Of a stretch of DNA of 43,215 nt, positions 1 through 43,215 are shown piece by piece (the first letter of the stretch is position 1; the number at the start of each line of letters is the position of its first letter). Origin of the DNA: Nitrosotalea sp. Its GTDB lineage: Archaea > Thermoproteota > Nitrososphaeria > Nitrososphaerales > Nitrosopumilaceae. The DNA is taken from positions 1-43,215 of the forward strand of contig JARCRW010000013.1 of NCBI GenBank assembly GCA_029850515.1, in the 5' to 3' direction. A program made the position numbers and the translations under genes. The notes beneath the pieces were generated by a model. It was not told the origin of the DNA. It saw only the letters and a program-made list of their open reading frames with translations, and searched no databases.

Positions 1-215
1 CAGTAGATGTATCTATAATAGCTCTCATAGGTTCTGGAATGAGAGGAATAGCAGGAGTTGCTTCCAAAGTATTCACTGCTGTGGCAAAAAAAGGTGTGAA
101 TGTAATAATGATAGCACAGGGCTCTTCTGAGCTTAATCTTGCATTTGTAGTCAAAGACTCTGATTGTAATGTAGCAGTACAGGCATTGCATGATGAGTTC
201 AAGCTTGGCAAGTAA
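1..215 (+). CDS. lysC: Aspartate kinase, C-terminal ACT region (5' end outside window)
   Basis: The frame is open from the window edge (first full codon at position 3) to the TAA at 213-215, so 70 residues are visible. They contain the ACT-domain pattern of aspartate kinases: GSGMRG, a helix ending KKGVNV, then MIAQGSSELN and a final helix VQALHDEF. Aspartate kinase phosphorylates aspartate at the entry to lysine, threonine and methionine synthesis, and the ACT modules bind the end-product inhibitor. The catalytic domain is not in the window. The identification rests on the MIAQGSSE-type signature, which is very characteristic; a fused homoserine dehydrogenase is excluded because the protein ends here. 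Confidence 0.88.
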   Translation, partial: VDVSIIALIGSGMRGIAGVASKVFTAVAKKGVNVIMIAQGSSELNLAFVVKDSDCNVAVQALHDEFKLGK

Positions 216-234
216 TCGAAATTCTTTCTAAAAG

Positions 235-243
235 CATATTTAT
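235..243 (+). promoter_or_regulatory. TATA box for the 266 gene
   Basis: CATATTTAT is centred about 27 nt before the ATG at 266. That is the distance expected between an archaeal TATA box and the transcription start, so the mRNA is probably leaderless. Confidence 0.5.
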
Positions 244-265
244 GTAAATCAGATGTTCATAGAAC

Positions 266-1714
266 ATGAACAGGTTTTTACTTTTAGCAATTATTATCAT
301 AATTGGAGGCCTTGTAACTTCATTATCATTATTCAATGATCAGCTCGCTAATGCTGGATCAATAAAGAAAATCCAATTCACCAAAACAATTACATCCATA
401 CAAGATCCCGGAATTGGTCACAGTAATGAACAGTTGGCAATAGTGTTGCCGCCAAACAGCGGTTCTATTTATCATGGAACAATTACATACAGTTCAAGCC
501 AGCCTGTTCAAGTTGTTATTTTACATCAAATTGACAAGAGTGATTCAAAGGGACAACCAATTTGGACAGTAGACGGCAATACACTTTATGCCCAGACAAC
601 AATGGATACAAATTCAACTGGCGGTAGTATGGATTTTGCAGGATCTGCAATTGGCCTTTATTCAACAAATTCTAGCCAGTTTACTGCTACCGTGAGTGTA
701 GATGGATGGATAAGGGTAACAACTCCTGATATTATTCAAGCTGTCGTTACACCATTAACTGAAAATTATACCATCAAACTAGCAGAAAGCACAATTCCAG
801 TACAGATACCTATGCATGAGGGCCTAGTCAATGGAAAGACTGTTTATTATATCATAACTGATTCAAGCAATAATTTTGTAGCAAATACAATCTCAGACAA
901 ACAAAACTGGAAGGTTCAACTATCACCGGTATTGGCTCATGCTCCAATTACATCATTTGATAACATCTTCATCTTTACAAATGGAATCATTGGAAATGGA
1001 ACACAAGGATATCAAGATGATGTGTTATCGTTTACACCCTCTGACAAGCAATATAGCCCATTAAGCAAAGTAATTCAGGCATCATGGAATATAGGACGAG
1101 GACCATTCCTTCTTAATTCCACAAAAGCAATTCTTGATGCAAACATGACGGGAAAAATAAAACTGACTGTCACTGATACAATCTTGAATACTCCCCAAGT
1201 AATCTGGGATGGAGGTACATTGAATGTGAGAGCCAACAAGATATTGTCAGATCAGACATCGTACTTGAATGGACAAGTACTTGATATCAATGTAAGTAAC
1301 ATGACTGCAACCTTTGTTGGACACAGGGGATGGGGACCAGATGGAAAGACAATATACTATATTATTACTGCAGGAACTCCTAAAGGACCTGCACAAACTA
1401 TGGGAATTCAATACATTCCTTCACTTTCACTTCTTGGCTTGTCAGCAAGAGATGTCTATCACTTTACTAATGGTTTGCAAGGTGCTGGACCATTTGGTTA
1501 TCAAGAAGGAATTTCTAGTGCACAACCAGGAGATTCTACTTACAGTCCTATCTGCAAAATTTCAATAATAAATTGGAACGATCCAAGCAATGCAAAAGTT
1601 TTAGAAAATAAAAATGATATTGAATATGAACAATCAGCAGGAAATATCACAGTACAAGAAGCAACAACTCTTGGTAGCAGCTACATTCTTGATTGCCCAA
1701 TCATAACTCGATGA
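266..1714 (+). CDS. Secreted or membrane-anchored protein with two tandem copies of a GKT-YYIIT module
   Basis: The 482-aa protein begins with a strongly hydrophobic segment (residues 4-22, poly-Ile) that is either a signal peptide or an N-terminal anchor; the rest is polar and Asn/Thr/Ser-rich with many N-x-S/T sites, as in archaeal surface proteins. An internal duplication is visible. Around residues 190-275 and again 360-440 the order is NGKTVYYIIT or DGKTIYYIIT, a hydrophobic stretch, then FTNG, a GYQ turn, a YSP motif and a strand ending in W-N. A unique beta-rich part (residues 40-170) precedes the repeats. Function is unknown; a cell-surface role is inferred from the leader and composition. 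The ATG follows a good TATA box, so the start is well supported. Confidence 0.75.
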   Translation: MNRFLLLAIIIIIGGLVTSLSLFNDQLANAGSIKKIQFTKTITSIQDPGIGHSNEQLAIVLPPNSGSIYHGTITYSSSQPVQVVILHQIDKSDSKGQPIWTVDGNTLYAQTTMDTNSTGGSMDFAGSAIGLYSTNSSQFTATVSVDGWIRVTTPDIIQAVVTPLTENYTIKLAESTIPVQIPMHEGLVNGKTVYYIITDSSNNFVANTISDKQNWKVQLSPVLAHAPITSFDNIFIFTNGIIGNGTQGYQDDVLSFTPSDKQYSPLSKVIQASWNIGRGPFLLNSTKAILDANMTGKIKLTVTDTILNTPQVIWDGGTLNVRANKILSDQTSYLNGQVLDINVSNMTATFVGHRGWGPDGKTIYYIITAGTPKGPAQTMGIQYIPSLSLLGLSARDVYHFTNGLQGAGPFGYQEGISSAQPGDSTYSPICKISIINWNDPSNAKVLENKNDIEYEQSAGNITVQEATTLGSSYILDCPIITR

Positions 1715-1728
1715 AAACATCAAAAGGG

Positions 1729-1737
1729 ATAAATTTA
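1729..1737 (+). promoter_or_regulatory. TATA box for cbiH
   Basis: ATAAATTTA is centred about 27 nt before the ATG at 1760, again implying a leaderless transcript, here for the cbiH-oxidoreductase pair. Confidence 0.5.
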
Positions 1738-1759
1738 CTTTGAAAATCTCTTACTATAC

Positions 1760-2548
1760 ATGACCGGCAAGCTGTTTATTGTAGGTGTAGGACCTGGTCA
1801 TCATGACCATATGACTTTTCGCGCAAAGCAAGCGATTGAAGAAAGTAACACAATTGTTGGCTATGAAACATATGTCAATCTGGTTGCGGATTTGATAGAA
1901 GGAAAAGAAGTTCACAGGTATGCAATGACACAAGAAGTTGAAAGGGCACACCAGTGTATCGATCTTGCAAAATCTGGAAAGATAGTATCGCTTGTATCAA
2001 GTGGAGATCCAGGAATATATGGAATGGCAGGCTTGATCTATGAAATCTTGGCAGAAGAGGGTTGGGACAGAAAAATTGGTCTTCAGGTTGAGATAGTCCC
2101 GGGAGTTTCATCACTCAATTCTTGTGCAGCACTAGTTGGTTCTCCTCTTATGACTGATTTTGCTGTAGTAAGCATGAGTGATCTGCTTGTACCTTGGGAG
2201 ATTATAACAAAGAGAGTAGAAGCAGCAGCTCAGGGTGATTTTGTTATTGTAATATACAATCCTGCAAGCAAAAAAAGGATTCATCAATTACAAGATACGA
2301 GAAAACTTCTTCTAAAATATAGATCGCCTAACACGCCAGTAGCAATTGTAAAGGGCGCATTTCGAGAATCAGAAGAAATAGTTCTAACGGATTTGGAAAA
2401 CATGGAAAAACACAATGACAAGCTTGGTATGATCACTACTGTGATAATTGGCAATTCTTCGACTTTTATGTACAAAGATTTGATGATAAATCCACGTGGT
2501 TATACATCAAAATATAATATTGTAGAGCCGCAGCAGACCAGAAAATAA
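1760..2548 (+). CDS. cbiH: Precorrin-3B / cobalt-factor III C17-methyltransferase
   Basis: This SAM-dependent methyltransferase of the tetrapyrrole methylase family performs the ring-contraction step of corrin synthesis (CbiH in the cobalt-early route, CobJ in the late route). The visible signatures are GVGPGHHDHMT near residues 9-19, SGDPGIYGM at 81-89 and VPGVSS at 113-118, then a C-terminal half with VVIYNPASKKR. The length of 262 aa is typical of the single-domain enzyme. One nucleotide separates it from the following oxidoreductase, so the two are probably co-transcribed. No other corrin-ring gene adjoins it, so the pathway is scattered in this genome. CbiH is preferred over CobJ because archaea use the cobalt-early route. 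Confidence 0.9.
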   Translation: MTGKLFIVGVGPGHHDHMTFRAKQAIEESNTIVGYETYVNLVADLIEGKEVHRYAMTQEVERAHQCIDLAKSGKIVSLVSSGDPGIYGMAGLIYEILAEEGWDRKIGLQVEIVPGVSSLNSCAALVGSPLMTDFAVVSMSDLLVPWEIITKRVEAAAQGDFVIVIYNPASKKRIHQLQDTRKLLLKYRSPNTPVAIVKGAFRESEEIVLTDLENMEKHNDKLGMITTVIIGNSSTFMYKDLMINPRGYTSKYNIVEPQQTRK

Positions 2549-2549
2549 C

Positions 2550-3530
2550 ATGACATCAGTCCAGATTGGACTAACCATACCACAAGGATGGCTAGATGAA
2601 TTTCACACTGATAATCCTCATGAACAATTTTTGTTTTCAAAAAATGTTGCACTAACTGCAGAAAATCTTGGATTTGATGCAGGATATGTCTATGATCATT
2701 TTGTTTCACATCCATCAAATAACCGTACCAAAACTTTTTTTGAGGCCTACACACTTCTTTCTGCAATTTCTTCAATAACATCAAAACTTCGAATAGGACA
2801 GATAGTGACATCCAATTCCTTTAGACATCCATCTCTTCTGGCAAAAATGACATCAACACTTGATGTAATAAGCAATGGAAGACTAGAGTTTGGCATAGGA
2901 GCAGGCTGGTTTGGATACGAATATGATTCCTATGGATACAAATTTGATGATCTAGTAACACGAGTAGAACAACTTGATGAATCTATCAAAATAATCAAAA
3001 AGATGTGGCAAAATCAAAAATCCAGCTTCAAAGGAAAACACTATTCTATCAAAAATGCCATCTGTAATCCAAAGCCCATTCAGCAACCTCACCCACCAAT
3101 TATGATAGGTGGAGCAGGAAAAAGTCTCATGAAGGTTGCAGCAAGACATGCTACTAGGTATAATCATCCATTTGGAACACCTGAAATTTTAGAAGAAAAA
3201 ATAAAACTACTAAAAGAGAACTGTAAACTAGTCAAAAGAAATTATGATGAAATAGAAAATTCTGTATTGTTACGAATTCTAGTTGGGAAAGATAGCGATG
3301 ATGTAAAAAATATTATATCAAAACTAAAAAAGAAAAATGAATCAATTGCAGAATTTATCATACGTTCAACCGATAGTATTGCAGTGGGTACTCCAGACGA
3401 GGTAAGCAATTACTTGCAACAATATCAGAAAATTGGAATAAATTACTTTATTGTCAATTTCATAGGGTTATCAAAATCACTTGATATGATATCACTATTT
3501 TCAAGAAAAGTAAGACCGACTCTCAAGTAG
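2550..3530 (+). CDS. LLM-class flavin/F420-dependent oxidoreductase
   Basis: The 326-aa protein has the bacterial luciferase-like (TIM-barrel) pattern: a start like GLTIPQG, GFDAGYVYDH near 45, the segment LRIGQIVTSNSFRHPSLLAK near residues 87-106, then NGRLEFGIGAGW and PIMIGGAGKSLM in the second half. Members reduce or oxidise substrates with F420 or FMN; the substrate cannot be told. It starts one base after cbiH, which suggests a shared transcript but does not prove a role in cobalamin synthesis. Its last 8 bp overlap the 3' end of the oppositely oriented tyrS. Family assignment is secure, the specific function is not. Confidence 0.85.
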   Translation: MTSVQIGLTIPQGWLDEFHTDNPHEQFLFSKNVALTAENLGFDAGYVYDHFVSHPSNNRTKTFFEAYTLLSAISSITSKLRIGQIVTSNSFRHPSLLAKMTSTLDVISNGRLEFGIGAGWFGYEYDSYGYKFDDLVTRVEQLDESIKIIKKMWQNQKSSFKGKHYSIKNAICNPKPIQQPHPPIMIGGAGKSLMKVAARHATRYNHPFGTPEILEEKIKLLKENCKLVKRNYDEIENSVLLRILVGKDSDDVKNIISKLKKKNESIAEFIIRSTDSIAVGTPDEVSNYLQQYQKIGINYFIVNFIGLSKSLDMISLFSRKVRPTLK

Positions 3531-4587
3531 TTTTCTTTATTGCCTCTGAAAGTTCTTCGGTTAAGACAATTTTCTCCCTTATCGGCCTGATCATATTGGT
3601 CACATATCTGGAGACTGTAGCCTTTAGATCCGACGGATGTAATTTTTTCTGTGCAAAATCTACTTCTAAATCTTGATAGTTTGTGTATGTAACATTGCCA
3701 CCAAATTTAGCAGAGCGCTCTACGATAACTTCATTGAATTCATGGAAAATAATATATTTTGAGATCTCAAGTACTGGATTCTTATCTACAATTCCCTCAG
3801 GACACCACGCTTTTTTGAATTTTGAATTAATTTCTTCATCTGTATCATGAACAAATATTCCTGATGCAGACTTTGATTTACTCATCTTGCTTGACACAAA
3901 ATCTGAGTCAGAATTTGAGGCAGGCTCTGGCTCTCCAAGTCCTGCAAGAATATGGTGATGAACTGCAACTGGTACCTTCCACTTCATTTTTGGGAAGATC
4001 TCTCTGACAAGCATGTGTATTTTTCTTTGATCCATTCCAGCATGAACAATATCCAAATCCATTGTATGGATATCTACAGCTTGCATTGGAGGATAGAAAA
4101 GCTGACCAAGATCAATCTTGTCTTTCTCTGCACTTCTTCCCATTATTGTCATCGAACGCATGGTGCGCTCAAGCGACATGTTCTTTGAAAATTTGACAAG
4201 GTCTAACCAATACCCTCTTCTTGACTCATAAAGTTGTGAGCCTTCCACAATCTCAACTCCGGGGCAAAACATCTTGAATGCGTCAGCATAGTATTTTGAT
4301 ACCATTCGTATCTTATCCCAGTCTCCGTCAAGTTTGTTGTTCAGATAAGTGTGCCAATCTGCCAAAAATACAGTGCACTTTACCCCAGCTTTGATAAAGT
4401 CATTTATCTTAAATCCTGTTAGTATCAAACTACCCAAATGCATGAAACCAGATATCTCAAGACCAATGTAGTGTTTGGGCTGTGAATTTGTGTTAAACAG
4501 ATTCAATAACTCTTCTTCAGTTACTACTTCTTCAGTGGGCTCTCTTTTTACAAGTTTGATTTTTTCTGTTACATCCATTCCAGCCAA
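3523..4587 (-). CDS. tyrS: Tyrosyl-tRNA synthetase, archaeal type
   Basis: This class I aminoacyl-tRNA synthetase charges tRNA-Tyr. The HIGH-like motif appears as GFMHLGS around residue 50 and the second signature as KMSKSKS around residue 236. Between them lie DWHTYLN and VHAGMDQRKIHM, characteristic of archaeal TyrRS rather than TrpRS. At 354 aa it has the compact archaeal length without the bacterial S4-like tail. The frame begins at a TTG (4587), with an ATG three codons later (4578) as alternative; a TATA-like TATAAATTTA at 4605-4614 lies 23-32 nt upstream, inside the stop region of the next gene. Its 3' end overlaps the convergent oxidoreductase gene by 8 bp. Confidence 0.93.
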   Translation of the reverse strand: MAGMDVTEKIKLVKREPTEEVVTEEELLNLFNTNSQPKHYIGLEISGFMHLGSLILTGFKINDFIKAGVKCTVFLADWHTYLNNKLDGDWDKIRMVSKYYADAFKMFCPGVEIVEGSQLYESRRGYWLDLVKFSKNMSLERTMRSMTIMGRSAEKDKIDLGQLFYPPMQAVDIHTMDLDIVHAGMDQRKIHMLVREIFPKMKWKVPVAVHHHILAGLGEPEPASNSDSDFVSSKMSKSKSASGIFVHDTDEEINSKFKKAWCPEGIVDKNPVLEISKYIIFHEFNEVIVERSAKFGGNVTYTNYQDLEVDFAQKKLHPSDLKATVSRYVTNMIRPIREKIVLTEELSEAIKKTT

Positions 4588-4611
4588 ATTCCAACATGTA
4601 TTCCTATAAAT

Positions 4612-5190
4612 TTAAGCATCAAGTTCTTGAACTGACTTTCTAGGACGCGTACTGAGATAAAATGCATGTGCGCTTATCAGAAATGCCGCAAGAAACATCT
4701 TTGTTGCAAAGATGAGATTCCACGGTCTATTTGGATCCGGATATGCTACTGTAAGGGAATCAATGTCAGGAGTAACACCATTTATCATTCCCGCAGTGAT
4801 TTGGGAACTCAATAGAATAAAGTTGTAAATTGTTTCATAGAGTGTAATTATTGCTAATCCCAAGAGCATCAGTTGTACCATTGCAAGTTTCCACTTTGAA
4901 ACAGTGACTGTTCTTTTCCAACCTATCCGTGAAACACAATACCAACTAACAATTGATGTAAAAAATAACCATGTTAGTAACTTAGCAAAGTGCGGGGTTG
5001 GAAATTCTGTCTTGACAAGTACTTCACCCATTACATATGTGCCCTTGACAGACCATTCCTGTATCATAGCATAGAATCCAAATATGGTGATAGAACACAT
5101 TATGAACGCGCTAACATAGAAAACATACAAGAAGATCTTGTAACTAGGATCATTTTCTTGCAGGTGTACCTTCATTTGATCTCGATGCAT
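4612..5190 (-). CDS. Unknown four-helix integral membrane protein
   Basis: The 192-aa protein has four predicted membrane helices, roughly residues 18-43, 68-86, 103-128 and 158-180, with a polar loop between helices 3 and 4 that contains DIDSL and YPDPNRPWN. The N terminus is charged and the C terminus ends in a basic, soluble tail (RPRKSVQELDA). I do not recognise the family. It is not AmoA, AmoB or AmoC by length, topology or motifs. It lies upstream of tyrS in the same direction, but tyrS has its own TATA-like box overlapping this gene's stop codon. A TTTAATTT box (about 5213-5220) sits some 27 nt before the ATG. Confidence 0.65.
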   Translation of the reverse strand: MHRDQMKVHLQENDPSYKIFLYVFYVSAFIMCSITIFGFYAMIQEWSVKGTYVMGEVLVKTEFPTPHFAKLLTWLFFTSIVSWYCVSRIGWKRTVTVSKWKLAMVQLMLLGLAIITLYETIYNFILLSSQITAGMINGVTPDIDSLTVAYPDPNRPWNLIFATKMFLAAFLISAHAFYLSTRPRKSVQELDA

Positions 5191-5259
5191 ATCTCCAAAA
5201 TATAAGAATTGGTTTTAATTTAGGAAGTTTAATTATGGTGAAAATTTTCCATTGTATTA

Positions 5260-6345
5260 TTGAAAATTCCAATAAATATACCAATTATTGAAAAAGACGA
5301 AATAAATGAAGTACGTTCCGTATTAACAGAGAAATCTCTCACAACTGCAGCAAATGCTGGAGGAAAGAGAATACAAGAGTTTGAACAACTTTTAGCCTCA
5401 TATACAAAATCAAAATATGCCATAGCAGTAAATTCTGGAACAGCTGCTTTACAAGCTGCACTTTATGCTCTTGACATAAAACAAGGCGACGAGGTTTTGA
5501 TACCATCTTTTACATTTGTAGCTACTGCTAATTCAATCATGTCAGTTGGGGCAAAGCCCGTGTTTGTTGATATACGTCCTGAAAATTATACAATGGATCC
5601 AAGTGATCTCAAAAAGAAGATAACAAAAAAATCCAAGGCAATAATGCCAGTTCATCTATATGGAAATTTTGCATACATGGATGAAATTTCTGAGATTGCC
5701 AACATGCATAGTCTTGAGATAATTGAAGATGCATGTCAATCACTAGGAACTACATACAAGAAAAAACAATCTGGAACATTTTCAAAAATGGGTTGCTTTA
5801 GCATGTATGCTGCTAAAGTCATAACTGCTGGAGAGGGCGGAGCTATAGTTACAGATGATAAAAAACTCTTTGAGAAACTGCGCAAGATCAGAAATCATGG
5901 AATGCTTCATGGATATGACACCAGAATACTTGGACTGAATCTACGACTCCCAGAAATCTGTGCTGCACTAGCCAAAGTCCAGATGAAAAAACTTACAAAA
6001 TTTTTGGAAAAGAGAAAAAAGAATGCGACAATTCTTAGTGAACTCTTGTCTGATCTTAATGTCATATTACCTGAAGAAAGAAATGATGTTGATGTAAACT
6101 GGTATCTTTATACAATTGCTACCAAAAATCGTAATAAATTAATGAAACAGCTGAATTCACAAGGAATAGGTGCAACTGCATACTATTCCATCCCAGTGCA
6201 TAAAACTCCGTTTTACAAAAAATCTCTCAAACTTCCTCTTACTGATTGGGCTGCCAACTCTGTACTCAGTCTTCCAGTGAATCCATTGGTCACAGAAAAT
6301 AACTTGCATTACATTTCAAAGATATTGCACAAACTGATTGCATGA
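5260..6345 (+). CDS. DegT/DnrJ/EryC1/StrS-family PLP-dependent sugar aminotransferase
   Basis: The 361-aa protein has the fold-type I aminotransferase layout of sugar-nucleotide transaminases: NSGTAAL near residue 65, PSFTFVATANS near 82, MPVHLYGN near 130, EDACQSLG near 163 and the PLP-lysine region AAKVITAGEGG near residues 181-191. These enzymes aminate keto-sugars on nucleotide carriers, normally for surface glycans or glycoproteins. The start is a TTG about 28 nt after an AT-rich box; no in-frame ATG lies nearby. The stop overlaps the start of the next gene (ATGA), so the two are translationally coupled. The exact sugar substrate cannot be inferred, and no glycosyltransferases flank it. 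Confidence 0.88.
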   Translation: MKIPINIPIIEKDEINEVRSVLTEKSLTTAANAGGKRIQEFEQLLASYTKSKYAIAVNSGTAALQAALYALDIKQGDEVLIPSFTFVATANSIMSVGAKPVFVDIRPENYTMDPSDLKKKITKKSKAIMPVHLYGNFAYMDEISEIANMHSLEIIEDACQSLGTTYKKKQSGTFSKMGCFSMYAAKVITAGEGGAIVTDDKKLFEKLRKIRNHGMLHGYDTRILGLNLRLPEICAALAKVQMKKLTKFLEKRKKNATILSELLSDLNVILPEERNDVDVNWYLYTIATKNRNKLMKQLNSQGIGATAYYSIPVHKTPFYKKSLKLPLTDWAANSVLSLPVNPLVTENNLHYISKILHKLIA

Positions 6346-6821
6346 ATCTGATTGAAGAAATTGCAGGAGAATTGTGCAGGATCATTCTTCCAATAGAGGA
6401 TGAGATATTTTTCGGGGATCCAAAATCAAACATTGTAATTTGTACCCTATCAAGCATGAGTCTACTAAAAGATATTTCAAAATCATCTATTATCAAAGAG
6501 GTTGCAATAGCTGGCAGACTGTTATCTGAAAACAAAGGAATTGATTCTCTTGTGAGATCTGTAATATCAAACGAGAGAATTGACACGATCATACTATGTG
6601 GAAAAGATACACTCGGACACAAACCAGGTGATTCTTTACTCTGTTTGTACAAAAATGGAATTAATGCAGACCAGAAAATTATTGGTTCCTCAAGCCCACA
6701 TCCTGTGTTGACAGTTACAAAAAAACAAGTATCAAAATTTCAAGGACAAGTAAAAATCATAAACAAAGTAGGAGAAACTAGCATCTCACAACTAAAAACC
6801 GTGATTGAGACTCTGAGATAA
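6342..6821 (+). CDS. Stand-alone MtrA-like protein (soluble corrinoid-domain homologue of tetrahydromethanopterin S-methyltransferase subunit A)
   Basis: The 159-aa protein resembles the cytoplasmic domain of MtrA, the corrinoid subunit of the methanogen methyl-H4MPT:CoM methyltransferase. The shared landmarks, in order, are FFGDPKS (23-29), AIAG (55-58), ENKGID (63-68), ISNERI (75-80), IILCGKD (83-89), LGHKPGDS (91-98), the KNG turn (104-106), KIIGSSSPHP (112-121) and VSKFQGQ (129-135). His93 sits where MtrA has the histidine that ligates cobalt. The C-terminal membrane helix of MtrA is absent. It overlaps the DegT aminotransferase by 4 bp (ATGA). Homology is judged from memory of the family. 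Cobamide binding and any methyl-transfer role are inference, because ammonia-oxidising archaea are not known to have an Mtr complex. Confidence 0.7.
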   Translation: MNLIEEIAGELCRIILPIEDEIFFGDPKSNIVICTLSSMSLLKDISKSSIIKEVAIAGRLLSENKGIDSLVRSVISNERIDTIILCGKDTLGHKPGDSLLCLYKNGINADQKIIGSSSPHPVLTVTKKQVSKFQGQVKIINKVGETSISQLKTVIETLR

Positions 6822-6823
6822 AC

Positions 6824-7156
6824 TCAGTAACCATCTATCTGCCTTTGTCTGTTTATTTGATGCTTTTTTTGATACTCTTTTAGAATATCATCTGGAGTCA
6901 TGTTAAGCTCAAGTGAAGCTTGAATTACAAAATGCCATATGTCTATTAGCTCTTCACGAGCTGCAGCTTCATCAAATGGCGTAGGTTTTTTCCACCACTT
7001 CCAATTTGTGTTTCTTTGAAGCTCAACTGCTTCATGAATTATTGCTGTACAAAGTGCAGAAATCTTTCCCTGCATATCTTTTGGATAGCGATCAAGATTC
7101 ATCATTTTTCCAAGATTTTTTTGGAGACTGAAAATTGTATCTAGCTTGTCATCCAT
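6824..7156 (-). CDS. dUTPase/MazG-like all-alpha NTP pyrophosphatase
   Basis: The small all-helical protein of 110 aa carries two acidic metal-binding pairs: HEAVE (E42, E45) and EELID (E69, D72), the E-x-x-E ... E-x-x-D pattern of dimeric dUTPases and MazG-type pyrophosphatases. NWKWWKKP between them matches the dimeric dUTPase subgroup better than MazG. The family hydrolyses dUTP or other NTPs to monophosphate and pyrophosphate, cleaning the nucleotide pool. It ends two bases after the convergent MtrA-like gene and lies 35 bp downstream of the PfkB kinase gene on the same strand. Substrate is uncertain. Confidence 0.75.
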   Translation of the reverse strand: MDDKLDTIFSLQKNLGKMMNLDRYPKDMQGKISALCTAIIHEAVELQRNTNWKWWKKPTPFDEAAAREELIDIWHFVIQASLELNMTPDDILKEYQKKHQINRQRQIDGY

Positions 7157-7191
7157 TATTCTATTTTTTAATTTGATATCTATAACCTTTG

Positions 7192-8085
7192 TTAGAAACG
7201 TACCATCTTCTTGTATCTGTCAAATCTCTTCCTGATATCATGTCTTTTCAATCCTGTTATCCCATATACCCCGTATTTTTCCACTGCAAAAGAACCCATG
7301 ACGTTTCCATATACTGCAGCCTCTCTGATGGTTGAGATTTTTGTGCTGTTTTTACTTGAGAGATATCCTATCATTCCGCCTGCAAAAGAATCACCTGCAC
7401 CTGTAGGGTCTACAATATCTTCCATTGAAAAGGCAGGAGACGGGAATATCATGTCTTCATAAAACAACAAAGAGCCATGTTCACCTTTTTTTATTATGAC
7501 ATACTTTGTTCCCCACTGCATGATCTTTTTTGCAGCCTTGATCAAATTGTGATTCTTTGTAAGCAATTTCGCTTCTTCATCATTGATTACAACTGAATCA
7601 ACAGAGCCCATCATCTTGATAACATCATTTCTTTTACTTGATATCCAAAATTCTATGGTATCACACATTGAAAACTTGACCCTATCAAATTCCTTTAGAA
7701 TTCTAGTATTTTGGGCAGGATCATTATTTGCAAGATATACAAACTCTGACTTGCGGTATTCTTCTGGCACAATAGGTTTGAAATCCTTCAGGACGTTAAG
7801 TTCTGTCTTGTTGGTTGTACGCATACTCAAAGTTGAATCATAACTCCCATCGTATCTGAATGTCTTGCCTTTTGCATGAACTACCCCGCGCGTGTCAACA
7901 AACCTATTTAGTATATTCTGATAACTTTTTGGAAAATCCCGACCTATGACTCCAATCAAGCCAGGCTTTACAAAGAAACTTGCAGATATTGCAGCGTATG
8001 TTGCTGCTCCTCCTAATGCATTTTTAACAATTTTTGTAGGAGTCCTTATCGTATCGTAAGCTATTGATCCAAATACGGTCAGCAT
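7192..8085 (-). CDS. PfkB/ribokinase-family carbohydrate or nucleoside kinase
   Basis: The 297-aa protein starts with a short strand (LTVFGSIAYD) and has GGAATYAA near residue 25, as in the substrate-binding half of PfkB kinases. Near the C terminus it has the second PfkB signature DPTGAGDSFAGG (about residues 226-237), which holds the catalytic aspartate and anion hole, and VINDEEAKLL near 165. Substrates in the family range from ribose and fructose 6-phosphate to adenosine and other nucleosides; nothing here decides. The DUF-free, single-domain length is normal. It is followed by the dUTPase-like gene and preceded by a LEA14-like gene on the same strand 16 bp away. Confidence 0.88.
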   Translation of the reverse strand: MLTVFGSIAYDTIRTPTKIVKNALGGAATYAAISASFFVKPGLIGVIGRDFPKSYQNILNRFVDTRGVVHAKGKTFRYDGSYDSTLSMRTTNKTELNVLKDFKPIVPEEYRKSEFVYLANNDPAQNTRILKEFDRVKFSMCDTIEFWISSKRNDVIKMMGSVDSVVINDEEAKLLTKNHNLIKAAKKIMQWGTKYVIIKKGEHGSLLFYEDMIFPSPAFSMEDIVDPTGAGDSFAGGMIGYLSSKNSTKISTIREAAVYGNVMGSFAVEKYGVYGITGLKRHDIRKRFDRYKKMVRF

Positions 8086-8101
8086 ACACTATCTGCTGAT
8101 T

Positions 8102-8572
8102 TTAGGAACCGTGTATAAATTCTCTGGCTTCTTGTTCTGTTGGATAATATGTGAATGGAACATTTACAGATAATATTGAGATTCTATACTTACTTGTTCC
8201 AGTCAACTTGATATTTGGAACATTACTACTTTTGTTATACTTGTCAAGAATTGTATTATCAGCAGTAAATGGCGTATGAGATGAAATCTTTCCCATGGGC
8301 GGTATTACAAGTGGCTGTAGCGTACCTGTACCAAGATTCTCATTGTTAATTGATATTACAAAGTTTGTCTGTCCTACGTTAATAGGAAGCAATGAAGGAT
8401 TTTGGAATTGTAGTGTCATATTATACAGTGAGTTATTCTCACCTCTCTGTATTATCTTGCTCTCAAGTATTGATATACTGAGATTAGTGGCAGACAGATA
8501 TTGAGAATATCCAAATATGCCTACTGCGACAATAACACAAACTATAATTATTATCTTTGATCGTCTTTCCAC
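8102..8572 (-). CDS. Membrane-anchored LEA14-like (water-stress/hypersensitive-type) protein, copy 1
   Basis: The 156-aa protein has one N-terminal membrane helix (residues 7-24) and a single beta-sandwich of the LEA type 2 kind: a strand pair with MTLQFQNPSLLPINV, then FVISINNENLGTGTL, then a turn and a last strand near YRISILSVNVPFTYYP. The N-P-S/T pattern within a strand (asparagine-proline after a hydrophobic strand) is typical of this domain. The domain would lie outside the membrane. Two further proteins in this window (14069-14566 and 41106-41663) have the same architecture. The function of archaeal LEA14-like proteins is not established; stress protection is only a name-based guess. 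Confidence 0.65.
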   Translation of the reverse strand: MERRSKIIIIVCVIVAVGIFGYSQYLSATNLSISILESKIIQRGENNSLYNMTLQFQNPSLLPINVGQTNFVISINNENLGTGTLQPLVIPPMGKISSHTPFTADNTILDKYNKSSNVPNIKLTGTSKYRISILSVNVPFTYYPTEQEAREFIHGS

Positions 8573-8710
8573 GATATAATAAATTGGATATTCCCTTTTA
8601 GGACTATGCAGAAAAAAATCCAGATAAGTTGTGTAAATATTTTGATCAGTTTTCTAAGCTACTTAGAGCTAACAAAATAAATCAAGTAAATTAGAATTGA
8701 AAGTTATAAA

Positions 8711-9187
8711 ATGGCAAGAATTAAGATAAAATACGGTCAAAATGAAATTGAAATAGAGTCAAAGGACTTCTATATAGACAACGAAAGCGTAGAACAAGTC
8801 ATATGTAATCTAGCATCATTTGTCAAAGATTCTACAAATAACAATGTTCAGTACGAGTATTCCTATAACCAATCTATTCCACAAACAACCGGATTGTTAC
8901 ATTCACTTGATGATGCCGAGGTTCACGAACCTGAATTTGCTACACCTACATTTATCAACAAAGACCAGATTAGAAGCAAAATGCAGGTACTAATTGAGGA
9001 TGCTTTTTTTGATCAGCCAAGAACTGTCTCTGAGGTAGTAGCACAGCTACGAGAATATGGCTGGTCTACAGTTCCACTAGACGTATCAAAAACACTTGCA
9101 ACCATGGCCTTTGCCCATGAACTTCAAAAGGACTTGAGAGAAAAACGCAGCTATTATTCTAGGGTAAAATTACTTGAAGTTAATTAG
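8711..9187 (+). CDS. Hypothetical protein with C-terminal helical, possibly winged-helix, segment
   Basis: The 158-aa soluble protein begins with a short beta region (ARIKIKYGQNEIEIESKDFYI), has a low-complexity Asn/Ser/Gln-rich middle and a C-terminal 70-residue helical part (from IRSKMQVLIEDAFF to YYSRVKLLEV). The C-terminal part, with PRTVSEVVAQLREYGW followed by a helix and a basic hairpin (EKRSYYSRVKL), could be a winged helix, but no clear recognition helix can be named. I do not recognise the family. It overlaps the convergent zinc-ribbon gene by 4 bp. Its ATG follows an AT-rich stretch (TTATAAA) only 8 nt away, so another promoter element must lie further upstream. Confidence 0.6.
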   Translation: MARIKIKYGQNEIEIESKDFYIDNESVEQVICNLASFVKDSTNNNVQYEYSYNQSIPQTTGLLHSLDDAEVHEPEFATPTFINKDQIRSKMQVLIEDAFFDQPRTVSEVVAQLREYGWSTVPLDVSKTLATMAFAHELQKDLREKRSYYSRVKLLEVN

Positions 9188-9375
9188 GCATTAAATCCAC
9201 ACTTTTCACACGAATCAAAGACATCACCCTCCAGATGGTCAAAGTGTGCTTTGCATTTAAGACAGGTATGATGCATATCATAATATCCGTCTTTTCCAGT
9301 CTCTCCAACTTGCTTGGATGACAATTCCATGCTGCCACATTTTATACAATGACACCCACATTGCATGTGACTCAT
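9184..9375 (-). CDS. Small cysteine-rich zinc-ribbon protein (63 aa)
   Basis: In 63 residues there are eight cysteines: C6, C8, C10, C13, C38, C41, C56 and C59, giving CxC, CxxC, CxxC and CxxC knuckles. CLKCKAHF (38-45) and CEKCGF (56-61) look like the two halves of a zinc ribbon, and the N-terminal CGCHCIKC cluster could hold a second metal. There is no signal peptide. Such proteins act as nucleic-acid or protein adaptors, but no specific role can be assigned. It overlaps the end of the convergent gene by 4 bp. Confidence 0.65.
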   Translation of the reverse strand: MSHMQCGCHCIKCGSMELSSKQVGETGKDGYYDMHHTCLKCKAHFDHLEGDVFDSCEKCGFNA

Positions 9376-9414
9376 TGATATTCTACTATTAATAATCTAA
9401 GTTGAAATTTTATC

Positions 9415-10428
9415 TCAAGTCTTTTCTGGCTTGGATGGTTCCTTTGATCTAGTCTTTTTCACAATTATGATTCCAGCGACTCCTACTGCAATAATACCTC
9501 CAATCAAAAGGTAGGTTGATGTATTATCAGATTGATTTGTAGGTATAGTACCTCCTATTGTAGCATTATTAGATGAACTGGGTATACCAATTTCTTGCCC
9601 TTGACCAATCGCTCCTCCCGTTATCTGAATAGTACCATTTTTGGCTGGTTCAAATCCAATCCATGCATGTGTTGCATTATTATGGAATTCTTGGTGTAAG
9701 GTTGGATTACCATTTAATGTCACAACATATGGACCAGTTAAAAGAGCCTGCGGCATTATCACAGTGATTGGCACATTTGCCTTGTCAATACTAAATGAAT
9801 ATGCTTTTAATGATTCATCAAAAGCATAATCTCCAAGTCCTGATACAGTTCTTACTCCGACAGCAAAATTCTTTCCTGCCATTTGAACAGTCTGAATGTT
9901 CATAGGTTCATTTATGACATACTCTAAACTGAATCCATTTCCATGTTGACCTAGACCAAGATTTCCAAGATATACCGGCCTACTATTTGCCCAGACCATA
10001 TCAACTCCTTTGGGAAAATGAAATGCAGTAAAGCCAGTATCTTGTGGTTCATAATAATTCCATCTCCATACTCCATCAGTATTTGTTACAGCGTTTACTA
10101 GATCATACTTGACCAAAGTCATATTTCGCTGTGAAACGTTAATGATGATGGATAATGGTGTCTTTTGGATCTTGGCATACTCAACGGGATTGCCACTGGC
10201 ATCTGTAACAGTAAGATTATTCATGTTGCCATTTACTGTATCAATTTGAATTGGTTTCAAATTTGCAGCGGTAGAGTTGACTTCATGTGTTACATGCGCG
10301 GTGCCATTTTCATCAATGGTAACCTTGACAACTTCATGAGGGGAATCCCCCATGGACAACTGACCAAATGCTTGTGAGCCTGAAAGAACTAGTATTGATA
10401 TGAGAAGAAGACTAGGGAGAATTTTCAA
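9415..10428 (-). CDS. Surface protein with signal peptide and C-terminal membrane anchor
   Basis: The 337-aa protein has a classical signal peptide (residues 1-22, ending SGSQAFGQ) and a C-terminal hydrophobic helix (about 306-324) followed by a basic tail (KKTRSKEPSKPEKT), so the large middle part faces outwards. The ectodomain is beta-rich with many N-x-S/T sites; residues 275-303 form a Ser/Asn/Thr/Gly-rich stalk before the anchor. No enzymatic motif is seen. It lies 10 bp downstream of the cyclophilin gene on the same strand, so they probably share a transcript. The family is not recognised; the topology is confident. Confidence 0.72.
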   Translation of the reverse strand: MKILPSLLLISILVLSGSQAFGQLSMGDSPHEVVKVTIDENGTAHVTHEVNSTAANLKPIQIDTVNGNMNNLTVTDASGNPVEYAKIQKTPLSIIINVSQRNMTLVKYDLVNAVTNTDGVWRWNYYEPQDTGFTAFHFPKGVDMVWANSRPVYLGNLGLGQHGNGFSLEYVINEPMNIQTVQMAGKNFAVGVRTVSGLGDYAFDESLKAYSFSIDKANVPITVIMPQALLTGPYVVTLNGNPTLHQEFHNNATHAWIGFEPAKNGTIQITGGAIGQGQEIGIPSSSNNATIGGTIPTNQSDNTSTYLLIGGIIAVGVAGIIIVKKTRSKEPSKPEKT

Positions 10429-10438
10429 CTCTAATTTC

Positions 10439-10918
10439 CTATTCTGATATGCTTATGCGAACGATCTTTGCTTCCTGCTGAGGACAATCGTTTTTGTCTC
10501 TTGGAATCTTGACAATCTTATCTGCCGCATCCATTCCCTGCAGGACTTGTCCAAAGACAGTATACTGCTTGTCTAGGAAGGTACTATCTGTAGTTACGAT
10601 GAAAAACTGAGAGCCTGCACTATTTGGATCCATTGCCCTTGCCATTGATACTATGCCTCTAAGGTGAGATCTGGAGCTAAATTCCGCCTTTATTGTATAT
10701 CCTGGTCCGCCCATGCCCCAATTGCTCTTATCTGGCTTCTTTGTATTTGGATCTCCTCCCTGGATCATGAAACCCGGAATTACGCGATGAAATAGTGTTC
10801 CATCGTAAAAGTTACTTTTTGCTAATTTGGTAAAATTTCTCACAGTTTCTGGAGCAATATTTGGAAATAATTCAAAGACTATGTTGCCAAAATTTGTTTC
10901 AATAGTTGCCTTGGACAC
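10439..10918 (-). CDS. Cyclophilin-type peptidyl-prolyl cis-trans isomerase
   Basis: The 159-aa single-domain cyclophilin accelerates proline isomerisation during folding. The catalytic and core motifs are present: FHRVIPGFMIQGGDP (residues 43-57, with the catalytic Arg in FHRV), AMDPNSAGSQFFI and the C-terminal FGQVLQGMD. No signal peptide is present, so the protein is cytoplasmic. It is followed after 10 bp by a gene for a membrane-anchored surface protein. The window also holds an FKBP (18005-18751), so two PPIase families are represented. Confidence 0.93.
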   Translation of the reverse strand: MSKATIETNFGNIVFELFPNIAPETVRNFTKLAKSNFYDGTLFHRVIPGFMIQGGDPNTKKPDKSNWGMGGPGYTIKAEFSSRSHLRGIVSMARAMDPNSAGSQFFIVTTDSTFLDKQYTVFGQVLQGMDAADKIVKIPRDKNDCPQQEAKIVRISISE

Positions 10919-11192
10919 CTCTTGACAACTGATTTTTAATCATAAGAACTTTTCTCCACTTTTTTTCATAGTGGGACAAGTGAAGTTGCTAGTTTTACAT
11001 GGTGATAATAAATCGTAAAATAAAAACATTTTAGATAACAAATTTCTGTTTGTAAAATTTCTTCAAAAACTATGATTCTGTGATACAAACACACAATTCT
11101 ATTTTTGCGTCAAAGTCAAACTTTCGAGTATCAAAAATTATTACCAAAAACATAGTAACAGTCTTATATAGAACATCTGGAAACTAAAATTC
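10919..11192. other. 274-bp intergenic region between divergent genes
   Basis: This is the largest gene-free stretch in the window. It is AT-rich, with several T tracts and A tracts. Both flanking genes point outwards, so it must hold their two promoters; TTATATA at 11164-11170 serves the rightward gene. I looked for tRNA, C/D-box and K-turn patterns and for a short coding frame and found none I could defend. Confidence 0.4.
11164..11170 (+). promoter_or_regulatory. TATA box for the 11193 gene
   Basis: TTATATA is centred 26 nt before the GTG at 11193, supporting both this start codon and a leaderless mRNA. Confidence 0.5.
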
Positions 11193-11435
11193 GTGAATCG
11201 TACTACTCAAAGCACAAGCATCAAACAAGCAATCAATGAATTGCTTGACAAAGGCCTTACAGATAAACAAGATATCTACTCCAAAGTAGTAGAAGAACTT
11301 GGGGTTCCAAGACCAACCGTCAGACGAGTAGCTAGGGATCTTCGAAACGAACTTCTGCAAAAGATAAAGATTTTACAGTCTGAAGTTCCAGAAATGGAGA
11401 TCGCGCAAGGGAAGACTACTCAAAGCACTGATTAG
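11193..11435 (+). CDS. Small helix-turn-helix protein (80 aa)
   Basis: The 80-residue protein is nearly all helical. Residues 10-50 read as a helix-turn-helix: a first helix IKQAINELLDKG, a second SKVVEELG and a recognition-like helix PRPTVRRVARDLRNEL. The C-terminal 25 residues are a short helix and a polar tail. It is likely a DNA-binding protein, possibly one of the many small archaeal regulators, but the target is unknown. The start is GTG, supported by a TATA box at the leaderless distance. The gene is followed by T tracts typical of archaeal termination. Confidence 0.68.
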   Translation: MNRTTQSTSIKQAINELLDKGLTDKQDIYSKVVEELGVPRPTVRRVARDLRNELLQKIKILQSEVPEMEIAQGKTTQSTD

Positions 11436-11442
11436 CATTAAC

Positions 11443-11475
11443 CCCTTTTTCATTTTTACAAAGTCCTTTTTTATT
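11443..11475 (+). terminator. T-tract terminator after the 80-aa HTH gene
   Basis: Three T runs (11446-11450, 11453-11457, 11467-11473) follow the stop codon at 11433-11435 without a hairpin. Archaeal RNA polymerase and the KH-CPSF nuclease (FttA) terminate at such U-rich signals. Confidence 0.4.
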
Positions 11476-11490
11476 CTGAAAATCTGCATT

Positions 11491-11500
11491 ACTATTTATA
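11491..11500 (+). promoter_or_regulatory. TATA box for the 11525 gene
   Basis: ACTATTTATA is centred about 28 nt before the ATG at 11525. Confidence 0.45.
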
Positions 11501-11524
11501 TTCAACCATAGAAGAGATAAATTC

Positions 11525-11983
11525 ATGGGACGTCAGTATGATACACCTACAATAGTGACAAGCTGTCTTGCAATTTCCTTAACTATCTTATACTTTGTAC
11601 TTCCTGAGGCACTTCACTTCACTTTGACAGTTTTCATAGCAGCTTCCTGGTTCCTAGCAGCTATATGCTGGCTGGCTCTGAAAAGTACTCAGTATATGCA
11701 CAGATTTGAAGCACACGAGCACGAAGAAAAAAAAAAGCTAACTAGCCATAGCAGCGGCCAAACCCTGCAAATGACATCAAATCAGATTAGTCAAGCAAAA
11801 TCTGAATTAAACGCTGAATTGGACTCACTTCGAAGTTCACTTAAGAACAAAGATGACGAGATTGAAAGTCTAAAATCTGAGATATCAAATCTTAACACAC
11901 TCGTTGAGATTGAGAAACTAAAAGTAGATCTTGCCAATCTAAAGACTTTGGCTGCAAAGGAAAGCAATAAAAAGAAAAAATAG
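11525..11983 (+). CDS. Two-helix membrane protein with cytoplasmic coiled coil
   Basis: The 152-aa protein has two closely spaced membrane helices (about residues 10-27 and 32-52), a short polar link with HRFEAHEHEEKKK, and a long coiled coil (about residues 85-145: heptads of L/I with E, K, S) ending in a lysine cluster. With a hairpin in the membrane, both ends are on the same side, probably the cytoplasm. It is flanked by a small HTH gene and a tiny convergent cysteine-rich gene. No family is recognised; scaffolding of a membrane complex is a guess. Confidence 0.65.
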   Translation: MGRQYDTPTIVTSCLAISLTILYFVLPEALHFTLTVFIAASWFLAAICWLALKSTQYMHRFEAHEHEEKKKLTSHSSGQTLQMTSNQISQAKSELNAELDSLRSSLKNKDDEIESLKSEISNLNTLVEIEKLKVDLANLKTLAAKESNKKKK

Positions 11984-12103
11984 CTATTTGCAGTGTGCAC
12001 AAAAGTGCTTACCATGATTTTCTTTACACGAAGGACAGCTTATTGCTCCACCATAATGGCAGTTACATTTACATCCATCGTTTAGTTTCTCTTCTGATAT
12101 CAA
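11984..12103 (-). CDS. Very small cysteine/histidine-rich protein (39 aa)
   Basis: A 40-codon minus-strand frame runs from a TTG (12101-12103) to a TAG (11984-11986). In 39 residues it holds seven cysteines and four histidines: C11, C13, C15, H16, C23, C26, H30, H33, C35, H37 and C38, giving CKCNCH, CPSC and HFCAHC. The density and the CxxC pairs are those of a zinc-binding knuckle, not of random sequence. An in-frame TGA lies upstream, so the start cannot be far away. It fits exactly against the stop of the convergent coiled-coil gene (11983). Function unknown; a metal-binding regulator is possible. Confidence 0.55.
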   Translation of the reverse strand: MISEEKLNDGCKCNCHYGGAISCPSCKENHGKHFCAHCK

Positions 12104-12130
12104 GTGATGTGAATAATAAATACGTCAACT

Positions 12131-12140
12131 TAATATTTAA
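12131..12140 (+). promoter_or_regulatory. Symmetric TATA box between divergent small genes
   Basis: TAATATTTAA is centred about 24-25 nt before the ATG at 12159. Because the box is nearly palindromic it could also drive the leftward 39-aa gene, whose start lies about 32 nt away. Confidence 0.4.
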
Positions 12141-12158
12141 CAATACGGAATTGTTGAC

Positions 12159-12581
12159 ATGAAGTTACTAATAGGCGCAATCTTTGGACTCTTCATACTT
12201 TTACTTCCAAGTATTACACTACCTACCTCTCAGGGTGCAGAATGGAACCAGAAGCTAGTAGTAGCACCTGAAGGAAATGTTGTTGTGGAAAAAAGCGTTG
12301 TTTCTATGTACATTCCAGGAGATAGCAAATTACCATTTGGCTGTGTTTGGGGAACAGTACAAAATGCTGCACCCGGTTATCCTGTCATAATTCAGATATA
12401 TCAAAATGGAAAACCAGTTTATGTTGCACAAACCGATGTAAAAAGTGACGGTTCCTATGAACATTATTTCAGAGTGAAATCTGTGGAAGGTAACAAGGTT
12501 ATCCACATCTTTGAAGGGAGTTATACAGTAGACATTTTCAAAACTGTTGTGCAAAATACATCTGGCACAACTTTAACCTAA
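12159..12581 (+). CDS. Small secreted protein (140 aa)
   Basis: The N terminus is a signal peptide (MKLLIGAIFGLFILLLPS, then a small-residue stretch to about residue 26). The remaining 115 residues are beta-rich, with repeated strand patterns (MYIPGDSKLPFGCVWGTV, VIIQIYQNGKPVYVAQTDVK, YFRVKSV) that suggest a single immunoglobulin-like sandwich, as in archaeal surface modules. There is one cysteine and no anchor at the C terminus, so the protein may be released or bind to other surface proteins. No specific function is recognised. The tRNA-Arg gene follows in the opposite orientation. Confidence 0.65.
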   Translation: MKLLIGAIFGLFILLLPSITLPTSQGAEWNQKLVVAPEGNVVVEKSVVSMYIPGDSKLPFGCVWGTVQNAAPGYPVIIQIYQNGKPVYVAQTDVKSDGSYEHYFRVKSVEGNKVIHIFEGSYTVDIFKTVVQNTSGTTLT

Positions 12582-12601
12582 ATTTTTAATTTAAAATAAG
12601 A

Positions 12602-12694
12602 CGGGCTCGGAGGGCTTCGATCCCTCGACCTGTAACTTAGGAGGCTACCGCGCTATCCATGTTTCGCGTCAATTAGACTCTGCGCCACGAGCCC
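12602..12694 (-). tRNA. tRNA-Arg(CCU) with a probable D-loop intron
   Basis: Read on the minus strand, the gene folds as a cloverleaf: acceptor stem GGGCTCG/CGAGCCC, D stem GCGC/GCGC, anticodon stem GTAGC/GTTAC with loop CTCCTAA (anticodon CCU, arginine), and T arm GAGGG/CCCTC with a seven-base loop. The 3' CCA is not encoded. The D loop is 28 nt, far too long for a mature tRNA. Removing 18 nt (12661-12678) restores a normal 10-nt D loop, AGAATGGATA, and a 75-nt tRNA including the discriminator base. It is read from the strand opposite to the preceding secreted-protein gene. Confidence 0.85.
12661..12678 (-). other. Predicted 18-nt tRNA intron in the D loop
   Basis: The predicted intron, on the minus strand, is GTCTAATTGACGCGAAAC. 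A four-base-pair central helix can form between TCTA (intron) and TGGA (exon 2), flanked by three-base bulges GAG and ACA. This is the bulge-helix-bulge layout cut by archaeal tRNA-splicing endonuclease. Cuts after the second bulge base give exactly the normal D-loop length. The outer helix is imperfect, so this is a relaxed motif and the precise ends are inferred. Confidence 0.6.
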
Positions 12695-12718
12695 AAAAAA
12701 ACCACACTGGGTAAGCAT

Positions 12719-13429
12719 TTAAGCGTAATCAAGATTTGAGATGATCATCTGATGAATCTGTTGCCAATCAGGATCATTGTCATTATTCCATTTTTCATAA
12801 AACACAACATCCTTGAGACCAAGGCGTGGTAGCCAACCAGCACTCTCTAGATCTGGCTTGTCTGCAAAATTTGATACATGTCCAAGACAAAGATAAGCTA
12901 CAGGAACTACATGATCTGGAATCTCAAGAATTCTTTTAAGATCATCATTTGAAAGTATACTAACCCAACCAACACCAATCCCCTCTGCTCTTGCTGCAAG
13001 CCAAAGATTCTGTATTGCACAACAAACACTATAGATCCCTGTCTCCGGAATACTTGATCTTCCTATGACAAACGGACCAAACTTTGTAGGATCATATGTA
13101 ATGCATATGTTTACGGTGCAGTCCAAAATTCCTTCAAGTCTTAATGACAAGTACTTTGATCTTTTTGGGTCCTCAACAAGAGTAGAGGAACGAATTCGTT
13201 CCCTGTCAAATGAATCTCTAACCTGTTTTCTGGCATCTTTATTTTTAACTAAAATAAAGTTCCATGGCTGAGAGAACCCTACTGACGGGGCATGGTGTGC
13301 AGCATTCAATATCCGTGTGAGCGCTTTCTCATCAATTGGTTCTGAAGTAAAATGAGATCTAACATCACGTCTAGAAAATACAGCCTTGTAAAATCCATCC
13401 TTTTCCTCTGGTGAAAAATCACCAATCAT
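12719..13429 (-). CDS. bluB: 5,6-dimethylbenzimidazole synthase (BluB-like nitroreductase)
   Basis: BluB breaks down reduced FMN with oxygen to make 5,6-dimethylbenzimidazole, the lower ligand of vitamin B12. The 236-aa protein carries its signatures: FSRRDVRSHF at residues 18-27, AAHHAPSVGFSQPWNF at 43-58, and GVGWVSIL near 155. The HAPS-G-SQPW pattern separates BluB from ordinary nitroreductases. The C terminus (DVVFYEKW) also matches BluB. The gene stands alone between two tRNA genes; the other cobalamin genes in the window (cbiH, NiCoT) are more than 10 kb away. The enzyme needs oxygen, consistent with an aerobic ammonia oxidiser that makes true cobalamin. Confidence 0.9.
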   Translation of the reverse strand: MIGDFSPEEKDGFYKAVFSRRDVRSHFTSEPIDEKALTRILNAAHHAPSVGFSQPWNFILVKNKDARKQVRDSFDRERIRSSTLVEDPKRSKYLSLRLEGILDCTVNICITYDPTKFGPFVIGRSSIPETGIYSVCCAIQNLWLAARAEGIGVGWVSILSNDDLKRILEIPDHVVPVAYLCLGHVSNFADKPDLESAGWLPRLGLKDVVFYEKWNNDNDPDWQQIHQMIISNLDYA

Positions 13430-13566
13430 ATGATAGTCACTTGATGCATTGCATATTATTCTTGTTTTCTGATGTTATTACTTCTTGGCATGATTATCAT
13501 TTTAATATGTAGCAGAGCCTATTTTCTTAAACGTTAATAACGTCTAGAGAAAGCTCGTATTCTAGC

Positions 13567-13640
13567 GGGCCGATCGTCTAGTTGGTTAGGATACCGCCCT
13601 GACACGGCGGTGGTCGAGAGTTCAAATCTCTCTCGGCCCA
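13567..13640 (+). tRNA. tRNA-Val(GAC)
   Basis: The cloverleaf is complete: acceptor stem GGGCCGA/TCGGCCC plus discriminator A, a D stem with wobble pairs, anticodon stem CCGCC/GGCGG with loop CTGACAC (anticodon GAC, valine), and T arm GAGAG/CTCTC around TTCAAAT. The length is 74 nt with no intron, and the 3' CCA is not encoded. Confidence 0.93.
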
Positions 13641-13651
13641 TTTCTTTTTAT
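13641..13651 (+). terminator. T-rich end of tRNA-Val transcription unit
   Basis: TTTCTTTTTAT directly follows the tRNA and is a typical archaeal U-tract termination signal. Confidence 0.4.
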
Positions 13652-13673
13652 TCAATACCGTTAGTTACAATTT

Positions 13674-14072
13674 ATGATGAAATTTACCATAAAAGAATCA
13701 GAATTTCTAAAGGAAAATGAGGGATGTAGAATAGCTACATGTGCAAGTGATGTACCACATATTGCTCCTGTCACATATTATTTTGAAGATGGTTTTTTTT
13801 ACTTTGCAACAGACTATGACACAAAAAAGTATGCAAATCTAAAAAAAAATAACAAAATTGCAATTTCTGTGGATATTTACCTACCTGGTCAACACAAAGC
13901 TGTTGTTGTACAAGGCTCAACTACTTTTATTGAAAAAGGCCCACAGTTCAAACGGTTATACGAAATATTTTTCAAAAAGTTTGCTTGGGTAAGAGAAGAT
14001 CCTTGGAAAGAAGAGGAAGCACCGTTTGTAAAAATTATTCCAAAAACTAAAACAAGTTGGGGTCTGGGCTAG
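13674..14072 (+). CDS. PPOX-type split-barrel flavin/F420-binding protein
   Basis: The 132-aa protein matches the pyridoxamine-phosphate-oxidase-like split barrel: an N-terminal helix ending LKENEGCRIATC, a strand pair HIAPVTYYFEDGFFYFATD, the cofactor-contacting segment KKYANLKKNNKIAISVD, then VVVQGSTTF and a C-terminal strand with IIPKTKTSWG. Proteins of this family bind FMN, F420 or heme and act as oxidoreductases or reductases of small metabolites. Which cofactor is used cannot be told. Two adjacent ATGs (13674 and 13677) could start translation. The 3' end overlaps the convergent LEA14-like gene by 4 bp. Confidence 0.8.
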   Translation: MMKFTIKESEFLKENEGCRIATCASDVPHIAPVTYYFEDGFFYFATDYDTKKYANLKKNNKIAISVDIYLPGQHKAVVVQGSTTFIEKGPQFKRLYEIFFKKFAWVREDPWKEEEAPFVKIIPKTKTSWGLG

Positions 14073-14566
14073 CTAAAAGTCAAATCAAAGTCTTTGATAA
14101 CTGATGTCAAAAATGATTCTATAGTTACTTGTCCCTTTATCTCATATGTTACTGGTTGGTTGGTTGTTATGTCTGAATATTCCTTTGCGATATCATCACT
14201 ATTTACAAGATCAAATGTTGTAGGTATGGTAACATTACTATTGGCAAAAAGCGCAGGTCTTCCAGCTTCTGGAATATCATCTGTTGTAAAATGCCCATCT
14301 CCAAGAACTTTCCCATTTGCATATAGTTGATAATTTATTGTAGCAATAGTCAATACAATAGAAGTAGGATTTTGAAGATTAAATCTTACATCAAGATGTG
14401 CACGTTTGTCCAGTTTGTTCTCATCAAGAATTTTGATGCTGTCAATTTTTACTGTTACTTTGTTAAGATCAACCTGAAAAGAATCTGCATAGACAAAAAA
14501 GAATAACATCATTGCACCAAGACCTGCAAAACAGGCTAGTATTACTAGCCTTCCCGTATTAATCAA
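14069..14566 (-). CDS. Membrane-anchored LEA14-like protein, copy 2
   Basis: The 165-aa protein has an N-terminal membrane helix (residues 8-26) and one LEA type 2-like beta-sandwich. The domain shows LDVRFNLQNPTSIVLTIAT, then YQLYANGKVLGDGHF and a last strand near YEIKGQVTIESFLTSV. The strand-NPT turn and YANGKVLG match copy 3 (41106-41663), which has NLTNPNDNTLI and YANGIVIG. This indicates paralogy. The soluble domain is predicted to be outside the membrane. Function is not known. Confidence 0.7.
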   Translation of the reverse strand: MINTGRLVILACFAGLGAMMLFFFVYADSFQVDLNKVTVKIDSIKILDENKLDKRAHLDVRFNLQNPTSIVLTIATINYQLYANGKVLGDGHFTTDDIPEAGRPALFANSNVTIPTTFDLVNSDDIAKEYSDITTNQPVTYEIKGQVTIESFLTSVIKDFDLTFS

Positions 14567-14620
14567 ATCTAAAAGCTACGTGGTCTGTTCAATTAAAAAA
14601 CCTTCGTCAAATGGTTTTGG

Positions 14621-15154
14621 ATGATAATAGATATTATTCGTCAGCCCTGCAGTAGGATAATGGCACTTGTTGATGCACTAATTATGTGGGCACACCTTGT
14701 AGCAGCATCAATTTGGGTAGGTGGGTCCATATTCATTGGAATAGTTCTTGCTCCACTTCTTAAGACATTTTCAGATTCTGTAGATGGAAGACTGTCAATA
14801 ATGATTCGTGTAGGACGCAGATTCAACACAATTGGCGTCCCATCTCTTATCGTATTGATCATAACTGGAATCTACAATTCTATTGGATTTATTGAAAGAC
14901 CATCGATGATACTTTCCACAAATTATGGAATAGTTCTTCTCATCAAAGTAATTTTTGTAATCATGTTGATAATCATATTTGCAATACATGTAAGATTAAT
15001 CCGTTCTGAGGTGGAAAGAAAGATAGAGTCAAAAGCTCTTTCTGGAGAGCATTTACAAAAACTACGTTCAAAAATTATCATGCTTGGTAGACTAACAGTA
15101 ATAATTTCTATTATTATACTCTTGATGGCCGCATTGCTTCATTCAGGTGTCTGA
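14621..15154 (+). CDS. CopD-like integral membrane protein
   Basis: The protein has four predicted membrane helices (about residues 15-45, 68-90, 102-125 and 152-176). The first helix reads WAHLVAASIWVGGSIFIG, the pattern of the copper resistance D (CopD/PcoD) family, with a histidine in W-x-H that is often a metal or heme ligand. The frame begins at an ATG at 14621, but the ATG at 14660 (residue 14, MALVDALIMW) begins right before the first helix and is a good alternative. The last 12 bp overlap the convergent rtcA. Copper or heme transport is a family-level inference only. Confidence 0.7.
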   Translation: MIIDIIRQPCSRIMALVDALIMWAHLVAASIWVGGSIFIGIVLAPLLKTFSDSVDGRLSIMIRVGRRFNTIGVPSLIVLIITGIYNSIGFIERPSMILSTNYGIVLLIKVIFVIMLIIIFAIHVRLIRSEVERKIESKALSGEHLQKLRSKIIMLGRLTVIISIIILLMAALLHSGV

Positions 15155-16165
15155 GACTCCAGAAATTCTTACCTCGAAACCATCATCCAGTTTTCCTATT
15201 CCATATTTGCATCCAGTCATCTTTGCTGCAACAAAAAGATTTGTCTCCAAGTGTTTTGTAATTTGTTTTACTCTATATACTGAAGTTTCTTTTACAAGAG
15301 CAAGTGGAACTACTAGCATGTCAGAAAGATAAAGATCAACACCAAGGCTTGATTCGATGAATCTTTTTGCGACTGATTCTCCAAGACCCTGTAGACCTTT
15401 TTGGTAAATACCATCAGAACCTATGATGGAACTTGCATCGTGTGAAAATATCAACATTGAGCATCCGGCATCTATCGCATCTTCTTCTTTTATTGCAATT
15501 TCACAATCAAATCCATTTTCAACAAGAATATTTCTTGCAACATGTATCTCTTTTTCTACCATTTCCTTCGGAATATGAGAATGAGCACACAAGATCTTGA
15601 CAGTTTTGGTATTTCTCTCAAGAAGTGATACAGGATTTGCATTCTTACAAGGCTGTATTTGTACTTCAACAAGTCCTCCTCCTTTTGGATAATATCCACG
15701 TCTTTTGATATCTAATGTAAAATTGATTCCAATTCTAGATAATGCTTCATAAAAAACATGTTTTGTGTAATCCGATGTGGGACTCCAAGGCACATCTGTA
15801 CCACCAACAATTGACAATCTCAATTTATTTTTCATCAGTGAAACAGCAGGAATCAACACTTGCAAAACAAGTGGAATGCTGCCTGCAGTACCAATGTCTT
15901 CCTGCAGATCTAAATCCAGTCCCTGAGAAGGAAAAAACTTTAACAAAGTTGAATTTACATAAAGCCCTTCTACTCTAGCTTGACAGATCTTTGACAATAT
16001 TTTTATCCCAAGCAAATGTTGTGGTCTAAGACCTGGAACCTTTCGATTCTTTCGAATGTTTTCTATCTCAACGGGTTTGCCTGTAATTGCAGACAAGGTG
16101 ATAGCACTTCGAATTATCTGTCCTCCACCTTCTCCAAAACCGCCGTCTATCTTTATTGGTTCCAT
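15143..16165 (-). CDS. rtcA: RNA 3'-terminal phosphate cyclase
   Basis: RtcA converts RNA 3'-phosphates to 2',3'-cyclic phosphates with ATP through a covalent AMP-histidine. The 340-aa length is normal. The visible signatures are GGFGEGGGQIIRSA at residues 8-21, GLRPQHL near 46, and HLETNLFV near residue 305, where the catalytic histidine is expected. GTDVPWSPTSDY near 121-132 is typical of this family. In archaea the enzyme is thought to act in RNA repair or end processing. It stands alone, with a convergent CopD-like gene overlapping by 12 bp. Confidence 0.92.
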   Translation of the reverse strand: MEPIKIDGGFGEGGGQIIRSAITLSAITGKPVEIENIRKNRKVPGLRPQHLLGIKILSKICQARVEGLYVNSTLLKFFPSQGLDLDLQEDIGTAGSIPLVLQVLIPAVSLMKNKLRLSIVGGTDVPWSPTSDYTKHVFYEALSRIGINFTLDIKRRGYYPKGGGLVEVQIQPCKNANPVSLLERNTKTVKILCAHSHIPKEMVEKEIHVARNILVENGFDCEIAIKEEDAIDAGCSMLIFSHDASSIIGSDGIYQKGLQGLGESVAKRFIESSLGVDLYLSDMLVVPLALVKETSVYRVKQITKHLETNLFVAAKMTGCKYGIGKLDDGFEVRISGVSDT

Positions 16166-16250
16166 GACTAACTCGTTTAATTTTGGAATCTAATTAATGA
16201 TCCTGATTTTCTTGTGTTTAATTAAACAATTCATGTGGCTAGTAATGGTT

Positions 16251-16259
16251 TTTTAAACT
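16251..16259 (+). promoter_or_regulatory. TATA box for nadM
   Basis: TTTTTAAAC is centred about 25 nt before the ATG at 16280, so the transcript is probably leaderless. Confidence 0.45.
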
Positions 16260-16279
16260 AGTGCAACAAGATCTCGGCA

Positions 16280-16777
16280 ATGGACGGTCTTCTAATTGGC
16301 AGATTTCAACCATTTCACAAGGGACATCTAGAAGCAGTAAGAATTGGACTATCCAAAGTTGACAATCTTTGGATCGGGATTGGAAGCTCAAACAAGAGTT
16401 ATGAAAAAAGAAATCCATTTACAGCAGATGAACGAAAAGAAATGATTCTTTCATCACTTGATTCTAAGATGCTGGAACGTATCAAGATATTCTTTGTACC
16501 AGATACTGGTGATCATGAAAAGTGGACTTTTCATGTTGATTCCATCGTACCTCCATATGATGTGGTCTTTTCAAATGACGAATTTACTATCACATTGTAC
16601 AAAAAAAGAGGAAAAAGTGTCTTTGAGGTTCCTTTGTTAAAGAGAGATATAATATCTGGAACAAATATTCGCGAGTTGATCGCAAGTGGCAAAGATTGGT
16701 CAGATCTTGTTCCTGAAGGAACCAAACAAGTGCTTTTAAAAATAGATGCAAAAAGCAGACTGCTCAAAATTCTGTAA
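16280..16777 (+). CDS. nadM: Nicotinamide-nucleotide adenylyltransferase
   Basis: NadM joins NMN and ATP to form NAD+. The archaeal form is a compact nucleotidyltransferase of about 165-180 aa, as here. Residues 7-16 read GRFQPFHKGH, the HxGH active-site region, and ISGTNIRELI (around 124-133) is the second signature (ISGTxIR) that binds ATP phosphates. GIGSSNKSYEKRNPFTADER is the characteristic loop for this family. The next gene starts within 20-45 bp and has its own TATA box overlapping the stop codon. Confidence 0.93.
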   Translation: MDGLLIGRFQPFHKGHLEAVRIGLSKVDNLWIGIGSSNKSYEKRNPFTADERKEMILSSLDSKMLERIKIFFVPDTGDHEKWTFHVDSIVPPYDVVFSNDEFTITLYKKRGKSVFEVPLLKRDIISGTNIRELIASGKDWSDLVPEGTKQVLLKIDAKSRLLKIL

Positions 16778-16785
16778 TTATAAAT
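16776..16785 (+). promoter_or_regulatory. TATA box for the class V aminotransferase
   Basis: AATTATAAAT overlaps the nadM stop codon. The TSS would be near 16806, downstream of the TTG at 16796. The GGAG at 16809-16812 is seven bases before the TTG at 16820. Confidence 0.45.
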
Positions 16786-16819
16786 AGCGGTTAACTTGCT
16801 TGCAAATTGGAGAATTTAT

Positions 16820-17962
16820 TTGGAATATCTAGTCATGTTACCAGGACCAACGAATGTTCCGGAAAGAGTAACACGTTCAATGTTTACTCACATGATAAAT
16901 CACAGAAGTAAAGATTTTGTCAAGTTGTATGTAGATACTATTGAAAAGAGTCAGAAAATTTTTGATACAACAAGTGATGTAGTAGCCCTCAGTGCATCTG
17001 GAACAGGTGCAGTAGAAGCTTCTGTTGTAAACATGATAAAGAAAGGTGACAAGGTAATAATTCCAGTTAACGGCGAATTTAGCAGCAGACTCTCAACAAT
17101 GTTAGAGTGGGCTGGTGCAAATGTTATACGTCTCACAACACCATTTGGAGAAAATGCAACTTTTGATCAAGTAAAAGAGGCATTTGATAACAACAAGGAT
17201 GTAAAGGCATTCTATGTTGTTTGGAATGAAACTTCTACTGGTACAATGGTCAAATATCTTGATAGGATAAAAGATCTTACCGCAAGAAACGATTCTTTCT
17301 ATGTAGTAGACGGAGTATCAATACTTGGCGGAGAAGAATTCCATATGGACAAATGGGGAGTAGATGTATGTGTAACAGGTGCACAAAAAGCGCTTGCTGC
17401 TCCTCCAGGAATTTCACCAATTGCAGTTAGCCAAAAGGCAAAGAAGTACATGATTGCAAATCCTCCTCCTACATTCTACTTTAACATGGCAAGATACTTC
17501 AAGTATTATGATGACTCTAAAGAGACACCGTTTACTCCTGCCATTCCATTGTTATACGCATACCGAGAAGCACTTGATATTATTCTAGAGGAAGGAATTG
17601 ACAACAGAATTAAAAGACATAGAGTTTGTTCTGATGCTCTTTACAGTGGACTGAGCGCAATTGGACTATCTCCATTTGCTAAAGAGGATGCACGTTCCAC
17701 GGTTGTGATTGCATTGAACTATCTTCAAGGGCTAGATGACAAGACATTCAGAGGAACACTCTCTGAAAAATTCCGAGTTTTAGTTGCGGGTGGATTTGGA
17801 GAACTAAAAGGTAAAGTATTCAGAGTTGGATGTATGGGAGAAGTAAACAAGTATCATGTAATGAGAACAATCTCTTCAATAGCATCTACACTTGATATGA
17901 TGGGGTACAAGACAAATCCCGAAGCACTAAAAGTTGCTGAAGACAAACTCAAGTCATTATAA
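16820..17962 (+). CDS. Class V aminotransferase (serine-pyruvate / alanine-glyoxylate type)
   Basis: This PLP enzyme transfers the amino group of alanine or serine to a 2-oxo acid. Signatures are MLPGPTNVP at the start, ASGTGAVEA near residue 59, VVWNETSTGT near 133, the DGVSILGG loop and the PLP-lysine region GAQKALAAPPG near residues 187-197. I place the start at the TTG at 16820 (380 aa), because a GGAG ribosome-binding site sits seven bases before it and the TATA box puts the TSS after the longer frame's first codon (16796). Glycine-serine interconversion and glyoxylate metabolism are typical roles; the substrate pair is not decided. Confidence 0.88.
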   Translation: MEYLVMLPGPTNVPERVTRSMFTHMINHRSKDFVKLYVDTIEKSQKIFDTTSDVVALSASGTGAVEASVVNMIKKGDKVIIPVNGEFSSRLSTMLEWAGANVIRLTTPFGENATFDQVKEAFDNNKDVKAFYVVWNETSTGTMVKYLDRIKDLTARNDSFYVVDGVSILGGEEFHMDKWGVDVCVTGAQKALAAPPGISPIAVSQKAKKYMIANPPPTFYFNMARYFKYYDDSKETPFTPAIPLLYAYREALDIILEEGIDNRIKRHRVCSDALYSGLSAIGLSPFAKEDARSTVVIALNYLQGLDDKTFRGTLSEKFRVLVAGGFGELKGKVFRVGCMGEVNKYHVMRTISSIASTLDMMGYKTNPEALKVAEDKLKSL

Positions 17963-17973
17963 TTCGTGTTAAC

Positions 17974-17982
17974 TTAATATAA
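17974..17982 (+). promoter_or_regulatory. TATA box for the FKBP gene
   Basis: TTAATATAA is centred 27 nt before the TTG at 18005, supporting that rare start codon and a leaderless mRNA. Confidence 0.5.
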
Positions 17983-18004
17983 GGAATTCAAAGGATCGAT
18001 CACG

Positions 18005-18751
18005 TTGACTTTCCAAAAAGGAACTTTAATTCTAGTAGATTATACTGCCAAGGTTAAAGATTCAAACGAGGTCTTTGAGACAACACGAGAAGCTGACGCT
18101 AAATCAAGTTCAATTCATGATGCAAATGTCAAGTATCAACCAAGACTCATTTCTGTGGGAGAGTCTTGGGTTCTAAAGGGTCTTGATGACGCACTAGCAA
18201 ATACAAAAACTGGCGACAAACTCTCAATCGAGGTTCCTCCAGAGAAAGGGTTTGGAGTGAGAGATTCTAGTAAGGTTCGTATGATTCCACTTCGAAAACT
18301 AGGAGAAGATGCAGAAAAGGTTACAGTTGGCGATACAATAGATCTTGATGACAGGACCGGTATTGTAAGATTCATCGGTTCAGGTCGAGTCCAAGTTGAT
18401 TTCAACCACAGATTTGCAGGAAAAACAATTGTTTATGATCTTAATGTTATAAAATCACTTGACACAGATCAAGACAAAGTCCTGGGATTGCTCAAGCGAA
18501 GATTCCCAATTGAAGAATCAAAGCTTGCATTTGAGATCAAGGGAACAGCAGTGGATGTCACCATTCCAGAGGAAGCAATGATGATGGAAGGTCTTCAGAT
18601 AGTAAAACGCGCAATTGCAAACGAGATCTTTAAGTTTGTTCCAAAACTAGACAAGGTAAACTTTGTTGACACTTACAACAAACCAAAACAGGACAAGCCA
18701 GCAGAACAAAAACCAGTTGAAACAAAACCTGTACAACCAAAAACAGCCTAG
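18005..18751 (+). CDS. FKBP-type peptidyl-prolyl isomerase, long archaeal form
   Basis: The 248-aa protein is a SlyD-like FKBP. The N-terminal FKBP half (GTLILVDYTAKV at 6-17, then GESWVLKGLDDAL and PPEKGFG) contains an inserted flap domain (about 86-135; VGDTIDLDDRTGIVRFIGSG and VDFNHRFAGKTIVYDL), which in relatives binds unfolded proteins. Residues 150-225 form a further alpha/beta domain as in archaeal FKBP26, and the last 22 residues are a Lys/Pro/Glu/Gln-rich tail. It acts as a foldase and chaperone in the cytoplasm. No signal peptide. The start codon is TTG. Confidence 0.9.
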   Translation: MTFQKGTLILVDYTAKVKDSNEVFETTREADAKSSSIHDANVKYQPRLISVGESWVLKGLDDALANTKTGDKLSIEVPPEKGFGVRDSSKVRMIPLRKLGEDAEKVTVGDTIDLDDRTGIVRFIGSGRVQVDFNHRFAGKTIVYDLNVIKSLDTDQDKVLGLLKRRFPIEESKLAFEIKGTAVDVTIPEEAMMMEGLQIVKRAIANEIFKFVPKLDKVNFVDTYNKPKQDKPAEQKPVETKPVQPKTA

Positions 18752-18753
18752 AA

Positions 18754-19794
18754 TTATAGTACGCCAGTACTTTTTGCAAGCTCTATAGCTTTTACTTCAT
18801 TCATTTTTATCTTGCTGAGAATTGTATATCTCTCAGGTCTTAGTGATTGTGCAATTGTCAGAGCCCGTGCAAGAATCTCCGGCTCAAGTCCAATCTCTTT
18901 GGCCTTGGTTGGTGCTCCGACATTTTTTAGCATCTTGATTATCTTCTTCCAGTCTTGGCCTTGGAGCTTTGCAACAAGTATTGCACCAATGCCGCATTTT
19001 TCTCCATGCAGGCCAATGCCTGGCTTGAGATGATCAACTGCATGAGAAAACAAGTGTTCTGCGCCAGAACATGGCCTGCTGCTTCCAGCAATGCAGGCAG
19101 CTACGCCTGAACTAATCAAGGCCTCTACAATCATTCTAACGTCTGGATGTTTCCTAAAATCTTTTGAATTGTCAATGACTATCTTTGCACTCATTGATGC
19201 AAGATTTGCAGCATAGGTTCCAAAATATTCTCCAACGTTATCTCTTGCAAGTTCCCAGTCTCGTACTGCAGTAACTTTTGCCATAAGATCACCACAACCA
19301 CTTGCTAAAAGTCTCCTTGGAGCCTTTTTCAGAATTGCAATATCTACAAAGACTCCCAAAGGCGCTGTAGCAATTATAGAATAGGGCTTGTCTCCTCGTA
19401 ATGAAACAAAGGGACTTGCAATGCCGTCATGTGAAGCAGAGGTTGGTATGCTTACAAATGATTTCTTTAATGTAAATGCAATCATCTTTGCAATGTCAAC
19501 AGACCTGCCGCCTCCGATTCCAATTATCAAATCACTTTTGTCTTTTTTTATTTCAACAAGCGTCTTTTTTGCAGCTTCGACATCATTGCTTGTACTTCTG
19601 TGCCACACATACTTGATCTTTGAATCCGAAAGTGAAGCAGAAATCTTTTTGTCAGTTATCTTTCGTACCTGATCTCCTGAAACTAGAGAAACCTTCTTTG
19701 GGTTTGACAGGTCTACCAGAAAGTCTCCTATATCGGAAATATTGTTCTCACCTATGAGTATCTTTCTTGGTAGCTCCATTATGTGAGAAGCCAT
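18754..19794 (-). CDS. egsA: sn-Glycerol-1-phosphate dehydrogenase
   Basis: This NAD(P)H-dependent enzyme reduces dihydroxyacetone phosphate to sn-glycerol-1-phosphate, the backbone of archaeal lipids, and marks the window as archaeal. Motifs include IIGIGGGRSVDIAKM (nucleotide binding, near residue 90), SIPTSASHDGIASP (metal/substrate region), GCGDLMAKVTAVRDW and a histidine pair in AEHLFSHA and GLHGEKCGIG for zinc. I choose the ATG at 19794 (346 aa): the TATA-like box at 19815-19822 is 24 nt upstream of it, but only 15 nt from the alternative GTG at 19803. The gene is divergent from psmB. Confidence 0.94.
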   Translation of the reverse strand: MASHIMELPRKILIGENNISDIGDFLVDLSNPKKVSLVSGDQVRKITDKKISASLSDSKIKYVWHRSTSNDVEAAKKTLVEIKKDKSDLIIGIGGGRSVDIAKMIAFTLKKSFVSIPTSASHDGIASPFVSLRGDKPYSIIATAPLGVFVDIAILKKAPRRLLASGCGDLMAKVTAVRDWELARDNVGEYFGTYAANLASMSAKIVIDNSKDFRKHPDVRMIVEALISSGVAACIAGSSRPCSGAEHLFSHAVDHLKPGIGLHGEKCGIGAILVAKLQGQDWKKIIKMLKNVGAPTKAKEIGLEPEILARALTIAQSLRPERYTILSKIKMNEVKAIELAKSTGVL

Positions 19795-19814
19795 GGTTTT
19801 CACTTGGAACTTGG

Positions 19815-19822
19815 TTATTTAT
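19815..19822 (-). promoter_or_regulatory. TATA box for egsA
   Basis: On the minus strand ATAAATAA lies 24 nt before the ATG at 19794. It is only about 30 bp from the oppositely directed psmB box, so the two promoters share a short control region. Confidence 0.45.
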
Positions 19823-19844
19823 CGATATCCTGAATAATCCAAAG

Positions 19845-19852
19845 TTATTTAA
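19845..19852 (+). promoter_or_regulatory. TATA box for psmB
   Basis: TTATTTAA would place the transcription start near 19872-19878, which rules out translation starts upstream and fits the TTG at 19899 with GGAG at 19887-19890. Confidence 0.45.
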
Positions 19853-19898
19853 GCGGGTGATATACAAACCGAAGTATCTCAAGTTAGGAGCAAGTTAT

Positions 19899-20531
19899 TT
19901 GTCAGACTATATTGAACAACACACATACCATGGAACAACTACAGTAGGGATAAGCTGTACTGACGGTGTAGTTTTATGCGCAGATATGAGAGCAAGCGCA
20001 GGATATTTCATAGCAAATAACAATACAATGAAGATCCAAAAGATCGATCATCATGCAGGAATGACAATTGCAGGTGGCGTTGCAGATGCACAAAATGTAA
20101 CAGACATGTTACGATACCATTCAAACATACACAGAATTGACAAGCAAGAGTATCTACCGATCAAGTCAATTGCAAGACTTGCATCATTGATATTTTTCCA
20201 GAATAGATACTATCCATTTATTGCGGATATCCTCGTTGGAGGATATGACAAGCAAGGTCCATCACTTTACAACATCGATATGTTTGGATCACTTGACAAA
20301 AAAACATTCGTAACAACAGGAAGTGGCTCTCCAGTAGCATATGGTCTCTTGGAAAGTGAATACCGTGATGGCCTAACAGTAGAAGAGGGAAAAACAATTG
20401 CTCTAAGAGCGGTAAAAGCTGCAATCACTAGAAACATTGGAACTGGTGATGGAATCAATGTAGCAATAATCGACCAGCAGGGATACCGACTCTTGACAAA
20501 AGAACAGAAAAAGGCCATAATTACGCTTTAG
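19899..20531 (+). CDS. psmB: Proteasome beta subunit, with corrected start
   Basis: The protein is the catalytic 20S proteasome beta subunit. The autocatalytic processing site is HG/TTTVGI; with the TTG start at 19899 the propeptide is 12 residues (M to G12) and the mature protein 198 residues. Thr1, Asp17 (in CADMRAS) and Lys33 (in TMKIQKI) of the mature numbering are present. TTG at 19899 is chosen because GGAG ends eight bases before it. The open frame extends upstream to 19767, but that part lies before the TATA-predicted TSS and overlaps the egsA 5' end. It ends 7 bp before the aCPSF1 gene, so the two are probably co-transcribed. Confidence 0.94.
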   Translation: MSDYIEQHTYHGTTTVGISCTDGVVLCADMRASAGYFIANNNTMKIQKIDHHAGMTIAGGVADAQNVTDMLRYHSNIHRIDKQEYLPIKSIARLASLIFFQNRYYPFIADILVGGYDKQGPSLYNIDMFGSLDKKTFVTTGSGSPVAYGLLESEYRDGLTVEEGKTIALRAVKAAITRNIGTGDGINVAIIDQQGYRLLTKEQKKAIITL

Positions 20532-20538
20532 TGATTTA

Positions 20539-22470
20539 ATGCAAAGAAAACAAGCACAACGTGAACTATCTCCAGCCCAAAACATAATGGCAACAATACT
20601 GCAAAGTATTCCAAAAGAAGCTGACGTAACCAAGATAGATTATGAAGGTCCGAGAATTGCAATCTATACAAAGAATCCAAAATACCTGATGGAGCACAAC
20701 GAAGTAATCTCCAACATGGTAAATGTAATCAAAAAAAGAATTGTAGTAAGAACTGAAGAATCAATCAGAAAGAACGAGGAAGAGTCACGACAAATTCTAA
20801 CTCAAATGCTCCCAAAAGAGGCAGAACTTGGGGGAACATTCTTTGATACTGCAACAGGCGAGATGACCGTTGATGTAAAGCGTCCATGGCTTCTTAACAA
20901 CACTGATGCCTTTAACATGCCAGAACTTGTCTCAAAGACAGGTTGGAGAATACGAATTAGAAAGGCAACCGCAAGCCAGTCTTCTACCATTCAAACCATA
21001 AACTATAACCTCAAAATTTCCTCAACTGAGCGAAGCAAACACCTAAGACAGATAGGTGAGCAAATATTTCGTCCAAAACTCTCTGAAGATGCAGAGGTTT
21101 CACTGATGACACTTGGAGGATTTAGCCAAGTGGGAAGATCTTGTATGCTTCTTACCACTCATGAAAGCAAGATCCTAATTGATTGTGGCATAAATCCTGG
21201 TGCAAAGAACCCGATAGAGGCATTTCCACGCCTTGACTGGCCAAATATAACATTAGATGAGCTTGACGCAGTAGTAATCAGTCATGCCCACCTAGACCAC
21301 ACGGGATTCCTGCCTGTCTTGTTCAAGTATGGCTACAAGGGTCCAATCTACTGTACCGAACCAACCCTACCAATGATGAACCTAATCCAGCTTGATGCGA
21401 TCAAGGTTGCAGCAGCCCAAGGTCGAGTTCCCATGTATTCTGAGCGCGATGTCAAGCAAGTCATGAAACAGACCATTCCGTTGTCATATGGAACAGTCAC
21501 GGATATTTCACCAGATATCAAACTGGTATTTTCAAATGCAGGTCATATTTTGGGCTCTGCAAGTTGCCACTTTCATATAGGAAACGGTAATCATAACTTT
21601 GTCTATACAGGTGATCTAAAATATGGAAAATCAATGCTCTTTGAGAGTGCATCTTGGAACTTTCCAAGAGTAGAGACATTATTGATTGAGAGTACCTATG
21701 GTGCAAAAGAAGACATCCAGTCATCACGAGAAGAGGTCGAGGCCGCTTTCATAAAATCGGTAAACGAAACATTGCGAAACGGTGGAAAGGTATTGATCCC
21801 AATTCCTGCAGTGGGCCGTGCACAGGAACTGATGATGGTAATCGATCAATACATGAAGCAAGGACAACTAATGGAAGCGCCAGTATTTACAGAGGGAATG
21901 ATCTCCGAGGCAACTGCAATACATGAATCTTATCCGGAATATCTTGCACGAGAACTAAGACAAAAGATCCTTGAGACAGATGATAATCCATTTGATTCTG
22001 AATATTTCACAAACATCGAGCATTCTGATGCAAGAGAAGAACCATTGCGCGAAGGTCCATCAATTATCATGGCAACATCTGGTATGCTAGAGGGTGGACC
22101 AGTGCTTGAATACTTTAAAAATATTGCACCAGTCCAGAAAAACAAGATCTTATTTGTATCCTATCAAGTAAATGGCACACTGGGCAGAAGAGTTCTTGAC
22201 GGTTCAAGACAAGTCTCTGTTGTCGGAAAAGATGGAAAGATCGAGGTTATCAACATCAACTGTTCAACTGAAAAACTTGATGGGTTCAGTGGTCACAGTG
22301 ATTACAACCAATTGATGTCATACATTCACAGACTGCGACCAAAACTAAGAAGAGTAATCGTAAATCATGGTGAGAGACGCAAGTGTGAAAACTTGGCAAG
22401 CTCAGTACACAGGATGTTTAGAATTGCGACAACATGTCCTCAAGTGCAAGAAGGAATTAGATTACTTTAG
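20539..22470 (+). CDS. KH-domain beta-CASP ribonuclease aCPSF1 / transcription termination factor FttA
   Basis: The 643-aa protein has the archaeal CPSF layout: two N-terminal KH-type domains (about residues 1-70 and 71-145), a metallo-beta-lactamase core with SHAHLDHTGFLPVL near residue 250 and AGHILGSAS near 335, and a beta-CASP domain ending in GFSGHSDYNQL near 580 and VIVNHGERRKC near 610. The HxHxDH metal-binding motif is intact. The protein cleaves nascent RNA at U-rich 3' ends and terminates transcription. It follows psmB by 7 bp, linking protein and RNA turnover in one operon. The 3' end overlaps sepF by 9 bp. Confidence 0.94.
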   Translation: MQRKQAQRELSPAQNIMATILQSIPKEADVTKIDYEGPRIAIYTKNPKYLMEHNEVISNMVNVIKKRIVVRTEESIRKNEEESRQILTQMLPKEAELGGTFFDTATGEMTVDVKRPWLLNNTDAFNMPELVSKTGWRIRIRKATASQSSTIQTINYNLKISSTERSKHLRQIGEQIFRPKLSEDAEVSLMTLGGFSQVGRSCMLLTTHESKILIDCGINPGAKNPIEAFPRLDWPNITLDELDAVVISHAHLDHTGFLPVLFKYGYKGPIYCTEPTLPMMNLIQLDAIKVAAAQGRVPMYSERDVKQVMKQTIPLSYGTVTDISPDIKLVFSNAGHILGSASCHFHIGNGNHNFVYTGDLKYGKSMLFESASWNFPRVETLLIESTYGAKEDIQSSREEVEAAFIKSVNETLRNGGKVLIPIPAVGRAQELMMVIDQYMKQGQLMEAPVFTEGMISEATAIHESYPEYLARELRQKILETDDNPFDSEYFTNIEHSDAREEPLREGPSIIMATSGMLEGGPVLEYFKNIAPVQKNKILFVSYQVNGTLGRRVLDGSRQVSVVGKDGKIEVININCSTEKLDGFSGHSDYNQLMSYIHRLRPKLRRVIVNHGERRKCENLASSVHRMFRIATTCPQVQEGIRLL

Positions 22471-22740
22471 ATCGTACTCGGCTCTCCAGATCTTTACGCC
22501 AGATGGAGTTACAATAATTCTTTCTTCACCAAGTCTTGCAATATCTGCATCTGCATTTTTTGCAATGTTGTAAATTTCTTCAACCGCCTTTCTAAGCTCA
22601 TCCACATTTTTTTGTGCAAGTGGGGTTACCCTGAGGACCAAAATCATTCCCTTTTTGATATCCTCTTTTACACCGTGTACATCACTATAGTCCCTCAAAG
22701 TTATTGCCTTGAGGTAGGTGGGAGCCTTTTGCGTCTGCAT
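22462..22740 (-). CDS. sepF: SepF-like protein, minimal form
   Basis: SepF anchors FtsZ to the membrane in many archaea and Gram-positive bacteria. The 92 residues are essentially only the SepF core: YLKAITLRDYSDV (9-21), a helix, GMILVLRVTPLA (31-42), a long helix with VDELRKAVEEIYNIAK, then DIARLGEERIIVTPSGVKIW (66-85). Archaeal SepFs usually start with an amphipathic membrane-targeting helix; here an in-frame TAA sits two codons before the ATG, so there is no such extension. It overlaps the convergent aCPSF1 gene by 9 bp. Whether it serves division through FtsZ or another process in a Cdv-dividing archaeon is unknown. Confidence 0.85.
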   Translation of the reverse strand: MQTQKAPTYLKAITLRDYSDVHGVKEDIKKGMILVLRVTPLAQKNVDELRKAVEEIYNIAKNADADIARLGEERIIVTPSGVKIWRAEYDLK

Positions 22741-22810
22741 ACCTTGTTAGCGATCAACTCCCTCAAAAAGTCTTTCTAGTCAATTGCAGTTCACAGATTA
22801 GCTTGCGTGG

Positions 22811-23857
22811 CTAAATTCTATACTGCAGGTACTCTGATTCTAAAATCGAACCAGTAAAAATCTCTGATTTTACTTCATTCTTTTCTGTCATGATTATGCC
22901 TTGCAAATCCTTTGGTGCATCAGAGTATCGTAATGTGATAGCTGCAGCTAATTTCAGATTTTTCTCAGAATCGTCTCCGCGCAAAACTGATACTGGACCG
23001 ACATGATCTTTTGTCTCAAACAAAACATCGCCAGGCAATGCAAGTGCCTTTAGCATTTCATTTTCATCCTTATGTCTTCCAACAATAAATTTTGTTTTCT
23101 CATCAAATCTGAAATGTCTTCCAATCTTTAGAAGATCAATATCGTTTGTATTTGGTGTCTCAATATGATGAAAAAGATCTTTTGCTCTGATTGAAAATGC
23201 AGGATCAGTAAGCAAACAACCACCGCCTGCATTTGGTGGATTATCAAAACCGAACTCTTGAGCCATCTTTAGCTGTTCTTTTCTTGAGCGTCCGCGGATC
23301 ATTCCAAGATTTTCTCTTTTTATCAATCCATCAATTTCTGGTTTTGTTGGTGGTAACAGTGCTGCAGAAAGTGGTCTGACAATAATTCCTTCAAGTCCAG
23401 ATTCTTTTTCTATTGTTCTTAGTGCAGGAGCAAATTGGCTCATTGGTCTTTGTCCCAAAACTTCACCTGATATGATAAATTCCGCACCAATGTCATCCAT
23501 TACTTTTTTGCCTGCCTTGAACATCATTGATCTACAATCAATACACGGATTCATCCCAGAACCGAAACCATGTTTTGGATGCTTTAGCATCTCGATATAA
23601 TCATCACCCAAGTAAACAGTTTTCAGATCAACGCCTAACGAATCTGCAGTCTCTCTTATTTCAAATCCACAACCTCTACCACAATCAAAATCACAAAACG
23701 GAGTCTTGATTGCAACAGCAGTAACATCAAATCCCTGATTCTGCATCATTTTTACAGCTAGCCTACTATCAAGACCGCCTGACAATAATGCTACAACTTT
23801 CTTCTTCTCTTCCACAAAACCAGAAGGTCTTTTTCCAATATCTAAACCTTCCAGCAA
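22811..23857 (-). CDS. PP-loop ATPase, MnmA-like tRNA thiolase family
   Basis: The 348-aa protein has the PP-loop SGGLDS at residues 26-31, typical of ATP-dependent sulfur transferases. NPCIDCR (C105, C108) matches the catalytic cysteine region of MnmA (NPC-x-x-C), and GGGCLLTDP (C214) the second catalytic cysteine. Between them C55-x3-C59-x3-C63 forms an extra cysteine cluster. The C-terminal 120 residues are a separate beta-rich domain (HFRFDEKTKFIVGRHKDE). The likely role is thiolation of a tRNA uridine. The TTG at 23857 abuts a TATA-like TTTATATT, so translation may really begin at the GTG at 23815 (residue 15). Confidence 0.78.
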   Translation of the reverse strand: MLEGLDIGKRPSGFVEEKKKVVALLSGGLDSRLAVKMMQNQGFDVTAVAIKTPFCDFDCGRGCGFEIRETADSLGVDLKTVYLGDDYIEMLKHPKHGFGSGMNPCIDCRSMMFKAGKKVMDDIGAEFIISGEVLGQRPMSQFAPALRTIEKESGLEGIIVRPLSAALLPPTKPEIDGLIKRENLGMIRGRSRKEQLKMAQEFGFDNPPNAGGGCLLTDPAFSIRAKDLFHHIETPNTNDIDLLKIGRHFRFDEKTKFIVGRHKDENEMLKALALPGDVLFETKDHVGPVSVLRGDDSEKNLKLAAAITLRYSDAPKDLQGIIMTEKNEVKSEIFTGSILESEYLQYRI

Positions 23858-23865
23858 ATATAAAA
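23856..23865 (+). promoter_or_regulatory. TATA box for the M24 peptidase
   Basis: AAATATAAAA lies about 30 nt before the TTG at 23890. On the opposite strand it reads TTTTATATTT and may also serve the divergent PP-loop gene. Confidence 0.4.
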
Positions 23866-23889
23866 TGGTAAAGAGTTAGAATTGTTGTA

Positions 23890-24951
23890 TTGAACCAACG
23901 TAGAAAAAACCTTTTGAAATATTGTAATGATTTAGGATATGATTCTCTGGTTGCATTTGAACCTGAAAATCTATTTTACATGACTGGATTTTGGGGCGAG
24001 GCAATTGGTATACTGGATAAAAATGGCTGCACGATTGTATCTCCGGAACTTGAGATGGGCAGGGCAAAGGAAGAATCCACTGATTGTGATGTGGTCAAGT
24101 CAGAGCGTGGAAAGGGCTCCCTTGCCACTCTTGTCAAGATGCTAAAGAAAAACAAGGTGTGCACAGACAGCGATAGTTACAACATAGTAGAGAGTCTCAA
24201 GAGGTCTCTTCCCGAAGTAAAATCCTCAACTGATCCGTTTTATCGCGCAAGAGAAGTAAAAGATTCTCATGAGATTACAATATTGAAAAAGGCATCATCA
24301 ATACTAGACGAGATGTATGAAATATGTGTAAACAAAATGATGATTGGTCAGTCCGAATCTCAACTTCAGACTATTTTGATGCAGTATGCAATGGAGCGTG
24401 ACATGTTTGCAACTGGATACAAATCAACACTGAACCCATTGATAATTGCAGGTGGTCCAAATAGTTCACTACCTCATGCACAGGTAACTGATCGAAAATT
24501 CAAAAATGGAGATATGGTTGTAGTTGATCTTACTCTACGATACAAAGGATATGTCTCTGATGCAACCAGGACATTTGGTCTTGGTTCAGTATCGGTAGAA
24601 GCAAAAAAAGTCTATGAAATTGTACGACAATCACAAGAGGCAGGACTCAAAGCTGTCAAGCCAGATGTATCTTGCAAATCTGTAGATGATGCTTGTAGAA
24701 AATTAATTGAAAAGAAACAGTATGGAAAATATTTCATCCATTCTACAGGTCATGGAATTGGACTTGAAGTCCATGAATTGCCAAACCTTGGTCCATCAAG
24801 TACGGCAATTTTATCCAAAAACATGGCAGTGACAGTAGAGCCTGGAATATACATTCCACGAAAGTTTGGTGTAAGGATTGAAGACTCTGTAATTGTTGGA
24901 AACAAAGTTGAAGTTATGCACAAGTTTACAAAAGAATTGATCATTGTATAG
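23890..24951 (+). CDS. M24-family metallopeptidase (Xaa-Pro dipeptidase/aminopeptidase)
   Basis: The 353-aa protein has a creatinase-like N-terminal domain (to about residue 130) and a pita-bread catalytic domain. All five metal ligands can be placed: two aspartates in VVDLTLRYKGYVSDATR, a histidine in HSTGHGIGLEVHE, a glutamate in VEPGIYIP and a glutamate in RIEDSVIV. The HGIGLEVHE pattern is that of aminopeptidase P/prolidase rather than methionine aminopeptidase. The enzyme cleaves Xaa-Pro bonds in peptide turnover. The start is a TTG 30 nt after a TATA box. Confidence 0.9.
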   Translation: MNQRRKNLLKYCNDLGYDSLVAFEPENLFYMTGFWGEAIGILDKNGCTIVSPELEMGRAKEESTDCDVVKSERGKGSLATLVKMLKKNKVCTDSDSYNIVESLKRSLPEVKSSTDPFYRAREVKDSHEITILKKASSILDEMYEICVNKMMIGQSESQLQTILMQYAMERDMFATGYKSTLNPLIIAGGPNSSLPHAQVTDRKFKNGDMVVVDLTLRYKGYVSDATRTFGLGSVSVEAKKVYEIVRQSQEAGLKAVKPDVSCKSVDDACRKLIEKKQYGKYFIHSTGHGIGLEVHELPNLGPSSTAILSKNMAVTVEPGIYIPRKFGVRIEDSVIVGNKVEVMHKFTKELIIV

Positions 24952-24958
24952 ATAAGAT

Positions 24959-24982
24959 AGAAATTTGCCATGACAAATTTCT
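24959..24982. repeat. 9-bp perfect hairpin after the peptidase gene
   Basis: AGAAATTTG (24959-24967) and CAAATTTCT (24974-24982) are exact complements with a six-base loop. It may end the peptidase transcript or form part of the nickel/cobalt permease control region. There is no T tract after it. Confidence 0.45.
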
Positions 24983-24988
24983 TATACA

Positions 24989-25006
24989 AATGTAATTCAT
25001 TACATT
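24989..25006. promoter_or_regulatory. 18-bp palindrome, candidate operator of the NiCoT gene
   Basis: AATGTAATTCATTACATT is a perfect dyad (8-2-8) located 65 bp before the permease ATG and upstream of the AT-rich promoter region. A metal-responsive repressor or activator site is plausible because nickel and cobalt permeases are usually metal-regulated; the regulator is unknown. Confidence 0.5.
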
Positions 25007-25056
25007 CATGATTTATCAGATATTATTTTTCAAATATTCTATAATACTGTATAACA

Positions 25057-25063
25057 AGGAGGT
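25057..25063 (+). promoter_or_regulatory. Strong Shine-Dalgarno, partly self-complementary
   Basis: AGGAGGT lies seven bases before the ATG at 25071, one of the strongest ribosome-binding sites in the window. It is part of the dyad AGGAGGTCTCCT, so the site could pair with itself or with another transcript copy. Confidence 0.6.
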
Positions 25064-25070
25064 CTCCTAG

Positions 25071-25889
25071 ATGGCAGACTCTTGGTCTTTTATCCTCATA
25101 TCAATACCGGTGATGCTAGTATTTGGGATGCGTCATGCACTCGATGTTGACCATATTACCGTAATTGATAATCTAGTCAGACTGCATAATGCTGCAAAAA
25201 AATCTAGATTGGTAGGAGCAGGATTTAGTTCTGGTCACATGATCTCCGTACTGGCCGAGATGATCTTCATCATATACGTAGTTGGAAGCCTTACCACTGC
25301 AGGCAACCTGCAATTTTGGGGCGGCATTGTAGGCGCAATAGCATTGGCTGCAATCGGCGGCATCAATATCTATGCAATAAAAAAATGGGGAAAAAGTGGG
25401 GCTGCAATACTTGCAAGCAAGGTTCTAAACAGAGTTGGAATACTAGGTCCTGTTGGATCTTCTTTTGTTACCGGGCTAGTATTTGGTTTAGGTTTTGATA
25501 CTGCTACACAAATTTCTGCAATAACCATATCTGCAGTGGCATCAGCTACTGCAGGAATCCAAACAGCATTGATTCTTTCTGGGTTCTTTGCCCTTGGTAT
25601 GATCCCAATTGATACACTAGACAGCGTTGTTCTTCGCTCTGCATTTTCTAGAATATTTGATACCAAGGGTTTTAGATACATGGCATATGCATTAAGTGGT
25701 CTAGCCATAATGGTATCTTCATTTGAATCATATTCAACAATAACTAGTACAAATGTACTTCCAGAATGGATAGGCCCTGTCTTGGCAGTATCAATAATCG
25801 CAATTTCTTTTGGGTATGTCTTTGCAACAAAAAAGAGACAAAGATTACATCATGATACGAGAACTAATTCTAAAGAAAATAAACTCTAG
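25071..25889 (+). CDS. NiCoT-family nickel/cobalt permease
   Basis: The 272-aa protein is an integral membrane permease with about 7-8 helices. The family signature is at the start: RHALDVDHITVIDN, with the H-x4-D-H metal motif (His22, Asp27, His28) in helix 2. Further family patterns are GFSSGHM near residue 62 and GLGFDTATQIS near 141-151. NiCoT proteins import Ni2+ or Co2+ with high affinity. Cobalt for cobalamin is the obvious use given cbiH and bluB in the window; nickel for urease is equally possible in this group. It has a strong ribosome-binding site and a palindrome upstream, unlike most genes here. Confidence 0.92.
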   Translation: MADSWSFILISIPVMLVFGMRHALDVDHITVIDNLVRLHNAAKKSRLVGAGFSSGHMISVLAEMIFIIYVVGSLTTAGNLQFWGGIVGAIALAAIGGINIYAIKKWGKSGAAILASKVLNRVGILGPVGSSFVTGLVFGLGFDTATQISAITISAVASATAGIQTALILSGFFALGMIPIDTLDSVVLRSAFSRIFDTKGFRYMAYALSGLAIMVSSFESYSTITSTNVLPEWIGPVLAVSIIAISFGYVFATKKRQRLHHDTRTNSKENKL

Positions 25890-25900
25890 AACTAAGACAG

Positions 25901-27133
25901 CTAATCTATTCTTTTTTCAATTTCGTTTCTGATAAATTTTACAATCTTGAACTTGTTCTTCCATCCTGACTCCTTGAAAGTTTTTGAATCAACAGATATC
26001 ACATTATTGTAGTCGGGATTTTTTCTATATCTCTTGGTACCAATGTCATTTGCAATGACAAGATCACAACTTGATTGTGTGATTTTCTCCCTTGCCTTGC
26101 TTATCAAATCTCTTTTGGATATGTTGGTCTCTGCCTTGAATCCTACAAGAAAAACATCTCCCTGAATCTTTTTTACATCATTAATCATTTTGGGTACTCT
26201 TTTTAGCTTTAAAGAAATTCTGAGAAGATCACTATTGATCTTGGCTCTGTGTGGCTTTTCTGGGGTATAGTCAGATATCGCGGCTGCAAGTATTATGATA
26301 TCTAATTTTTGCCTCATCTCTTTTCGTAGCGCATCACCCATCTCTCTACTTGTCTGGACTCGTATCAACTTGACACCCTTTGGAGGAGCCTCTGTACCAG
26401 GACCATAAATCAAGGTGACTTGGCAGCCAGCTGAGACAAATTCTGATGCAAGCAAGACGCCGGTCTTGCCTGTACTCTGATTTGTAATAACTCTAACAGG
26501 GTCGATATACTCTATTGTAGGACCTGCAATGATGAGCACTTTTTTCCCCTTGAGAACAGATGACAAGCCAAACTTTTGCAGTATCATGTCAAGTATCTCT
26601 TCGGGCTCGGCAGCCTTTGCCTTGCCCTCGATAAATTTTGGAGAAATAAAATCAACTTTGTTTTTAAGAAATTCAATGTTATTTACTACAGCAGGATTTT
26701 CATACATTGCCTGGTGCATTGCAAGCGCTATTATGATTGGAATCTTGGAGCCAAGACCTACACTTAGTACCGTTGATATTGGAGTGTCATCAATTCCATT
26801 TGCAAGCTTGCCAAGTGTATTTGCAGTGCATGGATAAACAACAATAAGATCAGACTGTTTGTAATCTGCAACTTTTATGTGTTCTAGATCACCTGTTAGT
26901 TTTGTAATTACTTGGTTTCCAGTTGCCCACTTGAAATAGCTTGGCTTGATCAAGTCAGTTGCTGCCTTGCTTGCAACACATATTACATCTGCACCATGTC
27001 GCATAAGCAATCTTGCAAGCTCAATTGATTTGTATGCAGCAACACTTCCTGATATACACAAGATAATTTTTTTTCCCGCAAGGCCAGTGCCGTCAGAGCT
27101 AACTATGTCAAGGGAAGGATGTTTTTTACTCAA
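25901..27133 (-). CDS. coaBC: Bifunctional phosphopantothenoylcysteine synthetase/decarboxylase
   Basis: CoaBC adds cysteine to 4'-phosphopantothenate and decarboxylates the product. The 410-aa protein has an N-terminal flavoprotein decarboxylase (CISGSVAAYKSIEL near 30, the conserved His in LEHIKVADY near 84, PCTANTLGKLANGI near 101) and a C-terminal synthetase (AGPTIEYIDPVRVITNQSTG near residue 203, AAAISDYTP near 284, FKAETN near 344). It is the last gene of the CoA operon and its TTG start overlaps the end of panB by 8 bp. The first 18 residues are a non-conserved leader. Confidence 0.93.
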   Translation of the reverse strand: MSKKHPSLDIVSSDGTGLAGKKIILCISGSVAAYKSIELARLLMRHGADVICVASKAATDLIKPSYFKWATGNQVITKLTGDLEHIKVADYKQSDLIVVYPCTANTLGKLANGIDDTPISTVLSVGLGSKIPIIIALAMHQAMYENPAVVNNIEFLKNKVDFISPKFIEGKAKAAEPEEILDMILQKFGLSSVLKGKKVLIIAGPTIEYIDPVRVITNQSTGKTGVLLASEFVSAGCQVTLIYGPGTEAPPKGVKLIRVQTSREMGDALRKEMRQKLDIIILAAAISDYTPEKPHRAKINSDLLRISLKLKRVPKMINDVKKIQGDVFLVGFKAETNISKRDLISKAREKITQSSCDLVIANDIGTKRYRKNPDYNNVISVDSKTFKESGWKNKFKIVKFIRNEIEKRID

Positions 27134-27959
27134 GTTCTTTTTTCAACCTTTCAAGTTCTGATTTGTCAATAGAAAAAGAGTGTTCTGGTCCTGGAAACTT
27201 GCCTGATACTACATCGCTTTTGTAAGACCCTATAGCTTGTACAATTTCAGAAGACAATTCGAGATATCTCTTTGCAAACTTGGGTTTTATTTTTTCATAC
27301 AGTCCCAAGACATCATGCACAACAAGCACCTGTCCGTCGCAGTCAGGTCCAGAACCAATTCCTATTGTAGGGATATTGATAGTATCTGAAATAATTTTTG
27401 AGACCTCTCTTGTTACCATTTCTAGTACAATGCTGAACACACCAGCTTCCTCTAATGCCTTGGCGGAGTTAATCAATCTGATGGCAGTATCTCTTGTCTT
27501 TGCCTGGACCTTGTAGCCCTCCTGAAGGGTAGTAGTCTGTGGCTGGAACCCAATGTGCCCCATCACTGGTATGCCAATTTCTACAATGGCATGTATGGTA
27601 TCTTTAATTTCAACTCCACCTTCTAGTTTAACTGCATCTGCACCTGATTTTATCAGTCTTCCAGCATTTTCAATTGCCTGAGATTTGCTTGCCTGATATG
27701 ACATAAACGGCATGTCTGCAACAACCAAAGCATTCTGTCGTCCCCTCGAAACTGCCTCTGTAAAAAGACACATCTGGGCCATCGTAACAGGTATGGTATT
27801 GTCATACCCAAGCATCACCATTCCAGCACTGTCTCCTACAAGCAACATGTCTACTCCCGCCTTGTCACAAAGCTGTGATGTAGTATAGTCATATGCAGTG
27901 ATCACAGTAATTTTCTTGGAATTTTTCATTGATAATATATCTCTGACAGACTTAGGCAT
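27126..27959 (-). CDS. panB: 3-Methyl-2-oxobutanoate hydroxymethyltransferase
   Basis: PanB makes ketopantoate from 2-oxoisovalerate and methylene-tetrahydrofolate or its archaeal pterin analogue. At 277 aa it has the normal length. Visible motifs are TAYDYTTSQLCDKAGVDMLL (residues 20-39), VGDSAGMVMLGYDNT with the metal-binding aspartate, DAVKLEGG near 110, VMGHIGFQPQT near 130 and IGIGSGPDCDGQVLV near 195. It overlaps phosphopantothenate synthetase upstream and CoaBC downstream by 8 bp each, so translation of the operon is coupled. Confidence 0.95.
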   Translation of the reverse strand: MPKSVRDILSMKNSKKITVITAYDYTTSQLCDKAGVDMLLVGDSAGMVMLGYDNTIPVTMAQMCLFTEAVSRGRQNALVVADMPFMSYQASKSQAIENAGRLIKSGADAVKLEGGVEIKDTIHAIVEIGIPVMGHIGFQPQTTTLQEGYKVQAKTRDTAIRLINSAKALEEAGVFSIVLEMVTREVSKIISDTINIPTIGIGSGPDCDGQVLVVHDVLGLYEKIKPKFAKRYLELSSEIVQAIGSYKSDVVSGKFPGPEHSFSIDKSELERLKKELE

Positions 27960-28698
27960 TTGCCATCTTCCTCAAATTTTTTCTTATGATGCCAATGGAT
28001 TTTTTCAGGTTTTTCTTGTTGTCAAATTTTGATTTCTCTGCTAGATCTTCTTTTGATAATTTTTTACAAACATCAATCAGTATCTTCATCCCACGAATTA
28101 CATTGTCAACAATTGTGATATCTGCAGTCTGTGCAGTACGCGACATGGGATTTAGGTCAAACGTAATGACGTCTTTTCCAAATTTCTTTAATGCAATTGT
28201 CCTGTCTCCATCTTCCAATGGCACCAACACAATATCTGCAGAAAATATCCCACGTTTGTCAACAACTCTTCTTGCACTGTCAAGCTTGGGAATCCTCTTT
28301 GCGAACTTGGGATCAACTCCTAGTACTTCTTTTGCACCATTTTTCCTTAGAATCTGTGCAATGGTTTTTTTTCGCTTTTCGCTTGCATAAAACAAATTTA
28401 CCTCAATTTTTGCACCAGTGATTTTTGATAGCTCTACAATCTCCTTTGCACAAAGGGCTGCAAAGTTGCCGTTTACTGATATTACAGGCAATTTGGCTAC
28501 AAGAAGCGCCCTTGCAGCAGCTTTTATTGCCTTCCGAGAGGTCTTGGTCGTCTTTTCGCCTATGAGATAATCAAACATCTCACCTCTACCATGGGCCAAG
28601 AGACCCTCCTCTACAACAAGACCTTCTCTGAACCCATGGACAAGTTTTTCCCGGACGTAAAGAGAGATGGCTCTTGGATGTGTCTTTGGAATCAACAC
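27952..28698 (-). CDS. 4-Phosphopantoate--beta-alanine ligase (archaeal phosphopantothenate synthetase)
   Basis: In archaea pantoate is first phosphorylated and then joined to beta-alanine by this enzyme, in place of the bacterial PanC-then-CoaA order. The 248-aa protein has the family start HPRAISLYVREKLVHGFREG, then GLLAHGRGEMFDYLIGE, VNGNFAALCA near 100 and a long C-terminal half with VPLEDGDRT and FDLNPMSRTAQTADITIVDN. The start is a GTG whose G is the last base of the pantoate kinase stop codon (TAGTG overlap). Confidence 0.92.
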   Translation of the reverse strand: MLIPKTHPRAISLYVREKLVHGFREGLVVEEGLLAHGRGEMFDYLIGEKTTKTSRKAIKAAARALLVAKLPVISVNGNFAALCAKEIVELSKITGAKIEVNLFYASEKRKKTIAQILRKNGAKEVLGVDPKFAKRIPKLDSARRVVDKRGIFSADIVLVPLEDGDRTIALKKFGKDVITFDLNPMSRTAQTADITIVDNVIRGMKILIDVCKKLSKEDLAEKSKFDNKKNLKKSIGIIRKNLRKMANA

Positions 28699-29582
28699 TA
28701 GGAAACCCTAGCTCCACTCTTGTCTATCTCGGTTTTAATTATAATTCCATTATATTTTTTTAAAATTTGCATAACTTCAAATTCTTTTATCTTTGGCACA
28801 AGTGTGAATACCGTTTCCCCAAACATTGCAACACCTGACTTGAATCCATTTTGGGATAAATCATCAATTACCCGCTGCATCTGTCTTGTAATGACATGGA
28901 CATACTTGGCAAATTCAAGTGACATGTCCAAAAATTCCATCTGGTCTCTTGACTTTAATAATTTTGTAACCATCTTCCCACCGAGGCCATTTATCTTTGA
29001 GAGTTCAGTCTTGATGAATTGTTTTGTTGATATTGGAGAAAAGCAAATTACAATCGCGGTATAATCTGTATGGATCTTTTGCAGGCTTCCAATTCCGGGA
29101 GCACCATGCTTTGTCCTTATCTCAAACCCACCATGGTATGATGACAATACTGTTCCAAGTCCTGTCTTGCAGTGAATTTCTGCATTGTGAGCAATCTGTC
29201 CTATTCTAGTCCTGGATAGATTTGTTCCAAGTGCCTTGTTTAACGCAAATGCCAAACTCAATGCAACTGCGCCACTGGAGCCAAGACCATAACCAACTGG
29301 TATGGTGGTATCATGTTCTATATCCAAAAAATAATTTTGATTTACAATTTTAAAAAACTCCTTTACAACAAATTCTGAAACCTGAGTGTTATCCGACTTG
29401 TAGCCAGTTACAGTAATCTTGAATCCTGGCCTGTCAGAGCTTGTCACCTTGACCTTTGTTGTCACTCCCTCCTTGATACAAAATCCTGCGCCAATTGACC
29501 CCTTTTGCTCTGGCTCCTTTGGCTTTACTTCTGCCTTGAAAAAACCAGTAATGTGACCTGGCGCAAAGGCTACTGCCTGCAT
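28698..29582 (-). CDS. Pantoate kinase (GHMP family)
   Basis: Pantoate kinase phosphorylates pantoate, the first archaea-specific step to CoA. The GHMP motif 1 (start FAPGHITGFF) and ATP loop PVGYGLGSSGAVALS are present, plus KTGLGTVLSSYHGGFEIR, which matches archaeal pantoate kinases better than mevalonate or homoserine kinases. I start at the ATG at 29582 (MQAVAFAPGH), which begins at the conserved motif. The A/T-rich box at 29604-29613 is 27 nt upstream. The open frame extends to 29621, but that part would precede the transcription start. It is the first gene of the CoA operon. Confidence 0.9.
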   Translation of the reverse strand: MQAVAFAPGHITGFFKAEVKPKEPEQKGSIGAGFCIKEGVTTKVKVTSSDRPGFKITVTGYKSDNTQVSEFVVKEFFKIVNQNYFLDIEHDTTIPVGYGLGSSGAVALSLAFALNKALGTNLSRTRIGQIAHNAEIHCKTGLGTVLSSYHGGFEIRTKHGAPGIGSLQKIHTDYTAIVICFSPISTKQFIKTELSKINGLGGKMVTKLLKSRDQMEFLDMSLEFAKYVHVITRQMQRVIDDLSQNGFKSGVAMFGETVFTLVPKIKEFEVMQILKKYNGIIIKTEIDKSGARVS

Positions 29583-29603
29583 AACCAGCTTAAATTTATG
29601 AGA

Positions 29604-29613
29604 AAATATAAAA
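29604..29613 (-). promoter_or_regulatory. TATA box of the CoA operon
   Basis: On the minus strand this reads as TTTTATATTT, 27 nt before the ATG at 29582. The divergent PhoU-type gene begins 63 bp away, so both promoters are packed in one short spacer. Confidence 0.45.
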
Positions 29614-29644
29614 ATGATCATTAAATTATATAAATTAGTATAAA

Positions 29645-30622
29645 TTGACTAAATTCATTCGACGCCTACAAAGGATAGGGAGCAGCATCCTAGTTTCTTT
29701 GCCAATAGAGTGGGTCCAGGCAAACAAGCTTGAAAAAAGTGACGAAGTAGAAATTGAGACTGGCTCTAACAGTATTTCAATTACCCCTACTGGTGGAAGC
29801 AGACCACCGAATGAAGTCGTGATACCCTACCCTGTATCAAAACAAGAAAATATCAGCGCCTATATCACAGGTGCATACCTGCTTGGATATGATATCATAA
29901 AGATCAAAGGAAAATCAACAATTTCAGTAGAGGATAGGGAAAAGATCCGTGGACTGATGCGAAGACTTGTTGGTATGGAAATTGTTGAAGAGGATGCATC
30001 AAATGTAAATGTCCAGTTTTTACTTGATGCTACTACACTTAGTCCAGAAAAGATACTAAAAAGAATGAGCTCAATTGTTCTTGGAATGTTTCGTGATACA
30101 ATATCGTGTCTTGCATCAGATGACAGGTCAGTATTGCAAACAATGCCAAGCCGGGATGATGAAATTGATAGGCAATATTTCTTGCTTGTACGATTAATCC
30201 GAAGTGCAATGGTTGACAAGAAACTTGCAACTGCATTAAACTTGGGAAATATTGACATCCTAGACTACAGGGTAGCAGCAAATTTGCTAGAGACTGCAGG
30301 AGATACTATAATAGATCTAGCACATTCTATTTCAGAATTACCACTATCGAAAACTGATACAAAAAAACTATATGATACTGCACAAGAGATAGAAAATGTA
30401 CATGAAAAATCAATCACCTCATTTACTGAAAATAATAGAAAGCTAGCAATTGAGGCAATCACACTTCACCGAAACTATCAAAAGAAGATCTCAAGTGTCG
30501 GTTCATCACTTGATCCAAAAAAACAGGGATCAATACAGTTGTTAAATTTGGTATTTACATTTGAAAAACTATCTAGATGTTGGGCAGATGTTGCTGATTT
30601 GGTAAAGCCAGTCTATGCGTGA
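29645..30622 (+). CDS. AbrB-PhoU-domain phosphate-signalling regulator
   Basis: The 325-aa protein joins an N-terminal SpoVT/AbrB-like beta-barrel (residues 1-50; MTKFIRRLQRIGSSILVSLP) to two PhoU-type three-helix bundles (about 120-215 and 220-320). The first 50 residues usually bind DNA; PhoU bundles sense or transmit phosphate status and contain acidic metal-binding patches such as DDEIDRQYF. The combination is typical of archaeal phosphate uptake regulators. No Pst transporter is in the window. The start is a TTG. Its 3' end overlaps the convergent Nudix gene by 10 bp, and it is divergent from the CoA operon. Confidence 0.82.
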   Translation: MTKFIRRLQRIGSSILVSLPIEWVQANKLEKSDEVEIETGSNSISITPTGGSRPPNEVVIPYPVSKQENISAYITGAYLLGYDIIKIKGKSTISVEDREKIRGLMRRLVGMEIVEEDASNVNVQFLLDATTLSPEKILKRMSSIVLGMFRDTISCLASDDRSVLQTMPSRDDEIDRQYFLLVRLIRSAMVDKKLATALNLGNIDILDYRVAANLLETAGDTIIDLAHSISELPLSKTDTKKLYDTAQEIENVHEKSITSFTENNRKLAIEAITLHRNYQKKISSVGSSLDPKKQGSIQLLNLVFTFEKLSRCWADVADLVKPVYA

Positions 30623-31125
30623 TGTTTCTTGTTGATAGCATAAGTCAAGACGGCGCAGATTGTTTTGGAATCTGTAATCTTTCCCGATGTAATCATCTTG
30701 AGGACTTTCTTGAAATTAATTTTTACAACAGACATGATTTCATCATGGTCAAGCTGCAAATCTCCTACCTTCTTTATTCCTGATGCAACATAACAATGGA
30801 TGATTTCAGTATTGTATCCAATGGAAGGATAGTACTTGATCAAAGGAATCATCTTTTTTGCTGTATACCCGGTCTCTTCACGCAGTTCCCTGTGGGCACA
30901 CTTGAGTGGCTTTTCTCTCTTTTCTAGAGTTCCGGCAGGGATTTCAAGCACATATCCATGCGGAAACCTGTGCTGTTTTACAAGCAATATCTTGCCATCT
31001 TCTATTGCAAGTATGGCCGCAGCACCTGGATGTTCAATTACCTCTCGTGTAACTTTTCGTTTGTTGATAGATAGAGTGTAAAGACTAAGTGAGAGAATTC
31101 TGCCCTTGAAGACATTTTTTCTCAT
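30613..31125 (-). CDS. Nudix hydrolase, ADP-ribose pyrophosphatase-like
   Basis: The 170-aa protein has the full Nudix box, G-x5-E-x7-R-E-U-x-E-E-x-G-U, in GTLEKREKPLKCAHREL plus REETGY (about residues 64-86). Upstream are VKQHRFPHGYVLEIPAG, as in ADP-ribose pyrophosphatases. It is likely to cleave ADP-ribose or a related nucleoside diphosphate derivative. It overlaps the end of the PhoU-type gene by 10 bp in convergent orientation. Substrate is inferred from the E-x-P-A-G context only. Confidence 0.88.
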   Translation of the reverse strand: MRKNVFKGRILSLSLYTLSINKRKVTREVIEHPGAAAILAIEDGKILLVKQHRFPHGYVLEIPAGTLEKREKPLKCAHRELREETGYTAKKMIPLIKYYPSIGYNTEIIHCYVASGIKKVGDLQLDHDEIMSVVKINFKKVLKMITSGKITDSKTICAVLTYAINKKHHA

Positions 31126-31150
31126 TTAGAAAAATTAGACCACAATTATG

Positions 31151-32053
31151 TTATGAATGTATCTCAGACATGAGATGAAGTCTCTTTGATTTCTTGGCTT
31201 GTATGATTGCCTCTATTACCCACTTGTTCAAAAATGTAATCTTTTTTGGCATGAATAAGTCCACAGAATGTATTCCTTCAATATCATGAACTTTGGCAGA
31301 AAAATCATCCATTTTGTATATATTGTCGGTATACATGAACAGTACAATCTGGTTCATGTGCACAAATGGATTTTGTAAAAATGACTCTGAAAACACTTTG
31401 GCAAGTTTTGCAAGTGTCTTTTTTACATCAGTCACTCCAACTAAAATTGCAAAAGGAATAAACTTGTCCATGTTTTTTGGATTGTAAATTAATGTAAACT
31501 GAATGGCTTCATCATTTTGTAATTTTTCTAGTGAGCGAGCAATAGTCTTTGTTGAGAAACCGGACTTTTTTGCAATCTCTTCAATTTTTAATCGTGGATC
31601 TTTTAATAAAATATCAATAATTTCAATGTCTGTCTTTGTCAGATCAGATCTTATTTCAGGATTTTTTGCTTCAAAGACACTAAGAACCCTAACATCACGA
31701 AGCAAGTTCTTTGCAAGATCCATTTTTTTCGTAGGATCTTCTTTTACTACTATGCTACATACAGTGATACTGCCAACACATGGTACCACAAAAAATGGCT
31801 CTCCCACCAATCTTATCTTTTGTATTATATCATTGATCTCTTTTCCAGTAACCACGAAATACAAAACACTATACCCTAATACGGGCGGTTCAATTTTTAA
31901 GGCAAATTTTTCAATTATTTTGTTTTCAATCATTTTCTGAATTCTTGATTTGACAGCAACCCCTGAAATGCCAATCTCTTGACCTATCTGCCTGTCCGAT
32001 TTTCTACAATTATTGAGCAAATGTGAGAGAATTTGTATGTCTAATTTGTCCAT
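31151..32053 (-). CDS. Lrp/AsnC-type regulator with two modules
   Basis: The 300-aa protein contains two Lrp-like modules. The first (1-140) opens with DKLDIQILSHLLNNCRKSDR and a winged helix (IGISGVAVKSRIQKM), followed by a RAM-like beta domain (VLYFVVTG). The second (from about 145) opens with TKTDIEIIDILLKDPRLKIE, a helix-turn-helix (SGFSTKTIARSLEKL), then another effector-like domain. Both DNA-recognition regions are preserved. Lrp proteins usually respond to amino acids. It is divergent from an ABC operon across a 117-bp spacer with an inverted repeat over the TATA box, so it may regulate that operon and itself. Confidence 0.82.
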   Translation of the reverse strand: MDKLDIQILSHLLNNCRKSDRQIGQEIGISGVAVKSRIQKMIENKIIEKFALKIEPPVLGYSVLYFVVTGKEINDIIQKIRLVGEPFFVVPCVGSITVCSIVVKEDPTKKMDLAKNLLRDVRVLSVFEAKNPEIRSDLTKTDIEIIDILLKDPRLKIEEIAKKSGFSTKTIARSLEKLQNDEAIQFTLIYNPKNMDKFIPFAILVGVTDVKKTLAKLAKVFSESFLQNPFVHMNQIVLFMYTDNIYKMDDFSAKVHDIEGIHSVDLFMPKKITFLNKWVIEAIIQAKKSKRLHLMSEIHS

Positions 32054-32109
32054 TTGTTATAGTATTACCTCATCAATTATATCAAATCAAACATGTATTA
32101 TATATTATT

Positions 32110-32154
32110 GTCTAATATGATAAGTATATGCCGATAAAACATTAAATATCAGAC
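32110..32154. promoter_or_regulatory. Imperfect inverted repeat flanking the ABC operon TATA box
   Basis: GTCTAATAT (32110-32118) and ATATCAGAC (32146-32154) are complementary with one mismatch. The right arm overlaps the TATA box ATTAAATAT (32141-32149), whose centre is 26 nt before the GTG at 32171. A factor bound here could block TBP access. Lrp is the obvious candidate but binding is inferred. Confidence 0.45.
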
Positions 32155-32170
32155 TAATTCTTGATCGACT

Positions 32171-33367
32171 GTGGATTACAGGGCCCAGATTGGTATCAGG
32201 TTCATTACAAGACGCAGGGGAAGTCTAATTGCAGCAAGTCTTGCGGTGGCAATTGCAATACTTGTTGTACAGGTAAATTCTGTCATATTCCAAGGGTTGT
32301 ACGATGCAATCGTTCGTGATCAAATCAATTACAGATTTGGCCATGTATACATCACAAGACAAGAAGATTATATTACAAAATCTGATTTTGTCCTCATAAA
32401 TTGGCTAGAAAGAATTCCATATGTTCAAGCTGCAGCTCCAAGAATTGATTCTTCAGCTTCAATCAATGCAACAATTAATGGACAATTAATTCATGATTAT
32501 TCAGTTCCTGTAATAGGAGTTGATCCAGTTTTGGATAGGGAAGCATCTACAATGTATCAAACTGTAGTAGCTGGTGGTCAGTATGTCTCATATAGAAATT
32601 CAGCTGTACTTGGAGCAATTGTAGACAGAGATCTTGGTCATCCACAAGTAGGCGATACTATAAAATTAAAATTCAAAGACCAATTTGGTAATGATGTTTT
32701 AAGAAGATTAACTATTGTTGGGATAACTGCAACTGCAGGTTCAGTTGGTCTTGACAATAGTGTTATAATGAATATAGATACACTGCGTGAAATTTTAGAT
32801 AGACCACACCAAACACAATCAATTCTTGTTAGACTAAATGATCCATCAAAGGATGCCTATGTTAAGGATCTATTTCTTGCTGCATTTCCATCTAATGCTG
32901 ATAAATTCAAGGCACAGACAATTGAAGAATCTGCAGAGCAAACACTGAGTGGATTTAGGTCAGGCATCGCACTGATTAATCTAGTTGGTTATTTTGGCAT
33001 GATGTCATCTGCATTCGCAGTTGTTACAATACAAATGATGCAGGTAACAAGCAAGACCCGCGACATTGGCGTAATGAGGGCAATCGGTGCAAAAAGAAAA
33101 GATGTACTACTAGTTTTCATATTTCAAGGAATGGTGATTGGTGCAATAGGTGCAGGACTTGGTACTGTGATGGGTGTAGCCTATACTACATATGCAAAGG
33201 AAACCCACATGACATTCCAAGGAAGCTTACCGCTTGAGGTAAAGTACAACTGGACAAGCATAATTCAGACTGATATCATGGCATTTGTGCTTGCAGTCAT
33301 TGCATCAATATATCCAGCATACAAGGCTACCAAATTAGAACCAGTGGAGGCAATGAGAGTTGGCTGA
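32171..33367 (+). CDS. ABC transporter permease, MacB/LolC (FtsX) type
   Basis: The 398-aa permease has an N-terminal membrane helix (about 18-38), a large extracytoplasmic domain (45-265) and three C-terminal helices (about 270-300, 315-340, 370-390). MRAIGAKRKDVLLVFIFQG (near residue 300-318) is the coupling helix typical of FtsX/MacB permeases, which perform mechanical work or export rather than classical transport. The start GTG is placed by a TATA box 26 nt upstream. The stop overlaps the ATPase gene by 8 bp. With the ATPase and the secreted protein it forms a three-gene unit. Confidence 0.88.
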   Translation: MDYRAQIGIRFITRRRGSLIAASLAVAIAILVVQVNSVIFQGLYDAIVRDQINYRFGHVYITRQEDYITKSDFVLINWLERIPYVQAAAPRIDSSASINATINGQLIHDYSVPVIGVDPVLDREASTMYQTVVAGGQYVSYRNSAVLGAIVDRDLGHPQVGDTIKLKFKDQFGNDVLRRLTIVGITATAGSVGLDNSVIMNIDTLREILDRPHQTQSILVRLNDPSKDAYVKDLFLAAFPSNADKFKAQTIEESAEQTLSGFRSGIALINLVGYFGMMSSAFAVVTIQMMQVTSKTRDIGVMRAIGAKRKDVLLVFIFQGMVIGAIGAGLGTVMGVAYTTYAKETHMTFQGSLPLEVKYNWTSIIQTDIMAFVLAVIASIYPAYKATKLEPVEAMRVG

Positions 33368-34058
33368 TTACGTATTAGAGGTAAAAAACATCGATAAGGT
33401 GTACGGCCAGGGAGAAACCGAGGTCTATGCTCTCAAAAACCTGTCATTTAGCGTCAAGCGTGGAGAGTTTATGTTGATTGTAGGAAGCTCAGGCTCTGGC
33501 AAGTCCACATTACTTAACATGATTGGATTGCTTGACAGGCCAACAAGGGGCAAGGTGATAATTGATGGGGTAGATACATCAGAATTAAGTGACAATCAGC
33601 TCTCTACATTTAGAAACTCAAAGCTTGGTTTCATATTCCAATTCTCAAACCTCTTGTCAGATCTTACTGTTCTTGAAAACGTTACACTGCCAAGAAAGAT
33701 CCAGGGTACGATACACAATTCTGCAGACGAGGCAAGAACATTGCTCAAAACAGTCGGACTAGAAACCCAAGCTTATAAGTTTGCAAATCAAATTTCTGGT
33801 GGACAGGCCCAGAGAGTTGCAATAACAAGAGCATTGATAAACAAACCAGCTGTGGTACTTGCAGACGAGCCTACCGGAAACCTTGATTCAGTATCGGCTG
33901 AAACTACAGTGCAGCTGCTCAAGTCGCTCAACCGGAAACTATACCAGACATTCATCATTGTTACACATGACAGACACCAATTTGGCGAAGTGGACAAAGT
34001 GGTAACAATAAAAGATGGTAGAATTCTCAAAGAAGAAATGGAGGCAAATCTAACTTGA
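33360..34058 (+). CDS. ABC transporter ATP-binding protein, LolD/MacB type
   Basis: The 232-aa protein is a complete ATPase: Walker A GSSGSGKST (residues 42-50), Q-loop FQFSNLLSDLTV near 95, signature ISGGQAQRVA near 145, Walker B VVLADEPTGNLDS near 166-178 and the switch histidine in VTHDRHQ. EVYALKNLSFSVKRGEF is the LolD-class start. The start TTG overlaps the permease stop. It powers the upstream permease. The stop overlaps the next start (TTGA). Confidence 0.94.
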   Translation: MADYVLEVKNIDKVYGQGETEVYALKNLSFSVKRGEFMLIVGSSGSGKSTLLNMIGLLDRPTRGKVIIDGVDTSELSDNQLSTFRNSKLGFIFQFSNLLSDLTVLENVTLPRKIQGTIHNSADEARTLLKTVGLETQAYKFANQISGGQAQRVAITRALINKPAVVLADEPTGNLDSVSAETTVQLLKSLNRKLYQTFIIVTHDRHQFGEVDKVVTIKDGRILKEEMEANLT

Positions 34059-35707
34059 TCTACAAAAGTATTATGTTACTAGTGATCTTGCTTGCAGGAC
34101 AGATGATAATTCCAATCTATGCACAAGCTCCTGAACAACTGGCACCAGGTGAATCACCCTTTGAGCATGGATTTAATGACATCAAACTTCTTGACGCATA
34201 TTTTGGACCTGCCGGACAAAAAATTGAGGTAGAACCAGGGGACAAGAATGTTCCACTTACTATAGTATTATCGGATGTTGGTACTGAGGACATTACAGGG
34301 ATTAGCGGGCTACTCAGCTTGCCAACAGGATTCTCAGGATCTCTTGCAAATAATGGACTAATTGAGGCTGACAACACACAAACAGCTGCTGCAGGTCAGT
34401 CCTTTACGCTTACATTTTTTGTCAACGTAGACAAAACGATGAGTGTTCATGACTATTCAGGAACGGTCAAGATCACATATTCGAGGGTACGAGAAAATGG
34501 AGAGCGCACTACATTTTTAGACTTTAATTTCAAGGTCACAGGAAAAAGTGTGGTAAACCTCAAGGCAGAAAACCCATTCCTTGACCCGGCATCAAACAAC
34601 AACATTACAATCCAAATCTCAGATGCAGGCACCGCACCACTAAATGATGTCGATATTGTCATCCAAAGAGATCAGAATACTGGTACAACAACTAATACGA
34701 ATAACTTGCAGGGAATAGTGCTTGATCAGAACCACTGGAAAGTAGGGACAGTCCAACCAGGATCATCTAATACATTTTCAATCCAAGCATTCATCCCACA
34801 AAATGTTGCAGGGCAGACTATTCATGCGCCATTTACAGTATCATACTTTGATGGACAAGGAAACCAAGTTACTACAACAAGAACAGTAGATTTTATTGTG
34901 GGGCCTACAAGTTCTGTATCAATAATAAGAATATCATCTCCGCAGTATCTATTGACTGGAGTAATGCAAAACCTAACATTAGGAATTGAAAACTTGTCGC
35001 CATCGAAGATATCTGACATTTCAATTTCAATCACGCCAAACTCTAACAGCCTAAAGATATTACAGGATAACAAGTGGTTTATACAAGAAATAAACCCACT
35101 TGAAAAGACTGACCTAGTCATTCCAATATTTGCAGACCAGAGTATTGAAGGCCAAGCAGTCAACTATGAAGTTGATATCCAGTATACAAAAGATGGAGCA
35201 ACAGTGATTGAAAAACAAAACTTTGCAACCTACATCAGGGGAGTAATTGATATCTCACTTCACGATATGGGTGTATCAGATATTGCAGGCAAGAAAATGA
35301 TAATTGGAGATGTACTCAACCAAGGAAATGTAAAGGCTGTCTTTGGCCAGGTGACAGTATCATCTATAGATAATACAATAATCAAACCATCAAGTCAATA
35401 CATTGGAGATATTGATATTGATGCACCAGTACCATTCAACATTCCAATAAATTCGGATACTGTACCAACAGGTGATCAAAAAATCCAGGTTACACTTACC
35501 TGGAAGGACACATTATTGGAACAGCATACAATAACAGAGGTTGATACTGTATCATTTGGAAACCCTCCAGTCCAGTCAAGCGACAATGGCATTAACCAGC
35601 TACAAATAGTCATACTTGTAGCAATTGCAGCAGGAATAGGTGGTATAGTGTTTAAGATACGAAAGAAAAAGATTGTACTTGAAAAGAAAATAGAAGAATC
35701 AAGCTAA
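34055..35707 (+). CDS. Surface protein with repeated CARDB/NEW3-like Ig domains, part of the ABC unit
   Basis: The 550-aa protein has a signal peptide (about residues 1-24, ending PIYAQA), a beta-rich ectodomain and a single C-terminal membrane helix (about 517-535) with a basic tail (KIRKKKIVLEKKIEESS). The ectodomain can be divided into about four Ig-like modules; each has the pattern of archaeal S-layer-associated CARDB/NEW3 domains, for example EVEPGDKNVPLTIVLSDVG, NITIQISDAGTAPLNDV and NLTLGIENLSPSKISDI. The overlap with the ATPase stop codon shows it is part of the ABC operon. It could be the extracellular partner that the permease acts on, but the cargo is unknown. Confidence 0.8.
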   Translation: MIYKSIMLLVILLAGQMIIPIYAQAPEQLAPGESPFEHGFNDIKLLDAYFGPAGQKIEVEPGDKNVPLTIVLSDVGTEDITGISGLLSLPTGFSGSLANNGLIEADNTQTAAAGQSFTLTFFVNVDKTMSVHDYSGTVKITYSRVRENGERTTFLDFNFKVTGKSVVNLKAENPFLDPASNNNITIQISDAGTAPLNDVDIVIQRDQNTGTTTNTNNLQGIVLDQNHWKVGTVQPGSSNTFSIQAFIPQNVAGQTIHAPFTVSYFDGQGNQVTTTRTVDFIVGPTSSVSIIRISSPQYLLTGVMQNLTLGIENLSPSKISDISISITPNSNSLKILQDNKWFIQEINPLEKTDLVIPIFADQSIEGQAVNYEVDIQYTKDGATVIEKQNFATYIRGVIDISLHDMGVSDIAGKKMIIGDVLNQGNVKAVFGQVTVSSIDNTIIKPSSQYIGDIDIDAPVPFNIPINSDTVPTGDQKIQVTLTWKDTLLEQHTITEVDTVSFGNPPVQSSDNGINQLQIVILVAIAAGIGGIVFKIRKKKIVLEKKIEESS

Positions 35708-35710
35708 GGG

Positions 35711-35718
35711 TATATTTA
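35711..35718 (+). promoter_or_regulatory. TATA box for the 35741 gene
   Basis: TATATTTA lies 27 nt before the ATG at 35741, four bases after the previous stop, so this gene and the kinase can be transcribed separately from the ABC unit. Confidence 0.5.
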
Positions 35719-35740
35719 CTCGAAAGGCATTTTTTCAGTC

Positions 35741-36133
35741 ATGATATGGGATGAGATTGAAATCCCAAAAGAAGTTCGCCATTTTATGCTTGAAGAGGCA
35801 GAGGAGACAGTACTGGGTCAGAAAAATGGTGCAAAAAAACAGTACCGTTATGGTAATCTACACATCAGAGAATATGACGACAAGTATCTAGTCCACATGG
35901 ATAAAGTGGATCCAAGAAAAGATCCTCTTGGCCATCTTGTACGGGATGCTCCTGAAATTCTTGTTGGAATTGCAAGCGGCTTGATTGTAGCAAAAAAAAT
36001 TTCATCAAGTGTTTATAAATTACAAAAGAATGTGCCTTTTACAAAAGGCACATCTATCTTTGCAGGACTTGTGGCATCAGTACTTGTAGGCTATGCAGGA
36101 TATACTATAACAAAAAAGCTAAAAGAGTTCTAG
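35741..36133 (+). CDS. Unknown small membrane-associated protein linked to the ABC1/UbiB kinase
   Basis: The 130-aa protein has an N-terminal soluble part rich in charged residues (MIWDEIEIPKEVRHFMLEEA; then a short beta hairpin, QYRYGNLHIREYDDKYLVHMD) and two hydrophobic segments: a weak one around residues 69-83 (PEILVGIASGLIVAK) and a clear membrane helix at 105-122. The family is not recognised. The stop codon TAG touches the strong ribosome-binding site of the kinase gene, so translation is coupled. A role with the kinase in a membrane complex is inferred from this. Confidence 0.6.
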   Translation: MIWDEIEIPKEVRHFMLEEAEETVLGQKNGAKKQYRYGNLHIREYDDKYLVHMDKVDPRKDPLGHLVRDAPEILVGIASGLIVAKKISSSVYKLQKNVPFTKGTSIFAGLVASVLVGYAGYTITKKLKEF

Positions 36134-36140
36134 GGAGGAG
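36134..36140 (+). promoter_or_regulatory. Shine-Dalgarno supporting an AUU start
   Basis: GGAGGAG starts at the base after the preceding stop codon and ends seven bases before ATT at 36148. No ATG, GTG or TTG lies within 20 nt downstream in the kinase frame, so the ribosome-binding site points to the ATT. Confidence 0.6.
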
Positions 36141-36147
36141 AAGACAA

Positions 36148-37698
36148 ATTACGCGAACAAGAACAATTCAAACCTTCATCAAGCTCATACCACTTGTACT
36201 TGCATTACGAAAGGACAGGAGAGAGTGGGTAAAAAAGCAAGGAAAAAATGTTGATCTCAAAAGGTATCAAAAAAATGCACGCAAAGCACTCAAGACATTT
36301 CTGTCCCTTGGTCCAGTATACATCAAGTTGGGTCAGTGGCTCTCGTCAAGGGCAGATATTTTGCCACAACCATATCTTGAGGAACTAGCCAAGCTCCAAG
36401 ACGAGGTTCCAGCAGAATCATTTGACAAGGTAAGGCCAATCATAGAAAAAGATCTTGGACCAATGGATAAGAATTTTGATTTTGTTGACACCAACGTAAT
36501 ATCTGGAGCATCACTTGGACAGGTCTACAAGGCAAGACTTAGGGGACAAGATGTAATCATAAAAGTCAAGAGACCAGGAATTGAAAAAGTTGTTGAAGAA
36601 GACATACACGTCCTCAAAAAAATAATTCCGTTTGCAATGAAGTTTGTTGACCCAAACCTTCGATATTCCGCAGAGGCGATGCTTTCACAGTTCATTGAAA
36701 CCATCAACGAAGAAATGGACTATAGAATCGAGTCCCAGAACCTAAAGACAATCAAGAAAAATATGCAGAGCTACCCAAAACTGATAATTCCCTCTGTGAT
36801 AGACGACCGATCTAGCAAAAATATACTCACCATGGAATATCTGCCTGGAATAAAAATAACAAACGTCAAGGCACTTGACGAGGCAGGAATTGACAGGGAA
36901 CAACTTGTAGTGCGTGCCCATAGAGTCTTTTTTACCATGTTGTTAAGACACGATCTGTTCCATGCAGACCCACATCCTGGAAACATTTCTGTTACAAACG
37001 ATGGTTCCCTAATATTGTATGATTTTGGGATGGTCGGTAGACTGGATACCAAAACAAGACTGAAACTAATCAGGCTCTATCTTTCACTTATTGAGCGAGA
37101 TCCAACAAGGACAGTATCTGCAATGGATGATCTTGGAATGCTCATGCCGGGATATGACAGACATATAATAGAAAAAGGTCTTGCGCTCTCAATTCAGGCA
37201 TTTCATGGGACCAAAGTGGACAGGATGGAAGTCAAGGCACTCATGGAGCTTGCAAACAAGACAATGAGTAGATTTCCATTCAAGCTACCAAAACATCTTG
37301 CGCTTTACATGAGGATGACATCAATACTTGAGGGAGTATATCTTACACATAAGGTAAATTTCAGATTCATCAACGTGTTACAAAATATCATGGAAGAAGA
37401 AAATATTATACGAGATGCATATGTAGAAGAGCTCAAGATCTCTTTTGGAAGATTTGTCAAATCAATAGATGCCGCAATTGCAGTGGTACCAGAGATCAGA
37501 CAATTCATCGAGCAAAACAAAAACATGCAGACAAGCAAACCAAAATCACGAACTGTTCTGCTTTCAGGTACTATACTTGCAGCTGCAGTCTTTGTCGGAT
37601 CTACCATATTGTATTCAACAAACAATATAGTTGGAGAAATTGGAATGGTAAGCTCTGCTGTTATAATGGCGCTTGCTATTGTATTAAAGGAACACTAG
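36148..37698 (+). CDS. ABC1/UbiB (AarF)-family atypical protein kinase, probable AUU start
   Basis: The protein has the kinase-like fold of UbiB/ADCK proteins. Visible features are the KxGQ motif (IKLGQ, residues 59-63), the lysine in DVIIKVKRPG (about 138), HADPHPGN (about 271-278), LYDFGMVG (about 288-295) and two C-terminal membrane helices (about 470-488 and 495-513). The first ordinary start is a TTG at 36328, in the middle of the KxGQ motif; 60 open codons precede it with clearly conserved content (LSLGPVYIKLGQ) and a ribosome-binding site. ATT at 36148 is the start I prefer (516 aa). Functions include quinone biosynthesis and lipid-related ATPase regulation; the substrate here is unknown. 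Confidence 0.82.
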   Translation: MTRTRTIQTFIKLIPLVLALRKDRREWVKKQGKNVDLKRYQKNARKALKTFLSLGPVYIKLGQWLSSRADILPQPYLEELAKLQDEVPAESFDKVRPIIEKDLGPMDKNFDFVDTNVISGASLGQVYKARLRGQDVIIKVKRPGIEKVVEEDIHVLKKIIPFAMKFVDPNLRYSAEAMLSQFIETINEEMDYRIESQNLKTIKKNMQSYPKLIIPSVIDDRSSKNILTMEYLPGIKITNVKALDEAGIDREQLVVRAHRVFFTMLLRHDLFHADPHPGNISVTNDGSLILYDFGMVGRLDTKTRLKLIRLYLSLIERDPTRTVSAMDDLGMLMPGYDRHIIEKGLALSIQAFHGTKVDRMEVKALMELANKTMSRFPFKLPKHLALYMRMTSILEGVYLTHKVNFRFINVLQNIMEEENIIRDAYVEELKISFGRFVKSIDAAIAVVPEIRQFIEQNKNMQTSKPKSRTVLLSGTILAAAVFVGSTILYSTNNIVGEIGMVSSAVIMALAIVLKEH

Positions 37699-38082
37699 CT
37701 ATTCTATTGCAATATTTTTTCCAGTCTTTGTAGGTATTGTTAAGGTTAATACGCCGTCACGATATTTTGCAGATGCTGCTGGATTCTCGTCGTCTTTTAC
37801 CTCAATTGGCAGTCTTATCTTTTTGTCAATTGAGCGTGGCCTCTGTCTCCAGATTACTGTACCCTCTACTTCGTCTTCTCTGGTTGCTACAATTGAGAGA
37901 ATATTGCCGTTGAGTCTTAGTTTAATCTCTTTTTTGTCAAATCCTGGCATGTCTATTGCTACCACCAGACTGTCATTTTGCAGTATCATGTCTACTGGGG
38001 GAAGAATAAACTCATAGAACTCACGTGACTTGTTGCCTATCTCTTTCATGACTTCTTTTACCATGTAATAACCAATACCCAT
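37699..38082 (-). CDS. Small heat-shock protein (Hsp20/alpha-crystallin)
   Basis: The 127-aa protein shows the alpha-crystallin domain: VAIDMPGFDKKEIKLRLNG (about residues 46-64), a strand pair, then the conserved A-x-x-x-G-V-L-T-L-T-I-P block (SAKYRDGVLTLTIPTK) near the end, and a short C-terminal IAIE tail. The I-x-I/V oligomerisation motif is reduced to IAIE. It holds unfolded proteins as an ATP-independent chaperone. The stop codon directly abuts that of the convergent kinase gene (37698/37699), without a spacer. Confidence 0.9.
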   Translation of the reverse strand: MGIGYYMVKEVMKEIGNKSREFYEFILPPVDMILQNDSLVVAIDMPGFDKKEIKLRLNGNILSIVATREDEVEGTVIWRQRPRSIDKKIRLPIEVKDDENPAASAKYRDGVLTLTIPTKTGKNIAIE

Positions 38083-38217
38083 GTAGTATCATTTAGCACT
38101 TTTTTGATTATTAAACCTTAGTCCGATTTGCTATGCAATACTACCAGTACGTTTTATCCAAGTAATATGGTCCATCGAATTCACAATTTATCTACTGCCC
38201 TATTTAATAGGACTTTG

Positions 38218-38796
38218 ATGATTATTGTCATAGAGGGCTTTGACCAAGCAGGCAAAAAAACCCAGTCAAAATTACTGTCCAATTTCTTAAAAACCCGAAA
38301 TAAAAAATCGGCGGTATTTAGTTTCCCAGATTATACTACTCCCGTTGGAAAAGAAATAAAAAACTTTCTTGGTGGCAAGCGCAAATTTCCACCACAGGTA
38401 ATACATTGTCTTCTTGCAGCAAACAGGTGGGAACGATCAAAGGACATTAAAGACGCACTTGCAAAAAATCACGTCGTTATCATGAATCGCTATTACCAAT
38501 CTAATCTAGTATATGGAACAGTAAACGGACTGGACTTGGAGTGGCTTGAAAATCTTGATCGGGGTCTTCCAAAGGAAAATATTGTAATACTGCTTGATGT
38601 CAAGGTATCAGATTCATTCTCCCGAAAAAAACAGAAACGTGATAGATTTGAAAAAGATAAAACATTTGCGCTCAAGATTGCAAACACATACAGAAAACTT
38701 GCAAAAAGATACCATTGGAACATAGTAAATGCTTCGCAAGAAAAAGCAATAGTCCACCAACAAATAAGGGATATAATATCAAAACATATCAGATGA
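38218..38796 (+). CDS. tmk: Thymidylate kinase with unusual P-loop and DR motif
   Basis: The protein is a dTMP kinase of 192 aa when started at the ATG at 38218 (MIIVIEGFDQAGKKTQ). Motifs: P-loop GFDQAGKK at residues 7-14, FSFPDYTTPVGKEI near 38-51, NRYYQSNLVYG near 90-100, and RDRFEK near 138-143. Compared with the usual GxDxxGK(S/T)T and DRYxxS, the Ser/Thr at position 14 is Lys and the Asp of DRY is Asn. The overall fold signals are intact. The open frame extends to 38128 but the added 30 residues are non-conserved. It heads a nucleotide operon with the HD protein and UMP kinase; dTTP supply fits that context. Confidence 0.85.
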   Translation: MIIVIEGFDQAGKKTQSKLLSNFLKTRNKKSAVFSFPDYTTPVGKEIKNFLGGKRKFPPQVIHCLLAANRWERSKDIKDALAKNHVVIMNRYYQSNLVYGTVNGLDLEWLENLDRGLPKENIVILLDVKVSDSFSRKKQKRDRFEKDKTFALKIANTYRKLAKRYHWNIVNASQEKAIVHQQIRDIISKHIR

Positions 38797-38803
38797 AAAA
38801 GAT

Positions 38804-40051
38804 ATGACCAAAAAATATCTTCAGATAGTAGATCCGATTCATGATCTCATTACCGTATATCAACAAGAGTTGGAACTGATAGACTCTCCAGTATTTCAAA
38901 GGCTTCGAAGGATACGACAGCTTGCAGGTGCACACCTTGTCTATCCTGGTGCACAACATTCAAGGTTTGAACATTCACTTGGAACAATGCATATTGCAGG
39001 CCAGGCAGCAAATGTGCTAAGAGACAAGGGGTACCTCGATGCAAACGATTCTGAAAATATACGAATGGCAGCACTATTGCACGATGTTGGTCACGGACCA
39101 TTCTCACATTTATTCGAAGAGGTCTTGCAAAAAAAGAAAAAAAATTCTCATGAGGATGTTGGACAAAGGATCATACTGGAATCAGAGATTGGCGATATAA
39201 TAAAAAAATCAGGATTTGACAAGGCATTTCTTGCCAAGCTTGCATTTGGAAATTCAAAGTACCAGTTCATGAATGAAATAATCTCTGGCGGGCTGAGTGC
39301 AGATATGATGGACTATCTCCTACGTGATGGTTATTTCACGGGTGCAGAGCATGCAAAAGTGGATTTTATGAGGATAATCCACTCACTTGATGTTCACGAC
39401 AAGAAACTTTCACTTGACAAGTCTGCTCTTCACTCTTTTGAGTCAATGATGATATCTAGATACCAGATGTTCAAGGCAGTATATTTTCACAAAACTGTAC
39501 GCTCTGCAGAAGTCATGTTAATACAAGCTATGGTGCTTGCAGACAGCGAGCTTGGGCTCACTACGGATGACATAGAAATCTATGTCCAAATGACCGATGA
39601 GCTTGTCATATCCAAGCTTGTCTCACTTGAGCCAAAAAATACAGATCTCAGAAGGGCAAAGCAACTTGCGGTGGAATATCAAGAGAGAAAGCTGCTCAAG
39701 TGTGTTTACGAAAAGATCTTTACTCGACCAAGAATGGGAAAAATGAACATAGCAAACCTACAAAATGAAATTGCCAAAAGATCCAAGGTAGACGAGTCTG
39801 AAGTCTTTATTGATGTATCAAAGACGCCATCAATTCCACTTGCTCCATCAAAAAAAGAATCTCAGTCAATCATTCTTACAACAAAAAAGGGAGAGGGACC
39901 AAAGGAATCCTACGAGTTACCGATATCTGAGATTCCACTGGTCTCTGCAATTTCAGGCTTTATGGACATACTACGGGTCTACACGCGGAAGCAATTTAGA
40001 AAAAAGGTTGAAATGGCAGCAAACGTCATCCTTGGTGAAAACAATCGATGA
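38804..40051 (+). CDS. HD-domain phosphohydrolase, SAMHD1/dNTP triphosphohydrolase-like
   Basis: The 415-aa protein is a COG1078-type HD phosphohydrolase. SRFEHSLGT (His57) and [13 protein letters not shown] (His93-Asp94) give the H...HD metal site, and [18 protein letters not shown] near residue 165 carries the second aspartate. [20 protein letters not shown] is the family start. Relatives hydrolyse dNTPs to nucleosides and triphosphate. Position directly after tmk (7 bp) and overlapping the UMP kinase start (ATGA) suggests control of nucleotide pools. The C-terminal 150 residues have no obvious catalytic motif and may be regulatory. Confidence 0.88.
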
Positions 40052-40725
40052 AAAAAAGAATTGTAGTAAAATTGTCAGGAAGCTTGTTTGGCCTAGAAGA
40101 TATGAAGACACTAAAACAATATGCCGAGTTTTTTGTGAAGATGAGCAAGGTCTGTCAGCCAATAATAATTGCAGGTGGTGGAAAGATTGCACGACATTAT
40201 ATCTCTCATGCAAGATCATCGGGCGCAGATGAATCAACGCTTGACGAGCTTGGAATCGAGGTATCAAGACTTAATGCAAAACTTTTGATCTATGCGTTAC
40301 AAGAAAAAGCATATCCACATCCACCAGTCAATCTAAAAGAGGTTGCAAATGCTGCTGACACTGGACTGATTGTAGTAACAGGTGGACTTCATCCCGGACA
40401 GAGCACAAATGCCACTGCTGCACTAATTGCAGAAAAGGTGAGGGCTAACACATTTTTCAATGCTACAGATGTTGATGGAGTATACGATTCTGATCCAAAC
40501 AAAAACAAGAATGCAAGTAAGTTCAAAAAGATATCAATAAAAAAACTGCGCTCAATGCTTGTACATCAAGACTCTATAGCCGGAGGCTATGACTTGATGG
40601 ATATTGTTGCACTAAAGGTGATAGAGCGTTCAAAACTAAAGACAAGAATACTAAAGGCAGACACAAAGATACTGGAAAAAGCAATCAAAGGAAGTCCAGA
40701 GGGCACCGAAATTACACTAGTCTGA
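40048..40725 (+). CDS. pyrH: UMP kinase, archaeal type
   Basis: The 225-aa amino-acid-kinase-fold enzyme phosphorylates UMP. Motifs: [10 protein letters not shown] (residues 5-14), [12 protein letters not shown] near 43, [20 protein letters not shown] near 110-129, and [19 protein letters not shown] near 137-155. The [13 protein letters not shown] pattern is typical of archaeal UMPKs, which lack bacterial GTP control. It overlaps the HD gene by 4 bp (ATGA) and completes a tmk-HD-pyrH unit for pyrimidine nucleotides. The last 14 bp overlap a convergent small gene. Confidence 0.94.
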
Positions 40726-41029
40726 CCTGTCCTATATATTCTGGAATATTGGCACTGGTGGCTTTATGCAAAATCTCTCTTGCATTATTTTCTGAAAGAA
40801 TCTTGGATTGGGATTTTGCATATCCTTCTTCGTCAACTATTACAACAAGCCACCCTTCTCCAGATTTTTCAATAACTGATACAAACTCTTTCTCTCCGAC
40901 TGGCACAAATGTACCTTGGGATTTTTTTACAGTAAGTGTGAGCATGGCAAAGCCTGCATGTGAGAATAACGTCATCTGAGACTTTCTTGATCTCTCTTGG
41001 CCTATTCTAATTGCCTGATGATATTGCAT
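40712..41029 (-). CDS. Small unknown protein (105 aa)
   Basis: The frame is open for 105 residues. It has a short basic N-terminal helix ([17 protein letters not shown]), a central beta pair ([26 protein letters not shown]) and a C-terminal helix ([15 protein letters not shown]). An internal ATG at residue 19 (MTLFSHAG) is another possible start. No family is recognised; the GWLVVIVDE stretch faintly recalls gas-vesicle GvpO but the match is not convincing and no other gvp genes are near. It overlaps pyrH by 14 bp. Confidence 0.5.
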
Positions 41030-41105
41030 GGATTATATCTTCAAACTTTTACTATAAGCGTTTTCAACTCAACATTTAAGAATTGAACAACTGGTAAAGA
41101 CATCC

Positions 41106-41663
41106 TTGGAGAAGAAAATTTTTGTCGTTGTTGCAGCAGTAGTTATTGTTGCAATACTTGGTCTAGTCGTAATTCTACCAAGCTCAGGAATTCTCAAAAA
41201 CATGTTTACTCCAAATGCAAATATGCCGTCTGCATTGACATCTGTAATGACTGAGGTGAAACCTATTGATATCCAATATAATGGATCGTCTCTAACATCA
41301 GTTGGAAGCAGAAATGCAGTGTTAGAAACAAAATTCAATCTAACAAATCCAAATGACAATACTCTGATAGTTGAGATGGTAAGCTATGACATTTATGCAA
41401 ATGGCATCGTCATTGGTCACGGTCAATATGGAGAGCGATATGAGGGAAGCTGGGAGAGCTCGTCCTATCTGCCACTTACACAACACAATTCTGAAATCAT
41501 CTCTGTCGACACAAAATTGCTCAATGACGGAAATAATCCGGAGGTCTGGTCTGCATTACAGAATCATGCTGTACAGTTTAGGTTTACGGGAACTGCATAT
41601 TATTCTACACACTCTGCTTTCTCAGGCCAGAGCTATACTAAAGACTTTAATTTCTCGCAATAG
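41106..41663 (+). CDS. Membrane-anchored LEA14-like protein, copy 3
   Basis: The 185-aa protein has one N-terminal membrane helix (residues 3-24) and a single LEA type 2-like beta-sandwich: NLTNPNDNTLIVEMVSYDIY (about residues 79-98), then YANGIVIGHGQYG, a turn and a last strand near VQFRFTGTAYYST. It shares the N-P turn and YANG(K/I)V(L/I)G pattern with copy 2. The first codon is TTG at 41106. The soluble domain is predicted to be extracellular. Function unknown. Confidence 0.7.
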   Translation: MEKKIFVVVAAVVIVAILGLVVILPSSGILKNMFTPNANMPSALTSVMTEVKPIDIQYNGSSLTSVGSRNAVLETKFNLTNPNDNTLIVEMVSYDIYANGIVIGHGQYGERYEGSWESSSYLPLTQHNSEIISVDTKLLNDGNNPEVWSALQNHAVQFRFTGTAYYSTHSAFSGQSYTKDFNFSQ

Positions 41664-41666
41664 CTT

Positions 41667-42236
41667 TTAGTGTTTTGCAGGATTGTACCTTGATCGAATG
41701 AATTTTACAAGATAAACAAAACCCAATATTATCCACGCAAGTATCATTGCACCCCATGCAAGAACCACAATCTTTGGTATGCTGAGATTAAACTGGTATA
41801 CATAGTGGAGATATTCTGATGGGATTATCTTGTCTAGTTGGTATATTGGTAAAAAGTATGGATTTAGATCCTTTATGTCAATTATAGATTTTCTGGCAAG
41901 CGCTGTGATTACGGCATGCCATCCAAAGAATAATGTCACAAAGAAAAATATGGCCTTTCTACCAACTGGTTTCCTATATCCTCGTTTTTCAAATTTTTCT
42001 AGTCTCTTATTGACTCTGGCAAGTTCTGTCTTTAATTCTTCAACAGATTTCTGCTCTCCCGTTTTCCTCTTTGAGGACCCAAGATATGTTGCTATGAGTG
42101 AATCAAGATATTTTTTATCAGAATTGTAAATCGTCTTGCCATCCTGTAGGGCTCCTAGGATATAGCTTAGTCTCCCAGTATCTCCCTTTTTAGCATCTAT
42201 CAAATGTATCACATAATCAATTAGTTCATCTACCAT
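41667..42236 (-). CDS. Unknown two-helix membrane protein with coiled coil
   Basis: The 189-aa protein has an N-terminal soluble helical module (residues 1-50: ELIDYVIHLIDAKKGDTGRL, then a G-x-x-L-x-x-G-K pattern and a tail SDKKYLDSLIA), a coiled coil (about 60-85: ELKTELARVNKRLEKFEKRG), and two membrane helices (about 95-113 and 153-175). Both ends are predicted to be cytoplasmic. I do not recognise the family; the N-terminal module may recur in other archaeal membrane proteins. It is convergent to copy 3 of the LEA14-like genes with 3 bp between them. Confidence 0.6.
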   Translation of the reverse strand: MVDELIDYVIHLIDAKKGDTGRLSYILGALQDGKTIYNSDKKYLDSLIATYLGSSKRKTGEQKSVEELKTELARVNKRLEKFEKRGYRKPVGRKAIFFFVTLFFGWHAVITALARKSIIDIKDLNPYFLPIYQLDKIIPSEYLHYVYQFNLSIPKIVVLAWGAMILAWIILGFVYLVKFIRSRYNPAKH

Positions 42237-42346
42237 ACATCATCATGTTCCAATATGACATGACTTGCCAAAAGTGGCTTTAGATGACATTATCAATATT
42301 ATCAAGCTCTTTTGGAAAGGGATTTTAATTATTACTGAGAATGTTC

Positions 42347-43027
42347 TTAGCCTATCTTCTTAAAAAAACTCATGATTGGTTCTCTATCAGAATTTGAAAG
42401 AGACGAAAATCCCTCCAATAATTCCATTTGAACGTGTATTGCTTCATTGACTGCCTTTTTGATATAGTCTGAATTGAACGGAACAAGTCTGTCAATTGTT
42501 CCCTCACTATACGATTCGATGTATTTTCTCAGCAATAATAAAACAAAATTTGGCGCAACATCAAGCAATGTCATAATTGCCTTTCTCAGGTCTTTTTCTT
42601 TTATATTGGTCTCTTTTTCAAAAAAGTCATTCATGATACGAATTCGTTCCTTTCCGGTATCAGATACAGAAGCTGCAACAAGCAAACCACTGTCAGTCAA
42701 TTGGTAGTATGGAACCCCTTGCTCTTGGAGTGCCTTTGGACCGCGCTTTATTGGCAATCTTCCGGCCTCTTTTACCAATTCTAAAGGAAGGAGGATCTCA
42801 TCTAGATCTCTAAAAATTCCGGAGTAGATGTTCTGCCAAGTGGTACCATTTTGTTCTGCGAGCTTGTGTGCAATAGCAGTACGAGTCTTTCTTGTGGGCA
42901 AAGTCTCAGATGCAAGATGAATAATAATTCCACGCTGGCGCATCGCCTCACCGGTAAACTCCTTATTTTTTGTCTTGAATGTTTGAAAAACTGATAGCTT
43001 TGGGATCTGCTTTTTTGTTTTAGTCAT
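42347..43027 (-). CDS. Probable winged-helix DNA-binding protein, unknown family
   Basis: The 226-aa protein is mostly helical. Residues 45-130 have the pattern of a winged helix: a helix RTAIAHKLAEQNG, a second helix TTWQNIYSGIFRDLDEILLPL, a strand-turn (EQGVPYYQLTDSG) and a helix. The PYYQLTDSG segment resembles the wing and the last helix of MarR or ArsR-type regulators, in which a conserved Y-x-L-T-x-x-G occurs. The last 80 residues are helical with no motif. A TATA box and a long inverted repeat lie upstream. I infer a transcription regulator. Confidence 0.6.
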   Translation of the reverse strand: MTKTKKQIPKLSVFQTFKTKNKEFTGEAMRQRGIIIHLASETLPTRKTRTAIAHKLAEQNGTTWQNIYSGIFRDLDEILLPLELVKEAGRLPIKRGPKALQEQGVPYYQLTDSGLLVAASVSDTGKERIRIMNDFFEKETNIKEKDLRKAIMTLLDVAPNFVLLLLRKYIESYSEGTIDRLVPFNSDYIKKAVNEAIHVQMELLEGFSSLSNSDREPIMSFFKKIG

Positions 43028-43033
43028 CTTTGT

Positions 43034-43105
43034 TCACAAAATGATTCTTGTATGGTAAAATGACTCTCTTTTATAGTCTGATAATCTAAAATATTCATTT
43101 TGTGA
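43034..43105. promoter_or_regulatory. 11-bp inverted repeat flanking the promoter of the 42347-43027 gene
   Basis: TCACAAAATGA (43034-43044) and TCATTTTGTGA (43095-43105) are perfect inverted copies. Between them lies the minus-strand TATA box CTATAAAA (43069-43076). One arm lies near or just after the expected transcription start and the other upstream of the TATA box, a plausible layout for autoregulation. Confidence 0.5.
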
Positions 43106-43215
43106 TATTATCATATTTTCCCACGATATAAGAATTTGTGACATGTGATTGCAACAAATTATTTTTCTTCAAATATAATAGACTAATCTGAAAACTCCTT
43201 TGTATTTTCTATATT

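Follow-up and report, generated by a model that had tools for sequence, protein, structure and literature searches.

As judged from profile, structure, and orthologue comparisons, the solitary MtrA-like protein of ammonia-oxidizing archaea (AOA) is real and conserved, with the residues of its cobalt site intact. In the Nitrosotalea sp. contig analyzed here (a stretch of 43,215 nucleotides, referred to as the window), it is encoded on the plus strand at 6342–6821 by a gene, hereafter mtrA, which has an ATG start and specifies a product of 159 aa. In a Pfam profile search this product matches PF04208 with E=1e-22 (81 bits against a curated cut-off of 25), and in a PDB sequence search it is matched by the solved MtrA sequences (5laa) with E=2.7e-18, a match that a 27-member family profile lifts to E=1.6e-28. 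Foldseek, given an AlphaFold2 model of the protein (pLDDT 86), ranks 5laa/5l8x first, with E ∼1e-13, TM scores of 0.76–0.78, and 31–32% identity. In view of these PF04208, PDB, and fold scores, the match to MtrA is not due to chance. The profile and structure searches thus bear out the kinship that an earlier inspection of this DNA (the sequence-only reading) had proposed from a series of motifs, all of which were found in the order in which they occur in MtrA: GDPKS (aa 25–29), AIAG (55–58), ENKGI (63–67), ISN (75–77), ILCG (84–87), and LGHKPG (91–96). The gene is the only one with a PF04208 match in the source genome, and its dN/dS values against six relatives (0.11–0.16) indicate purifying selection; the closest pair gives 0.74, at a dS of only 0.04 that is too low to inform. 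An antisense ORF (6290–6652, minus strand) was rejected as a shadow of the coding strand, and stops interrupt it in most near relatives.

The protein shares a cobamide domain and ligand residues with the MtrA of methyl-H4MPT:coenzyme M methyltransferase (8q3v, 9qtq), but it differs from this subunit in three respects. First, it has neither a C-terminal extension nor a membrane helix (maximum 19-residue hydropathy of 1.0), in line with the missing membrane anchor noted previously. Second, its score against TIGR01111, the equivalog for the MtrA subunit of Mtr, is 76.6 bits, far below the cut-off of 249. Third, a search for MtrH (PF02007), the one other Mtr subunit looked for, gave no match in the source genome or in any of 12 genomes from the four families described below (f1, f2, f3, and f8). 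On these grounds, an identity as a subunit of the Mtr complex was rejected.

In the holo-structure of the Methanothermus fervidus MtrA homologue, His84 is the cobalt ligand and Glu54 holds it by a hydrogen bond, Asn55 contacts a corrin side chain, and both Thr53 and Gly57 contact the nucleotide tail (PMC4915002). The equivalents here are His93 (codon at 6618–6620, plus strand), which is the predicted lower axial cobalt ligand, Glu63 and Asn64 (codons at 6528–6533, plus strand), Ser62, and Gly66. The histidine that had been placed at the cobalt-ligand position from the motifs does align with His84 of the cobalamin-bound protein, and it is invariant in methanogen MtrA too. In 47 of 47 orthologues from the four families, His93, Glu63, Asn64, and Gly66 are invariant, and position 62 is either Ser or Thr. 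The cytoplasmic M. fervidus homologue (5laa; PMC4915002) and the protein studied here are both soluble stand-alone domains with the same fold and the same His, Glu, and Asn, but they are only ∼31% identical, and the latter is without the GAIPF meander, several tail-pocket residues, and MtrH. Indeed, the position of M. fervidus Asn64 in the tail pocket is occupied by Ser or other residues in the orthologues, and the GAIPF-Y/F-xEN meander of methanogen MtrA (109-GAIPF) is lost, with Pro alone kept. This meander, a criterion that comes from work on methanogen MtrA and not from Pfam, has been tied to the transfer of energy within the sodium pump (PMC4915002). Such an altered site would fit a protein that retains a cobamide without powering a pump. 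The family, fold, ligand residues, and solubility of the protein could be read directly, and it very probably binds a cobamide. It is improbable that the MtrA fold was kept and cobamide binding lost, with a role instead in binding pterins or nucleotides or in regulation, perhaps near dUTP metabolism. The diverged tail pocket and meander would suit such a loss, as would the fusions of MtrA to thymidylate synthase described below and the dimeric dUTPase gene (dUTPase_2; PF08761, E=1.7e-17) convergent with mtrA at 6824–7156 on the minus strand, an arrangement that f1 and some members of f8 retain. On the other hand, it would not explain why Glu-Asn and Gly-His of the cobalt site never vary among the 47 orthologues, and a tandem ThyX-like protein is present regardless of mtrA.

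A role in thymidylate synthesis was considered because of the convergent dUTPase and of the MtrA-thymidylate synthase fusions found elsewhere. An essential role of this kind is not supported, since no ThyA was found in the source genome or in almost any other genome examined, and the tandem ThyX-like protein occurs whether mtrA is there or not. This ∼545-aa protein with two diverged ThyX domains (L180:1408-3051; G000:C24:36192-37556) is found in f1, f2, f3, and f8. Within these families ThyA occurs only in genome G129, and in genome G084 neither ThyA nor the tandem ThyX was found. In G129, from which mtrA has been cleanly lost, the ThyA-family gene (L176:1180-2193) is absent from the relatives tested and is possibly of mobile-element origin.

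Other Thermoproteota encode fusions of an MtrA domain with a methanogen-type thymidylate synthase (TIGR03283/PF00303) at L160:4065-5378, L166:3853-5127, L167:4084-5667, L173:3913-5412, and L174:3018-4226, the L173 fusion having a pterin-binding DUF4346 domain in addition. Like mtrA, the MtrA-thymidylate synthase and MtrA-DUF4346 fusions (L160, L163, L166-L168, L173) represent MtrA domains outside methanogenesis. In the thymidylate synthase fusions, however, the domain is fused and Glu54 is replaced where it could be aligned, whereas the protein studied here is stand-alone and keeps Glu63. In the L160, L166, and L167 fusions the Glu54 position is Ala and the cobalt His is kept; the site is disrupted in L173, and L174 is not alignable. 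We found no paper on MtrA-thymidylate synthase fusions. A second MtrA-like subfamily (∼230–300 aa), recognizable by an RGND.SP motif, is present at L047-L049, L161, L162, L164, L165, and L169. Its neighbors vary by locus and include ArsR-type regulators, SO_0444/SaoE-like permeases, a P-type ATPase, and GcvH-like proteins or lipoate ligase-like genes; it is perhaps part of a metal-, sulfur-, or lipoate-linked system.

Within the order, PF04208 matches occur in 72 of 151 genomes. They were found in 31 of the 34 genomes of f1, the family holding the window (Nitrosopumilaceae), in six of f2, two of f3, and 28 of the 33 of f8, and a distinct form of 245–257 aa occurs in f12 and f13. Families f1, f2, f3, and f8 were read as ammonia-oxidizer families from records and genome traits. 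In a phylum-wide draw, the stand-alone form (∼155–165 aa) is found only in these four families. Because mtrA is single-copy there, and the stand-alone sequences form one clan in the tree, apart from canonical MtrA, the sequence data indicate that it is ancestral to f1, f2, f3, and f8 and was later lost several times. Several of the lineages that lost it have kept PPOX (see below) or DegT, and mtrA is therefore not essential. Since MtrA homologues have already been noted in non-methanogenic archaea (PMC4915002; PMC9635834), the AOA protein is a variant and not a new kind. No paper on an MtrA-like protein in ammonia oxidizers was found in a literature search that covered sources other than subscription journals.

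The gene upstream of mtrA encodes a DegT/DnrJ/EryC1/StrS aminotransferase (5260–6345, plus strand), an assignment that is solid (PF01041, E=2e-114). The ATGA overlap with a sugar aminotransferase described in the sequence-only reading is confirmed at 6342–6345, where the TGA stop of DegT (6343–6345) runs into the ATG of mtrA (6342–6344). Among the named Nitrosopumilaceae loci, DegT adjoins mtrA in 75 of 80, with a 4-bp overlap in 59 of these 75, and co-transcription of the two genes in f1 is likely. The pair is adjacent in f1 alone, with no adjacency in f2 or f8. Furthermore, DegT is cleanly absent from L113, L115, and L130, loci that still have mtrA and the genes flanking it, and no DegT orthologue was found elsewhere in these three genomes. 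Conversely, G129 keeps DegT and the dUTPase with mtrA excised, G406 keeps DegT with mtrA reduced to a decayed fragment, and in G469 DegT adjoins the dUTPase and mtrA is absent. Since either gene can persist alone, the partnership of DegT with mtrA is not obligate, and the two need not share a function; the notion of an obligate unit is largely refuted. A functional unit of the two, serving the sugar-methyl pathway envisaged earlier or a sugar-amino one, could draw on the wide retention of the overlap in Nitrosopumilaceae and on a single f3 genome in which DegT lies three genes upstream of mtrA, but with adjacency confined to one family and reciprocal losses in three plus three genomes we consider it a most remote prospect. 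The f3 locus in question (L033:2919-6462) has the order DegT, ArsA-type ATPase, PPOX, mtrA; the DegT-mtrA overlap of f1 may have arisen from an ancestral cluster of this kind.

A better candidate partner than DegT, absent from the sequence-only reading, is a PPOX-family (PNPOx-like) flavin/F420 split-barrel protein. In f2, f3, and f8, its gene immediately precedes mtrA, co-directional and with hardly any gap between the two, in 28 of 36 genomes. In f1 the two genes are not adjacent, and in Nitrosotalea and its neighbors they are ∼7 kb apart; in the window, the PPOX gene (13674–14072, plus strand; 132 aa; PF01243, E=5e-13) adjoins bluB divergently. Loss of the two genes is associated as well. 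In f8, PPOX is missing in four of five mtrA-lacking genomes versus two of 28 mtrA-bearing ones (Fisher p=0.002, ignoring phylogeny), and in f1 in three of five versus seven of 58 (p=0.025, again ignoring phylogeny), with exceptions both ways. With a model of moderate quality (pLDDT 72), Foldseek retrieves FAD-, FMN-, F420-, and heme-binding split barrels (E=2e-7). The protein has the fold and family of PPOX-class F420/flavin proteins (TIGR03618 Rv1155 group; 2hq9, 6eci, 5jv4), but it scores below every subfamily cut-off in NCBIfam, including those of the F420-dependent subfamilies (best case, 35.6 versus 79.05 bits). Because a flavin-dependent corrin reductase that serves B12 adenosylation is known (CobR; PMC4083273), a role of PPOX in keeping cobalt reduced is plausible by analogy.

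The same precedent would serve an alternative in which there is no methyl transfer and the mtrA product is a helper in cobamide handling or adenosylation, presenting base-off cob(II)alamin or a precursor to PPOX for reduction to Co(I) and onward passage to CobO, or acting in storage or escort. Its gene context is suggestive. In f8, a CobO-type adenosyltransferase gene is divergent beside PPOX-mtrA in nine of 14 loci, and metK and cbiD lie downstream in some. In the window, cobJ/cbiH (precorrin-3B C17-methyltransferase, cobamide synthesis; 1760–2548, plus strand; TIGR01466, 311.8 bits) and bluB (5,6-dimethylbenzimidazole synthase; 12719–13429, minus strand; TIGR02476, 246.9 bits) both score above the NCBIfam equivalog cut-offs (246 and 150, respectively) and, with a NicO permease (25071–25889), substantiate the corrinoid synthesis genes and nickel/cobalt permease reported before. 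Cobamide handling would, moreover, need no methyltransferase. Nevertheless, the CobO adjacency is limited to part of f8, adenosylcobalamin enzymes are expected in mtrA-lacking lineages too, and we know of no cobamide chaperone with an MtrA fold. We regard such a helper as possible and rather unlikely.

In methanogens, MesA is predicted to take a methyl group from MtrA for methionine synthesis (PMC7857596), which raises the question whether the mtrA product is a methyl carrier specifically for methionine. The corrinoid carrier fold, this predicted precedent, and the proximity of metK to mtrA in a subset of f8 are in keeping with the idea. However, f1 and f8 have a MetH-like ORF with its own pterin and B12 domains, and f2 and f3 have a split MetE, so that no carrier is needed; in addition, MetH is present in mtrA-lacking genomes too. 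As a general role of mtrA, methionine methyl transfer was rejected for this reason, and even in its specific form it is very unlikely. No enzyme that would donate or accept the methyl group was found among the 12 genomes, in which MtrH was missing and pterin-binding matches were few: two in f1 and f8, one of them inside the MetH-like ORF, and one in f2 and f3.

The reading that we prefer is that of a soluble base-off/His-on cobamide carrier, for which we would put the chances at a little under even. The cobamide would be held with His93 under the cobalt and tied to Glu63, with an exposed corrin ring that would give partner enzymes access to the cobalt. A methyl group on the cobalt would be ferried between two soluble one-carbon enzymes, and any cobalt lapsing to Co(II), as would be frequent in an aerobic cell, would be re-reduced by the PPOX flavin/F420 protein. 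The conserved PPOX neighbor and the dispensability of DegT were observed directly, whereas cobamide binding, methyl transfer, a reductase function of PPOX, and the nature of the methyl donor and acceptor are what we infer. In favor of a carrier are the profile, fold, and ligand residues, purifying selection, the single-copy inheritance of mtrA from the common ancestor of the four families, the adjacency and co-loss of PPOX, the match of the PPOX model to cofactor-binding split barrels, and the B12 genes nearby; in favor of a methyl carrier, which has a little less than an even chance of being correct, are the fusions that join MtrA domains of other members of the phylum to one-carbon enzymes linked to pterins. 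Against the carrier and PPOX reading are the missing donor and acceptor enzymes, the independence of mtrA from the type of methionine synthase, the loss of mtrA in several lineages, the mtrA-bearing f1 genomes that are without PPOX, and the changed tail pocket and meander. We slightly favor methyl transfer over cobamide handling, two possibilities that sequence cannot tell apart. The undescribed corrinoid role suggested at the outset is supported, and the two refuting conditions open to computation, a missing MtrA profile match and a missing His93 in orthologues, did not materialize. A bolder proposal, which we hold as doubtful, is that the AOA ancestor possessed an air-tolerant cobalt carrier module, consisting of the MtrA-like protein and a PPOX reductase and repurposed from a methanogenesis domain for a novel methyl-transfer or corrinoid-activation step.

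Ammonia-oxidizing archaea have been implicated as major cobalamin makers in aquatic systems, and three B12-dependent enzymes have been named in them (PMC4303638). If a fourth B12-type protein is conserved in them, the vitamin would have a further, so far unrecognized use in this highly abundant archaeal group, and because of the link to PPOX two small soluble proteins would be enough to put the question to the test. It would also show what became of a methanogenesis domain in an oxygen-breathing lineage without a methane pathway.
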